DNA of 64,000 nt, taken from Vicinamibacterales bacterium. Its GTDB lineage: Bacteria > Acidobacteriota > Vicinamibacteria > Vicinamibacterales > UBA8438. The DNA is taken from assembly GCA_029940535.1 (NCBI GenBank), contig JAPYUM010000008.1, positions 1 through 64,000 of the forward strand, given 5' to 3'. The notes below the pieces were generated by a model. The model was given only the letters and a program-made list of their open reading frames with translations, had not been told where the DNA came from and searched no databases. The position numbers and the translations under genes were made by a program. Shown in pieces: positions 1 to 64,000 of the stretch (position 1 is its first letter; the number at the start of each line of letters is the position of its first letter).

Positions 1-43
1 TGCCAGTCGGAGCTTACACGCTGACGGGTTGAGCGAAGGCTGG

Positions 44-130
44 CGGAGGGACAGGGATTCGAACCCTGGAGACGCTTTCACGTCTAGCGGTTTTCAAGAC
101 CGCCGCCTTCAACCACTCGGCCATCCCTCC
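44..130 (-). tRNA. tRNA-Ser (anticodon UGA); CCA appears encoded at 43-41
   Basis: Reverse complement reads GGAGGGATGGCCGAGTGGTTGAAGGCGGCGGTCTTGAAAACCGCTAGACGTGAAAGCGTCTCCAGGGTTCGAATCCCTGTCCCTCCG-CCA: class II tRNA with a long variable arm, TTCGAAT T-loop and acceptor stem GGAGGGA/TCCCTCC; anticodon loop CTTGAAA. Confidence 0.95.
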
Positions 131-164
131 CCGGGCAGGTCTGAAGACCCGCGGCTACGTGCCT

Positions 165-1451
165 TCATTGTGGCTCGATGACCTCCAGGCCGTGCATATA
201 AGGGCGAAGGGCATCTGGGATCTGGGCCGAGCCGTCGGCTTGCTGGTAGTTCTCGAGAATCGCGAGCAGGGTACGTCCAACCGCGAGGCCTGATCCGTTT
301 AGGGTGTGAACATGTTCGGCCTTGCCCTTGCCGTCGGGTCGGAACTTGATGTTGGCGCGCCTGGCCTGGAACGCCTCCGTGTTGCTGCACGACGAAATCT
401 CTCGGTATTTCTGCTGCCCGGGCAACCACACTTCAATGTCGTAGGTCTTGGCGGCCGCGAACCCCATGTCGCGGGTGCAGAGGACGACCGTGCGGTAGGC
501 AAGACCCAGACGCTGCAGGACGGTCTCGGCGTGCGTCGTCAGCTGCTCCAAGACGTCATACGACTGGTCGGGCCGGGTGTAGGCGACCATCTCCACCTTG
601 TCGAACTGGTGCTGACGAATGAGACCACGGACATCGGCGCCGTAGGAGCCGGCCTCGCTCCGGAAACAGGGCGTATAAGCGGTGTACCGGAGCGGAAGTG
701 CGCGACCGTCGAGAATCTCTCCGCGGTGTAGATTGGCCAGCGGGACCTCGGCTGTCGGGATCAGATACAGGTTCCAGTCGCCTGCGATCTTGAACAGGTC
801 GTCTTCGAATTTCGGAAGCTGTCCGGTGCCGACCAGGGAATCGGGGTTGGCGAGGAACGGAGGTGCAATCTCGATGTAGCCGTGCTCGGTGGCGTGCAGG
901 TCGAGCATGAAATTGATGAGCGCCCGCGACAGCCTGGCCCCGGCACCTCGGAGGACGGAGAATCGCGCACCTGCCAGTTTCGCGCCGCGCTCGAAGTCGA
1001 TGATCCCAAGCGCCGGGCCGAGCTCGGCGTGAGACAGCGGAGCGAAGTCAAAGGTGGGTGGCTCGCCGTGACGGCGGACCTCGACGTTGTCTGCCTCGCC
1101 CACCCCGATCGGTACCGACTCGTGCGCGAGATTCGGCAACTTGAGCAGGAGCGCGTGGCGCGCCTGTTCCACCTGGTCGAGTCGAGTCTCCTCGGTCTCG
1201 ATGGTGGCGGTGTGCACCTGGCCAGCCTCCATCAACGCGTCGGTCGGCTGGCCATCCCGTTTGGCTTTCCCGATCTGCACCCCGAGCGCCTTCTTGGCGT
1301 GCCGCGCAGCTTCGAGTCCGGGGAGGATGGCGCGCCGTTCGTGGTCGAGTCGACGCAGCTCGCCCACGAGGTCGTCGAGGCCGTCCCCTCGCTGGGCGAG
1401 GCGCGTGCCGACGTCCGAGGCCTCGTCACGAAGCAGGGCGGGATCGAGCAT
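165..1451 (-). CDS. serS: Seryl-tRNA synthetase
   Basis: N-terminal MLDPALLRD..., motif region [27 protein letters not shown], ...[23 protein letters not shown]... Confidence 0.97.
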
Positions 1452-1466
1452 GGTGGGACGGGGGCG

Positions 1467-1820
1467 TCAGTCGCTGGACGACGAGCCGTTCTTGCTTGAG
1501 GTGGCGGAGCTGGAAGAGGCCGACGCGTCCGAGCTCTTCGTGGTCTTCGAGTCGCCGTTCTGTGTTTTCTTGGTGTCGGTTTTGGTGCTCTTCTCGTCCG
1601 ACGACTTCCCTGCCTCGGAGGCCTCGGTGTCGGACCGGCCCTTGTTTGCGTAGTCGGTGACGTACCAGCCCGTGCCCTTGAATTGAATGGCCGGGGACGA
1701 GACGAGCTTCCGAATGACCCCGTCACACTTCGGGCAGACGGTCAGCGGCGGGTCGGAGAATTTTCGGATCCGCTCGAAACGGTGCCCGCACGCGTCGCAC
1801 TGGTATTCGTAGAGTGGCAT
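1467..1820 (-). CDS. FmdB family zinc-ribbon protein with Ser/Lys/Asp-rich tail
   Basis: MPLYEYQCDACGHRFERIRKFSDPPLTVCPKCDGVIRKLVSSPAIQFKGTGWYVTDYA is typical of FmdB/CxxC_CxxC_SSSS proteins. Confidence 0.9.
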   Translation of the reverse strand: MPLYEYQCDACGHRFERIRKFSDPPLTVCPKCDGVIRKLVSSPAIQFKGTGWYVTDYANKGRSDTEASEAGKSSDEKSTKTDTKKTQNGDSKTTKSSDASASSSSATSSKNGSSSSD

Positions 1821-1896
1821 GTGATGCTGTGTTCGGCTCCTGGTGTGCTGGGATCGACGGCGGAACAGGTGATGGTACCGGCTGGCCGGAGAGGCG

Positions 1897-3558
1897 TCAA
1901 TCCAACAACTCGTCGCCGGTATCCCCTAGCAGCAGCGTACGATGGAGCCAGATCGGAACCGACCCATGCCCGAGCAAGCGGTCGTGGAATGACTTGAGCG
2001 AGAACGACGAACCCTCGCGGGCCTGGAGGTCCGCGCGGAGCTTGCGCAACATGAGTCGCCCGGCGGCGGACAGGACGTAGGCTGGGTCAAACGTCCCTCG
2101 CGCCGCTTCGCGCCGCGCGTGGCCCTCGTCCAGATGGGCTTCGTCCCGGAAGAATCGGACACCCTGCTCGACGGACATGTCTTCGGTATGCAGGCGTATC
2201 CCGACAACCATCCGCGCCAGGCGCAGCAACACTTCGGCGGTCTGGCCGAGCTCGATATGGTCGTTGTCTTTCGCGAAACCCTCTTCCACCATCATCTGCT
2301 CGCAGTAGTGTGCCCACCCCTCCACGAAGGATACGGGGGCGAACAGGGTCGACTTCCGGACGATCCGTTCGATCCCGCGCTGATGGCAGCTGCGGAGAAA
2401 GTGACCCGGGTAGGCCTCGTGCACGGAGACTGACCAGAGGGATGCCACGTTGAGGTCACGCAGATGTTGTTCGGCGCGCTCGGCAGACCACGACGGATGG
2501 GCGTCAGTCACGCAGTAGTACGAGGGCAACGATTTCAACTCGAACGGACCTGGACTCCACACACTGGCGGCCGTCCAGCGATAGAAGTCCGGGGTCGAGG
2601 CCACGATGATCGGCTCGGCGTCGGGGACGGTCACGATCGCGTGGCGCTCAACAAAGGCCCGGAGGTCGTCGAGCTGGGTGCGCACTGTCTTGACCAGGTC
2701 GCCGGCCGCGGGGTGCTGTGCCTTCACGCCGGACCACACCGCCGTGGCGTCGGCCGTCGGGTCAATTCTCGCGGCCACCTCCCTGAACTGTCCCTGGGCA
2801 CGGACCAACTCGCCTTCGGCGATGGCGAGCAGCCGCTCGGCACTGACGGCGACGCCATCCTGATGTCGCAACCGGCCTTCAAAGCGTTCGCGACCGAGCC
2901 GGAAGGTCGCGCGACTGTGAGGCGCCTGGGTGTCGCGCAGGTGGGTGGTATACCGCCGGATGGCGTCGGTGGCCTCGGTCGCCGCGTCGGCGAGGTCGCC
3001 GAGCAGGTGCAGATCTGCCAGCTGCCGGAAAGCTCGGGGCAAGTCGCGTTCGATGAACGTCACGACCCCGTCGAGGGTCTCGGCTCCCGTCTTGATGAAG
3101 ATGCCGGGCGGGTCTTCGACGTTGGTCTGTGCGGCCTCGATGAACCGGGGCGTCTGACGTAACTTGGAGACCACGCGGCGGGCGCGCTCCTCGACCGGCG
3201 CGAAATCGAACAACGCCTGGCGGGCGAGCGTGGTAGACAGCAGTGCGGCGTAGAACTGCGGGTCACGCTCCCACGGGCGGACTTCCTCGAGCTCGAAGAT
3301 CCGGCCTCGGATGTCATCGGCGAGCATGCGGCGCTCAAGCTGCTCCTCGGCGGTCAGGCTGCGAGTGGAAATCCGGTCAAGACGGCGCGCGAATCCGCCC
3401 AGTTCGTGCCCTTGGGTCTCGATGGCGGCTCGGGAGAGGTCCTCGAGGCGGTCGTCGTGCGTGTGGACTCCGTCGGAGGCCGCAGCGCCGGGGGCGCTCT
3501 CGTGCAGAAAGTCCAGGTACTGGCCGGCTAGATGTGACAGGGGTTCGGTCGTGTACAT
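1897..3558 (-). CDS. DUF885 family protein (putative metallopeptidase-like)
   Basis: 553 aa ORF with ...SVHEAYPGHFLRSCHQR (HExxPGH), VEGWAHYCEQMMVEEGF, typical of DUF885. Confidence 0.85.
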   Translation of the reverse strand: MYTTEPLSHLAGQYLDFLHESAPGAAASDGVHTHDDRLEDLSRAAIETQGHELGGFARRLDRISTRSLTAEEQLERRMLADDIRGRIFELEEVRPWERDPQFYAALLSTTLARQALFDFAPVEERARRVVSKLRQTPRFIEAAQTNVEDPPGIFIKTGAETLDGVVTFIERDLPRAFRQLADLHLLGDLADAATEATDAIRRYTTHLRDTQAPHSRATFRLGRERFEGRLRHQDGVAVSAERLLAIAEGELVRAQGQFREVAARIDPTADATAVWSGVKAQHPAAGDLVKTVRTQLDDLRAFVERHAIVTVPDAEPIIVASTPDFYRWTAASVWSPGPFELKSLPSYYCVTDAHPSWSAERAEQHLRDLNVASLWSVSVHEAYPGHFLRSCHQRGIERIVRKSTLFAPVSFVEGWAHYCEQMMVEEGFAKDNDHIELGQTAEVLLRLARMVVGIRLHTEDMSVEQGVRFFRDEAHLDEGHARREAARGTFDPAYVLSAAGRLMLRKLRADLQAREGSSFSLKSFHDRLLGHGSVPIWLHRTLLLGDTGDELLD

Positions 3559-3746
3559 GCGTGATCGGCGCGACGCCTCCGTGACCCGGTTCCGGTCGGT
3601 CTTCCGCAGAGCCCGGGTTGGTCAGCACGGCGGGGCTCAAAACGGTGCAGCACCCTGAATGTTACAGTAAGGACCCGCTCAGGAATACGTTGTCTACATC
3701 TGGGCGTCGAAGCGCCCGGCTCCTCGCGGGCCGTCCGCGTCCCGTG

Positions 3747-4580
3747 ATGTCTGGCACGCTCTATCTGGTCGCTACCCCGATCGGGAACCTGGAGGACATC
3801 ACCCTCCGCGCGATCAGAATTCTCGGCGACGTCGACCTGATCGCCGCCGAGGACACCCGACACACCGCGAAGCTGTTGAGGCATCACGGGATCAGCACCA
3901 AGACCACCAGCCTGCACGAGCACAACGAACGACAGAAATCGCCGGGGCTGGTGGCCCGTCTTCTCGAGGGTTCATCGATCGCGCTCCTGTCTGACGCGGG
4001 GACCCCGGTCGTGTCAGATCCCGGTTTGGTGCTTGTGCGTCAAGCGCTTGACGCCCAGGTCCAGGTTGTACCCCTACCAGGGCCGTCAGCGGTAATTGCC
4101 GCCCTGGTTGCTTCGGGTGCGCCTTCGCACAGTTTTACTTTTGTCGGGTTTCCTCCTCGTAGGTCAAATGATAGAAAAAAATGGTGCCTGGATCTGGCGC
4201 CTGAGACGCGCACGCTTATTTTCTTTGAATCGCCGCATCGTATCCGCGCCACGTTGCGAATTGCACGCGATTGCTGGGGTGACCGTCGAGTCTCCATCTG
4301 CCGGGAGCTCACAAAAATCCATGAAGAATTGGTCACTAGACCTATTTCGGAACACATCAACACGATTACGTCACCGCGAGGCGAGTACACCTGCGTGGTC
4401 TGGCCTCCACTGCCGTCGGTTCCTGCCCCGCTAGCACTGCCGACACACGCGATCTTGCAGGACGAATTCAGCCAAACGACAGAAAAAGTGGGATCTCGAC
4501 GGACGGCGCTGAAAGCGATGGCAAAGAAATACGGCCTCAGCACCCGAGACATGTACACCGAACTCCACGAGTCGATATAA
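3747..4580 (+). CDS. rsmI: 16S rRNA (cytidine(1402)-2'-O)-methyltransferase
   Basis: MSGTLYLVATPIGNLEDITLRAIRILGDVDLIAAEDTRHTAKLL...LLSDAGTPVVSDPG; start moved from the ORF-track start to ATG 3747. Confidence 0.93.
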   Translation: MSGTLYLVATPIGNLEDITLRAIRILGDVDLIAAEDTRHTAKLLRHHGISTKTTSLHEHNERQKSPGLVARLLEGSSIALLSDAGTPVVSDPGLVLVRQALDAQVQVVPLPGPSAVIAALVASGAPSHSFTFVGFPPRRSNDRKKWCLDLAPETRTLIFFESPHRIRATLRIARDCWGDRRVSICRELTKIHEELVTRPISEHINTITSPRGEYTCVVWPPLPSVPAPLALPTHAILQDEFSQTTEKVGSRRTALKAMAKKYGLSTRDMYTELHESI

Positions 4581-4723
4581 ATTGGTCTAAAGACCAAAAC
4601 ATGGCATCTGGCATCAAGCCATCAGGGGTACCTTGACCGACCTGCAGCCGTTTGTTAACGTTGCCGGTCGATCCAATCATCGTGCGCCAGACCCCGCCCG
4701 ACGGCGGCAACGAAGGAGACCGA

Positions 4724-5356
4724 ATGGCCAAGCAGCGACGCCCCGCGGCACGCGCCGCCGCGACCAAGACTGCGGCTCGAACAAAGCGGCCCAAGGTCGT
4801 CACCGCGTCGAAACGCACGACAGCTGGCACTCGCAAGCACCCATCCCGCTCGCCGGCGGTGGTGAATATCGGGGTCGCGTATGCCAAGGCGGTCGCGTTG
4901 TACGAGAAGGGGCTCAAGGCCCTCCAACGTCACCGCTACGACGCGGCATCCACTGCGTTCCAGCAGCTCTTCGAACGCTATCCGGACGAGCGGGAATTGC
5001 ACGAACGCGCGCGTTTGTACATCGCGGTGTGCGAGCGAGCGACCGGTCCACAAGCAAGGCCACCGAAGGGCGCCGACGAAAGAATTCTGGCCGCGACCAT
5101 GGCGCTCAATCGTCATGATGTCGACGATGCACTCGCACTGCTCCGCACCGCCGCGGCCGCAGATTCGAACAACGATCACGTGCACTACATGCTGGCGCTC
5201 GCGCATGCCCAGCGGGCTGACGCGGACACGGCGGGACGGCACTTGAGCAAGGCGATTGCACTCAATCCACGAAACCGGCTCAATGCGAAACACGAGACCG
5301 ATTTCGACCCCATCCGGGGAAGTCAGCCCTTCCTTGATGCGATCGAGACCCCGTAG
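4724..5356 (+). CDS. Tetratricopeptide-repeat-like protein with basic Ala/Lys N-terminus
   Basis: MAKQRRPAARAAATKTAARTKRPKVV..., helical repeats (YEKGLKALQRHRYDAASTAFQQLFERYPDE...; HYMLALAHAQRADADTAGRHLSKAIALNPRN). Confidence 0.7.
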   Translation: MAKQRRPAARAAATKTAARTKRPKVVTASKRTTAGTRKHPSRSPAVVNIGVAYAKAVALYEKGLKALQRHRYDAASTAFQQLFERYPDERELHERARLYIAVCERATGPQARPPKGADERILAATMALNRHDVDDALALLRTAAAADSNNDHVHYMLALAHAQRADADTAGRHLSKAIALNPRNRLNAKHETDFDPIRGSQPFLDAIETP

Positions 5357-5415
5357 ACCCCTCGGGTCTCAGCTGACGGCGCCCGCCGCCGAATCGATTA
5401 GACTGGGCGAGGATA

Positions 5416-6861
5416 GTGTCCAGTCAGCGTGATGCACCGCGAATTACGCTGACCGGACACAAGCAAGCGGCTGCACAAATGTCATGTCACGTCCTGATTC
5501 TGGCGGCCGGGCAAGGCACCCGGATGCGGTCGTCACGGCCCAAAGCACTGCATCGGCTGGCCGGGCTGACATTGATTGAACATGTCCTTCGGGCGGCGGA
5601 GGCGATGAATCCAACCACCACGGGGGTCGTGGTCGGGCACCAGGCAACTCAGGTGCAGGCGGGACTGGTCGACCGCTCGTCGCTCCGATTCGCGGTGCAA
5701 TCGGAACAGTTCGGGACCGGTCACGCGTTGCTTCAGGCCGCTCCGATGTTCCAGGGACAGCGCGGCACGCTGGTGGTACTGTCCGGCGACGTGCCATTGG
5801 TGCGAGCCGCCACACTCGAGCGGCTGGTCGCCACGCATGAAAGGGCCAAGGCCGCCGTCACCGTGGTGACGGCACATGTGGCGCGTCCGTACGGATATGG
5901 GCGCATTGTCCGGACCGAAGGTCGACTTACCGGGATCGTCGAGGAGCGAGATGCGTCGAACGCGCAGCGGCAACTGAAAGAGATCAACAGCGGAATCTAC
6001 GCGTTCGATCTCGAGCCGCTCTTTGACGCCCTCCACGAGATTCCACGCGGCGGCGCCGTCAACGAGATCTATCTGCCCGGACTCGTGACGATCTATCGGG
6101 GCCGCGGGTGGCTGGTCGAGACCATTGAGGTGTCGGACCCCGACGAGGTGCGCGGCATCAACAGCCAAACCGAGTTGGCGGAGGTCAGACGGATCGTGAG
6201 ACAGAGCAAGAACGAAGAGTTGATGGCGGCGGGGGTCACGATCGAAGACCCCGCCACCACCTACGTCGACGTGGACGTCACCGTGGGTCCAGATACGGTG
6301 ATTCACCCAGGTGTGTTTCTCGAGGGTCGGACGAGGGTCGGGGCCCGGTGTGAATTGCACGCGGGCGTTCGGATCGTCGATTCGACGCTTGAAGACGGCG
6401 TGCTGGTCAACAACCATTGTGTCATCCGGCGCACCCGGGTCGCTGAGGGCGCTCAAGTGGGGCCGTTCGCCCATTTGCGAGAGGGCACGGTGGTCGGAGC
6501 CGAGGCGAAGATCGGCAACTTCGTCGAAACAAAAAAAACGTCGTTGGGGCGCGGGTCAAAGGCGAGTCACCTGACGTATCTGGGCGACACCTCGGTGGGC
6601 GACGGCGCCAATGTTGGCGCCGGGACGATCACCTGCAACTATGACGGCGTGAACAAGCACGCGACCGCGATTGGGCACAACGCCTTCATCGGCAGCGGCA
6701 CGCAGTTGGTGGCGCCGGTCTCCGTGGGCGACGGCGCCTACATCGGAGCCGGTTCCTGTATCACGGAGGACGTCCCGGCCGGCGCCCTCGGCGTGGCCCG
6801 CGCTCGGCAGGTCAACAAGACCGAGTGGGTCGGCCGCCGCCGGGACGAACCGGACTCGTAG
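5416..6861 (+). CDS. glmU: Bifunctional UDP-N-acetylglucosamine pyrophosphorylase / glucosamine-1-phosphate N-acetyltransferase
   Basis: [24 protein letters not shown] at the N-terminus and left-handed beta-helix hexapeptides; true start may be internal ([11 protein letters not shown]). Confidence 0.95.
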
Positions 6862-6889
6862 CGGACTCAGGACACCAGGCTCGACGTTT

Positions 6890-8731
6890 ATGTGCGGCAT
6901 CATCGGTTACATCGGGGACAAGCCGGTCGTTCCGGTCCTGATCGAGGGACTGCGACGACTGGAGTACCGCGGCTACGACTCCGCCGGCATCGCCCTCGTG
7001 GGTGACGGGCTCGAGATTCGGCGCAGTGCCGGCAAGCTGGCCTGTCTAGAGGAAGTGATTGCCGCCCAGCCGGTGGACGGCGACTACGGCCTGGGCCACA
7101 CCCGGTGGGCCACCCACGGACGGGCCACCGAGGAGAACGCCCACCCTCACCGTGATTGCACTGGCCGGATCGTGGTCGTGCACAACGGCATCATCGAGAA
7201 CTACCTGGATCTGAAACACGCGCTCGAGGCGGACGGACACCACTTCCAGACCGAAACCGACACCGAAGTGCTCGCCCACCTGGTCGAGCGAGAAATGCGC
7301 GACGACGGGCTCGAGTGTGCGGTGCGACGCGCACTGGTCGCTGTCAGGGGACTCTTCGGGCTGGTCCTGCTCAGCGCCGACGATCCGCAGAAACTGGTCG
7401 CGGTGCGCAACGGACCGCCGATCTTGGTCGGGCTGGGCGACCAGGAATTCTTCGTCGCCTCGGATGTGCCGGCCATTCTGAGCCATACCCGTGATGTCGT
7501 CTTTCTGGGAGACCAGGAGATGGCCGTCATCACCCGCGCCGGGGTCGAGTTCACTGACTTCGACGGCGCTGCGGTGCAGACGACGACCCAGCGCATCACC
7601 TGGGACCCGGTGATGGCCGAGAAGGCCGGCTACAAGCATTTCATGTTGAAAGAGATCTTCGAGCAGCCGTGGGCGGCTCAGGAGACCGTGCTGGGGCGCA
7701 CGTCGCTCGAGTCAGGCCAGGTCTTCCTCGGTGAACTCGAGATTCCTGAAGCGCGGCTGCGCGCCGTGGAGCGGATCGTCCTGCTGGCGTGCGGCACATC
7801 CTGGCATGCGGCGCTCGTCGGCAAGTTCGTGATCGAGCAACTGGCGGGCATACCGGTAGAGGTCGACTACGGGTCGGAGTATCGCTATCGCGACCCGATC
7901 GTGACCGCCGCGACCCTCGCGATCGTCATCACCCAATCAGGCGAGACGGCGGACACGCTGGCCGCGCTGCGCGAGGCCCGCCGGAAGGACGCGGTCAGCA
8001 TCGCCATCTGCAACGTGGTGGGAAGCATGGCGACCCGCGAAGCCGATGCCACGGTGTACACACATGCCGGTCCGGAGATCGGCGTCGCGTCCACCAAGGC
8101 ATTCACGTCGCAACTCGTGGCGTTCCACGTGCTGGCGCTGTATCTGGCCCAGGTGCGAGGGACTCTGGCTCCCGACGTAGCGCGGGGCCATCTCGAAGAC
8201 CTGAACCACCTGCCCCGGTTGCTCGAGCAGGCGCTCAGGTGCGATGAGGCGATTCAGGACGTGGCGCGACGCTTCCATACTCATCGTAACTTTCTGTACC
8301 TGGGGCGTGGCATCAACTACCCGATCGCGCTCGAAGGCGCGCTGAAGCTCAAAGAGATTTCCTACATTCACGCGGAGGGCTATCCGGCCGGAGAAATGAA
8401 ACATGGCCCGATCGCCCTCATCGACGAAGACATGCCGGTGGTCGCCTTGCTGCCGTCGGGTCCAGTGTTTGAGAAGATGGCGTCAAACCTGCAGCAGGCC
8501 AAGACTCGGGGTGGGGCCATCATCGCGGTCACCAACACCAGTCACGAGGAGATCACCCCCCTCATCGACCCGTCCCGGGATGCCATCATTGCGATTCCCG
8601 ATTCACCGCCGCTTCTCACCCCCATTGTGATGGTGGTGCCGCTGCAACTGCTCGCATACCATATCGCCGTCCGGCGTGGCTGTGATGTGGACCAGCCGCG
8701 CAACTTGGCGAAGAGTGTCACGGTCGAGTGA
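6890..8731 (+). CDS. glmS: Glutamine--fructose-6-phosphate aminotransferase (isomerizing)
   Basis: [36 protein letters not shown]...; C-terminal [11 protein letters not shown]; start set at ATG 6890. Confidence 0.97.
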
Positions 8732-8759
8732 CCGAGCCCACCGCCTGGCCCGTCCCAGT

Positions 8760-11024
8760 ATGGACTTCCTGGAGCAATTGAACCCGGAGCAGCGGGCGGC
8801 GGTCGTGCAGACCGAGGGACCGCTGTTGATTCTGGCCGGGGCCGGATCGGGAAAGACCCGCGTCATCTCCTCTCGCGTGGCCTACCTGGTTGGCGAGGGA
8901 CACGCCGAACCGGACGAGGTCCTGGCCGTCACCTTCACGAACAAGGCGGCGGCCGAGATGCGAGAACGGGTGGCGCGGCTCCTGGCTGCCGATTGCAGCC
9001 GGCTCTGGGTGTCAACGTTCCACTCCTTCTGTGCTCGTCTCCTCAGACGCGAGGGACCGGCCATTGGCCTGTCCCGCGACTTCGTGATCTATGACTCAGC
9101 AGACCAATTGGCCGTGGTGCGGCGCGCGCTCCGGAACCTGAACATCGACGACAAGGTGCTGCCGGCCCGGCAGGCACTGTCCATCATCAGCCAGGCGAAG
9201 AACCAGATGACCGACCCGGAGTCGCTCCGGAACGAGGGCTGGAGCGCTCGGGGCGAGATGGCGGCCAAGGTGTTCGAGCGATACCGTCGGGCGCTCGATG
9301 ACGCCAACGCGCTCGATTTCGACGACTTGTTGCTCCGCGCGGTCGACCTGTTCGCCACCGTTGAACCGGTCAAGCGACGGTACACCGAGCGGTTCCGGTT
9401 CATCATGGTCGACGAGTACCAGGACACGAATCAGCCGCAGTACACGCTGATTCGGCATCTCGCCGACCAGCATCGCAACCTCTGCGTGGTGGGAGACCCG
9501 GACCAGTCCATCTACAAATGGCGCGGCGCCGACCTCCGTAACATCATGGACTTCGAGCAGGACTTCCCCGAGGCCACCGTCGTCCGCCTCGAGCAGAACT
9601 ACCGCTCGACCCAGGTCATTTTGGACGCCGCGTCGGCCGTCATCAGACAGAACCGCAACCGCAAGGAGAAGCGCCTGTGGACCGACCGCACCGGCGGATC
9701 GTCGCTCAGATACTTCCGCGGAGGTGACGAGCTCGAAGAGGCGGATTGGATCACCAGTCGGCTGGGCGAGGCGCTCGCGGCCGACGAAGAACTGATCGGC
9801 GTGCTGTACCGCACCAACGCGCAGTCACGCGCATTGGAAGACGCCCTGCTCAGACAGGGGACGGCGTACAAGATCATCGGCGGCGTCCGGTTCTACGAAC
9901 GCAAAGAGGTCAAAGACGCCCTGTCCTACCTCCGGCTGTTGATGAATCCAGACGATGACGTCAGCCTGCGACGGGTCGTCAACGTGCCTGCCCGCGGCAT
10001 CGGAAAAGGCGTCATGACCGCCCTCGAAGCGCTGGATCCGCGGGCGCCAGACACCGGGCCGCTGTTTGCCGGCACAGAGGTAGACCCCGGCGCGGCGGGG
10101 TCGCTGTGGCGGCGTCTGGGTCGCGCGCTCGACGAAAAGCTGCTACCAACCCGTGGCTTGACCGCACTCCGACATTTCCGCGATCTCATTCGTAGGCTCA
10201 GCGACATCGCCACTCAGGAGCCGGTCTCCGACGTGTTGGGCAAGCTGCTCGACCAGAGTGGCTACCTCAAGGATCTTCGAGATCAAGAAACCGAAGAGGC
10301 TGAGGGGCGACTGGCCAACCTGATGGAACTGGTCTCGGCCGCGCGCGACTACGAACTGCGAGACCCGGATCCGTCGCTCGCCGGATTCGTTGACCGGCTG
10401 GCGCTGCTCTCGGAGACAGACGAGGACAACGCCGGTGGGGCTCCGGAAGCGCGGGTCTGGCTGATGACCCTGCACGCCGCAAAGGGTCTCGAGTTCCCGG
10501 TCGTGTTCATGGTCGGGATGGAGGAGGGACTCTTCCCCCACATGCGCTCGCGCGACGACGACGAGGCGCTCGAGGAGGAACGTCGCCTCTGCTATGTCGG
10601 GATGACGCGAGCAAAGACACGTCTCATTCTGACGAGCGCGGCTCGCCGACGCGTCTTTGGCGAATATCAGGCTTCTGAGCCATCGCGCTTTCTCAGCGAG
10701 ATCCCAGCCGAGCTGGTGGAGGTGGTGCAACCGGTCTTCTCCACCCCGGCGCGGGTGCCCACGACGTTCGGGCGGGCGCGGCGAGGACGGAGCCGGACGC
10801 AGGCGGACCCAGAGATTCAACCGGACTACGGCTATGCGTACGAAGACGAGGACCAGTCCGTCATCAGTGTCAGTCCGGGCACGCGTGTACGCCACGCCAC
10901 GTTCGGGGTGGGGACCATCCTCTCGGTCGAGCCGCTGACCGACGACATGAAGCTCACGGTGCACTTCAACGACGTCGGCCGAAAAACCCTGCGAGCCAAA
11001 TTCGCAAAACTCACCCTGGCATAG
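8760..11024 (+). CDS. UvrD/PcrA-type ATP-dependent DNA helicase
   Basis: MDFLEQLNPEQRAAVVQTEGPLLILAGAGSGKTRVI, VDEYQDTNQPQY, GDPDQSIYKWRGA, LMTLHAAKGLEFPVVF. Confidence 0.95.
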   Translation: MDFLEQLNPEQRAAVVQTEGPLLILAGAGSGKTRVISSRVAYLVGEGHAEPDEVLAVTFTNKAAAEMRERVARLLAADCSRLWVSTFHSFCARLLRREGPAIGLSRDFVIYDSADQLAVVRRALRNLNIDDKVLPARQALSIISQAKNQMTDPESLRNEGWSARGEMAAKVFERYRRALDDANALDFDDLLLRAVDLFATVEPVKRRYTERFRFIMVDEYQDTNQPQYTLIRHLADQHRNLCVVGDPDQSIYKWRGADLRNIMDFEQDFPEATVVRLEQNYRSTQVILDAASAVIRQNRNRKEKRLWTDRTGGSSLRYFRGGDELEEADWITSRLGEALAADEELIGVLYRTNAQSRALEDALLRQGTAYKIIGGVRFYERKEVKDALSYLRLLMNPDDDVSLRRVVNVPARGIGKGVMTALEALDPRAPDTGPLFAGTEVDPGAAGSLWRRLGRALDEKLLPTRGLTALRHFRDLIRRLSDIATQEPVSDVLGKLLDQSGYLKDLRDQETEEAEGRLANLMELVSAARDYELRDPDPSLAGFVDRLALLSETDEDNAGGAPEARVWLMTLHAAKGLEFPVVFMVGMEEGLFPHMRSRDDDEALEEERRLCYVGMTRAKTRLILTSAARRRVFGEYQASEPSRFLSEIPAELVEVVQPVFSTPARVPTTFGRARRGRSRTQADPEIQPDYGYAYEDEDQSVISVSPGTRVRHATFGVGTILSVEPLTDDMKLTVHFNDVGRKTLRAKFAKLTLA

Positions 11025-11060
11025 CGGGGCGGACCTCCTCGGACGGGGGCTGCGCCCCGT

Positions 11061-12782
11061 CTACACCAACAACGCGGTCAGCCAGAGCGCCAGGACCACC
11101 CACAACACGGTCACCCCGATCGGGAGCCGATACCGGTTCTCATCGTAGGCCGGCGGACCGGCACCGTCTGGCCCCGCCGCGGGGAGTTGTCCCACGTGCG
11201 CCAGTGGATTGGCGGCGTAGGCCGTGGCCAACCGCACGGCGGATCGCGAGGCAGTTTGGGCCAGCCGACCGGTCCGGGCCGCGGTCTCGGCCGCGGCGCG
11301 CAACAGGGTTGGCATGGAACGCCGATACAACCAATCCGTGTCGAGGCTCTCGGTCGCCTCACCACGGAGCTTGCCAAGCAACCACCAGAACGCGAGCGCC
11401 GTGCCACCCAACAACTGTAGGGACCCCGCGACATGGTCGAGGGTATAGGGATGGTAGTCGATCGGTGTCGCCAACCTGGCGTACAGCCAGCCAGGGGCCA
11501 CGCCCAGGCCGATGCAACACGCCGCCGCCACTCCCATGGCCACAATCATGTTGCGTGGCAGTGGACCGACTGAGAGCCCCCGGTCGGGCCCGAAGAACAT
11601 GAAGTAGGGCAACTTCAATCCCGTGTGCAGAAATGTCCCGATGCTGGCCAACGTCAGCAGCAGTTCCGCCAGGCCGCGACCGTCGTCTCCGGCGGCGGTG
11701 ATGATGATGGACTTGCTGATGAACCCGTTGAACAACGGCACGCCGGAGATCGAGAACGCACCGACCATGTACAGCAGCACGACCCACGGCATCTGTCTGG
11801 CAATGCCGCCGAGTTCCGTCAGCTTCCGCCGGCCAGTGACCTCGATGACAGACCCGGCCCCCATCAGGAGGAGCGCCTTGTACAGGATGTGGCAGAAGGC
11901 ATGCGCCGACGCGCCGGCCAGCGCGAGCGGCGTCCCGATACCAACGGCCGTGACCATGTAGCCCACCTGGCTGATGATGTGGTAGCCGAGCAGACGACGA
12001 ATGTCGTTCTCGAGCACCGCGTAGACGACCCCGTACAGTGCCATGATGATGCCGGCCCAGATGAGCAGGTCGTTGCCCGCGAACACCCGGATCAGTACGT
12101 AGACCGCGGTTTTGGTCGTGAACGCGCTCAGAAAAACCATGCCGGGAATCGAGGCTTCGGGATAGGCGTCAGCCAGCCAGGCGTGAAACGGCGGGATGGC
12201 CGCATTGATGGCGACGGCGAGCAGAATGAGCGTGTAGGCCCAGCCACCGGGCGCCCCGAACGGGCCAAACACCAGCGACCCGCCACCGGCCAGATGGGCC
12301 GCCAATCCGACGAGAAAAAGCGCCCCACCGACGAGGTGCACGAAGAGATAGCGGAACCCAGCGGCGCCGGCTCGTGGGGTCGACCCGGACCACACCACGA
12401 ACACCGACGCCCACGCCATCAGCTCCCACCAGGCGAACGCACTGATCCAGTCGCCGGCGTACACGACGCCCAGCGCTCCGCCGGCGTAGACCAAGATCGC
12501 GGCGTGCTCCCCCCGGTGCGTGGCGTGCCAGGAGTACACCGCGCCAATCGCCGCGATCAACGTGAACACCAGCCCAACGAGATGACTCAACGCATCGACG
12601 CGGAGGAGTTGGAGCGACCCCTCACCGACGGCGTAGCTCCAGTGCGCACCATGAGACAGCGTGGCGGCCGCGACGAGCGCGCCGACGGCGCCCAGCACCA
12701 TCACGGCCGAACGGGTGGCGCGTGGTCCCAGCGCCACAGCGCCAGCGGTCACGAACAGGACCATCGCCGGATGGATGGTCAT
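11061..12782 (-). CDS. Mrp/complex I-like proton antiporter subunit (NuoL/MrpD-like), third copy in operon
   Basis: Polytopic protein; FAWWELMAWASVFVVWSG, AINAAIPPFHAWLADAYPEASIPGMVFLSAFTTKTAVYVLIRVF, LLGYHIISQVGYMV. Start set at ATG 12782 (MTIHPAMVLF). Confidence 0.88.
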   Translation of the reverse strand: MTIHPAMVLFVTAGAVALGPRATRSAVMVLGAVGALVAAATLSHGAHWSYAVGEGSLQLLRVDALSHLVGLVFTLIAAIGAVYSWHATHRGEHAAILVYAGGALGVVYAGDWISAFAWWELMAWASVFVVWSGSTPRAGAAGFRYLFVHLVGGALFLVGLAAHLAGGGSLVFGPFGAPGGWAYTLILLAVAINAAIPPFHAWLADAYPEASIPGMVFLSAFTTKTAVYVLIRVFAGNDLLIWAGIIMALYGVVYAVLENDIRRLLGYHIISQVGYMVTAVGIGTPLALAGASAHAFCHILYKALLLMGAGSVIEVTGRRKLTELGGIARQMPWVVLLYMVGAFSISGVPLFNGFISKSIIITAAGDDGRGLAELLLTLASIGTFLHTGLKLPYFMFFGPDRGLSVGPLPRNMIVAMGVAAACCIGLGVAPGWLYARLATPIDYHPYTLDHVAGSLQLLGGTALAFWWLLGKLRGEATESLDTDWLYRRSMPTLLRAAAETAARTGRLAQTASRSAVRLATAYAANPLAHVGQLPAAGPDGAGPPAYDENRYRLPIGVTVLWVVLALWLTALLV

Positions 12783-13012
12783 TCCGTCGAGTCCTTCTCG
12801 GCATCGTCGTAGAAACGCTCGGGCCGCTGCAGACCGGCCTTGCCGAACGCCTTCGAGACCACGACGATGACGGCGCAGCCCACGAACCCGAACACCAGGT
12901 CGAATCCTGGCGCGTGGTGCCACCACATCTCGCCATGCGGATGGGCCAGCAGGTCCAGCGACACCGTCGCCGCCGCGATCACCGCGACCGCCGCGCCACG
13001 CCCCTTATTCAT
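12779..13012 (-). CDS. Small (about 77 aa) membrane protein embedded in the Mrp operon
   Basis: MNKGRGAAVAVIAAATVSLDLLAHPHGEMWWHHAPGFDLVFGFVGCAVIVVVSKAFGKAGLQRPERFYDDAEKDSTE; overlaps both neighbours by a few bases (translational coupling). Confidence 0.75.
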   Translation of the reverse strand: MNKGRGAAVAVIAAATVSLDLLAHPHGEMWWHHAPGFDLVFGFVGCAVIVVVSKAFGKAGLQRPERFYDDAEKDSTE

Positions 13013-14505
13013 GGCGACCCTCCAATCCCGGCGCCGACCACGCTCTGGGCGGCACTCCACGCCAAGCGGTAGAATCCGACCCCGATATCGGGCCTGACCC
13101 CCAGCAGCACGGCAGCAACCGCCGTAGCGGCCAGTGGGACGGTCATCGCCGGCCGTTCAGGCGACACGGTCCCATGCGGCGGGCGGAAGAACGCGGCGTA
13201 CACGATCGGGAAGAAGTAACTCACGTTGATCAGACCGCTGGTCACGAGCACGGCGACCCAGACCCACTGTCCTGTCGACAGTGCCCCAAGTCCGATATTC
13301 CACTTGCTGATGAACCCGGGCAGCAACGGCATCCCGGCCATCCCCGCCGCGGCGAAGGCGAACGCGGTCATCGTGATCGGCATCTGGCGCCCGATGCCGG
13401 CCAGCTGGGAGACATCGTCGCGATGGGAGGCCGTGTGAATTGCGCCGGCACAAAAGAACAGTGTGATCTTCATGAACCCGTGCGCCGCGATATGGAACAT
13501 GGCACCGGCGAGAGCCGTCACCGAACCGACCGCGGCGCCGAGCACGATATATGACAACTGGCTGATCGTGGAGTAGGCAAGCCGACGCTTCAGATGCGTC
13601 TCGCGAAAGGCGCGCAGCGACCCAAACAAGATCGTCGCGGCGGCCAGCGTGGCCAGTACCGTGTCGGCCCCGATGTCCCGCAACAGGTCGAGACCGAAGA
13701 CATAGCCGACAACGCGCAAGATGCCGAACGCCCCGGCCTTGACGACCGCCACGGCGTGCAACAACGCGCTGACCGGGGTCGGCGCAACCATCGCGACGGG
13801 GAGCCATCCGTGCAGCGGCATGATGGCGACCTTGACCCCGACGCCGAGCACGAACAGACCGAACAGCCCCCAGACCGTCGTGCTGGGCAACCCGGCCGGC
13901 AGCATCCCACCGGGACGGAACTCACCGTCGGGCGCCAGCGAATACACCCAGACGATCGCCAGTAACAACGCCTGGCCGGCGGTCAAGGTGTACACCAGAT
14001 ACTTACGCGCGCCCGCGCGCGACTCGGCGGTGCGATTGTGTGCCACGAGCGGGTAGGTCGCGAGCGTCAAGACCTCGTAGAACAGGAAGAAGGTCAGCAA
14101 GTTGGCGGCGAAGGCCAGGCCGATGGTGGCGGAGACGCAGAGGGCGAAATTTGCAAAATATCCGGTCTGATGCGGATACCGACCGGCCCGCATGTAGCCA
14201 ACCGAATAGACCGAGGTCACCAGCCACAACGTCGAGGCGACCAGCGCAAACAGCAGACCAAGGGGGTCGGCCCGCAGGTGGAGGGTCACCCCCGGGATGA
14301 GGGTCAGCCGGGTCGACTCGATCACGCCGCCGTCCAGCACGGTCGGCACCATCGACAGCACGAGCCCGAGCTTGATGATGCCCGCACCGAACGTACAGCT
14401 TTCCCGTAGAATCGCCCACCGGCCGACCCCGCGGATCAGGGCGGCGGCGACCAGCGACACGAGCACCGCGGCGAGTGGACGGTCAGCACCCAGCAGATCA
14501 AACAT
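13009..14505 (-). CDS. Mrp/complex I-like proton antiporter subunit, second copy
   Basis: LALATYPLVAHN, GVKVAIMPLHGWLPVAMVAPTPVSALLHAVAVVKAGAFGILRV, RRLAYSTISQLSYIVLG; start set at ATG 14505. Confidence 0.88.
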   Translation of the reverse strand: MFDLLGADRPLAAVLVSLVAAALIRGVGRWAILRESCTFGAGIIKLGLVLSMVPTVLDGGVIESTRLTLIPGVTLHLRADPLGLLFALVASTLWLVTSVYSVGYMRAGRYPHQTGYFANFALCVSATIGLAFAANLLTFFLFYEVLTLATYPLVAHNRTAESRAGARKYLVYTLTAGQALLLAIVWVYSLAPDGEFRPGGMLPAGLPSTTVWGLFGLFVLGVGVKVAIMPLHGWLPVAMVAPTPVSALLHAVAVVKAGAFGILRVVGYVFGLDLLRDIGADTVLATLAAATILFGSLRAFRETHLKRRLAYSTISQLSYIVLGAAVGSVTALAGAMFHIAAHGFMKITLFFCAGAIHTASHRDDVSQLAGIGRQMPITMTAFAFAAAGMAGMPLLPGFISKWNIGLGALSTGQWVWVAVLVTSGLINVSYFFPIVYAAFFRPPHGTVSPERPAMTVPLAATAVAAVLLGVRPDIGVGFYRLAWSAAQSVVGAGIGGSP

Positions 14506-15980
14506 CAGAACTCGGGCAGCGCAGGCTGGATGACCGAGGTGACCAACGCGCCATTGAAGAGGCCGATGAGCAAGACGGCCGCCCCCAGCGTCAGGACAGG
14601 CACCACCACCCGCCACGACAGCGGAGGCATCCCGGACGCCTGACCCGGGTCGGGCGGCGACGGGCTCTCGGTGAAGTAGACCTGCTCGAGCACGCGGAAA
14701 AAGTAGACGGCGCTCAGCAGGGAGCTCACCATGAGCACGGCCGCGAACACCCAGACGTCGGCGTCAAGGGCGCCACTTAGCAGATACCACTTGCTGAAAA
14801 AACCAGCGGTGGGCGGCATCCCAACCAGGGACAGGGCGGCCACGGTGAAGGCCGCCATGGTGAGTGGCGCCCGGCGGGCCGCGCCAGCGAATCCGGCGAT
14901 CTCGGCTTGCACCGTCTGGCGAGGCATGCTCCCTATGGCGCCGAACAAGCACCCCTTGGCGACGGCGTGGCCGACCACGTGCAGCAGCGCACCGGTGAGC
15001 GCGGCGGCGTTGCCAATGGAGAGCCCCAGCACGACATACCCCATCTGTCCGATGCTCGAGTAGGCCAACATCCGTCGGACATCGGTTTGCGCCAGCGCGA
15101 GGATCGAGCCGGCCAGCACGCCGGCTACCGCCACCCAACTGAGGACGGCACGGGCGGTGTCGACCGCGTCTCCGGCCGGCAGCACGAAGAACAGCACCCG
15201 GATGAGTGCATAGGCGCTGACCTTCGACATGACGGCCGCGATGAACATCGTCACCGGCGGAGGGGCGTAGGTATAGGCGTCAGGCATCCACCCGTGTAAC
15301 GGGAACACCGCCATCTTGACGGCCAGTCCCACCACGATCAGCACGACCCCGACGGTCATCGCACTGCCCGGTGGCACCGTGGCGAGCCGGATGGCGAGAT
15401 CGGCCATGTTCAAGGTTCCGGTCAGGGCGTAGAGATACCCGAGCCCCAACAGGTAGAAGGTCGCCGCAATCGTGCCGACGAGCAAGTAGCGAAAGGTGGC
15501 CACGACCGCGCGTTCACCGCCGGAGGCGAGGAGCGCATACGCCGCCAGGGATGAAATTTCGAGAAACACGTACAGGTTGAACAGATCACCGGTCAGCGTG
15601 ATGCCCAACAGGCCGCTCGTCAGCAGCAGGAACAGACTGTCGAACGCCGCACCGCGCAGCGCCGTATAGACCCGAAGGTGCGGGCCGGCGTAGATGGCGA
15701 CCAGCGCCGCCAGCAGGGCCACCACGACCGCCATCCCGCCGCCGAGCGGGTCAACGACATACTCGATGCCCCACGGCGGCGCCCATCCTCCGAGGTGATA
15801 GTGCCAGTCGTCACCGTCCAGCACCATTCGAAGGGCCGCCAGGGCGCACGCCAGCGACGAGAGGGTCGCCACCACCGTGAGCGCGCGCGACGCGCGCAGC
15901 GACACCCGGGCCACAAGCGGCACCACGAGCGCGCCGACCAGCGGGCAGAGCACGATGAGAATGGGCAGGTGTTCGCTCAC
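14505..15980 (-). CDS. mrpD: Na+/H+ antiporter subunit D-like
   Basis: NLYVFLEISSLAAYALLA, KMAVFPLHGWMPDAYTYAPPPVTMFIAAVMSKVSAYALIRV, RRMLAYSSIGQMGYVVLG. Confidence 0.88.
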   Translation of the reverse strand: MSEHLPILIVLCPLVGALVVPLVARVSLRASRALTVVATLSSLACALAALRMVLDGDDWHYHLGGWAPPWGIEYVVDPLGGGMAVVVALLAALVAIYAGPHLRVYTALRGAAFDSLFLLLTSGLLGITLTGDLFNLYVFLEISSLAAYALLASGGERAVVATFRYLLVGTIAATFYLLGLGYLYALTGTLNMADLAIRLATVPPGSAMTVGVVLIVVGLAVKMAVFPLHGWMPDAYTYAPPPVTMFIAAVMSKVSAYALIRVLFFVLPAGDAVDTARAVLSWVAVAGVLAGSILALAQTDVRRMLAYSSIGQMGYVVLGLSIGNAAALTGALLHVVGHAVAKGCLFGAIGSMPRQTVQAEIAGFAGAARRAPLTMAAFTVAALSLVGMPPTAGFFSKWYLLSGALDADVWVFAAVLMVSSLLSAVYFFRVLEQVYFTESPSPPDPGQASGMPPLSWRVVVPVLTLGAAVLLIGLFNGALVTSVIQPALPEF

Positions 15981-16345
15981 TCGCGCAGCCGGTCGAGGAG
16001 CTCGGACTCGTCGAGCGTGTTGAAGCGACGATGGATACGGACCAAGAGGGCCAGCGCGACACCGGTCGTACTCACGCTGACGACGATCGCGGTCAACATG
16101 AGCGCGTGCGGCAACGGATTCGCGTAGGCTGCAGCGACTTCATGCGCGCCTTCGATTTCAATCGGCGGGGTCCCACCGGTGCGGACCGCGAGCGAGATAA
16201 AGAAAACGATGACCGCCACCTGCATCACGTTCATGGCCATTAGCTTGCGGGCGAAGTTCGTCTTCACCAGCATGCCGTACAGGCCGATCAGCAGCAGCAC
16301 CGCCGCCAGTGCGTATTGCGATTGTCCCGCGCCGAACTGACTCAT
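15977..16345 (-). CDS. mrpC: Na+/H+ antiporter subunit C (NuoK-like)
   Basis: MSQFGAGQSQYALAAVLLLIGLYGMLVKTNFARKLMAMNVMQVAVIVFFISLA...; start at ATG 16345. Confidence 0.9.
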   Translation of the reverse strand: MSQFGAGQSQYALAAVLLLIGLYGMLVKTNFARKLMAMNVMQVAVIVFFISLAVRTGGTPPIEIEGAHEVAAAYANPLPHALMLTAIVVSVSTTGVALALLVRIHRRFNTLDESELLDRLRE

Positions 16346-16424
16346 GGTCGTGGCGTCCTCTCCAGAATCAGACGATGACGTCGCCAAGTACTGCCGGCAG
16401 TACTTGGGATTCTGGTCAGTGCCC

Positions 16425-16862
16425 TTAGACGGTGCCGTCGTCCCACGGCGCAAGCACGTCGAAAATCAGGACCAGCACCCCGGTGACCCCGATCATGACA
16501 CCGGTCTCAATCCCAAGGGTGCCAAGGACGCGGATCTGCACGGGGTCCATCGGCAACGGTAGCTCCCCGTAGTCGAGAAAGTTGCCGCCCGACAGCACAC
16601 TGACGATACCGATACCACCGTAGAGGAGCGGTCCCGCGCACGCGAATGTCAACGCGCCTCGTGAAGTCAAGCCGGGCGGGCTGGCCTCACCACGCACCAG
16701 CCGTAACATGATGATCGAGGCCGCCAGAATGACCCCCGCCTGAAACCCGCCACCGGGACTGTCATGCCCGTGAACCAACACGTAGGCGGCGAACAGCCAC
16801 ATGAACGGGGCCAGTAGTCTGGCTGACGCATCGAGTACCGGGCTTCCGAATTTGGACCTCAC
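16425..16862 (-). CDS. mrpB: Na+/H+ antiporter subunit B (MnhB domain)
   Basis: MWLFAAYVLVHGHDSPGGGFQAGVILAASIIMLRLVRG is the MnhB signature. Confidence 0.9.
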   Translation of the reverse strand: MRSKFGSPVLDASARLLAPFMWLFAAYVLVHGHDSPGGGFQAGVILAASIIMLRLVRGEASPPGLTSRGALTFACAGPLLYGGIGIVSVLSGGNFLDYGELPLPMDPVQIRVLGTLGIETGVMIGVTGVLVLIFDVLAPWDDGTV

Positions 16863-17164
16863 GCGGCGTCCTCGTCCCGAGGTGCTGGCGGCTCGTCCCG
16901 TGTGCCGAGGATGAGCAAGCAGGCGATACCGGCGGTGAAAATCACGGTCAACTCGCCGAACGTATCGTAGCCCCGATAGTCGGCGAGGACCGCGGTCACG
17001 AAATTCGCGGCGCCGGTCTCCTCATGCGCATGCTCGAGGTAGTAGGGCGCGACATGTGTAAACGCGGGAGAGTCGCCGTCACCGACCGCAGGCAACTCGG
17101 CCGCCGCCTGCAGCAGGACGACGAAAGCCGGGACGAGAAGCAATCCGGTCAGCCGGCCGATCAT
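16859..17164 (-). CDS. MrpA C-terminal-like / MbhE-like subunit
   Basis: MIGRLTGLLLVPAFVVLLQAAAELPAVGD...NFVTAVLADYRGYDTFGELTVIFTAGIACLLILG; RGYDTFGE is characteristic; ORF-track start is too long. Confidence 0.82.
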   Translation of the reverse strand: MIGRLTGLLLVPAFVVLLQAAAELPAVGDGDSPAFTHVAPYYLEHAHEETGAANFVTAVLADYRGYDTFGELTVIFTAGIACLLILGTRDEPPAPRDEDAA

Positions 17165-17403
17165 GTCGACCTCCCGGTCGTCCGCTTGATGGCGCAAACA
17201 AAGAACACGGTGGTGATCACCGCCCCCACGGCCGCCTCCGTAAAGGCGACGTCCAGCGCGTCCTGCACGACGAAGAACGCGGCGGAGAAGAAGCTGAAGG
17301 CTCCGAAAATCGTGACCGCGGACAGCAGTTCCTTCACGCTGAGCGCGGCCACCGCGCAGACCACCATCAGCGACAGAAACAGCGGCGCCAGAATCTCGGT
17401 CAT
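17161..17403 (-). CDS. DUF4040 / MbhD-like subunit (MrpA internal segment as stand-alone protein)
   Basis: MTEILAPLFLSLMVVCAVAALSVKELLSAVTIFGAFSFFSAAFFVVQDALDVAFTEAAVGAVITTVFFVCAIKRT. Confidence 0.82.
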   Translation of the reverse strand: MTEILAPLFLSLMVVCAVAALSVKELLSAVTIFGAFSFFSAAFFVVQDALDVAFTEAAVGAVITTVFFVCAIKRTTGRST

Positions 17404-17705
17404 GCCCCTGGGTCCTCCGTCGTCCGCGCGCGCAGGCCGGAGCGGACCGCCGCCCGTCCGAGCGCATGGGTCGCCGTTGGGTTGGCCAGCGAGACGAATA
17501 CGACGACAAGCAGCAGCTTTAGACTCGTCAAGGACAGCCCCTCGAGTACGGCCACCCCCCCCAGCATGAGGGCGACGCCGAGGGTATCGCACTTGCCCAT
17601 CGCATGGAGCCGACAATAGAAATCGGGCAGACGGAGAATGCCGATGACCCCGGCCAGGACGAACCCGAACCCAACCACCAGCATCAGCCCGGCGACCACG
17701 GTCAT
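17400..17705 (-). CDS. mrpG: Na+/H+ antiporter subunit G
   Basis: GFGFVLAGVIGILRLPDFYCRLHAMGKCDTLGVALMLGGV is the MnhG signature. Confidence 0.9.
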   Translation of the reverse strand: MTVVAGLMLVVGFGFVLAGVIGILRLPDFYCRLHAMGKCDTLGVALMLGGVAVLEGLSLTSLKLLLVVVFVSLANPTATHALGRAAVRSGLRARTTEDPGA

Positions 17706-17971
17706 TCGGCGCTCCCGGAGATCTCGAAGTACTTGGCCAGCGCCAGGGTGCCGACAAAGCTGATGAGTCCGTAGGACAGCGCGATATCGACAAAGAGGTC
17801 GACACGCTCGTTCCAGGCGCCCAACACCACGAGCAGCACGATGGTCTTGCTGCCGATCAGACCGAGACCGGTAAGTCGGTCAAACACGGACGGGCCGGTG
17901 ATCACGCGATACAACGACAGCAACATCACCAGGGCCAAGGCGACCGCGGTCCCGCCGAGAAAGAGGATCAT
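17702..17971 (-). CDS. mrpF: Na+/H+ antiporter subunit F
   Basis: LYRVITGPSVFDRLTGLGLIGSKTIVLLVVLG...DIALSYGLISFVGTLALAKYFE. Confidence 0.9.
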   Translation of the reverse strand: MILFLGGTAVALALVMLLSLYRVITGPSVFDRLTGLGLIGSKTIVLLVVLGAWNERVDLFVDIALSYGLISFVGTLALAKYFEISGSAE

Positions 17972-17978
17972 GACGACG

Positions 17979-18536
17979 TTAGGCCCCCGTCGGTTCGTCC
18001 GGGCTGTGGAAGAGCAACGCGACTCGGTCGGCCATCGCGCCGTCCTGCGTGGCGCGGGCCCCCTCGTCGGTCAGCGCGTGCACGACGAAAGTGTCATCCT
18101 CGACGTCCAGCGTGACGGTCCCGGGAGTCAAGGTAATTGAATTCGCCAAGGTCAGCCGTGCGATCGTATGTGGATATCGAGCCGTGATTCGCACCATGCG
18201 CGGACTAATGGGCAGACGTGGGTGGAGCACGATGTAGGCGACCTCGAGGCTCGCCACCACAACCCGCGTGGCTAGCCAGGGTAGGTAGCGGCCAAACCGG
18301 TGCCACGGCATCTGCCGCAATGTTTGGGCACGGGCCGTCGACCCCAATGCGGGTGGCTGCGCGACCAATCGTGCCGCCAGCACCGCCACGACGAGGGCCG
18401 TCGCCGCGCCCAGACCGAGATGAAAACTATCGCGCTTGGGAGACAGGAGCAGCCAGAACCCAAAGAGCACCAAGCTGAACGGCACGGCCCCGACTAGCTG
18501 GAGCACACGGGAGCGGGTCGGCGGGGGACTCGCCAT
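17979..18536 (-). CDS. mrpE: Na+/H+ antiporter subunit E
   Basis: LPISPRMVRITARYPHTIARLTLANSITLTPGTVTLDVEDDTFVVHALTDEGA matches the MrpE C-terminal region. Confidence 0.9.
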   Translation of the reverse strand: MASPPPTRSRVLQLVGAVPFSLVLFGFWLLLSPKRDSFHLGLGAATALVVAVLAARLVAQPPALGSTARAQTLRQMPWHRFGRYLPWLATRVVVASLEVAYIVLHPRLPISPRMVRITARYPHTIARLTLANSITLTPGTVTLDVEDDTFVVHALTDEGARATQDGAMADRVALLFHSPDEPTGA

Positions 18537-18644
18537 CTCGGTCGCTGGGGATTCCGGTATGTGGGAGGCGGCCAGACGGGGACAGAATCGTAAGTTCTCG
18601 AGCGGTCCGGTCTGATCGAAATCAGGATCCTACGCGAAATTGAA

Positions 18645-18678
18645 AGGCCCGACCCCACGCAAGCGAAGGATCGGGCCT
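18645..18678 (-). terminator. Candidate intrinsic terminator downstream of the lipoprotein gene
   Basis: Minus strand AGGCCCGA ... TCGGGCCT followed by TTCAATTT; 8-bp perfect stem. Confidence 0.6.
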
Positions 18679-18716
18679 GAGACGGAACCCGGCGATCAGC
18701 GCGAGACCCGGACCGG

Positions 18717-19427
18717 CTAGCTGACGTTGGCGATGACCCAGCGGCCTTCGATCGGCTCGTCGCCATTCGCCAGAATCGTCCGTTGCAGTGTCACCGTCAA
18801 CTCTTGCTCGCTCGAGTTGCCGTTGAGCTCGACGGTGGCGGTCACCGAGACATCTTTGGTGACGATCTCGCCATCGAACTGGGACAGATCCTTCGGATCG
18901 CGGTCGTTGTAGATGCTCAGCGTCGCCGTATCCTCCTCAGCGGAGAGTGCCTGCCGGGCGTCGGACACCGTCTTGGAGTGCTCCATCGTCCGACTCCGCC
19001 AGTCGGTCCACGCTTCCTGCACGTCGCCGTCACGCGAGGCAACGGCTTCGTCGTCGCGCTCGGCTTCGAGGACACGGTTGATCGCCTCGAAGTTCTCGTC
19101 CTGGTAGGCGATTTTCTCCTGCGTGAACGCCTCTTCGGCGGTCTGCGCATCAGCCACGGCCTGGATCAGATCTTTGACCCGAAGTGGTCGGCTGCGCTCT
19201 TCGCTCACGCTGTTGACGGAGGGGGCTGTGACGGTCCCTTTTTCGTCGGCATTCCAGCGGAACATCGTGATGTTGACAAGCGATCCACGGTCACCAACAT
19301 TGGATGCATTGAAGTAGGTCCGAATCAGCGTCTGTTCGGGCCCGGCGCCGCCGCACGCCGACACCAATAGCGTCAGCGATACTGCAAACAGTGCGAGTCG
19401 AAACGTCGTCGTTCTAGTTCGAGACAT
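18717..19427 (-). CDS. Putative lipoprotein of unknown function
   Basis: MSRTRTTTFRLALFAVSLTLLVSACGG (lipobox LVSAC), start at ATG 19427. Confidence 0.75.
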   Translation of the reverse strand: MSRTRTTTFRLALFAVSLTLLVSACGGAGPEQTLIRTYFNASNVGDRGSLVNITMFRWNADEKGTVTAPSVNSVSEERSRPLRVKDLIQAVADAQTAEEAFTQEKIAYQDENFEAINRVLEAERDDEAVASRDGDVQEAWTDWRSRTMEHSKTVSDARQALSAEEDTATLSIYNDRDPKDLSQFDGEIVTKDVSVTATVELNGNSSEQELTVTLQRTILANGDEPIEGRWVIANVS

Positions 19428-19488
19428 CAAACAGCCTCCCCTTGCACGAGCGCGTCGGAAGCTCCCCGTCCCCGACGCTGGTGACTTC

Positions 19489-21993
19489 CTAGCCGGCCGC
19501 CTCAGGCGCGGGTTCCGGATCGGAATGCTCCTCCTCGTCGTCACTCGAGACGTCCGCCAGACGCGCGAGCGAAACGACCAGGTCTTGTTCGTCGATCTCG
19601 ATCAGCCGAACACCTTGAGTCGCCCGACCAATCGGCCGGATGTCCTTCGTATCCATGCGAAGGACTTTGCCCTGCTGAGTGATGAGCATCAACTCATCCT
19701 CGTTCTCGACATAGGCGATGCCTGCGACATGGCCATTTCGAGCCGATGTTTGGATGCTAATAATACCGAGTCCCCCTCGGGATTGCACGCGGTATTCATC
19801 CAGTTCGGTCCGTTTGCCATAGCCGTTCTCGGTCACCGTCAACAGGGTTCCGCCAGGCCGTACGACGGCCATCGCGACCACCTCGTCCTGGTCCCGCAGG
19901 TTGATCCCACGCACTCCACGAGCGATCCGTCCCATCGGCCGGACATTCTGCTCCTCGAATCGGATCGCCTTGCCCTGGCGAGTGCCCAGGAATACCTGTC
20001 CCTGCCCATCTGTGATCTCGGCCGCGATCACGGCGTCATCCTCCAACACGCCAGCGGCGATGATGCCGCCCTGGCGCGGATTCCGAAAGGCCCGGAGATC
20101 GGTTTTCTTGATCGTTCCACGTCGGGTGCCCATGACGATATAACGCTCTCCGTCTTCTTCCGGCCATTCACGCACGGCGAGGAGCGCCGCAATTGTTTCT
20201 CCTGACTCCATCGAGACGAGGTTCGCGATCGACTTCCCGCGCCCGCTCGGACCCACGTCCGGTATCGTGTAGACCTTCAGCCAGTAGACGCGCCCGCGGT
20301 CGGAGAAAATGAGGATGTAGGAGTGGGTGGACGCAACAAAGAGATGGGTCAGAAAGTCTTCGGCGCGCGTCCGCATCCCGATCCGCCCTTTGCCGCCCCG
20401 GCGCTGGCTTCGGTACTCGGTGATGGCGGTACGCTTGATGTACCCGGTGTTACTGACGGTGATCGCCATGTCCTCTTCAGCGATCAGGTCCTCGATGCGG
20501 AGCTCGCCGGGGTCGTCCACGATCTCGGTGCGCCGCTCGTCGCCGTACTTCGCCTGCACCGCCCGCAGTTCCGCCACCACGATCCCCATGAGCAATCCCT
20601 CGCTCCCGAGGATCTCGCGCAATCGCTCAACCACGAGCAACAACTCAGCCAGCTCGTCCAGCACCTTCTGGCGCTCGAGTCCTGTAAGCCGCTGCAGCTG
20701 CATGTCGAGAATCGCTTGCGCCTGAACTTGGCTCAGCTCGAAACGCTCCATCAGGCCGGTTCGTGCCTCGGCGGGATTCCGGACGCCACGGATGAGGGTG
20801 ATGACGGCATCGAGGTGATCGAGCGCGATCTTCAGTCCTTCGAGGATGTGCGCGCGCGCCTCCGCCTTGCGGAGCTCGAACTCGGTCCGTCGCCGCACCA
20901 CGTCATGCCGGAACGCGACGAACTGCTCGACCATGTCGAGCAGCGGGAGCACCCGTGGGCGACCGCTGGCGATGGCCAGCATGATCACGCCGAAGGTGGT
21001 TTGTAGGGGTGTCTGTTTGTAGAGGTTGTTCAGCACCACCTCTGGCAACTCGCCACGCTTGAGCTCGATGACGATACGCATGCCATCACGGTCCGATTCG
21101 TCGCGCAGGTCACTGATTCCCTCGAGTGACTTGTCACGGACGAGGTCCGCGATCTTCTCGATCAGACGGACCTTGTTGAGCTGGTAGGGAATCTCATTGA
21201 TGATGATCGCTTGCCGGTCCCCTCGTCCGACCGGTTCAAGCTGCGTTCGTCCGCGGACGGTCAACGAACCCCGACCGGTCTGGTACGCCGAATCGATGCC
21301 GGCGCGCCCCACGATGTATCCACCGGTCGGAAAATCCGGTCCGGTGATGATGGTGCGCAACCCTCGCCGCTTCTCGTCGTCCGTTTCCTCTCGATGTTCG
21401 ATCGTCCAGACCACGCCGTCGATGATCTCGGTCAGGTTGTGCGGCGGAATATTGGTGGCCATGCCGACCGCGATGCCGGACGACCCGTTGACGAGCAGAT
21501 TCGGGTAGGGCGTCGGGAGCACCGAGGGTTCCTCGGTCGTCTCGTCATAGTTCGGGACGAAGTCGACCGTCTCCTTGTCGAGGTCGGCCATCAGGTCGTC
21601 CGACAACGGCTGCAGTTTCGCCTCGGTATAACGCATCGCCGCCGGCGGGTCGCCGTCGACCGACCCAAAGTTCCCCTGACCGTCGACCAGGGGATACCGC
21701 ATGTTGAAACCCTGCGCCATCCGAACGAGCGTGTCGTAGATGGAGGCATCTCCGTGGGGGTGGAAATTCCCCATGACCTCGCCGACGATCTTGGCGCACT
21801 TGCGATATGTGCGATTGGAGGCCAACCCCATCAGGCGCATGCCATAGACGACCCGGCGATGGGCCGGTTTGAGACCGTCCCGCACATCGGGCAGCGCACG
21901 CCCGATGATGACGCTCATGGCATAGTCCATGTAGGAGCGCCGCATCTCGTCTTCGATGTTGACGGGCGTTTTGATATCGGGAGCGTCGGACAT
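19489..21993 (-). CDS. gyrA: DNA gyrase subunit A
   Basis: [53 protein letters not shown]. Confidence 0.98.
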
Positions 21994-22128
21994 ATGGATT
22001 ACTCTGACCGGTTCGGTGTGCCCGGAACCGGGGTCTCCAAGCTTCGGGCGGGATCGCTTACACGTAGTTGGCGAATTGGCACCCCTGGTGGCGGCCGGGG
22101 TATCTGTGTGTATGTGCCTATCTAGCGA

Positions 22129-24738
<2,610 letters not shown>

Positions 24739-24777
24739 TTATGGGGCTGTGGTTGGGCGTGCGGGTTAGCCGTACGG

Positions 24778-25935
24778 TTAGATCCGCATCGGCATAATCA
24801 CGTAGGTGTAGTCACAGCCGTTGCTCCCGGCTGGTGAGAGAACCGCCTGACTGAGCTCGTCTTTGAACTCGAGCGCGACACTCTCCGTTTCGGCCACAGC
24901 CATGAAGTCGAGCAGATATTGGGCGTTGAAGCAGATACCCAGCGCCGGTCCGTCATAGTCGACGGTGAGCACCTCTGAGGCTTCGCCGACCTCGGGACTA
25001 CTCGAGGTAATCTCGACCTTCCCACCGTCGATCTGGAATTTAACGGCGCGAGAACGCTCGCTCGACAGGAGCGCCACCCGCTTGATGGCACTGGTCAGCC
25101 GGTCTCGCTCGAACTCGATGCGTTTGTCATTGCCTTTGGGAATAACCCGCTCGTATGCGGGAAACTGCGCGTCGATCATTCGGGAGATCAACTGCCGGCC
25201 ACCGAGATCGAAAAATAAGTGGTTCTCGCCCCGCTCGTATTTCACCGTCTCGACATCGTCACCCAGTAAACGCGCCAATTCCCAGAGTGTCTTCTTCGGC
25301 AGAATCACACGCGTGGCGTCGGCGTCCCCGTGCGCCTCAGCCACCGGTTCAGACCCGGTGGCCTCGACCTCATTCTTGTCGCGCGGGGAGGAGACGAGCG
25401 CAAGTCGATGTCCGTCGGTAGCGACCAGGCTCATGGCCCGATCGGTGAACAAAAACAGGGCGCCATTCAGGAAATACCGGGTGTCCTCACCAGTGATGGC
25501 AAACTGGGTCTTACTGACCATCTCGCGCAGGATGTCGCCCGGGAGCGTCTCGGTGCCTTCACCGGTGGCAACCGGCAACGCTGGAAAGTCGTCTCGCTGC
25601 AGTGTTTGCATCCGAGAGTTGAATCGCTCGGCCGTGACATTAACCGCGCCCGCCGCCGATTGGGTAATCCGCACTTCCGTGTCGGGGAGGGCGCGAACTA
25701 TTTCATAGAGTTTCTTGGCTGGTAGGGTGAGAGCTCCACCCTTGGTGATCGTGGCGGCGCATCGGCTCCGGAGTCCGACCTCAAGATCAGTGGCGGCCAA
25801 GCGAACCGCATGTGCGCCATCGTCGGCTTCTACCAGTACGTTCGCGAGAATCGGAATGGTGTTCTTGCGTTCGACGATGCCTTGAAAGAACTGGAGCTCT
25901 CGAAGAAGTTCAGTTTTACGAACGGTGAGTTCCAT
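24778..25935 (-). CDS. dnaN: DNA polymerase III beta sliding clamp
   Basis: MELTVRKTELLRELQFFQGIVERKNTIPILANVLVEA...; C-terminal YTYVIMPMRI. Confidence 0.97.
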   Translation of the reverse strand: MELTVRKTELLRELQFFQGIVERKNTIPILANVLVEADDGAHAVRLAATDLEVGLRSRCAATITKGGALTLPAKKLYEIVRALPDTEVRITQSAAGAVNVTAERFNSRMQTLQRDDFPALPVATGEGTETLPGDILREMVSKTQFAITGEDTRYFLNGALFLFTDRAMSLVATDGHRLALVSSPRDKNEVEATGSEPVAEAHGDADATRVILPKKTLWELARLLGDDVETVKYERGENHLFFDLGGRQLISRMIDAQFPAYERVIPKGNDKRIEFERDRLTSAIKRVALLSSERSRAVKFQIDGGKVEITSSSPEVGEASEVLTVDYDGPALGICFNAQYLLDFMAVAETESVALEFKDELSQAVLSPAGSNGCDYTYVIMPMRI

Positions 25936-26249
25936 CTGGGCGGGGCCCTCGGATTTACGGTGTCGTTGAAGTGTTTATACCAAAATGAGAGAGACTCATA
26001 ATTATATCAAGGATCTATAGTCTTGTTGAAAACGGTTTATCTACATTTAAGTTGTTTCGTGTCAATTATTTAGCCTGTTGGGATCTAGTGGATGAATGAC
26101 GGTCTGATCGCGCGATTGAGCCAGACGGGGCAAGAGGGGGTGCGGATGCACATCTTGTGCACATATCCAGAGTGTGGATCCTGTGGAAATCGGCCGATTT
26201 TGACGCAGACACCGATGCGGTTTGGGTCGTGTTTTCTGGAAGATCCGGG

Positions 26250-27704
26250 TCAACTGAACGCCTGCAAGAAGTTATCGATGATCGTGTTGAACGCGGCATC
26301 GTTCTTTCGCTTGGTTTCGATTTTTCGGATGGAGTGAATGACGGTCGAGTGGTGCTTGCCGCCAAAGCTCTTCCCGATCTGTGGGAGCGAGGAGTTGGTG
26401 AGCTTCTTACAGAGAAACATGGAAATCTGTCTCGGAAGCGCTACCGACCGGGAGTTATTGCGCGACTTCAGGTCACTGATCTTGAGTGAGTAGAAGTTGG
26501 CGACATGTTTTTGGATGGTCTCGATGGTGACTCGGGCGTCATCGCGTTCGAGAATATCTCGGAGGACGTCCTGTGCGAGGGCGAGTGAGATCTGAGTCCC
26601 CGTTAGCGACGCATAGGCGATCAGCCGAATCAGAGATCCCTCCAACTCCCGGATGTTCGATTTGATTTTGCCGGCGATGTAAAGCGCCACACTGTCGGGG
26701 AGCGGGACGGTCTCGGCTTCCGCCTTTTTCTTCAGAATCGCCACTTTTGTTTCGAGATCCGGGGGGTGAATGTCGGCGATCAGGCCCCATTCGAAGCGGG
26801 AGCGGAGACGTTCTTCGAGCGAGGGAATCTCGTGGGGTGGACAATCGCTGCTGATAACGATCTGTTTTTGAGCGTCATAGAGGGAATTAAAAGTGTGAAA
26901 AAACTCGGTTTGCGTGCCTTCCTTCCCGGAGAGGAACTGGACATCGTCGACGAGCAGGATGTCGGTGCTGCGATATTGCTCGCGGAAATCGAGGATCCGG
27001 TCATATCGAACCGCGTTGATCATCTCGTTCATGAATCGTTCCGACGAGATGTAGGTCAAACCGAGGTGGGGAGAATGGGTTTCGAGATATTGACCAATTG
27101 CGTGCATTAGGTGGGTTTTGCCGAGTCCTACGCCGCCGTAGATGAACAATGGGTTGTAGGAGCGAGAGGGGGCTTCGGCCACCGCGCGGGCCGCGGCGTG
27201 AGCGAATTGATTCGACGGACCGACGACGAACTTCGAAAAGGTATAGCGCTGATTGAGTCTCGCGATGGAACGGGACCGGCCGAGGGTCGGGGCCGCGATG
27301 TCAGGTGTGGGCAGACTGGGAGCCGCGGCCGGAGCGCTGTCGGTGACAAATGCGATCTGCGTACCCTGTCGCTTCAGTTCGTCGAGCGATTCGCTGATAA
27401 CTCCAGCGTAGTGCTTCGTCAGCCAGTCGCGAAAGAGGTCATTTGGCACCCGGACGGTGACGGTATCTCCCGCGTCATCGACAAATGCGGTGGGTTTGAA
27501 CCAGGTATAGAAACTGTGGCGGTTTACCTTGGTCTCGACTCGCGCGAGGATCTGCGCCCAGATATTTTCGGCGCGGCTTCCTGGATCGAGGGTCACAATG
27601 ACGAACGCCTGGCGAAACACCGCTTGGTTGAGGCGTCCGGGGGGTGATCCACAGAAGTTCGGGATGGTGAGTCCAGTGAGATCAAGACGTGAAAAACCAT
27701 GCAA
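26250..27704 (-). CDS. dnaA: Chromosomal replication initiator DnaA (actual start may be GTG 27596)
   Basis: YTFSKFVVGPSNQFAHAAARAVAE, PLFIYGGVGLGKTHLMHAIGQ, LLVDDVQFLSGKEGTQTEFFHTFN, GGKHHSTVIHSIRKIE. Confidence 0.97.
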   Translation of the reverse strand: MHGFSRLDLTGLTIPNFCGSPPGRLNQAVFRQAFVIVTLDPGSRAENIWAQILARVETKVNRHSFYTWFKPTAFVDDAGDTVTVRVPNDLFRDWLTKHYAGVISESLDELKRQGTQIAFVTDSAPAAAPSLPTPDIAAPTLGRSRSIARLNQRYTFSKFVVGPSNQFAHAAARAVAEAPSRSYNPLFIYGGVGLGKTHLMHAIGQYLETHSPHLGLTYISSERFMNEMINAVRYDRILDFREQYRSTDILLVDDVQFLSGKEGTQTEFFHTFNSLYDAQKQIVISSDCPPHEIPSLEERLRSRFEWGLIADIHPPDLETKVAILKKKAEAETVPLPDSVALYIAGKIKSNIRELEGSLIRLIAYASLTGTQISLALAQDVLRDILERDDARVTIETIQKHVANFYSLKISDLKSRNNSRSVALPRQISMFLCKKLTNSSLPQIGKSFGGKHHSTVIHSIRKIETKRKNDAAFNTIIDNFLQAFS

Positions 27705-27786
27705 CGGCGTGTAAATAGGTAATTTACAACGTCTTTTTTTCGTTCCTGCGGAGACACCGGCATGACGCGATCACAGAAGTTGTCAA

Positions 27787-27818
27787 ATTTCCACATTTTT
27801 TTCCACAACTGTGGAAAA
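27787..27818. promoter_or_regulatory. Cluster of DnaA-box-like 9-mers in the dnaA-rpmH intergenic region
   Basis: ATTTCCACA (27787-27795), TTTTCCACA (27799-27807, fits TTWTNCACA) and inverted TGTGGAAAA (27810-27818). Confidence 0.6.
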
Positions 27819-28036
27819 CTTTAGAGGGGAGGCCGTCGGTGACGGCTGCAAGGTGGGGACTTTAGCACAGCGAAGCGCCGCGTCGCAACGCGGGCTGCCG
27901 GTAGCCGACGCCGGGAATCAGTCCGGAAGGCTGCGGAGGTTTCTTGGCCATGTGCGTGAGCGGGCCGTTGACACGGCTGAATGGCTGTCGTTATGATAAG
28001 CAGTTCTCACTGTTTTTGAGGAGTTGGTAAAAAGAG

Positions 28037-28177
28037 ATGAAGCGGACCTTCCAGCCGAACAACAGACATCGTAAGAAGACGCACGGATTCCGCGTGCGCA
28101 TGAGTACCCCAGCGGGTCGGCGTGTGCTTAGTCGTCGACGGGCCAAGGGGCGTCACCGCTTGACTGTCTCCGGTTAG
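28037..28177 (+). CDS. rpmH: 50S ribosomal protein L34 (absent from supplied ORF track)
   Basis: Manual translation: [46 protein letters not shown], 46 aa. Confidence 0.98.
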
Positions 28178-28208
28178 GACCGGGGACCCCGGACGTGGAG
28201 CAGTTGGC

Positions 28209-28580
28209 GTGGGTCAGGTAAACACGCTTCGGACGCTGCCACGTCGGGAACGCATCAGGCGGCGGCCCGATTTCTTACGGGTTCAGCGGAGTGGCGCGCG
28301 GGTCGGGGGCCGATACATGACGCTGGTGGCCCTGCCGAACGGTCTGGAGGACAGTCGCTTGGGTATTGTCGCGCCCCGTCGCCTGGGTGGTGCCGTCTGG
28401 CGAAACCGATCGAAGCGTCGGGTGCGTGAACTCTTCCGACACCACAAGCCGGCGGCTGGTCTGGACCTGGTTGTCCTGCCGCGGCGCGATTTTCTGGATG
28501 TTCCATTTGCCGCCCTGGTGGACGACTACCGTCGAACGCTCCGTCGTCAGTTCCGAAACCACTCGACATCGCGAGGGTGA
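28209..28580 (+). CDS. rnpA: Ribonuclease P protein component
   Basis: LPRRERIRRRPDFLRVQRSGARVGGRYMTLVALPNG...RLGIVAPRRLGGAVWRNRSKRRVRELFR; position between rpmH and yidD. Confidence 0.93.
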   Translation: MGQVNTLRTLPRRERIRRRPDFLRVQRSGARVGGRYMTLVALPNGLEDSRLGIVAPRRLGGAVWRNRSKRRVRELFRHHKPAAGLDLVVLPRRDFLDVPFAALVDDYRRTLRRQFRNHSTSRG

Positions 28581-28581
28581 T

Positions 28582-28857
28582 ATGGCCGCGTCGCCGCGGT
28601 TTGGCCGCGAGCTGGACGGGCCGCTGGTTCACCTCTGGGTGATGGGTGTTCGTGCGTATCGTCGGCTGCTTGGTCCGTTCTTTAGTGGATCATGTCGTTT
28701 CGAACCCAGCTGCTCGCACTACTCCGAGGAAGCCGTGCGGCGTCATGGATGCGTCCCTGGTGTCTGGCTCACCGCGCGACGATTGGGCCGCTGCCATCCG
28801 TTCAACCCCGGAGGGTACGACCCGGTCCCTGGAGTGTCCCGTCGGCGCGCTGAGTAG
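28582..28857 (+). CDS. yidD: Membrane protein insertion efficiency factor YidD
   Basis: AYRRLLGPFFSGSCRFEPSCSHYSEEAVRRHG...RCHPFNPGGYDPVP; start ATG 28582. Confidence 0.95.
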   Translation: MAASPRFGRELDGPLVHLWVMGVRAYRRLLGPFFSGSCRFEPSCSHYSEEAVRRHGCVPGVWLTARRLGRCHPFNPGGYDPVPGVSRRRAE

Positions 28858-28877
28858 CGCGAGGCCCCTGATCTGTT

Positions 28878-30791
28878 ATGGAACGTCGAGTACTACTGGC
28901 AGTGTTTCTCTCCTTCCTGGTGTTGGTGATTTACCAACGCCTGGTCGAGCCCCCGCCGCTACCGGTAGACCAGACGGTGGCCACCGCGGCGGATCCCGTC
29001 GGGCCGCGGCCAGACGGGGCTGCGGTCGGGTCTGGCGGCGCCGCGCCGACCGTTGGTGCCCAGGCGCCGGCGGCAGAGGCTAGACCCGCCCCGGTGGAGA
29101 CGGTAGCCAGCGAGACGTTCGAACCGACCGTGTTTGATAGCGCGGACCGAGATATCGTCGTCGAGAGTAACTTCGTGCGAGCGGTATTTGCCAACCGCGG
29201 GGCGGAGCTCATCAGCTGGCAGCTCAAGCGATATGGAGATGATTCCGGGGGGCAGGTTGAGCTCATACCGCCCGATGTCGCGCCCGATCAGGCATGGCCG
29301 TTTACGTTGGTCGTGCCGGGCGACCCGGAGCTGACCGCCCGCCTTGATCGCGCGGTGTTTCGTCCCTCTGTCGACCAGCTGCGGCTGGCGGAGGAGTCAG
29401 GCACACTCGTCTTCCAGTACGAAGACAGTTCGGGGTTGCGGGCGCGCAAGTCGTTCTCGTTCCAGGCGAGGCCAGCGCAACCCTACGTCGTCGGCTTCAG
29501 CGCCTCGGTGACGACGGCCAGTGGTGGGTCGGTTCCGCTGACGATGCGCTGGGGTCCGGCCTTGGGCGGGGTACGAGAAGCGACCTCGCGGATGGTGTTT
29601 CAGCAGTTGCCGGCCGCGGTCCTGTATGGACGTGCCTTTGAGGACGGACTACTCGAGGACGTCGATGTATATCGGGCACAGCCCGGCGATGTGGCCGAGC
29701 GCGGAGCGTACGAGGGCCAGTTCACCTTCGCCGGCGTCGACAACCATTATTTCGCCGCCGTCGCGCTCCCCGGCCCGGGTGAGACCCGAGTCGACTATCG
29801 CCCCGTCTCGACCGTGAACAGCGAGCACGATCTGGTCGCGTTTGATCTGAGCGTCGACGCCGGCGTGGCGGAGATACCAGTGTTCATCGGTCCCAAGGAC
29901 TTCGACATCTTGGGGATGGTGCATCCGGACCTGGTGCGGGTCATCGATTTTGGCTGGCTGTCGATGCTGGTGGTGCCGCTGCATCGGACGTTGAAATGGA
30001 TCTATGGCTTCCTCGGCAACTACGGCTGGTCGATCATTCTGCTTACGGTGCTGATCAACATCGTGATCTTCCCTCTGCGGCACAAGAGTGTCGTGTCGAT
30101 GCGGAAGATGCAGGAACTACAGCCGGAAATGAAGGCGATTCAGGCGCGGTACGCTGACCTGAAGGCGACCGACCCGGGCAAGCAGAAGATGAACCAGGAG
30201 GTTATGGAACTGTATCGGAAGCATGGCGCCAATCCCGCCAGTGGCTGTCTGCCGATGCTGCTCACCATGCCGATCTTGTTCGCGTTTTACCGGTTGCTCT
30301 CGATGGCGGTCGAGATTCGCGGCGCCCCGTTCATGTTCTGGATCACCGACCTGTCGATGCACGATCCGTTCTACGTCACACCGGTCGTGATGGGCGCGTC
30401 GATGGTCGTACAGCAACGGCTGCAGCCGTCGGCCGCCGATCCGACTCAGCAGAAGATCATGATGCTGATGCCGGTCATGTTCACGTTCATGTTCCTGTGG
30501 GCGCCGGGCGGCCTCGTGATTTACTGGCTGACCAGCAACGTGATCGGGATCGGCCAGACGGTGATCACGAATCGGATCGCGGGTCCGGCCCGGTCGCGTC
30601 AGGTGCGACCTCCGGCCGAGCGTCAGGTCAAGAAGGCGGTCGCCGCGAAGACCATTGATGTGAAGCCGGTCGCGTCGACAAGCGATGGCCCGGAGCCTGC
30701 GTCGGGACGCGCCCGGCCGGGCGGCAGGCGGGGCCGTCAAGGCAAAGGTGGCCGCCGGTCGCGTGGCAAGGGAGCGGGGGGGGAAGCGTGA
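28878..30791 (+). CDS. yidC: Membrane protein insertase YidC
   Basis: MERRVLLAVFLSFLVLVIYQRL...; WSIILLTVLINIVIFPLRHKSVVSMRKMQELQPEMKAIQARY; basic tail. Confidence 0.97.
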   Translation: MERRVLLAVFLSFLVLVIYQRLVEPPPLPVDQTVATAADPVGPRPDGAAVGSGGAAPTVGAQAPAAEARPAPVETVASETFEPTVFDSADRDIVVESNFVRAVFANRGAELISWQLKRYGDDSGGQVELIPPDVAPDQAWPFTLVVPGDPELTARLDRAVFRPSVDQLRLAEESGTLVFQYEDSSGLRARKSFSFQARPAQPYVVGFSASVTTASGGSVPLTMRWGPALGGVREATSRMVFQQLPAAVLYGRAFEDGLLEDVDVYRAQPGDVAERGAYEGQFTFAGVDNHYFAAVALPGPGETRVDYRPVSTVNSEHDLVAFDLSVDAGVAEIPVFIGPKDFDILGMVHPDLVRVIDFGWLSMLVVPLHRTLKWIYGFLGNYGWSIILLTVLINIVIFPLRHKSVVSMRKMQELQPEMKAIQARYADLKATDPGKQKMNQEVMELYRKHGANPASGCLPMLLTMPILFAFYRLLSMAVEIRGAPFMFWITDLSMHDPFYVTPVVMGASMVVQQRLQPSAADPTQQKIMMLMPVMFTFMFLWAPGGLVIYWLTSNVIGIGQTVITNRIAGPARSRQVRPPAERQVKKAVAAKTIDVKPVASTSDGPEPASGRARPGGRRGRQGKGGRRSRGKGAGGEA

Positions 30792-31243
30792 CAGGCGATG
30801 TACAAAGCAGAATGGTCGGGTTCGTCGAGGCCGTGGCCGGGGCCATGGGGGTGTCTGTGTCGGTGGCGTGCGTCCCCATCGACGATGGGACTCGAATCAC
30901 CATTGACGACGAGGCCGGCGAACTGTTCTTGCGGCGCCAAGCGGGCGGTCTGGACGCCCTCCAACATCTGGTAAACGCGGTGTTTCGGGCCGAACATCCG
31001 GACGGTCACATCGTCGTGGACTGTCTGGACTACCGGAAGAGCAAAGACGAGGAACTGCGCCAGACCGCCGTCTTGCTTGCCGAGCGGGCCCGGACGACCG
31101 GAGAGACCCAGGAGGTCGGACCGCTCAATCCGTACGCCAGACGGATCGTCCATATGACCGTGGCCGCGGATCCCGGCGTGTCGTCGGAGAGTGTCGGCGA
31201 CGCCTTCCTCAAGACTGTCCTCATCTCAGCCGTCGACGCCTGA
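30788..31243 (+). CDS. Jag/KhpB-type KH-R3H RNA-binding protein
   Basis: GGLDALQHLVNAVFRAEHPDGHIVVDCLDYRKSKDEELRQTAVLLAERARTTGETQEVGPLNPYARRIVHMTVAADPGVSSESVGD; syntenic after yidC. Confidence 0.88.
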   Translation: MTGDVQSRMVGFVEAVAGAMGVSVSVACVPIDDGTRITIDDEAGELFLRRQAGGLDALQHLVNAVFRAEHPDGHIVVDCLDYRKSKDEELRQTAVLLAERARTTGETQEVGPLNPYARRIVHMTVAADPGVSSESVGDAFLKTVLISAVDA

Positions 31244-31307
31244 GCGGGGGCGCGGCGGCGTCTACCCGGCAGCGTCGTATGGATAACGCTGACCCCCTGG
31301 GTTTCTG

Positions 31308-32684
31308 ATGTTCGCGCCCGATGACACGATCGTGGCCGTCGCCACCCCATCGGGGCGGGGCGGCCTGGGGGTGGTGCGTCTCAGTGGACCGCACGCAACC
31401 TCGCTGGCGAAGGATCTACTCGACCACAGCGCGCCGCTCCTGGCGCGGCATGCCACCGTGTCGCGAATCGTCGACACGGGGGGACCGAGTGTTGAGGCGG
31501 TGGATCGGGTCGTGGCCACCTTCTTCCCTCGCCCGGGTTCGTACACCGGCGATGATGTGGTCGAGATCAGTGCGCACGGGAGCCCGGTGTTGCTGGAGCG
31601 CATCGTGGCGCTGGCGTGCGCGCGCGGGGCGAGGCTGGCTGAGCCTGGCGAATTTACGCTACGGGCGTATCTGAATGGCCGGTTGGATCTCGTCCAGGCG
31701 GAGGCGGTGGCCGACCTGGTGGATGCGGTCACCCCGCTGCAGGCGCGTATCGCTTTTGACCAGTTGGAAGGCACGGTGACCCAGGCGATCGGGGCGCTCG
31801 ATACGGAGCTGTTCGACCTCGTCGCCAGGCTGGAGGCGTCTCTGGATTTTCCCGACGAGGGGTACCACTTCGTCGAGCCGGGTATGGTGGCGCAGGGAAT
31901 CGCGTCGATCCGGGAGGGGGTGGCGGCGTTGCTGGCGGGCGCGTCGCGGGGCCGACTGATTCGCGAGGGCTGCCAGGTAGTGATTCTTGGCAAGCCGAAC
32001 GTGGGTAAGTCGAGTGTTTTCAACGCCTTGGTTGGGTCGTCGCGAGCCATTGTGACACCCGTGGCCGGCACCACCCGTGACCTGGTCAGTGATGTCGTTG
32101 ACCTCGAGGGGTTGGCCGTGAGATTGGTCGACTCGGCCGGGATCAGAGCTACCAGCGACGCGGTTGAGGCGGAAGGGGTCGACAGAGCGCGGCAGGCAGT
32201 GTCGGTTGCCTCCGCGGTGGTCGTCGTCTTGGATCGGTCGGCGCCGTGGGAAGTAGAGGACCAGCAGGTGTTGCAAGAGACGGCGAATAGTCGGCGGGTG
32301 GTGGCGATGAATAAGATGGACGAGCCGGCGCGGTGGTCGCGCGAGGTGTTGGCGCTCGGGCGTGACGTGGCGGTGGTCGCGGTCTCGGCTATGACGGGGG
32401 AGGGCCTGGAGGCGTTGCGGGGGCGCCTGCGAACGGTGTTGGTGGGTGGTGGCGAGGTGTATCGAGACACCCCGACGGTCGCGAACCAGCGGCACATTGG
32501 GCTGCTGGAGAGGGCGGGAGCGTCGCTGGGGGACGCGGAACGAGCAGCGCGGGGTGGCGCGACGGAGGAATTCGTGCTGGCGGACCTGCAGCTGGCTCGA
32601 ACGGCGCTGGAGGAGTTGACGGGCAAGCGGACGCCAGATGAGGTCGTGAACCACATTTTTGAGCGCTTTTGTATCGGAAAGTAG
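31308..32684 (+). CDS. mnmE: tRNA uridine-5-carboxymethylaminomethyl(34) synthesis GTPase MnmE
   Basis: MFAPDDTIVAVATPSGRGGLGVVRLSGPHA; GKPNVGKSSVFNALVG; C-terminal FERFCIGK. Confidence 0.97.
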   Translation: MFAPDDTIVAVATPSGRGGLGVVRLSGPHATSLAKDLLDHSAPLLARHATVSRIVDTGGPSVEAVDRVVATFFPRPGSYTGDDVVEISAHGSPVLLERIVALACARGARLAEPGEFTLRAYLNGRLDLVQAEAVADLVDAVTPLQARIAFDQLEGTVTQAIGALDTELFDLVARLEASLDFPDEGYHFVEPGMVAQGIASIREGVAALLAGASRGRLIREGCQVVILGKPNVGKSSVFNALVGSSRAIVTPVAGTTRDLVSDVVDLEGLAVRLVDSAGIRATSDAVEAEGVDRARQAVSVASAVVVVLDRSAPWEVEDQQVLQETANSRRVVAMNKMDEPARWSREVLALGRDVAVVAVSAMTGEGLEALRGRLRTVLVGGGEVYRDTPTVANQRHIGLLERAGASLGDAERAARGGATEEFVLADLQLARTALEELTGKRTPDEVVNHIFERFCIGK

Positions 32685-32745
32685 GGTGAACCGGCAGCGA
32701 TGGCCGCGGGCGGCTCGGGCCGGAGCCCGGTCTACGCCGTAAACC

Positions 32746-34599
32746 ATGATTATTGGCTATGACGTGATCGTTATCGGGGCCGGGCATGCTGGCGTCGAGG
32801 CGGCGCAGGCGGCCGCGCGCCTCGGATGCAGGGTGGGACTGTGCACGCTGTCGCGCGAGACCATTGCCCACATGCCGTGCAACCCGGCCATCGGTGGAAC
32901 GGCCAAGGGGCATCTGGTCCGGGAGATCGACGCCCTCGGTGGTCTGATGGGTGAGGCGATCGACGCCACGGCGATGCAGTTCAAATTACTGAATCGGAGT
33001 CGTGGTCCGGCGGTGTGGTCACCCCGTGCCCAGGCGGACAAGCGGCGGTACGGGGTGTGGATGCGGGGGCGGCTTGAGGGTGAGCGGAACATCGGGTGGA
33101 TCATCGGGCGGGCCGGTTCAGTGTGTCGGCGCGACGGGCGGGTCGTCGGGGTCGAGTTGGAGGATGGTCGTCGCTACGGGTGCGGTGCGGTGGTCGTGAC
33201 CACCGGGACGTTTCTGAACGGCGTGATCCACGTCGGCGAGGAGCAGCGGTCGGCCGGCCGAGTGGGCGAACCCGCGTCGAAGATGTTGGGCGAGTCACTG
33301 AAGGCGTTGGGGTTGATTTGGGGGCGGCTGAAGACGGGGACGCCCCCGCGGCTGGACCGGGCCGGCATTGATTTCAGCCGGTTCGAAGAAGAGCCGGGCG
33401 ATGTGCCGCCGGTACCGTTCTCGTTTCTGACTGGGGTTATCGACCGGGAGCAAGTGCCGTGTCATATCGTGCACACGAACGATCGCGTTCATGAGCTGGT
33501 ACGGCGCTACAAGCACCGGTCGCCGTTGTACAACGGGCAGATCACGGGGGTCGGACCTCGCTACTGCCCGTCGCTGGAGGACAAGGTGGTGAGGTTCCCG
33601 GAGCGGGATCGCCACGTGGTGTTCCTGGAGGCGGAGGGGGTTGACGTCCCTGAGATCTATCTCAGTGGCTGTTCGATGTGTTTGCCGCGTGAGGTGCAGG
33701 AAGCGGTGGTGCAGGCGATGCCGGGGCTGGCGGGGGCGCGCATGCTACGGCCGGGGTATGCGGTGGAATACGACTTTATCCAGCCGACGGAGCTGCGGCC
33801 TACGCTCGAGACGCGGAAGGTGGCAGGGCTGTTTCTGGCGGGGCAGATCAACGGGACCTCCGGGTATGAGGAGGCGGCGGGACAGGGACTGGTCGCAGGA
33901 GTGAATGCGGCCAGGAGAGCGGGGGGCCTGGGCGGATGGGTGCTGGGACGGAGCGAGGCGTACATCGGGGTGATGGTGGATGACCTGAGTAGCCGCGGCT
34001 GCCTGGAGCCGTACCGTATGTTCACGTCACGGGCGGAGCACCGGTTGCTCTTGAGGATTGACAACGCGGACCTGCGGTTGACGCCGCGGGGCCGGGAGCT
34101 CGGGCTGGTCGGGGAGGAACGGTGGTCAAGGTTTGTGGCGCGCCGAGCGCGGTTTGAGCGAAACGTGACGGCGGTGCGAAACGGGAGAGTGCGAGAGGGC
34201 GAGCGAACCGTGCCGATGACCCAAGTGCTGCGGCGGCCCGGCGTGACCCTGGCGGCGTTGGCAGAGGAGGGTGCCGTGCGCGTGGAGACGGGCGCGGACG
34301 GGGCGGGTTACGAGGTGTCGAGTGTGGAGACGGTTGTGAAGTACGAGGGGTATCTGCGACGGCAGGAGGCGACCGTGGCGCGGAGCCAGCGGGAGGAGCG
34401 CCGAAGAATTCCGCGAGGGTTTCCGTACGGGGAGGTGCCCGGGCTATCGCGGGAGGTGGTTGACCGGCTGAGCAGTATGGGTCCGGCGACGTTGGGGCAG
34501 GCGGGGCGGGTTCCCGGGGTGACGCCGGCGGCGGTGGCGGTGCTGGGTTCGTACGTGCGCCGGTGGAGCGGGGCCGACGGGAGTGGTGTGGCAACCTGA
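32746..34599 (+). CDS. mnmG: tRNA uridine-5-carboxymethylaminomethyl(34) synthesis enzyme MnmG (GidA)
   Basis: [62 protein letters not shown]. Confidence 0.97.
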
Positions 34600-34614
34600 G
34601 GCGAGACTAACGGG

Positions 34615-35256
34615 ATGGCATCAGATGGGTTGTCGGCCCGGATTGTGGGGCGGGCAGAGGCGGCTGGGGTACCGGTAGGGGGCGCGCTTGCTGACGCGCT
34701 GGCGCGGTATGTGGAGCTGCTTGTGCGGTGGAACGAAAGGATGAACCTGACTGGGCTCACGGACGACGACGCGGGGCTCGACCGTTTGGTGGTGGAGCCG
34801 CTCGGGGCCGTCCAGAGGCTGCCGACCGGGGCGGCGCGGTTGATTGACATCGGGTCGGGTGGAGGGTCGCCGGCGGTGCCGATGAAGCTGGCCCGTCCGG
34901 ATCTGCACCTTCGGATGGTCGAGAGCAAGAGCCGGAAGGCAGCGTTTTTGCGCGAGGCGGTGCGGCATTTGGCGATAGGCGGTGCGGAGGTGGAGGCGTG
35001 CCGGTACGAGCAGGTGGCGGCTCGGGCGACGGAGGAACAGCGGGCGGATGTGGTAACCGTGCGGGCGGTACGGCTTGACGAGGACGGAGTTGAGTGTTTG
35101 TCTCGGTTGCTGGCCGGTGGCGGGCGGTTGTTTCTGTTTGAGGGGGAGGACGGGGACGGAGGGGCGCGGGTTGGTGGGCGGTTTAAGACGGTGGAGACCT
35201 ACCCGTTGGTGGAAACATTGGGGAGTCGCTTGGTCGTCGCGTCCGGGAGAAGGTAA
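34615..35256 (+). CDS. rsmG: 16S rRNA (guanine(527)-N7)-methyltransferase
   Basis: WNERMNLTGLTDDD, RLIDIGSGGGSPAVPMKLARPDLHLRMVESKSRKAAFLREA. Confidence 0.93.
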   Translation: MASDGLSARIVGRAEAAGVPVGGALADALARYVELLVRWNERMNLTGLTDDDAGLDRLVVEPLGAVQRLPTGAARLIDIGSGGGSPAVPMKLARPDLHLRMVESKSRKAAFLREAVRHLAIGGAEVEACRYEQVAARATEEQRADVVTVRAVRLDEDGVECLSRLLAGGGRLFLFEGEDGDGGARVGGRFKTVETYPLVETLGSRLVVASGRR

Positions 35257-35969
35257 GGCGTATGTGGTGAGGGCGTCAGGCAAGTCTAAAATGGTGTTGC
35301 GTTTCACGGTCACGTCAACCTATGGACCGATGGTGCATCGGGGCGCGTTGCTGGTCGGTCGAGTAGTGCTGGACGCGAAGCCCTCACGACTTGCGAGGGG
35401 AATCCGTCGGCGTCCGAGTGTGTCTGCGTCGGTGTGATCGGGGGTGCTTGGGGCGTTTCCGCGCGGTGTGGCTCGGCCAGGCGGAGGTTGGGGAGGGCAA
35501 GGAGGTCGGTATGCCACGACGCTCGGCGCATCTGATCTGTTTGCGGGCCGGGGATGAATGCGCGCCCGGCTGTCCGTCGCCGTTGGAGTAAACGGAACCT
35601 GTTTTCGGCGTTAGGGGTTGCCCTCTGGGAGTTCAGGCGGATTCGGGAGATGGACGGGTTGGGGGTTTTTGGAGGACGGGACACTAGTGCCGGGTAGCAG
35701 ACATTCTATACATAGGCCGCGGTCGGGGTGGCCCGCCAGAATCTGTCGTTCCGCGGCCACCATTGCCCAGCTGGCTCGCTTGTTACCGCTGTGGAGCCTG
35801 GCGCCTGACCCCAGAGTTATGCGCCGGAGTGGCGAGATAGAGCACGCGGTTTTGGGTCAACTGGCGGAGGCAATGCCGGTTGGTTGGGCCAGATGAGGGC
35901 CGTGTTGTGTCCTGCTGGTGGCCGGCGCGTCCGGTGCTCGTGAGGACCTGGACTGCGGTCGCGCTCGGG

Positions 35970-35985
35970 TGTTCCACGTGGAACA
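35970..35985. promoter_or_regulatory. parS-like centromere site 1
   Basis: TGTTCCACGTGGAACA, perfect 16-bp palindrome, near-match to canonical parS TGTTTCACGTGAAACA, about 0.8 kb upstream of parA. Confidence 0.88.
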
Positions 35986-36325
35986 CTGCGATGTTCTGAA
36001 ACACGTCGGTGATTCGCTTCGGCAGGGGCGCTGTGAAGACTGGGTAGCCTGTCACTAGTATCACTCGGGATTCGTCGACTGACCCCGGCGCCGCAACGGT
36101 CCGGCGCTCGACTAATGGGTCGAAGTGCGTCGGGAGGTATCAGGCAGGGCGAGATCGGCACTCTGGTTCGGCCGTGGAGCGAGTCGCCTCGCGGTACACC
36201 CCAGCGGACCAGGCGTTCTTGCTGAGTGGTGGAATCACTGACACCTGACATTCCTCCGCGCGGCAAGTCGGTCCCGTGGCGTCGCGGCACCCAGACAGCG
36301 GTGGATTTGAGAGCTTCAGGTCCTC

Positions 36326-36453
36326 CTAGTGTCCTGTAACCGTGATTCGCTACATAGGTCGCGAGCGGGGCATCACGCCTGAGTGCAGTGTTCCGTGGGT
36401 CACAAACACCCAATTTGTGCCTTATGCACCGAATCACGGTTACAGGACACTAG
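36326..36453. mobile_element. MITE-like element with perfect 24-bp terminal inverted repeats
   Basis: CTAGTGTCCTGTAACCGTGATTCG (36326-36349) and its exact reverse complement (36430-36453); inner flanks also weakly inverted; 128 bp, no ORF. Confidence 0.72.
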
Positions 36454-36523
36454 TGGTCGTGGTTGGGAGTCGCGGTCAATGCAACCTTGCTTAGAACGAT
36501 CTGTTCGTCCGAGCACCGCCGAG

Positions 36524-36539
36524 TGTTCCACGTGGAACG
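36524..36539. promoter_or_regulatory. parS-like centromere site 2
   Basis: TGTTCCACGTGGAACG, 14-bp perfect core GTTCCACGTGGAAC. Confidence 0.85.
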
Positions 36540-36789
36540 TCAGGGAGTCGATGCGGTCCATAGTAGAAGGCTGGCACTTGCTCGGAACCGTCCCTGCCCT
36601 GCGCATCGCCTCCCCCTCTTCCGGTGAACAATCGCCGAACACGGTATGTGCGATGACGCGGCTCCATCCTCGTCGTTATCTGTCATGCTGAATCAGCTTG
36701 TAGCGGGACTCAAGACGAGATAACATAAAATGTTCTGACAACCTTTCTTGAGATTTGTCACATGACCAACTTGTTTGGTCAAATGACAG

Positions 36790-37590
36790 ATGACTAAAAT
36801 AATCGCGGTCGCGAATCAGAAGGGCGGAGTCGGTAAGACGACCACCGCGATCAACCTCGCGGCCTCGTTGGCGATGGCGGATCGATCGGTGTTGTTGGTC
36901 GACCTCGACCCCCAGTCGAACCTCACCAGCGGTCTTGGTCTGACCGCTCGCGTACCAGATGGCGCCACGGTCTATCACGCCCTGACCAGTGACCAGGTCC
37001 TTGACCCGGTCCCCTTCGAGTTGGTCACGGAGGTGACCGGGCTTCGGGTTATTCCTGCCGACCGGAATCTCACCGGAGCAGAGGTTGAACTGGTCGCTCT
37101 GCCCAACCGAGAGGCCCGGCTCCGACCATTCCTGCAACAGGCCCGTTCGCGATACGACTTCATTCTTGTCGACACGCCGCCATCCCTCGGTTTGCTCACA
37201 CTGAATGCACTCGTGGCCGCCGATTCAGTCCTGATCCCCATGAACTGCGAGTACTTCGCCCTCGAGGGCCTGGCCGAACTCACGGCGACGATCGCCCGGG
37301 TTCAGGCGGGTCTCAACCCGGACCTGACTCTCGAGGGCATCCTCTTGACCATGGCCGACTCGCGCACCCTTCTCGGGCAAGGAGTCGCCGCGGAGGTCCG
37401 AGCATATTTCGCAGATAAGGTGTATACCACCACGATTCCCCGAAACATCCGACTTGCGGAAGCGCCGGGCCATGGTGTCCCCGCCATCCTGTACGACGTG
37501 CGGTCCAGTGGGGCCGAAGCCTATCTGTCGTTGGCGCGCGAACTGCTGCAGCGGCATCCGCCCGCCACACTACCGGAGCCGCTGCTGTAG
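36790..37590 (+). CDS. parA: Chromosome-partitioning ATPase ParA/Soj
   Basis: MTKIIAVANQKGGVGKTTTAINLAASLAMADRSVLLVDLDPQSNLTSGLG. Confidence 0.96.
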   Translation: MTKIIAVANQKGGVGKTTTAINLAASLAMADRSVLLVDLDPQSNLTSGLGLTARVPDGATVYHALTSDQVLDPVPFELVTEVTGLRVIPADRNLTGAEVELVALPNREARLRPFLQQARSRYDFILVDTPPSLGLLTLNALVAADSVLIPMNCEYFALEGLAELTATIARVQAGLNPDLTLEGILLTMADSRTLLGQGVAAEVRAYFADKVYTTTIPRNIRLAEAPGHGVPAILYDVRSSGAEAYLSLARELLQRHPPATLPEPLL

Positions 37591-37606
37591 CGCGAGACCC
37601 GAAACC

Positions 37607-38464
37607 ATGGCGAAGAAACGACCCGCCCTCGGCCGCGGACTGAGCGCGCTGATCCCTGACCCCCCCAAGCCCTCCACGGGCCCGCCGACGGAGGTTGACC
37701 TCGACCGACTGACACCTAATCGCGTGCAGCCCCGTACCGTCATGGATGAGCCGAAGCTGGAGGAACTCGCGGTGTCCATCCAGGGAAGTGGGGTCATCCA
37801 ACCAATCGTGGTCCGGCGCCTGGACGCCGACTCTTTCGAGATCGTGGCCGGCGAACGCCGATGGCGGGCCGCTCAACGCGCCGGGCTGCTCAGGGTCCCC
37901 ATCGTCGTCCGTGACGTGCCGGACGACAAGCTGCTGGAACTCGCGCTGATTGAAAATCTCCAGCGTGAGAATCTCAACCCTATTGAGGAGGCGGAGGCCT
38001 ACCAGCGGCTGACCGCCGAGTATCACCTGACCCAAGAGGAGGTCGCCAGCGCGGTGGGGAAAAACCGCGCGACCGTGGCCAACTACGTACGCCTGCTGGG
38101 CCTGCCCGCAGAGCTCCAGGCCGACCTGGCCGGCGGGGCGCTGTCAATGGGTCACGCCCGCGCGTTGCTCGGTCTACCGGAGGCCGCCGTTCAGAAACGT
38201 GCCGGTCGCGAGGTGGTCGCGCGCGGGCTCTCCGTGCGAGAGACAGAGGATCTGGTCAAGAAGCAGGCGCGCCCCAACCAACCAGCGGCGCCTCCATCCC
38301 CACCGCCTCCCGACGTGCATACCCGGGCCGCGCAGGACCGTCTCCGCGTCGCGCTTGGCACACGGGTCCGTATCGTGCGCCAGGGCCGACAGGGACGTAT
38401 CGAGATCGCGTTCACCTCGGAGGGTGAACTCCAGCGCCTGTTCGAGCAGCTGACGCGCGCCTGA
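37607..38464 (+). CDS. parB: ParB/Spo0J family partition protein
   Basis: MAKKRPALGRGLSALIPD...; IVAGERRWRAAQRAGL; LIENLQRENLNPIEEAEAY; start ATG 37607. Confidence 0.96.
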   Translation: MAKKRPALGRGLSALIPDPPKPSTGPPTEVDLDRLTPNRVQPRTVMDEPKLEELAVSIQGSGVIQPIVVRRLDADSFEIVAGERRWRAAQRAGLLRVPIVVRDVPDDKLLELALIENLQRENLNPIEEAEAYQRLTAEYHLTQEEVASAVGKNRATVANYVRLLGLPAELQADLAGGALSMGHARALLGLPEAAVQKRAGREVVARGLSVRETEDLVKKQARPNQPAAPPSPPPPDVHTRAAQDRLRVALGTRVRIVRQGRQGRIEIAFTSEGELQRLFEQLTRA

Positions 38465-38746
38465 TCCGCCTCACGCGGCTTGCTGGGTGCTCGCCACGAA
38501 TGGTATAGTTCCCCGTTTGCCCTGCTCGGGTTGGGGGCCGCTATCGCCCTTCCGCGCCCCACCGCCTTCCGTGCTCCGAGTCGTCGTTCGAGGCCATTGC
38601 GCCGGGCGCGGCGCCGCGGCTAACCAGGGCACAACACCGGAGCAGACGGGCACTATTCGACCGAGGAGCTACAGCATCAGCCGGAAACCCCGACGGGAAG
38701 ACCTGTGAATTCCTGACCCCGGGCCCTCTTTCAGTCACCGTACGAT

Positions 38747-39292
38747 ATGACGAATCGCACCGCGGCCGCGCGCTATGCCCGCGCCCTCTTCGACGTCAGC
38801 TTGCAGGATCACGACCTCCAACAGGTGGAGTCGGAGCTGGCCGGTCTGCTGGCGGTGATCGACGGACACGAGACACTACGCCGGGTCCTGCTCAACCCCG
38901 CCATTCCGACCCCACGCAAGCGGTCGATCATGACGGCGCTGCTCGACCGGCTCGACGCCCTCGCCCCGCCGGTGGCGAAGCTGGCCATCTTGTTGGCGGA
39001 GCGGGACCGCCTCGTACTGCTCTCCGATATTCTGGCGGCCTATCGCGCCCGCCTCCTGGACCATCTCGGCGTCATCGAGGCGTCGGTCACGACGGCCCAC
39101 CCGCTGGCAGCCGAACGCACGACCGCCATCGAGGCACGTCTGGCCGCCGCGAGTGGTCGCACGGTGACCATGACCACCGCGGTCGACCCCCAGCTGCTCG
39201 GTGGTTTCGTGGCCCGGCTGGGTACCACGGTCTATGACGCCAGCGTCGCGCGGAACCTTGAACGCATGCGCCAGGCCCTGTTGGAGCGCTAA
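38747..39292 (+). CDS. atpH: F1 ATP synthase subunit delta
   Basis: AARYARALFDVSLQDHDLQQVESELAGL...; first gene of atpHAGDC. Confidence 0.93.
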   Translation: MTNRTAAARYARALFDVSLQDHDLQQVESELAGLLAVIDGHETLRRVLLNPAIPTPRKRSIMTALLDRLDALAPPVAKLAILLAERDRLVLLSDILAAYRARLLDHLGVIEASVTTAHPLAAERTTAIEARLAAASGRTVTMTTAVDPQLLGGFVARLGTTVYDASVARNLERMRQALLER

Positions 39293-39346
39293 TCGCGAAC
39301 CTTAACGGGTCACGATCCTTCAACCGACAAGACGGAATTTGCAGCG

Positions 39347-40876
39347 ATGACAATCAACGCCGAAGAAATCACGCAGATCATCCGCGACCAGATCGGTGGC
39401 TATGCCATCGATGTGGACGTGGCCGAAGTCGGCACTGTCGTTTCGGTCGGAGACGGCATCGCCCAGGTGCATGGCATCGAGAACGTGATGGCGACGGAGA
39501 TGCTTGAGTTTCCCCGCGGCATCTTCGGGCTGGCGCTAAACCTCGAGGAAGACACTGTCGGCGCCGTGCTTCTGGGCCAGAGCACCGAAATCAAGGAAGG
39601 CGACACCGTTAAGCGCACCGGTCGCATCATCTCGGTTCCGGTCGGCGAGCCGCTGCTGGGCCGCGTGGTCAACGCGCTGGGGCAACCTCTCGACGGCAAG
39701 GGCCCGATCGCCACCACCGAAACCTCACCGGTGGAGAAAATCGCGCCCGGCGTCGTCGACCGCCAGGGCGTGAAGCAACCGCTCCAGACCGGCCTAAAAG
39801 CGATCGACACGATGGTGCCCATCGGTCGCGGCCAACGAGAGTTGATCATCGGCGACCGACAGACGGGCAAGACCGCGGTCGCCGTCGACACCATCCTCAA
39901 CCAGCGCGGGCAAGACGTCGTGTGTATCTACAACGCGATCGGTCAGAAAGCCTCGACCATCGCGCAGGTCGTGAAAACGCTCGAAGACGCTGGGGCGATG
40001 GAATTCACCATTGTGGTGGCCGCACCCGCGTCGGCCCCGGCGTCCCTGCTGTTCCTCAGTCCGTATGCGGCCTGCGCCATGGGCGAGTACTTCCGGGACA
40101 ATGGCAAACACGCGCTGTGTGTCTACGACGATCTCTCGAAACACGCGCAGGCCTATCGCGAAATTTCGTTGTTGCTCCGCCGGCCGCCAGGGCGCGAGGC
40201 GTACCCCGGCGACGTCTTCTACCTGCACTCGCGGCTGCTGGAGCGGGCGGCGATGATGAACGACGAGCTCGGCGGCGGCTCGCTCACCGCGCTGCCGGTC
40301 ATCGAGACCCAGGCTGGCGACCTTTCAGCGTATATTCCCACCAACGTCATTTCGATTACCGACGGGCAAATATTCCTGGAGTCGGACCTGTTCCACCAGG
40401 GCGTCCGGCCCGCCATCAACGTCGGCAACTCCGTGTCGCGCGTCGGCGGTTCCGCGCAAATCAAGGCGATGCGCCAGGTGGCTGGCACCCTGCGGCTCGA
40501 TCTGGCGCAGTACCGTGAATTGGCGGCGTTTGCCCAGATGGCCAGCGACCTCGACAAATCGACCCAGCAGCAGCTCCATCGGGGCAAACGACTGGTCGAG
40601 GTGCTGAAGCAGCCGCAATACCAGCCGCTTGCGGTCGAGAAGCAGGTCCTGATCGTGTACGCCGGGACGCACGGATTCCTCGACGCCGTCGCCGAGACTG
40701 ACGCCCGCGAATACGAGACCGAGCTCTATCAGTTCGTCGAGGGGCGCGAGCCGGCGCTCTATACCGACCTGGTTGAGCGGGGCAAGCTTGATGACGACCT
40801 CGAAGGCCGGGTCGCCGCGTTACTCAAGGAGTTCACTGAGCAATTCACCGCAACCCACCAGACCGCGGCCGCGTAG
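39347..40876 (+). CDS. atpA: F1 ATP synthase subunit alpha
   Basis: [70 protein letters not shown]. Confidence 0.98.
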
Positions 40877-40907
40877 AGCCCAGGCGTACTAACAGAGAGC
40901 GTGTTCA

Positions 40908-43263
<2,356 letters not shown>

Positions 43264-43264
43264 T

Positions 43265-43687
43265 ATGCCTCTACCGGATCATCTGACCTTGGAGATCGTC
43301 ACGCCGGAGCGCGCCGTCGTGAGCGAGCAGATCGACGAAGTGCAGATCCCCGGCGCCGAGGGGTCGTTCGGCGTATTGCCGGGCCACACCCCACTCTTGG
43401 CCACCCTGCAGGTCGGAGAGCTGTGGTACCGCCGCGGCGAGGAGACGTCGTATGTCGCCGTGTCGTTCGGGTTCGCCGAGGTGCAGCCGGATCGCGTGAC
43501 GATTTTGGCGCAGATCGCCGAGTCGGCTGAAGATATTGACGTCACCCGCGCGGAGGAAGCCGAACGGCGCGCCAAGACACGGTTGGGCACCACGGTGATC
43601 GACATGGATTTCGAGCGTGCGCGCATCGCCATGCTGAAGTCGCTGACTCGGCTTCGCGTCGCGACCCGCGCCAGGAATCGAGGGTAA
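43265..43687 (+). CDS. atpC: F1 ATP synthase subunit epsilon
   Basis: LTLEIVTPERAVVSEQIDEVQIPGAEGSFGVLPGHTPLLATLQVGEL. Confidence 0.95.
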   Translation: MPLPDHLTLEIVTPERAVVSEQIDEVQIPGAEGSFGVLPGHTPLLATLQVGELWYRRGEETSYVAVSFGFAEVQPDRVTILAQIAESAEDIDVTRAEEAERRAKTRLGTTVIDMDFERARIAMLKSLTRLRVATRARNRG

Positions 43688-43749
43688 GGGTCCGAAGCCC
43701 TCCCTGCTTGCGTGCGCCCAAGGGGCGCCACCCGAGACGATACGAGCCC

Positions 43750-44517
43750 ATGCGCGTTTCTTTTGCTTCGGCGACCGACAAGGGCCTTCGACGCTCGACC
43801 AACGAAGACAATCTCGCCGTCCGCGACGACCTGGGCCTATTCGTCGTAGCCGACGGCATGGGCGGACACGCGGCGGGCGAGGTGGCGTCGCAGGCGGCCA
43901 TCGAGGGCATCGTGGCCTTCGCAGAAGCGACCGTGTCGGTGTCCCCGGACCAGACCTGGCCGATCCCGTTCAACCCGAACCAGAGTGTGAACGCCAACCG
44001 CCTGGATGCTGGCTTCCGGATGGCGGACCGGCGTATCGCGGCCGAGGCCGCGGCCTCGGCCGAGCTTCGGGGCATGGCCACAACGGCGGTCGCGGCGCTC
44101 ATCACCGATAGCGTGGTGACCCTGGCCCATGTGGGCGACAGTCGCGTGTATCGGTTACACCAGGGACAGCTCGAGCAATTGACGCGCGACCACTCCTGGG
44201 TCGAAGAACAGATCCGGGCGGGCACGCTCACCGAAAGCGCGGCGAGAGCGCATCCGTGGCGCAACATCGTGACGCGCGCCCTCTCCGGGTCGGAAGAGCT
44301 GGAGGTCGACATCCGAGAACTGTCGCTGGAACCAGGGGACCGATTGCTGTTGTGTTCAGACGGCGTGTTCGCCGTGCTGACCGATGACCAGATTGGCGAG
44401 GTGCTGCAGCAACATGCTGACCTCGACGCCGTGTGTCACGCCCTGATCAAGGGAGCGAACGACGGGGGAGGACCCGACAACGTGACCGCGGTCGTGCTCG
44501 AAGTCCATGCTGGCTAA
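43750..44517 (+). CDS. PP2C-family Ser/Thr protein phosphatase
   Basis: GLRRSTNEDNLAVRDDLGLFVVADGMGGHAAGEVAS; LTLAHVGDSRVYRL; GDRLLLCSDGVFAVLTDDQI. Confidence 0.93.
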   Translation: MRVSFASATDKGLRRSTNEDNLAVRDDLGLFVVADGMGGHAAGEVASQAAIEGIVAFAEATVSVSPDQTWPIPFNPNQSVNANRLDAGFRMADRRIAAEAAASAELRGMATTAVAALITDSVVTLAHVGDSRVYRLHQGQLEQLTRDHSWVEEQIRAGTLTESAARAHPWRNIVTRALSGSEELEVDIRELSLEPGDRLLLCSDGVFAVLTDDQIGEVLQQHADLDAVCHALIKGANDGGGPDNVTAVVLEVHAG

Positions 44518-45304
44518 TCTGCGGCAGTTGTTCCGCTACCGGGGCCTCATCCAAACGCTTGTTGCCCGCGAGCTCAAGGCGCGGTATCGCGGCTCGGTGC
44601 TTGGGTATTTTTGGTCATTCATCAATCCGTTACTCCTGCTGCTGGTCTACTCATTCGTCTTCAGCTACGTAATGCCTCGCGGCGAGGCGTTGGCGACCGA
44701 GCCGTACGCGGTCTTCCTGTTCTGCGGCCTGTTGCCGTGGACCTGGTTTTCCTCGTCCCTGTCGGACGGCGCCAACGTCTTGATCATAAACGGCAACCTG
44801 ATCAAGAAGGTCATGTTCCCGGCCGAGATCCTCCCGGTCGTCGCGGTGATCTCGAACATGGTGCATTTCCTGCTGGGTTTGCCGATTCTGCTCGCGTTTC
44901 TCCTGTATTACTCGCTGTCGCTGCACTTGTCCGAGCTGGTGTGGTTCCCCTTCGTCCTGGCGGTCCAGTTCATCCTCACCTTGGGCCTGGTGATGGTGTT
45001 GGCCGCGCTGACGGTCCACTTTCGAGACATCAAGGATCTGCTGTCGAACATCTTGACGCTGTGGTTTTTCGCGACGCCGATTCTCTACCCCATGTCATTC
45101 CTGTCGCCCCGGGCGAAGTTCTACATGGACTACTTCAACCCCTTCGCTCACCTGGCGATCTCGTATCAGGAGATCCTCTTCTACCCTGGTCCGTTCGGTC
45201 ACTGGAAATGGTTGCTCGCCCTGGCCGTGGCCGGGGTCGCGTTCTTCGTGCTGGGATACTGGTTGTTCGACCGGCTCCGCGACTCGTTCGCGGAGGAAGT
45301 GTAG
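44507..45304 (+). CDS. ABC-2 type polysaccharide export permease (Wzm-like)
   Basis: LVARELKARYRGSVLGYFWSFINPLLLLLVYSFVFSYV is typical of O-antigen/teichoic-acid export permeases. Confidence 0.92.
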   Translation: MLANLRQLFRYRGLIQTLVARELKARYRGSVLGYFWSFINPLLLLLVYSFVFSYVMPRGEALATEPYAVFLFCGLLPWTWFSSSLSDGANVLIINGNLIKKVMFPAEILPVVAVISNMVHFLLGLPILLAFLLYYSLSLHLSELVWFPFVLAVQFILTLGLVMVLAALTVHFRDIKDLLSNILTLWFFATPILYPMSFLSPRAKFYMDYFNPFAHLAISYQEILFYPGPFGHWKWLLALAVAGVAFFVLGYWLFDRLRDSFAEEV

Positions 45305-45314
45305 AGACGGATCC

Positions 45315-46820
45315 ATGGCCGCGATCGAGATCGACCACGTCACGAAGATGTACCGGCGGCACGGACACTCGCGACGATACGCGACGCTCAAGAGCGCGTT
45401 GCTGACCGGCAGCCTGGCCAAGGACCTGCGCCCTGAGGAGTCGTTCCGCGCGCTCAACGACGTGTCGGTCACGATCCGAAAGGGTGTCACCTACGGGGTC
45501 ATCGGGCGCAACGGGTCGGGCAAGAGCACGCTGCTCAAGCTCGTCGCCGGTATCACCAAACCGACTACCGGGGCCGTGCGGGTGGACGGTCGCGTGTCCG
45601 CCCTCATCGAGTTGGGGGCCGGGTTTCATCCCGAGATCTCCGGCCGTGAGAACGTCTTCATCAACGGCATTATGTTGGGGCTGTCGCGTCGCGAGATCGC
45701 GGGTCGATTCGACGAGATCGTCGAATTCGCCGAGATGGAAGAGTTCATCGACGCGCCGGTCAAGACGTATTCCTCGGGGATGTACATGCGGTTGGGGTTT
45801 GCTGTGGCGATCAACGTCGACCCGGACATCCTGCTCGTGGACGAAGTCCTGGCGGTGGGAGACGAAGGCTTCAGTCTGAAGTGTCTCGACAAATTCGCCG
45901 AGTTCAAGCGCCGCGGCAAGACCATTTTGCTGGTGACCCACGGGTTGTCGATGGTCGAACGGTTCTGTGACGAAGCGCTGTGGATTGAGTCTGGGGAGAA
46001 GCGCATCGTGGGCGACCCCAAACGGGTCGTGCAGACGTACCTGTCCGATGTCGAGCGGGCCGAGGACCTGCTGCTCGCGGCCCAGGACGCCAAGGCCCAG
46101 CAAACGCCGGTGTCGGCCCCGCCCGAGCCGGTCGTCACCGAACCGGTCGAACCCGCGCCGGAGTCGGACGCCGTTGCGGAGCCGGGGCCGGTGAGCGAGG
46201 TCGAGGCCGAGCCCGAGACCGACGCGGCGGACGACGATGCGCAGCCCGACAACATGTTCGTGGCCAAAGAGGGCCGATGGGGCTCGGGCGGAGTGCGGAT
46301 CGATCAGGTGACGCTCGAAGGAGACCACGGGCCGGCACACGTCTTTCACACCGGCGAACGGATGACAATTCGCATGCAGGTGAGCGCGCCCATCGAGGTC
46401 GACGACTTCGCGTTCGGGATCAGCATCTTCAGCACCGACGGGGTGTGTTGTTACGGCACCAACACCCATATCGAAGAGATGATTTCCGAATCACTTGAGG
46501 GCAACGCCACCGTCTCGTTTGTCATCGACCGACTCGATTTGGTTGGGGGTACCTACAAACTCGACGTCGCGGCGCACAAGCGCGACGGATTCTCCTACGA
46601 TTACCACCGCTTGCTCTATACGTTTCGCGTGAAGTCCCGGACGAAGGACGTGGGCATCTACCGGCCACGTCACGGGTGGAGCTTCTCCGACAACGTGCGG
46701 TTCAAACCGGACACCGATGACTCGGCCCCCGCTGGTTCGGTCTCAGTCCCAGCCGTCGACCCGGCCCCGGCGATGACTGCTCCGAGCCCACCGACGGCCG
46801 AAGACGCGCCAACCGAGTGA
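45315..46820 (+). CDS. ABC transporter ATPase, Wzt-like, with C-terminal substrate-binding-type domain
   Basis: GVIGRNGSGKSTLLKLVAGITKPTTGAVRVDGRVSALIELGAGFHPEISGRENVFINGIMLG, Pro/Glu-rich linker and beta-rich Wzt C-terminal domain. Confidence 0.92.
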   Translation: MAAIEIDHVTKMYRRHGHSRRYATLKSALLTGSLAKDLRPEESFRALNDVSVTIRKGVTYGVIGRNGSGKSTLLKLVAGITKPTTGAVRVDGRVSALIELGAGFHPEISGRENVFINGIMLGLSRREIAGRFDEIVEFAEMEEFIDAPVKTYSSGMYMRLGFAVAINVDPDILLVDEVLAVGDEGFSLKCLDKFAEFKRRGKTILLVTHGLSMVERFCDEALWIESGEKRIVGDPKRVVQTYLSDVERAEDLLLAAQDAKAQQTPVSAPPEPVVTEPVEPAPESDAVAEPGPVSEVEAEPETDAADDDAQPDNMFVAKEGRWGSGGVRIDQVTLEGDHGPAHVFHTGERMTIRMQVSAPIEVDDFAFGISIFSTDGVCCYGTNTHIEEMISESLEGNATVSFVIDRLDLVGGTYKLDVAAHKRDGFSYDYHRLLYTFRVKSRTKDVGIYRPRHGWSFSDNVRFKPDTDDSAPAGSVSVPAVDPAPAMTAPSPPTAEDAPTE

Positions 46821-46887
46821 GCCGGTCGGACCGGCCGTGTTCCGTCCCGGTCCTGAACATGCCCTGCGGCCTTGAACCGAGTGCCTC

Positions 46888-49800
46888 GTGCCTACGACAT
46901 CTCTGACGCTGCAAGCGGTGCTCAAACGGGCGGCCTCGGGGGCCGGCTTCGGCGCCGGCGGACGTGCGTTCTCCGGTCTGTCGCCGGCCGCGAAGGGGTT
47001 CGCAGTGGCGGCGACCGCCGCCGACGGCGTGACGGCCGTCATCGTGCCGAACGACGCCGCCGTGGAGCAGGCCGTCGCCGATATTCGCTTCTTCCTCGGC
47101 GGGCTGGAAGGGTTGTCGGACCATCAGCTGCGTGTGCATGTGCTCGCGTGCCCGTCCCATGAGGTCGACCCCTACCGTGGGCTCGCGCCTCATTTCGAAG
47201 TCGCGGCGGCGCGCGGACGCGCGCTCCATGGCCTCGCCGACGGGTCGGCTCGGGTTGTCGTGATCGCCGCCGCCGCACTGCTCCCTCGCGTGAGCCCACC
47301 CGCGCGATTACTTCAGGCCGGCTACAGCCTCGCGGTGGGGGCGCTGCTTGAACCCCCCGACCTGAGTGATCAACTCGCGGATGCGGGGTTCACACCGGAA
47401 GATCCCGTGGACGCGCACGGCGAATTCTGTATTCGCGGCGGGGTCGTCGACTTCTTCCCGGCCGGCGAGGATCAACCCATCCGCGCCGAGTTTGCTGGGG
47501 ACAGCCTCGAGTCGCTCCGTCGGTTCGATCCCGCGACGCAGCGTTCTATCGAGACACTGGACCGCGCCGACATTCTGCCGTTGCGGGAAGCCTTCGAGGG
47601 TGACGCGGACCTCAACGGGGCTGAACCCGACCGATCGGCCTGGCTCGGGGACTACCTGCTCGGGGTGTCGGCGGGCCGCCTCTTCTTGTCCGAAGCTGAC
47701 GAATCGAGGGGGGTCATCGAAGCCCGTCTGTCACAGGCGGCCACGGGATTCGTCGATGCCGAGGAGCGGGGTGAGGCCGTGCTGTCTCCCGAGCAGCTAT
47801 TCGTCGACTGGCCGACGCTGGACGCGTGGCTCGACGCCGCTACCCGGCTGGAGCAGTTGTGGGAGGACCAGGACACCGCGGACACCGTGCGGCATGTGGC
47901 GTGTCAGCCGGTCGTCGAGTTCCACGGACGGCTCGGCGATTGGGCCGCCGAGATCACCCGAACGCGCGACCGTGGCGAGACAGCATTGCTCGTGGCCGGC
48001 ACCCCGGGTCGTGCGGAACGTGTGATCGAGCTACTCGCGGACTATGACCTGCGGGCGCTGTCGATCGATGAAGCGGACGAGACCATGGGCGTGGCCTTAC
48101 TCGTGGCGACCGGACAACTCACCCGCGGCTTCCGGTTGCCCGACGCGGGACTGCAGCTTTTCGCCGAGCCGGACCTGTTCGGCGAAGACCGGCGGGTGCG
48201 GTCCCGCCGGACCGGTCCCGCCCGTTCATTCTTCTCCGACTTTCGCGACCTCAAGGTCGGCGACCATGTGGTGCACGTGGACCATGGCGTCGCGATGTTT
48301 GTCGGCCTGAAGCAAATTGGGGTCGGGCTCGAGCAGCATGAGTTCATGGAGCTGCAGTATGGCGGCCAGGACAAGTTGTTCGTGCCGGTGCAGCAGCTCG
48401 ACTTGCTGCAGAAATACACCGGGTCGACGAAGGCGACACTCGACCGCCTCGGCGGGACGTCGTGGGCGAAGACCAAGACCAAGGTCCGCAGCGCCATGCG
48501 GGACATGGCCGAAGAGTTGCTCAAGTTGTATGCGGCTCGCAAGGCGGTGTCGGGGCACGCGTTCAGTGCCGACACGCACTGGCACCGGGAATTTGACGAC
48601 GCCTTCGAGTACGAACTGACCGTCGACCAGCAGACGGCCATCGCCGACATCCGGCGCGACATGGAAGGGTCGACGCCGATGGACCGGTTGCTATGTGGCG
48701 ACGTCGGCTATGGCAAGACGGAAGTGGCCATGCGGGCGGCGTTCAAGGCGGTGATGGACGGCAAACAGGTCGGGTTCCTCGCCCCAACGACCGTCCTGGC
48801 CTTCCAACACCACAAGACCTTGACCGACCGGTTCGCCGCCTTTCCCGTCCGAATCGACCTGGTCAGCCGGTTTCGGACACGGGCCGAGCAGAAGCAGTCG
48901 CTCGAGGAACTGGCGAACGGCAAGTTGGACATCATCGTCGGGACCCATCGACTGCTGTCGAAGGATGTTCAGTTTCGCGACCTGGGCCTCCTGGTCGTGG
49001 ATGAAGAGCAGCGCTTCGGGGTGGCCCACAAGGAACGCATCAAGCAGATGCGGCACCGCGTCGACGTCCTGACGATGACCGCCACCCCGATCCCGCGCAC
49101 GCTGAATATGTCGCTGGTGGGGATTCGCGACATGTCGGTGATCGAGACTCCCCCCAAGGACCGCCAGGCCATTCAGACTAACGTCGTCCGGTTCGACCAC
49201 CAGGTGGTGGCGCGCGCCATCCGGACGGAGCTCGAGCGTGGCGGGCAAGTGTTCTTCCTGCACAGCCGCGTGACGTCCATCTACGCCATGGGCGATCTCC
49301 TCACGAAACTCGTGCCAGCTGCGCGAATCGCCGTGGCGCACGGGCAGATGCAGGAAGGCCAGCTCGAACGCTGCATGGTGGACTTCGTGCAGCACAAGTA
49401 CGACGTGCTGCTGGCCACCACGATCATCGAGAACGGGTTGGACATTCCGAACGCGAATACCATCATCATCAACCACGCCGAACGGTTCGGTCTCGCGCAG
49501 CTGTATCAGCTGCGGGGGCGGGTAGGACGCTCGGATCGACGAGCCTACGCGTATCTGCTGGTTCCGCCGGAGGGGTCGCTGTCGCCGGTGGCACGCCAGC
49601 GGCTCACCGCCATTCGCGAGTTCAGCGACCTCGGGAGCGGCTTCCGGATTGCCGCGCTCGATCTCGAGATTCGCGGGGCCGGCAACCTGCTGGGCGGTCA
49701 GCAGAGCGGCCATATCGAATCGATCGGGTTCGACCTCTACGTCAAGCTGCTCGAACAGACGGTGCGGGAACTCAAAGGAGAAGAGTTCGAGGATGAGCTC

Positions 49801-50364
49801 CGGGCCACCGTGAACCTGAATCTCGACCTCAAGATCGATGAACAGTACGTGCCCGACACGAATCAGAGACTGACCGTATATCGTCGGGTGGCCGGCGCCC
49901 GCGTCGAGCCCGACCTCACCGCCCTGCTGGACGAGCTGTGCGACCGCTACGGTCCGATTCCACCGTCGGTGGCCACGCTGGTCGAGTACGGTCGCATTCG
50001 TCTGTTGGCCGACCACCTGGGGGTGGAAACTCTCGACCGAAACGGACAGCTGCTCGTCTTAAAGTTCAGGCCGACGACAACGGTGGACCCGGTGCGGCTG
50101 ATTCGGTTCGTCGAGCGGCGCGCTGACGTCCTGCTCAAGCCGCCGTCCATGCTCACCATGGACCTGGAAGAACGAAGCAAGCCGAGCGGATCCAGCCATC
50201 TGTCGTGGTGGACCGCTCGAGCCCGTACCGAGGATGTACGCGCCGGGTTTTCGCGCGTCGACTTCGAGCGGGCCGCGCGGGACCGGGAAGGGCCAGCGCA
50301 GCTACTGGCGCGGGTTGCCGACCTGCTGGTGGAGTTGCGCGGCCTGGAAACGATAGAATCGTGA
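46888..50364 (+). CDS. mfd: Transcription-repair coupling factor
   Basis: 1158 aa; [70 protein letters not shown]. Confidence 0.97.
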
Positions 50365-50378
50365 CAAGGGGAACTTGT

Positions 50379-51473
50379 ATGCAGAGACGCGCGCTTGGAA
50401 TCATGGTCGTCGTGGTCGTTCTGGGGACCGGTCTGGCTCAGGCCCAATCGGCGCCAGACGAGGCAGCGCTTCGCCTGTCTTCGAACGTGCCCGGAGCCCT
50501 GGTCGTCGAACGAATCCTCGTGAAGGTCAACGGCGACCTGGTGACGCAGACCGACCTCGAAGAGGCGCAGATTGCCGCCTTGCAAGGCCTCCCGACGCCG
50601 CCGCAGACCGACGCCGAACTGCAGCGGGTCATGCAGGAGATGACACCAGAGCTCTTCGTCAACACCGTGGACAACATGCTGCTCGAACAGCGAGGCCGTG
50701 AGATGGGCTTTTCGCTGAGCGATGACCAGTTCGACGAGATCGTCGACGGCATCAAGGTGGAAAACGGTTTCGACGACGAACAGCTCGTCGCCGCACTTGC
50801 TCAGACCGAAGGGATGACGTTGCTCACGTTGCGGGACATCATGGAAACCCAGATGCTCATCCAGCAGGTGCAAAGCGCGGAGGTGAACAGTCGTATCGTG
50901 ATGACGGGGACCGAGGCTCGCGAGTACTACGACGACCACCTGGATGAGTTCACCAACCCGGCGACCGTGACGCTCCGCGAGATCGTGGTGGCCACGCCGG
51001 AAGGCACCGGGCCCCTGGCGACGGCCGGCGCCGAACGCGCGGCCGCGACGGCCGAAGCCGCGCACGCCCGGGTGTTGGACGGTGAAGACTTCGCGCTGGT
51101 GGCATCTGAAGTGTCGACGGCCGCGTCGAAAGCGAATGGTGGCCAGATTGGGCCGATCAACCTGACGGATCTGGCCGAGGCGGTGCGCACGCGTGTCGAG
51201 CAGCTCGAAGTCGGCGATGTTGGTACGGTCGAACAGACGGCGGCCGGTTATCAGATCTTGAAGCTCGAGGCGATGACGCCGGCCATGCCGATAGAGTTCG
51301 ACGACATTCGAGCCAGTATCGTCAATTCTGTCGCTGAGAGCCGGCAAGACAAAGAGCTCAATGACTATTTGGCGGACTTGCGTGCGGCGGCCATTATCGA
51401 GTGGAAGGACGAAAACTTGAGACAAATCTACGAGGCGTTCGTGGCCGCTCGGGCGGCTGCCAGTGGTGTCTGA
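50379..51473 (+). CDS. SurA/PpiC-like periplasmic peptidyl-prolyl isomerase
   Basis: Signal peptide MQRRALGIMVVVVVLGTGLAQAQS; ILVKVNGDLVTQTDLEEAQ; rotamase-like region VTLREIVVATPEGTG...FALVASEVSTAASKANGGQIGPI. Start ATG 50379. Confidence 0.88.
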   Translation: MQRRALGIMVVVVVLGTGLAQAQSAPDEAALRLSSNVPGALVVERILVKVNGDLVTQTDLEEAQIAALQGLPTPPQTDAELQRVMQEMTPELFVNTVDNMLLEQRGREMGFSLSDDQFDEIVDGIKVENGFDDEQLVAALAQTEGMTLLTLRDIMETQMLIQQVQSAEVNSRIVMTGTEAREYYDDHLDEFTNPATVTLREIVVATPEGTGPLATAGAERAAATAEAAHARVLDGEDFALVASEVSTAASKANGGQIGPINLTDLAEAVRTRVEQLEVGDVGTVEQTAAGYQILKLEAMTPAMPIEFDDIRASIVNSVAESRQDKELNDYLADLRAAAIIEWKDENLRQIYEAFVAARAAASGV

Positions 51474-52038
51474 GGCCGAAACGCCCCACGTGACGACTCC
51501 TCTTCCGGACGTGACTGCTGCGCCCCTCTCACCAGGGGCTGACGTCGAGTCGGCGCCTTGGTTCGCGCTCTGGACCCGGTCGCGGCACGAACAGGTCGTG
51601 CGCGAACAGCTCGAACGCAAGCAGGTCGAGACGTTTCTGCCGACCATCACCCGATGGACTCGGTGGAAGGACCGACGCAAGAAAATCGCCTGGCCACTGT
51701 TTCCCGGCTACTGCTTCGCGCGGTTCGATGCCGGCCAGCGTTTGGGTGTCCTCCGCTGCACCGGTGTCGTGAACATCGTGTCGTTTGACGGCGAGCCGGC
51801 CCCCATCGCGTCCGCGGAACTCGAGAACATCCGCCGTCTGGTCGATACCGATCTGCAATACGACCCGTGCCCCCTCATCCACGAGGGCATGCTGGTCGAA
51901 GTGGTGCACGGTGCGCTCACGGGGGTCGTGGGTCGACTCGTTCGCAAGGGCGCTCACGCCCGGCTCGTCCTGTCGGTCGACCTGATCGGCCAGGCCGTGT
52001 CCGTCGAGGTCGACGCCGCCGACGTTAAAGCCTACTGA
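51463..52038 (+). CDS. NusG-like transcription antiterminator paralogue (RfaH/UpxY/LoaP-type)
   Basis: PWFALWTRSRHEQVVREQLERKQVETFLPTITRWTRWKDRRKKIAWPLFPGYCFARFD; KOW-like C-terminus GMLVEVVHGALTGVVGRLVRKG. Confidence 0.9.
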   Translation: MVSEAETPHVTTPLPDVTAAPLSPGADVESAPWFALWTRSRHEQVVREQLERKQVETFLPTITRWTRWKDRRKKIAWPLFPGYCFARFDAGQRLGVLRCTGVVNIVSFDGEPAPIASAELENIRRLVDTDLQYDPCPLIHEGMLVEVVHGALTGVVGRLVRKGAHARLVLSVDLIGQAVSVEVDAADVKAY

Positions 52039-52045
52039 TTCCTCC

Positions 52046-53167
52046 GTGCCCAACACCTCGGACAAAATCAAGGTCGGATCGGTCACGTTGGAGTCGCCGT
52101 TTGCGCTGGCGCCGATGGCCGGCATGACCGACACGGCGTTCCGGCGGCTGGTGAAGCGGCGCGGCGGGTGCGGGCTCGTGGTGACCGAGATGGTGAGCTC
52201 GGAAGGGCTCGTGCGGGGTATCGATCGGACCCTCGAATATGCCGAGTACACGGAAGAAGAGCGGCCAGTGTCGATTCAGATCTTCGGCGGCGCGCCGGAG
52301 ACGATGGCCGAGGCGGCCCGCATCGTCGAGGGGCTGGGCGCCGACATCGTGGATGTGAACATGGGTTGCCCGGTGTCAAAGATCGCCAAGCACCAGGCCG
52401 GATGCAGCTTGATGCGGACGCCGGAACATGCGGCGACAGTCGTGGCGGCAATGACCGAGGCGGTGTCCATTCCCGTGACGGTCAAGATGCGAGCCGGGTG
52501 GGACGATGACCATGTCAACGCACCGGCCGTGGCGGGACTGATGGAGCAGGCCGGGGCCGCCGCCGTTGCGGTGCATGGACGGACGGCGAAACAGTCCTAT
52601 TCCGGTCGTTCGGATTGGGGTCTCATCGACGACGTTGCCCGCGCGGTGTCCATTCCGGTGTTTGGCAGCGGTGACTGCGTGGCGCCGGAAGATGCGGTGG
52701 CCCGCATGCGGGACACGATGGTGGCCGGGGTGCTGGTGGGGCGGGGCGCGTTGCGCAATCCCTGGATCTTCGAGCAGGCTCACCGGTTGCGGTGCGGGGA
52801 AACCGCGTTCTCCGTGCCGTCGGAGGACCGCGGTCGGTTCCTGCTGACCTATATCGACATGCTCCTGTCAGAGGGTCGGGACGAGGCGCAGGGGTTTCGC
52901 CACCGCGCTGAGTCGAACCCGAAGGTCGGACCGAAGCGGCGGAGCGCCGCCACCCGTGAGCGATGGGTCATCAACAAGCTGCGGGCGCTGGGGTCGTGGT
53001 ACACCAAGGGGTTTGGCTGTGGGTCGCGGCTTCGCATCGCGATCAATCACGCTGGTTCTATTGACGAGCTGCGCGGCATCATTCGTGACCACTTTCAGGT
53101 CGAGGGTTCTCCGCCGTCAATGCTGGGTCGTCAAACCCAGGCCGTGAGGCATGCATGCCCCGAGTGA
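52046..53167 (+). CDS. tRNA-dihydrouridine synthase (DusB-type)
   Basis: FALAPMAGMTDTAFRRLVKRRGGCGLVVTEMVSSEGL; DIVDVNMGCPVSKIAKHQAGCSLM; VAVHGRTAKQSYSG. Confidence 0.95.
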   Translation: MPNTSDKIKVGSVTLESPFALAPMAGMTDTAFRRLVKRRGGCGLVVTEMVSSEGLVRGIDRTLEYAEYTEEERPVSIQIFGGAPETMAEAARIVEGLGADIVDVNMGCPVSKIAKHQAGCSLMRTPEHAATVVAAMTEAVSIPVTVKMRAGWDDDHVNAPAVAGLMEQAGAAAVAVHGRTAKQSYSGRSDWGLIDDVARAVSIPVFGSGDCVAPEDAVARMRDTMVAGVLVGRGALRNPWIFEQAHRLRCGETAFSVPSEDRGRFLLTYIDMLLSEGRDEAQGFRHRAESNPKVGPKRRSAATRERWVINKLRALGSWYTKGFGCGSRLRIAINHAGSIDELRGIIRDHFQVEGSPPSMLGRQTQAVRHACPE

Positions 53168-53523
53168 TCGCGAGTCCGACCGTCATCCAGGCGGCCGGCA
53201 ATCTCCCGAAGCGGATCGAGGAGTACGCCGGACGTGTCAATAGCGGTCACGATGGTGTGAGCGTGGCGCGGATGGTGTCGCCGGAGGGGTGGCTCGAGCC
53301 GGGACAGCGTCCAGAGTTCGAGGAGATCACGGTCGTGCTTCGGGGGATGCTGCGGGTCGAGCACGAGGCGGGCTCGTGCGATGTGCCGGCCGGCCAGGCC
53401 GTGGTGACGGCACCGGGTGAATGGGTGCGCTACAGCAGCCCCGAGCCGGGTGGGGCCGAGTATGTCGCTGTGTGCACGCCCGCATTCACCCCCGACACCG
53501 TCCACCGAGACCCGGTTTCCTGA
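53155..53523 (+). CDS. Cupin-domain protein
   Basis: EEITVVLRGMLRVEHEAGSCDVPAGQAVVTAPGEWVRYSSPEPGGAEYVAVCTPAF. Confidence 0.8.
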   Translation: MPRVIASPTVIQAAGNLPKRIEEYAGRVNSGHDGVSVARMVSPEGWLEPGQRPEFEEITVVLRGMLRVEHEAGSCDVPAGQAVVTAPGEWVRYSSPEPGGAEYVAVCTPAFTPDTVHRDPVS

Positions 53524-53807
53524 CGAGGCATCCGCCTGGACGTCGTTGCTTCGTCGGTCACAGCCCGCCTGGCTGGGCATTCCATCGACGGGGCTGCACC
53601 CCGAACCCCACGCGGCGGCTCCGCGGGGACCCCGAGTGTCCCACTCCGCCGCCGCGGGCCGCGCATTGTCGCGCGCCTTCACGAGGTCAGACGGTCGCCC
53701 CGTCAGGAAACCGCGCTGCCTCGAATGCGCGGTTGGGCCGATTCCGACCGCGGCTTGACGTATGATCGGCGTTTGAACAGTCCATCTTTCCCTTCCGGAG
53801 GTCGGCG

Positions 53808-55691
53808 ATGAAGGCGATAGACACGACGGACGGCGTCTTCGAACCGGGGCAGTCGGGCTCCGTCTGCTGGTGCCAGGCTCTGATCAAACCGGTGTCCTGG
53901 ACGCTGGGTGGCGTCTTGCTGGCCGCCGTGGCGGTGGCCGTGGTCACCGCGGCCGGGTCAGGTCCGGCTGGCTGGGTCAACGATCTGTCACCGATCGCGG
54001 CGACCGATTGGGACTACGACAAGGCGGCGCATCTGATCGAGCGCGCGGGATTTGGGGCCACGCCGGCCGAGATCGAGCGGCTCGCGGCGATGACACCTGA
54101 GCAGGCGGTCGACGAACTGGTCAACTTCGCCGACATCGACAACGGCGCGACACCCGCCTTCGAGGCCTCTCCCATCTGGGACGCCGCGATGGACCCGTTT
54201 CCCAAGAGCCGGGCCGACGCAGTGCGCATTGCCCGTGAGACGGGCGTGTCCATGGGGGTCGGTGTGCTCCCGGAAGGCGAGTCACGTCGGCTCCAGCCTG
54301 TCGTCAATAAGTTCTTCTTCGGCCTGCGGTCCAATGCCATCGAGACCCAGCGACTTGCGGTCTGGTGGGCGGAGCGGATGCTCGTTACACGGCGTCCGCT
54401 GGAAGAGAAGCTCACCCTGTTCTGGCATGGGCACTTCGCGACCGGCAACGGCAAAGTCCGAGACACGCGGATGATGCTGCGGCAGAACGAGATGCTGCGC
54501 GCCAACGCGGCGGAGAGCTTCGGAGACCTGTTGACCGGAATTCTGACCGATCCGGCCATGCTGGTGTATCTGGACAACGGCGAGAATCGGAAGGGCCACC
54601 CCAACGAGAACTTCGGGCGAGAGCTGCTCGAACTGTTCACCATGGGGGTGGGCAACTACTCGGAAACAGATATCCGCGAGGCGTCGAGGGCCTTCACCGG
54701 GTGGACCAACGACGTGCTCGAGTTTCAGTTCGACGCGGCGACCCACGACGACGGAGACAAGACGTTTCTGGGTCGTTCCGGCACCTTGGACGGCGACGAC
54801 ATCATCGACATCATTCTTGACACGCCAGTGACGGCGGAATACATCGCCGCCAAGCTGTATCGGAATTTCGTCCGGGAGGACCTGGACGACGCCACCCGGA
54901 CGGACCTGGCCGAGACGTTCCGCGAGTCCGGCTACGAAGTGCGGCCCCTGTTGCGGCGCATCTTCCTGTCCCGAGACTTCTACAGTCCGGCCTCGTATGC
55001 CACCCAGATCAAGAGCCCGGTGCATCTGGTGGTCTCGACCTATCGCAAGCTGGGGCTGACGGAACTGCCCACGATTCCAGACTTTGGCCGACTGACGGCC
55101 GGTTTGGGACAGACGTTGTTCAACCCCCCGAACGTCGCGGGCTGGGCTGGCGGCCGCACCTGGATCACCCCGGCGCTGTTGCTGGAACGTGGCAACCTAT
55201 TTCGCGGGGTGTTGCTGCCAGATACCGACGGCTTCTGGGCGCCAGACCGAGCCTTACCCGGCATCTACGCGCAGGTCGGCCGACGCATCGATCAAGGCAT
55301 GAACATCACGGCCGCGACGCAGGAGGGCGACTCCGAGTCGAGCCAGATGGCCGACCGCGACGAAGACTACAACACGCGGTATGGCGGCTACATGGGGTAT
55401 GTGATGGCCTACGATCGGCTGCACCTCATCCCCCGCCGGACGGCTGATCTCGACCTGGCCGGTATGCTGCAGGCCGCCGGCGCGACCACGGTCGAGAGTG
55501 CGGTCGATCATTTCGCGCACCGATTTCTGCGCGTTCCGCTGGCGCCCGCCGCACGCGCGGTGCTGGTCGATCGTCTACAGGAAGACCTGGGCAGCGACCG
55601 CTTGCCGGCCGCGCCGGGTCCGCAAGAAGAACTGGCGCTTCGCTCGCTGCTGTATCTCGTGCTGAGCGCGCCGGAGTACCAACTCGCGTAG
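53808..55691 (+). CDS. DUF1800 family protein
   Basis: HLIERAGFGATPAEIERLAAMTPEQAVDELV; MLVTRRPLEEKLTLFWHGHFATGNGKV; NENFGRELLELFTMGVGNYSETDIREASRAFTGW. Confidence 0.92.
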   Translation: MKAIDTTDGVFEPGQSGSVCWCQALIKPVSWTLGGVLLAAVAVAVVTAAGSGPAGWVNDLSPIAATDWDYDKAAHLIERAGFGATPAEIERLAAMTPEQAVDELVNFADIDNGATPAFEASPIWDAAMDPFPKSRADAVRIARETGVSMGVGVLPEGESRRLQPVVNKFFFGLRSNAIETQRLAVWWAERMLVTRRPLEEKLTLFWHGHFATGNGKVRDTRMMLRQNEMLRANAAESFGDLLTGILTDPAMLVYLDNGENRKGHPNENFGRELLELFTMGVGNYSETDIREASRAFTGWTNDVLEFQFDAATHDDGDKTFLGRSGTLDGDDIIDIILDTPVTAEYIAAKLYRNFVREDLDDATRTDLAETFRESGYEVRPLLRRIFLSRDFYSPASYATQIKSPVHLVVSTYRKLGLTELPTIPDFGRLTAGLGQTLFNPPNVAGWAGGRTWITPALLLERGNLFRGVLLPDTDGFWAPDRALPGIYAQVGRRIDQGMNITAATQEGDSESSQMADRDEDYNTRYGGYMGYVMAYDRLHLIPRRTADLDLAGMLQAAGATTVESAVDHFAHRFLRVPLAPAARAVLVDRLQEDLGSDRLPAAPGPQEELALRSLLYLVLSAPEYQLA

Positions 55692-55717
55692 GACGGGGAC
55701 TCTTGGGAGAAAAGAAC

Positions 55718-56977
55718 ATGACGATTCGCCATCTCGACAGCTGCGGATGCTCGCGACGTGACTTTCTACGCAAAGGGCTCTACGGCGTCGGCGTCACCGC
55801 CGGTCTGCCGCTGCTGCTGAGCCGTACCACTGAGGCGCTAACCGCCGAGGCGCTGCGCGGCACGAGCATGGAAACGAACCCGGAGCGCATCCTGGTGGTG
55901 GTGGAATTGTCGGGCGGCAACGACGGGCTGAACACGGTGGTGCCGTTCGGTAACGACGAGTACTACCGCGTGCGTCCCAACATCGGTATTCGTGAGTCTG
56001 ACGTGATCACGATTGAAGATGGCTTCGGGTTGCACCCGTCCATGGTCGGGTTTGAGCGGCTCTACAAGGACGGCATGATGGGCGTGGTCCACGGCTGTGG
56101 CTACGACAACCCCAGCCTGTCTCATTTCTCATCGATGGGTTTTTGGCACACCGGTGTGCCCAACGGCGGCGAGCCGCTGGGGTGGCTGGGACGGCTCGCC
56201 GACGGTGCCTACGACCACGACGCTCAAGGCAACATGATCGTCAACATCGGCACCCGTCAGTCACTGGCGGTGCAGGCGCGTCACCATCAGCCGTTGGTGT
56301 TCAACGACCCACGGAGCTTCCGGCGGGTGGGGTCAGAGGCGGAGAAGCAGGCGATTGAGGGGATGAACCCGGCGTCGTCGGACAATCCGGCCCTAGACTT
56401 CCTGTCGGCCACGGCCACGAACGCCGTCGAGAGCTCCGAGTTCGTACGCGAGGCGGCGGCCGGCTACAACACGCCGATCGACTACGGCATCGGTGGGCTC
56501 TCGGCGCAGCTCAGACGCGTCGCGGCGCTCGTCAATGCCGAGATGCCCACCCGGCTCTACTACGTAAGCTACCAGGGCAACTCGTTCGATACGCACGTGC
56601 ACCAGGCAGACCCGCATGCCCGTCTGCTGACCTACACCGCCGACGCGGTACGAGGGTTTGTCGAGGATCTCAAACGTATCGGCCGCGCCGACGACGTCGC
56701 GATCATGATGTTCACCGAGTTCGGGCGGAGGGTCGAAGAGAACGCCAGTCTTGGCACGGACCACGGCACCGCGACGCCGATGTTCGTGATCGGCAGTGGG
56801 GTCCAGGGTGGGTTGCACGGCCGCCACCCCAGCCTCACGGATCTGGATGACGGCAACCTCAAAATGACCACAGACTTCCGCCGCGTTTACGCGACGATGA
56901 TCGAGGAGTGGCTCGGGTTCAACAATTCGGCGTCCATTCTCAAAGGGTCATTCGAGTCGTTGCCGCTGTTCGTCTGA
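55718..56977 (+). CDS. DUF1501 family protein with Tat-type signal
   Basis: CSRRDFLRKGLYGVGVTAGLPLLLS; ILVVVELSGGNDGLNTVVPFGNDEYYRVRPNIGI; FTEFGRRVEENASLGTDHGTATPMFVIG. Confidence 0.93.
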   Translation: MTIRHLDSCGCSRRDFLRKGLYGVGVTAGLPLLLSRTTEALTAEALRGTSMETNPERILVVVELSGGNDGLNTVVPFGNDEYYRVRPNIGIRESDVITIEDGFGLHPSMVGFERLYKDGMMGVVHGCGYDNPSLSHFSSMGFWHTGVPNGGEPLGWLGRLADGAYDHDAQGNMIVNIGTRQSLAVQARHHQPLVFNDPRSFRRVGSEAEKQAIEGMNPASSDNPALDFLSATATNAVESSEFVREAAAGYNTPIDYGIGGLSAQLRRVAALVNAEMPTRLYYVSYQGNSFDTHVHQADPHARLLTYTADAVRGFVEDLKRIGRADDVAIMMFTEFGRRVEENASLGTDHGTATPMFVIGSGVQGGLHGRHPSLTDLDDGNLKMTTDFRRVYATMIEEWLGFNNSASILKGSFESLPLFV

Positions 56978-57242
56978 CCACCTCTGGCCTCTGGAGGGCA
57001 GCCCCGCGTCACAGCCCTCCTCTGCCAGCTCATTGACCGGTCCCTCGCGCGAGCACTGGCCCGCCTGACGAACCCTGCAGTCTTGGCCTTCACCGCTCGC
57101 GGCCAGACCATCGCAGAGCCGCCTGACCTCGTCCCGCTATCCACCTAAAGAACGTTAGGTCCACAGAACTCCGCAGAGAGAGCCGAAGGAAGCCGCCTGA
57201 TCACGCTGCTTGAAGATCCACAACTTTTGACAATATCTCTTC

Positions 57243-57647
57243 TTGTCGAACGTCTCGGACCTTGTGTCGAGAGCCAGGACGGCGAAGGTGCCAGTTATCT
57301 ACACGCAGTACTGTGGCCCGCCCGGTGAACCATTGGCGTCGGACAGTCCCGGAAACCAGATACACGCAGCGGTTGCGCCAGGTGAAGGAGACGTAGTCGT
57401 ACGAAAGGGCGATTCCGACGGATTCGTGCGGACTGAGCTGCAGGTGGAACTCCAGCGACGCCAGATTCGGACGCTGGTCGTCTGCGGTCTGCAGTCAGAA
57501 TTCTGTGTAGATACGTCCTGTCGCACGGCATATGGCCTCGGCTACGAGGTCGTGCTTGTAGAGGACGCTCACACCACTGGGGACGCGGGCGCGTTGACCG
57601 CGCAGCAGATCATCGATCATCACATCGGAGTAGTCGACGCAGTGTGA
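57243..57647 (+). pseudogene. N-terminally truncated isochorismatase-like cysteine hydrolase
   Basis: NVSDLVSRARTAKVPVIYTQYCGPPG...GQ-poor N-term...RTLVVCGLQSEFCVDTSCRTAYGLGYEVVLVEDAHTT retains the catalytic Cys region but lacks the N-terminal DxQ segment; upstream frame has a TGA at 57228. Confidence 0.7.
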
Positions 57648-57732
57648 GATATTGACACGACCAACGACCTAACAGGCAATGCCGCGTCCGGCTGTGAATA
57701 AACGCACCAGAGGCATGAAAGGAGCATCTCCG

Positions 57733-58149
57733 ATGAACACAATCAAGGACACCGCAAAACGGTTCTTCGATGCCTGCGAAACAGGGAAGGGCTGGGAAGG
57801 AACCCAGCAGTACTGCCACGCCGACGCGACGTTCTCGGCCCAGGCGGGCGCGTTGGTGGACGTCGATACGTTGCAGGCATATACCGATTGGATGAAGGGT
57901 CTACTCATACCAGTGCCCGATGGCCGGTATGAGGTACGGTCGTTCGCCGTGGACGAGGAGCGCAACAACGTGTCCGCGTACGGCGTGTTCCGGGGGACGC
58001 ACACCGGAGAGGGCGGACCGGTGCCTCCGACCGGAAAGAAAATAGAGGCGGACTACGTCTATGTGATGCAGTTCGAAGGTGACAAGATCCGCCACATGAC
58101 GAAGATTTGGAACGATGGCATCAGTCTCCAGCAGCTCGGATGGGCGTGA
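57733..58149 (+). CDS. SnoaL/NTF2-like (ester cyclase-type) protein; start may be 57715
   Basis: MNTIKDTAKRFFDACETGKGWEGTQQYCHADATFSAQAG...YVYVMQFEGDKIRHMTKIWNDGISLQQLGWA. Confidence 0.82.
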   Translation: MNTIKDTAKRFFDACETGKGWEGTQQYCHADATFSAQAGALVDVDTLQAYTDWMKGLLIPVPDGRYEVRSFAVDEERNNVSAYGVFRGTHTGEGGPVPPTGKKIEADYVYVMQFEGDKIRHMTKIWNDGISLQQLGWA

Positions 58150-58288
58150 CGGGAACCGAATTGGCTCAAGGGGTCATCGACGCCGTGTCGTGAGGATTCT
58201 TGCCAGCCGAACTGCCGATAAACTCGGGCGCTCGATGCGAACGCCTAACACCGCGGCCGGACGCAACTGTAGGATTTGGAAGGCACCG

Positions 58289-58545
58289 ATGTCGCAGAAG
58301 AACCTGGAGATCACGCCCTCTACGAAGGTCGCCGAACTACTGGCAGCCTATCCGGAGTTGGAGGCCGTGCTCATCGGAATGGCCCCTCCGTTCAAGAAAT
58401 TGAAGAATCCGGTTCTCCGACGGAGCGTTGCGACCTGATCACGACATTTCTGCCAGCACCCGGAATTGATCGGCTGAAAGCGAAGGGCTTCGATGTGTGG
58501 CCAGTAGAAACGGCACATTCTGTAATCCGTACGTCCGTATCCAGA
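58289..58545 (+). pseudogene. Internally deleted and frameshifted DUF1858-DUF2249 fusion
   Basis: Frame 1: MSQKNLEITPSTKVAELLAAYPELEAVLIGMAPPFKKLKNPVLRRSVAT*; immediately after, in another frame: LITTFLPAPGIDRLKAKGFDVWPVETA, resembling a DUF2249 C-terminus. Confidence 0.6.
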
Positions 58546-58652
58546 ACCCGCGACGCTGAGGGCCGTCGTGCGTGAGGTGTCGTACGTCCGGAAGTGTGTG
58601 GCGTGCACCCGAAGCCTGCATGAGGGCGGCCGGTTTGCTGCGGACCCTGCGG

Positions 58653-60032
58653 CTACGGTCGCAGCCGGCGCACTTTCTCTACCAGCGTGGTTCGCTTCAG
58701 TCCCAGCAGTTGGGCCGCGCGTTGTTTGTTGCCGTCGGTCTCATTCAGCGCCTGCGAGATCAATTCGCGCTCGATGTTCGCGATGTAGGCGGGTAGGTCG
58801 ACGCCGCCACCCGGGAGGGTGACGGCCACGGGTTGCTCCAGCGCTGCGGATTCTTGGAGTTCCGGCGGGAGATCTCCGATATCGATCTGGGTGCGTTCGC
58901 CACCGAGAGCCAAGGCGCGCTCGACCGCGTTCTCGAGTTGCCGAATGTTTCCCGGCCAGCCATAGGCCATCATGCGCCGCATCGCTTCCTGGGTGACGGT
59001 GACTTCGCGGGCTGGTGACTGCTGCTGTGAGAGCCGGTTGACGAAGTGGCGGACGAGCAGTGGGATGTCTTCGCGGCGCTCTCGTAGCGGCGGAAGGCCG
59101 ATTGGAATCACGTTCAGTCGGTAATAGAGATCTTCCCGAAATTGGCCATCCTGCACGAGTTGCGGCAGGTTGGCGTTCGTGGCGGCAATGACCCGGACAT
59201 CGATCTTGATGGTGCGGCTGTCGCCAATACGCTCCAGCTCTCGTTCCTGCAGCACCCGCAGCAGCTTGGCCTGGAGGGCGACGCTCATGGTGCCGACCTC
59301 GTCGAGGAAGAGGGTGCCGCGGTCCGCGATTTCGAAACGACCGGCGCGGTTGGCGACCGCACCGGTAAAAGCGCCCCGCACGTGACCGAAGAGCTCGGCT
59401 TCCAGGAGCGTCTCGGGGACGGCGCTGCAGTTCAGCGCGACGAACCGATGCGTGCGTCGACGGCTGTTGTGGTGTATCGCTCGCGCGGCCAGCTCCTTGC
59501 CAGTGCCGGTCTCGCCGGTCACCAGCACAGTGCTGGTACTGGCCGAGACGGTCTCGAGCAGATCGAAGAGTTCCCGCATCCGAGCGCTGCGGCCCACGAG
59601 CCCTTCGAATCGATAGCGGTCTTCCAGTTGTGACCGCAGATACGCGTTCTCTGAACGGAGCCGGCGCTGCTCGAGGGCCGACGCGAGCACGTGCAGGAGT
59701 TGATCGAACTGAAACGGCTTGGTGATGAACTCGGCCGCACCGCGTTTGATCGCCTCGACCGCGTCCTTGACGGTGCCGAAGCCGGTCATGACGAGACCCA
59801 CGATCTCGGGGTAGCGCTCGATTGCGGCACCGAGCACTTCCCGGCCGTCTATGCCCGGAAGACGGAGATCGGTCAGCACCACGTCGAACGCGAATTCGCT
59901 GAGTCGCTCGACGGCCTCCTCCCCGCTGGCGACCGCGACGACTTGGTACCCGTGGTCGACTAGGCGTTCGGCCGTGGTCTCTCGTAGTGCGGCCTCATCT
60001 TCAACGATCAGGAGATGGATGTCCTGCTCCAC
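58653..60032 (-). CDS. NtrC-family sigma54-dependent response regulator (REC-AAA+-Fis HTH)
   Basis: HLLIVEDEAALRETTAERL; TGETGTGKELAARAIHHNSRR; ELFGHVRGAFTGAVANRAGRFE; Fis-type C-terminal ALNETDGNKQRAAQLLGLKRTTLVEKVRRL. Confidence 0.95.
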   Translation of the reverse strand: MEQDIHLLIVEDEAALRETTAERLVDHGYQVVAVASGEEAVERLSEFAFDVVLTDLRLPGIDGREVLGAAIERYPEIVGLVMTGFGTVKDAVEAIKRGAAEFITKPFQFDQLLHVLASALEQRRLRSENAYLRSQLEDRYRFEGLVGRSARMRELFDLLETVSASTSTVLVTGETGTGKELAARAIHHNSRRRTHRFVALNCSAVPETLLEAELFGHVRGAFTGAVANRAGRFEIADRGTLFLDEVGTMSVALQAKLLRVLQERELERIGDSRTIKIDVRVIAATNANLPQLVQDGQFREDLYYRLNVIPIGLPPLRERREDIPLLVRHFVNRLSQQQSPAREVTVTQEAMRRMMAYGWPGNIRQLENAVERALALGGERTQIDIGDLPPELQESAALEQPVAVTLPGGGVDLPAYIANIERELISQALNETDGNKQRAAQLLGLKRTTLVEKVRRLRP

Positions 60033-60098
60033 GTAATTGCTCGCTGAAGTGGGGGTAGAGAGGCTGGATGAACCCGGCCAGACAAGGTCGCGCTGTCA

Positions 60099-60118
60099 AG
60101 TGTCAACATTTTGACACT
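60099..60118. promoter_or_regulatory. Dyad operator upstream of the sigma54 response regulator
   Basis: AGTGTCA-ACATTT-TGACACT, perfect 7-bp arms, 67 bp upstream of the response-regulator start codon. Confidence 0.6.
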
Positions 60119-60302
60119 CGCGACTGGCCCGGTCAAGTATCCGGCGGCGCGCGCGAAAATGCGGTCAGATTCCAGCGCTCTTGGTCAGAGTCGTTTGGCC
60201 TAATGGCATCGGAGTGCCGTGCCGATACCACTCTTCGAGCCCGCCTCACAGACAAGTCGGTTGAGGACTTCAGGAACGGTGGGTCAGATGCGAGCGCCAG
60301 AG

Positions 60303-60509
60303 ATGATAGTGGATAGGAAAACAATCTCGATCATGAAAGCCTGCGAGCTGGTCGGCGTGAGCCGTCGGACCATCTATAACTGGATCGCGAGCGGTAAAGT
60401 CGAATACGTTCGGACAGCCGGGGGGTCGGTTCGCATCTTCGTCGATACGTTGTGGCGGGAACCGACTACCGGAGCGAGCGAGGTTGCGGCCTTCGAGGCG
60501 GACCGATAG
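60303..60509 (+). CDS. Small excisionase/MerR-type helix-turn-helix protein (start 60288 or 60303)
   Basis: RKTISIMKACELVGVSRRTIYNWIASGKVEYVRTAGGSVRIFVDTLWRE. Confidence 0.85.
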   Translation: MIVDRKTISIMKACELVGVSRRTIYNWIASGKVEYVRTAGGSVRIFVDTLWREPTTGASEVAAFEADR

Positions 60510-60522
60510 ATCCGCCAAGGCG

Positions 60523-60768
60523 ATGCGTAGCCAGATCCCGTACCCGCATTTGCAGATGGATCCACTACAGATGGACCAGCCGACCGATCTCGGCGCCCTC
60601 TTCCATCGGCTGAACAACCAGCTTGGTATCATCCTGGCCAATGCCGAGTTGCTTGAGGCTCGGGCCACCGACGACGCCAGTTCGTCTCGCGCCTCCCAGA
60701 TCGTGACTAGCGCGGTCGAGGCGATCAGCGCCGCTCAGCACATCCGCTCGCGCTGCCAAGACAAGTAG
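60523..60768 (+). CDS. Stand-alone histidine-kinase H-box (DHp-like) protein without ATPase domain
   Basis: DLGALFHRLNNQLGIILANAELLEARATDDASSSRASQIVTSAVEAISAAQHIRSRC aligns with VSGVAHELNNPLATILTWAERL of the hybrid kinase in this window. Confidence 0.65.
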   Translation: MRSQIPYPHLQMDPLQMDQPTDLGALFHRLNNQLGIILANAELLEARATDDASSSRASQIVTSAVEAISAAQHIRSRCQDK

Positions 60769-60828
60769 TTGGCGCCTGTCCCTCCTCTACCCGGGCCTCT
60801 CGGCACGTCCTCAGGATGCGCCAATTAT

Positions 60829-60867
60829 TTGACGATTGAAGTCTGTAAATCGTCAACATAATGACGA
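60829..60867. promoter_or_regulatory. Overlapping dyads (candidate enhancer sites) upstream of the sigma factor gene
   Basis: TTGACGATT-N10-AATCGTCAA (60829-60856) overlapping TCGTCA-ACATAA-TGACGA (60850-60867). Confidence 0.6.
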
Positions 60868-60998
60868 ACCAGAGTGTGTGCCGTCGTCCGAGCGCATCTT
60901 CTCCAGGCTCTCGACAACCACTACAAGTCGTTTAACCGAAGTAACTTATAAGATCTCAACGAGCACTGATTCGTTCGGTCAGCGCCGTTGTCCTGCAC

Positions 60999-61013
60999 TG
61001 GCACCGCTATTGC
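60999..61013 (+). promoter_or_regulatory. Sigma54 (-24/-12) promoter
   Basis: TGGCAC-CGCTA-TTGC with GG-N10-GC spacing, 72 bp upstream of the sigma factor start codon. Confidence 0.8.
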
Positions 61014-61084
61014 GATATCTGCCACCTGTGTAGCGGAACGTCCCGGCTGGGACACCCCGCACAGATATCGGAGGCGATCGCGAC

Positions 61085-61939
61085 ATGACAGTTCAGGCAC
61101 TTGACAGCAAAGACCACGACCGCGTCAGCGCGGGGGTTCCGTTCGTAGAGGCGTTGGCCCGCCGGATGGCGGCCTCGATGCCTCATTCGATCGATCTCGG
61201 CGACCTCGTGCAGGACGGCATGATCGGACTGATCGATGCTTCCAACCGATTCGACGAGAAGCGCGGCATCAAGTTCGAGACGTTTGCCGAGCGCCGCGTG
61301 CGTGGGGCGATGATCGACGCGCTCAGACGGGATGCCTGGCCTCGAGGGGTGCGCCGCGCCCGCCGCGAACTGGAGGCGGCGCGAGAGAAGCTGCGTCATG
61401 AACTGGGCGGCGAACCGTCCCTCGCTGACCTCGCCAAGGTCATGGGGTCTGACGAAGCTCGACTCGGCCGCACCATCGTGCGTATCAATACAATCGAGTC
61501 GACATCACCACTGGCGACCATCGATACCGTCAACGGCGCGCACTTGCCTCCTGTCATGGTACCGGCCGAGCGACCAGGTCCCGACCGTGTCTACGAGACA
61601 AGCGAGGTTGCGGCACGGGTCAGGGACGCGATCAAGGCGCTCCCGTGGCGCGAGCGGAAGGTGGTCGGGCTGTACTACTACGGCGAAGTGACGATGAAGG
61701 AGATCGGCAACGAAATCGGGGTCAACGAGTCGCGGATCTCACAACTCCACGCCCGTGCGGTCCAGCGCCTCCGAAAGTTGCTGGGGCCAGACATGGAGCC
61801 GGCTCAGATGGCCACCGCCTTGTCAGACCAGTTGGCCAAGTCGCCGCCGGGGCTGAAGATGGCCAAGGCGCGGCTAGCCAGGACGGTGAAGCGGGCAGCA
61901 TCGACAGGCACCGAGAAGTCGCTACGCCGGAGCGCCTGA
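61085..61939 (+). CDS. FliA/WhiG-like sigma-70 family factor
   Basis: HSIDLGDLVQDGMIGLIDASNRFDEKRGIKFETFAERRVRGAMIDALRRDAWPRGVRR; LPWRERKVVGLYYYGEVTMKEIGNEIGVNESRISQLHARAVQRLRKLL; about 50-aa C-terminal extension. Confidence 0.92.
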   Translation: MTVQALDSKDHDRVSAGVPFVEALARRMAASMPHSIDLGDLVQDGMIGLIDASNRFDEKRGIKFETFAERRVRGAMIDALRRDAWPRGVRRARRELEAAREKLRHELGGEPSLADLAKVMGSDEARLGRTIVRINTIESTSPLATIDTVNGAHLPPVMVPAERPGPDRVYETSEVAARVRDAIKALPWRERKVVGLYYYGEVTMKEIGNEIGVNESRISQLHARAVQRLRKLLGPDMEPAQMATALSDQLAKSPPGLKMAKARLARTVKRAASTGTEKSLRRSA

Positions 61940-61955
61940 GAACGGCGCGTCTGGT

Positions 61956-63509
<1,554 letters not shown>

Positions 63510-63554
63510 GGTTGCCCGTTGACGGGACAGCTGGAGGCCGTACCCGGCGCCGGA

Positions 63555-64000
63555 TTACGGCGCCGGTGGTGTCGGGGTCGAGGTCGGGTAGACCGACCCA
63601 TACTTGCTGATGATCCCGTTCTGGATGTCTCGAACCGAAGCGCCGAGGGCATGCATTTGCATCGCGTCACGCGCGACATCAAGGCAGTGCGTTCAAGTCA
63701 TACCGTGGGTATCCCACGATTCGACCGCGCCACTCGGTGCGCGCGCCCCGACGAAACAGTCCACGTTCGACACGTGTCCGTTGTTCTCGCATCCGCAATA
63801 GCACGGCACGTAGCTGAGGACGCCTGGATTCTGCGCGGCGAACACGTAGGCTTGCTTGACGAGGTCGACCGGGCGCGGGACCATCTGCGGCACGTAGGGT
63901 AACGGAGGCATCGGCAGCCCGTCCAGCGAGTCCGGCATCGGGGCCTCGCTGGCTGTGATCGGGGCTGGCCCGAGAGCGCCGGCGGCGGCCGGTGTGGCCT
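63555..64000 (-). CDS. PCYCGC-motif protein, predicted selenoprotein with in-frame TGA (Sec) at 63693-63695; 5' end beyond window
   Basis: Read-through translation: ...PMPDSLDGLPMPPLPYVPQMVPRPVDLVKQAYVFAAQNPGVLSYVPCYCGCENNGHVSNVDCFVGARAPSGAVESWDTHGMT-U-THCLDVARDAMQMHALGASVRDIQNGIISKYGSVYPTSTPTPPAP*. The frame is also open 5' to the window edge. Confidence 0.82.
63660..63678 (-). promoter_or_regulatory. Candidate bacterial SECIS hairpin
   Basis: Minus strand UCGCG-CGUGA-CGCGA (plus two wobble pairs) with the apical loop beginning 21 nt after the UGA. Confidence 0.5.

Follow-up and report, generated by a model that had tools for sequence, protein, structure and literature searches.

The locus described here raises the question of what a FliA/WhiG-family sigma factor, encoded behind a sigma54 promoter, controls in a bacterium that lacks flagellar genes. 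The gene lies on the plus strand at positions 61085..61939 of the window, that is, the whole 64-kb stretch of DNA analyzed, which belongs to a genome of the order Vicinamibacterales (assembly of 4.83 Mb, 96.9% complete). It starts with an ATG at 61085, preceded by GGAGG, and encodes a protein of 284 aa that scores 194.4 bits against the NCBI model TIGR02479 (FliA_WhiG), whose cut-off is 189.6, in agreement with its preliminary description as a sigma-28-family gene. The same protein falls short of the thresholds set for the more specific FliA and WhiG models, reaching 170.7 bits with the WhiG equivalog model NF004935, which requires 343. The MzaA anti-phage model was also considered as an identity for this protein and was rejected, the match being weak and limited to the sigma domains.

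The first element to be evaluated is the proposed promoter, TGGCACCGCTATTGC, located on the plus strand at 60999..61013 and assigned as a sigma54 (-24/-12) element by its consensus match and its conservation across the order. Its end is 71 nt from the ATG of the sigma gene, very near the 72 bp first given, and a scan of the plus strand ahead of the gene returned no sigma70-like promoter. Although TGGCACCGCTATTGC is the only zero-mismatch copy of TGGCAC-N5-TTGC in the 64-kb window, near-matches with up to two mismatches number 53 against 60 expected, a chance rate, which makes the site on its own modest to weak evidence and leaves the decision to the comparison with relatives. In these, GG-N10-GC within TGGyAy...TTGC is present in 94 of the 95 non-redundant upstream regions of the order, so that the consensus and the exact spacing originally reported are real. 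When the regions are aligned on the site, the information content is 2.0 bits at the GG, the A, and the GC, and around 0.1 bit at the surrounding positions, while the flanks share 29% identity, as random sequences do (71 site sequences are flank-independent at 60% flank identity). Fully constrained positions within randomized flanks indicate that the element is under strong selection. A coincidental match in GC-rich DNA, which the chance frequency of relaxed sites in the window would allow, is contradicted by this conservation and has a negligible probability. The polymerase subunit needed to read such a promoter is available as well, with one RpoN encoded in the genome of the window and rpoN found in 91 of 100 relatives.

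The second point concerns the relationship of this sigma factor with flagella. The preliminary description had noticed no flagellar genes within the 64 kb and proposed a search for flgM in the genome; a search of the whole assembly returned neither FlhA nor FlgM, extending the absence to the entire genome, and only one FliA-family protein above the cut-off. Orthologs of the sigma factor, with 57-96% identity (fragments included), are found in 89 of 100 related genomes, and their presence is independent of flagella: they occur in 69 of the 77 genomes without flagellar markers (counted as FlhA, FlgM, or a second FliA) and in 20 of the 23 that have them (Fisher p = 0.71). The order does have a flagellar FliA of its own, approximately 40% identical to the sigma factor of the window, which tracks FlhA closely (both in 19 genomes; Fisher p ~3e-16) and which in 17 of those 19 genomes is encoded on the contig of flhA, within a few kb of it. 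Flagellated relatives carry this flagellar FliA in addition to the window-type sigma factor, and in a maximum-likelihood tree the two groups form separate clades, each fully supported (100/100 for that of the window). Beyond the order, nothing in a phylum-wide sample of 297 genomes exceeds 43% identity to the sigma factor of the window. The tree, the independence from flagella, and these identity limits therefore define a distinct ortholog group of the order and not a stray flagellar gene.

An alternative put forward at the outset was that the gene might be a flagellar regulator that had become separated from its operon, to which the relic of a lost flagellar system can be added. The membership of the protein in the FliA/WhiG family and the existence of flagellated lineages in the order speak for such an origin, and the tree may give the group a common ancestor with the flagellar FliA of the order (support 90/87), so that it could have arisen from one. 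Against it, neither FlhA nor FlgM was found in the genome, flagellated relatives retain both sigma genes, with the other one adjoining flhA, and the identity across the order together with the strict conservation of the promoter is unlike that of a relic. A displaced or relic flagellar FliA is, for these reasons, very improbable. The other initial suggestion, an alternative regulon, is strongly supported by an ortholog retained with or without flagella, by its own clade, and by the fixed gene island in which it is embedded, leading to the conclusion that this sigma factor serves a non-flagellar regulon.

The sigma gene is accompanied by a two-component system in a conserved arrangement. Upstream and divergent from it, on the minus strand at 58653..60032, is a gene for an NtrC-type response regulator with a receiver, a sigma54-activator AAA+ domain, and a Fis-type HTH (Pfam Response_reg, Sigma54_activat, and HTH_8), whose translation contains the GAFTGA loop. 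Downstream and convergent, on the minus strand at 61956..63509, a hybrid histidine kinase is encoded (Pfam HisKA, HATPase_c, and receiver). Among the 63 loci with enough flanking sequence, to which all the synteny counts refer, the regulator is upstream of the sigma gene in the opposite orientation in all 63, and so is the kinase downstream, within 5 kb in 62 of them. Two further genes, one for a DHp-like protein (60/63 loci) and one for an HTH protein (52/63), are found upstream of the sigma gene and in its same orientation, and unsupervised clustering of the loci returned the same picture of the island. This fixed neighborhood suggests that the kinase and the regulator are partners, the former being the putative input kinase and the latter the putative activator of the sigma gene. 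The upstream regions of the kinase genes, which follow another gene, contained no readable conserved promoter. Just upstream of the kinase, the start of a gene for a PCYCGC-type protein (63693-64000, minus strand) is cut by the end of the window; this same gene (PF13798, L038) comes after the kinase at many of the orthologous loci (cluster C3).

Elsewhere in the window, the region 19489-43687 holds a set of genes of the replication-origin type, read from their N-termini as gyrA, gyrB, dnaN, and dnaA on the minus strand, followed by yidC, mnmE, mnmG, parA, and an atp operon on the plus strand. The sigma island is located around 33 kb from dnaA. Two adjoining genes at 53808-56977 resemble, by appearance, the common DUF1800/DUF1501 pair.

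Enhancer-like palindromes would provide the link between the regulator and the promoter. The proximal one, GTCAACATAATGAC (60852..60865), is centered around 140 bp upstream of the -24 element, and the distal one, GCCAATTATTTGAC (60820..60833, one mismatch), around 172 bp upstream, its 32-bp spacing from the proximal copy and its distance both fitting the order-wide pattern. The exact sequence GTCA-N6-TGAC is present upstream of 65 of 94 orthologs, against 0.38 expected from shuffled sequences. Measured from the -24 element, the centers are mostly 140-145 and 170-175 bp upstream, and the members of a pair are 30-33 bp apart, which corresponds to about three helical turns. NtrC-like activators bind enhancers arranged as tandem upstream sites of this kind, and these palindromes, recognizable by their conservation, are presumably the binding sites of the regulator. 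A smaller second peak of palindromes appears in the order around -900 to -1300; in the window, GTCAACATTTTGAC (60102..60115) lies between the regulator and the HTH gene, with an identical palindrome in a second genome (G001), and its position ahead of the divergent regulator gene makes it a possible autoregulatory site. The other palindromes inspected in the genome of the window (G000) were mostly intragenic, and none was clearly intergenic and joined to a strong sigma54 site, so the regulator looks dedicated to the sigma gene. The features by which a sigma54-dependent promoter is recognized are found together at this locus, namely the GG-N10-GC element, rpoN in the genome, upstream enhancer-like sites, and an AAA+ activator with the GAFTGA loop, and control of the sigma gene by sigma54 is strongly supported by the comparative data.

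A candidate target of the sigma factor is found in the same island, ahead of the HTH and DHp-like genes (hth-dhp). The first of these, at 60288..60509 on the plus strand, encodes a small excisionase-type DNA-binding protein (HTH_17, 35.1 bits vs a cut-off of 27; TIGR01764), with its ATG at 60288 and an open reading frame that already opens with a GTG at 60219, overlapping the promoter. This promoter, CTAATGGCATCGGAGTGCCGTGCCGATA (60200..60227, plus strand), is the only CTAm-N17/18-CCGATA match in the window and is of the sigma28 type, with a TAAA-like -35 and a GCCGATAA-like -10 that deviate from the strict TAAA-N15-GCCGATAA. The motif is present between the regulator and dhp in 68 of 82 non-redundant regions, in comparison with 0.0006 per region (0.06%) in shuffles; most of the remaining regions have one-letter variants such as CTATAG, TTAAAG, or CCGACA, and in loci without a recognized HTH gene its position is closer to dhp. 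Since most genomes with this promoter have a single FliA-family sigma factor, that of the window is its natural reader, and we infer that it transcribes hth-dhp from this conserved promoter. One other genome (G008, L297:3537-3564) has the hth-type promoter twice, the additional copy (CTAATGGACGGGGCATCAGGTGCCGATA) being ahead of a long open frame and far from the sigma island.

The sigma protein itself has a feature that may be related to this promoter. All 120 orthologs compared have W-PRG in region 2.4, a one-residue deletion relative to the W-x-P-R-S spacing that is common to FliA and WhiG (the form is W-x-PRS for E. coli FliA, WhiG, and L181, and W-A-PRS for the flagellar FliA of the order included in the comparison). 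The deletion falls in the part of the protein that touches the -10 region, and conservation of the hth-dhp promoters does not extend to the initial G of the classical GCCGATAA. Our hypothesis is that the two are linked, and the sigma factor would accordingly have an altered -10 preference. The Lys/Ala-rich C-terminal extension remarked upon initially is likewise real and a feature of the group: the tail is positively charged in 99% of 101 orthologs, with a median length of 73 aa and a median net charge of +10. By its score and its place in the tree, this protein is a variant inside the FliA/WhiG family.

The second gene of the pair (60523..60768, plus strand) encodes an 81-aa DHp-like mini-protein with an H-x-L-x-N motif and no ATPase domain. 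Residues H28, L30, N32, and L34 are the same in all 46 orthologs compared, and the predicted structure is a helical hairpin with a pLDDT of 83, above 90 in the core. Foldseek places the DHp domains of CpxA, GacS/RetS, ZraS, and ERS1 among its best matches, with a high probability and non-significant E-values (best 0.78), as is expected for a hairpin; Pfam HisKA matches are weak, involving 15 of the 46 members (best E 0.0015). Kinases need an acidic residue next to the phospho-acceptor His. The mini-protein retains this His together with the Asn four positions after it, and in the window and in most orthologs the acidic residue directly after the His is absent, which suggests phosphatase-like or phosphate-sink behavior over kinase activity and, hence, a feedback on the regulator.

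The main rival to this phosphorylation feedback is that the 81-aa protein is the anti-sigma factor of the system, replacing FlgM or RsiG. In enteric bacteria, flgM is under the control of the FliA-type sigma factor, and dhp is similarly near the sigma gene and apparently under its control; the predicted helical hairpin and the absence of FlgM from the genome point in the same direction. The conserved residues of the protein are, on the contrary, the H and N of DHp domains, and kinase DHp domains are several of its best fold matches. An anti-sigma role is considered unlikely on balance, and the phosphorylation feedback is the one retained below.

Taken together, these elements suggest a relay conserved across the Vicinamibacterales, from kinase to NtrC-type regulator, sigma54, FliA-like sigma factor, and HTH-DHp pair, a proposal that we consider probable. 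It is built on the sigma54 promoter, the palindromes, the gene order, the separate clade, the independence from flagella, the sigma28-type promoter, and the region 2.4 deletion, all of them established by comparison of sequences. In this relay, the hybrid histidine kinase would answer a signal and control the divergent regulator which, in turn, would bind the tandem palindromes around 140 and 172 bp upstream and activate the sigma54 polymerase at the -24/-12 site. The FliA-like sigma factor would then be made only when the signal is present, and would read CTAm-N17/18-CCGATA ahead of hth-dhp. The pair is the probable feedback arm, where the DHp-like protein would most likely act back on regulator phosphorylation, while the HTH protein would adjust transcription. 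The more specific version of this chain, in which a two-component system acts through sigma54 on a FliA-type sigma factor with altered -10 recognition and a single universally conserved target, a kinase-less DHp protein acting back on the phosphorelay from which the chain starts, is put forward only tentatively, as a possibility falling short of an even expectation. To our knowledge, no example of such a feedback loop from a sigma factor to a phosphorelay has been described.

The extent of the regulon beyond hth-dhp was approached with both the canonical and the derived motif. The scan for TAAA-N15-GCCGATAA proposed in the preliminary description produced no enrichment: the canonical scan of the window gave a weak result (23 vs 15), matches with one mismatch were no more frequent than a reversed control in six genomes, and the exact motif with spacings of 13-16 had 19 matches in 100 genomes, around the control level, flagellated relatives included. 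The derived motif CTAM-N18-CCGATA was not enriched in seven genomes either (in G000, 8 vs 17 in the reversed-pattern control), indicating that the regulon is very small or that its promoters are looser. The hth promoter was the only match common to all seven. Further derived-motif matches precede genes for a receiver-PilZ protein, a secretin, and an amidase, and in two genera (G001 L296 ~2825-2852; G009 L300 ~2444-2471) a promoter-like CTAMAG-N16-CCGATA, in the form CTAAAG/CTACAG...CCGATAGCCC, is found in the gap between pilN and pilO, 15 bp before the latter. Three congeners also have a gene for a Lys/Ala-rich HC2-like histone of 60-65 aa (L287:1675-1872, L292 ~3300, L294:3095-3277), with a sigma70-like promoter upstream that is strongly conserved, together with a possible sigma28-type one. 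In Chlamydia, sigma28 has two targets, of which one is the histone gene hctB. As the derived motif is not enriched, the pilO, HC2-like, PilZ-receiver, secretin, and amidase matches are only leads and may have arisen by chance.

Two views of the main output follow, both somewhat unlikely and equally so. According to the first, the relay would mainly control type IV pilus and cell-surface genes, hth-dhp being just a local feedback arm, as could be read from the matches before pilO, the receiver-PilZ protein, the secretin, and the amidase, and from the WhiG of Rubrobacter as a precedent (PMC8325347); the motif is nonetheless not enriched genome-wide, and the pilN-pilO match, restricted to two genera, was not returned in the genome of the window itself. 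According to the second, the sigma factor would have almost no targets besides hth-dhp, making it a dedicated small-regulon switch in the manner of the Chlamydia sigma28 (PMC12282069). This agrees with the hth promoter being the only match shared by 7/7 genomes, but the motif was derived from that promoter alone, so that looser targets would be missed, and full retention across an order seems disproportionate to such a limited output.

Both non-flagellar FliA/WhiG-family sigma factors and the control of the flagellar sigma28 by sigma54 are already known. The latter is found in polar flagellates, and the RpoN-dependent flagellar genes have been reviewed (PMC3930126). The sigma factor of the window resembles the flagellar FliA (sigma28) in regions 2 and 4, in its match to TIGR02479, and in its TAAA / GCCGATAA-like promoter type, but differs from it by the lack of flagellar genes and FlgM in the genome, the separate clade, the W-PRG deletion, and the basic tail. 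The WhiG-RsiG system of actinobacteria, which controls sporulation in Streptomyces and, according to a proposal for Rubrobacter, type IV pili (PMC8325347), also uses a FliA-family sigma factor for a non-flagellar program; in contrast to it, the sigma factor of the window falls below the WhiG model, would be made via a two-component/sigma54 relay, and has a DHp-like protein as putative partner. The sigma28 of Chlamydia trachomatis is another non-flagellar member of the family with a very small regulon, two promoters by ChIP-seq, in an organism that also has an AtoC-like sigma54 activator, but it is under Euo and GrgA and not reported to be sigma54-dependent (PMC12282069). Non-flagellated Legionella retain a FliA-type sigma factor without flagella (PMC5655016), as does the present genome, and the same is stated of L. 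oakridgensis in a study as cited in PMC12199754; unlike here, Legionella keeps FlgM and flagellar remnants, and the group of the window is distinct, older, order-wide, and found beside the flagellar one. A survey detected FliA homologs in 41% of non-motile genomes (PMC12199754). In the open-access papers searched, neither this sigma group nor a relay from sigma54 to FliA in the absence of flagella was found to be described.

These results give one group of non-flagellar FliA proteins, by reading of sequence, a candidate on-switch, a putative activator with enhancer-like sites, a distinct place in the phylogeny, and a first target promoter that is conserved. As these parts can be read from the sequence, the role of the group becomes testable in any cultured member of the order. 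For Acidobacteriota, FliA matches are no evidence of flagella. In an order that is mostly flagella-less, a gene of flagellar type would be the intermediate link in a conserved regulatory relay.
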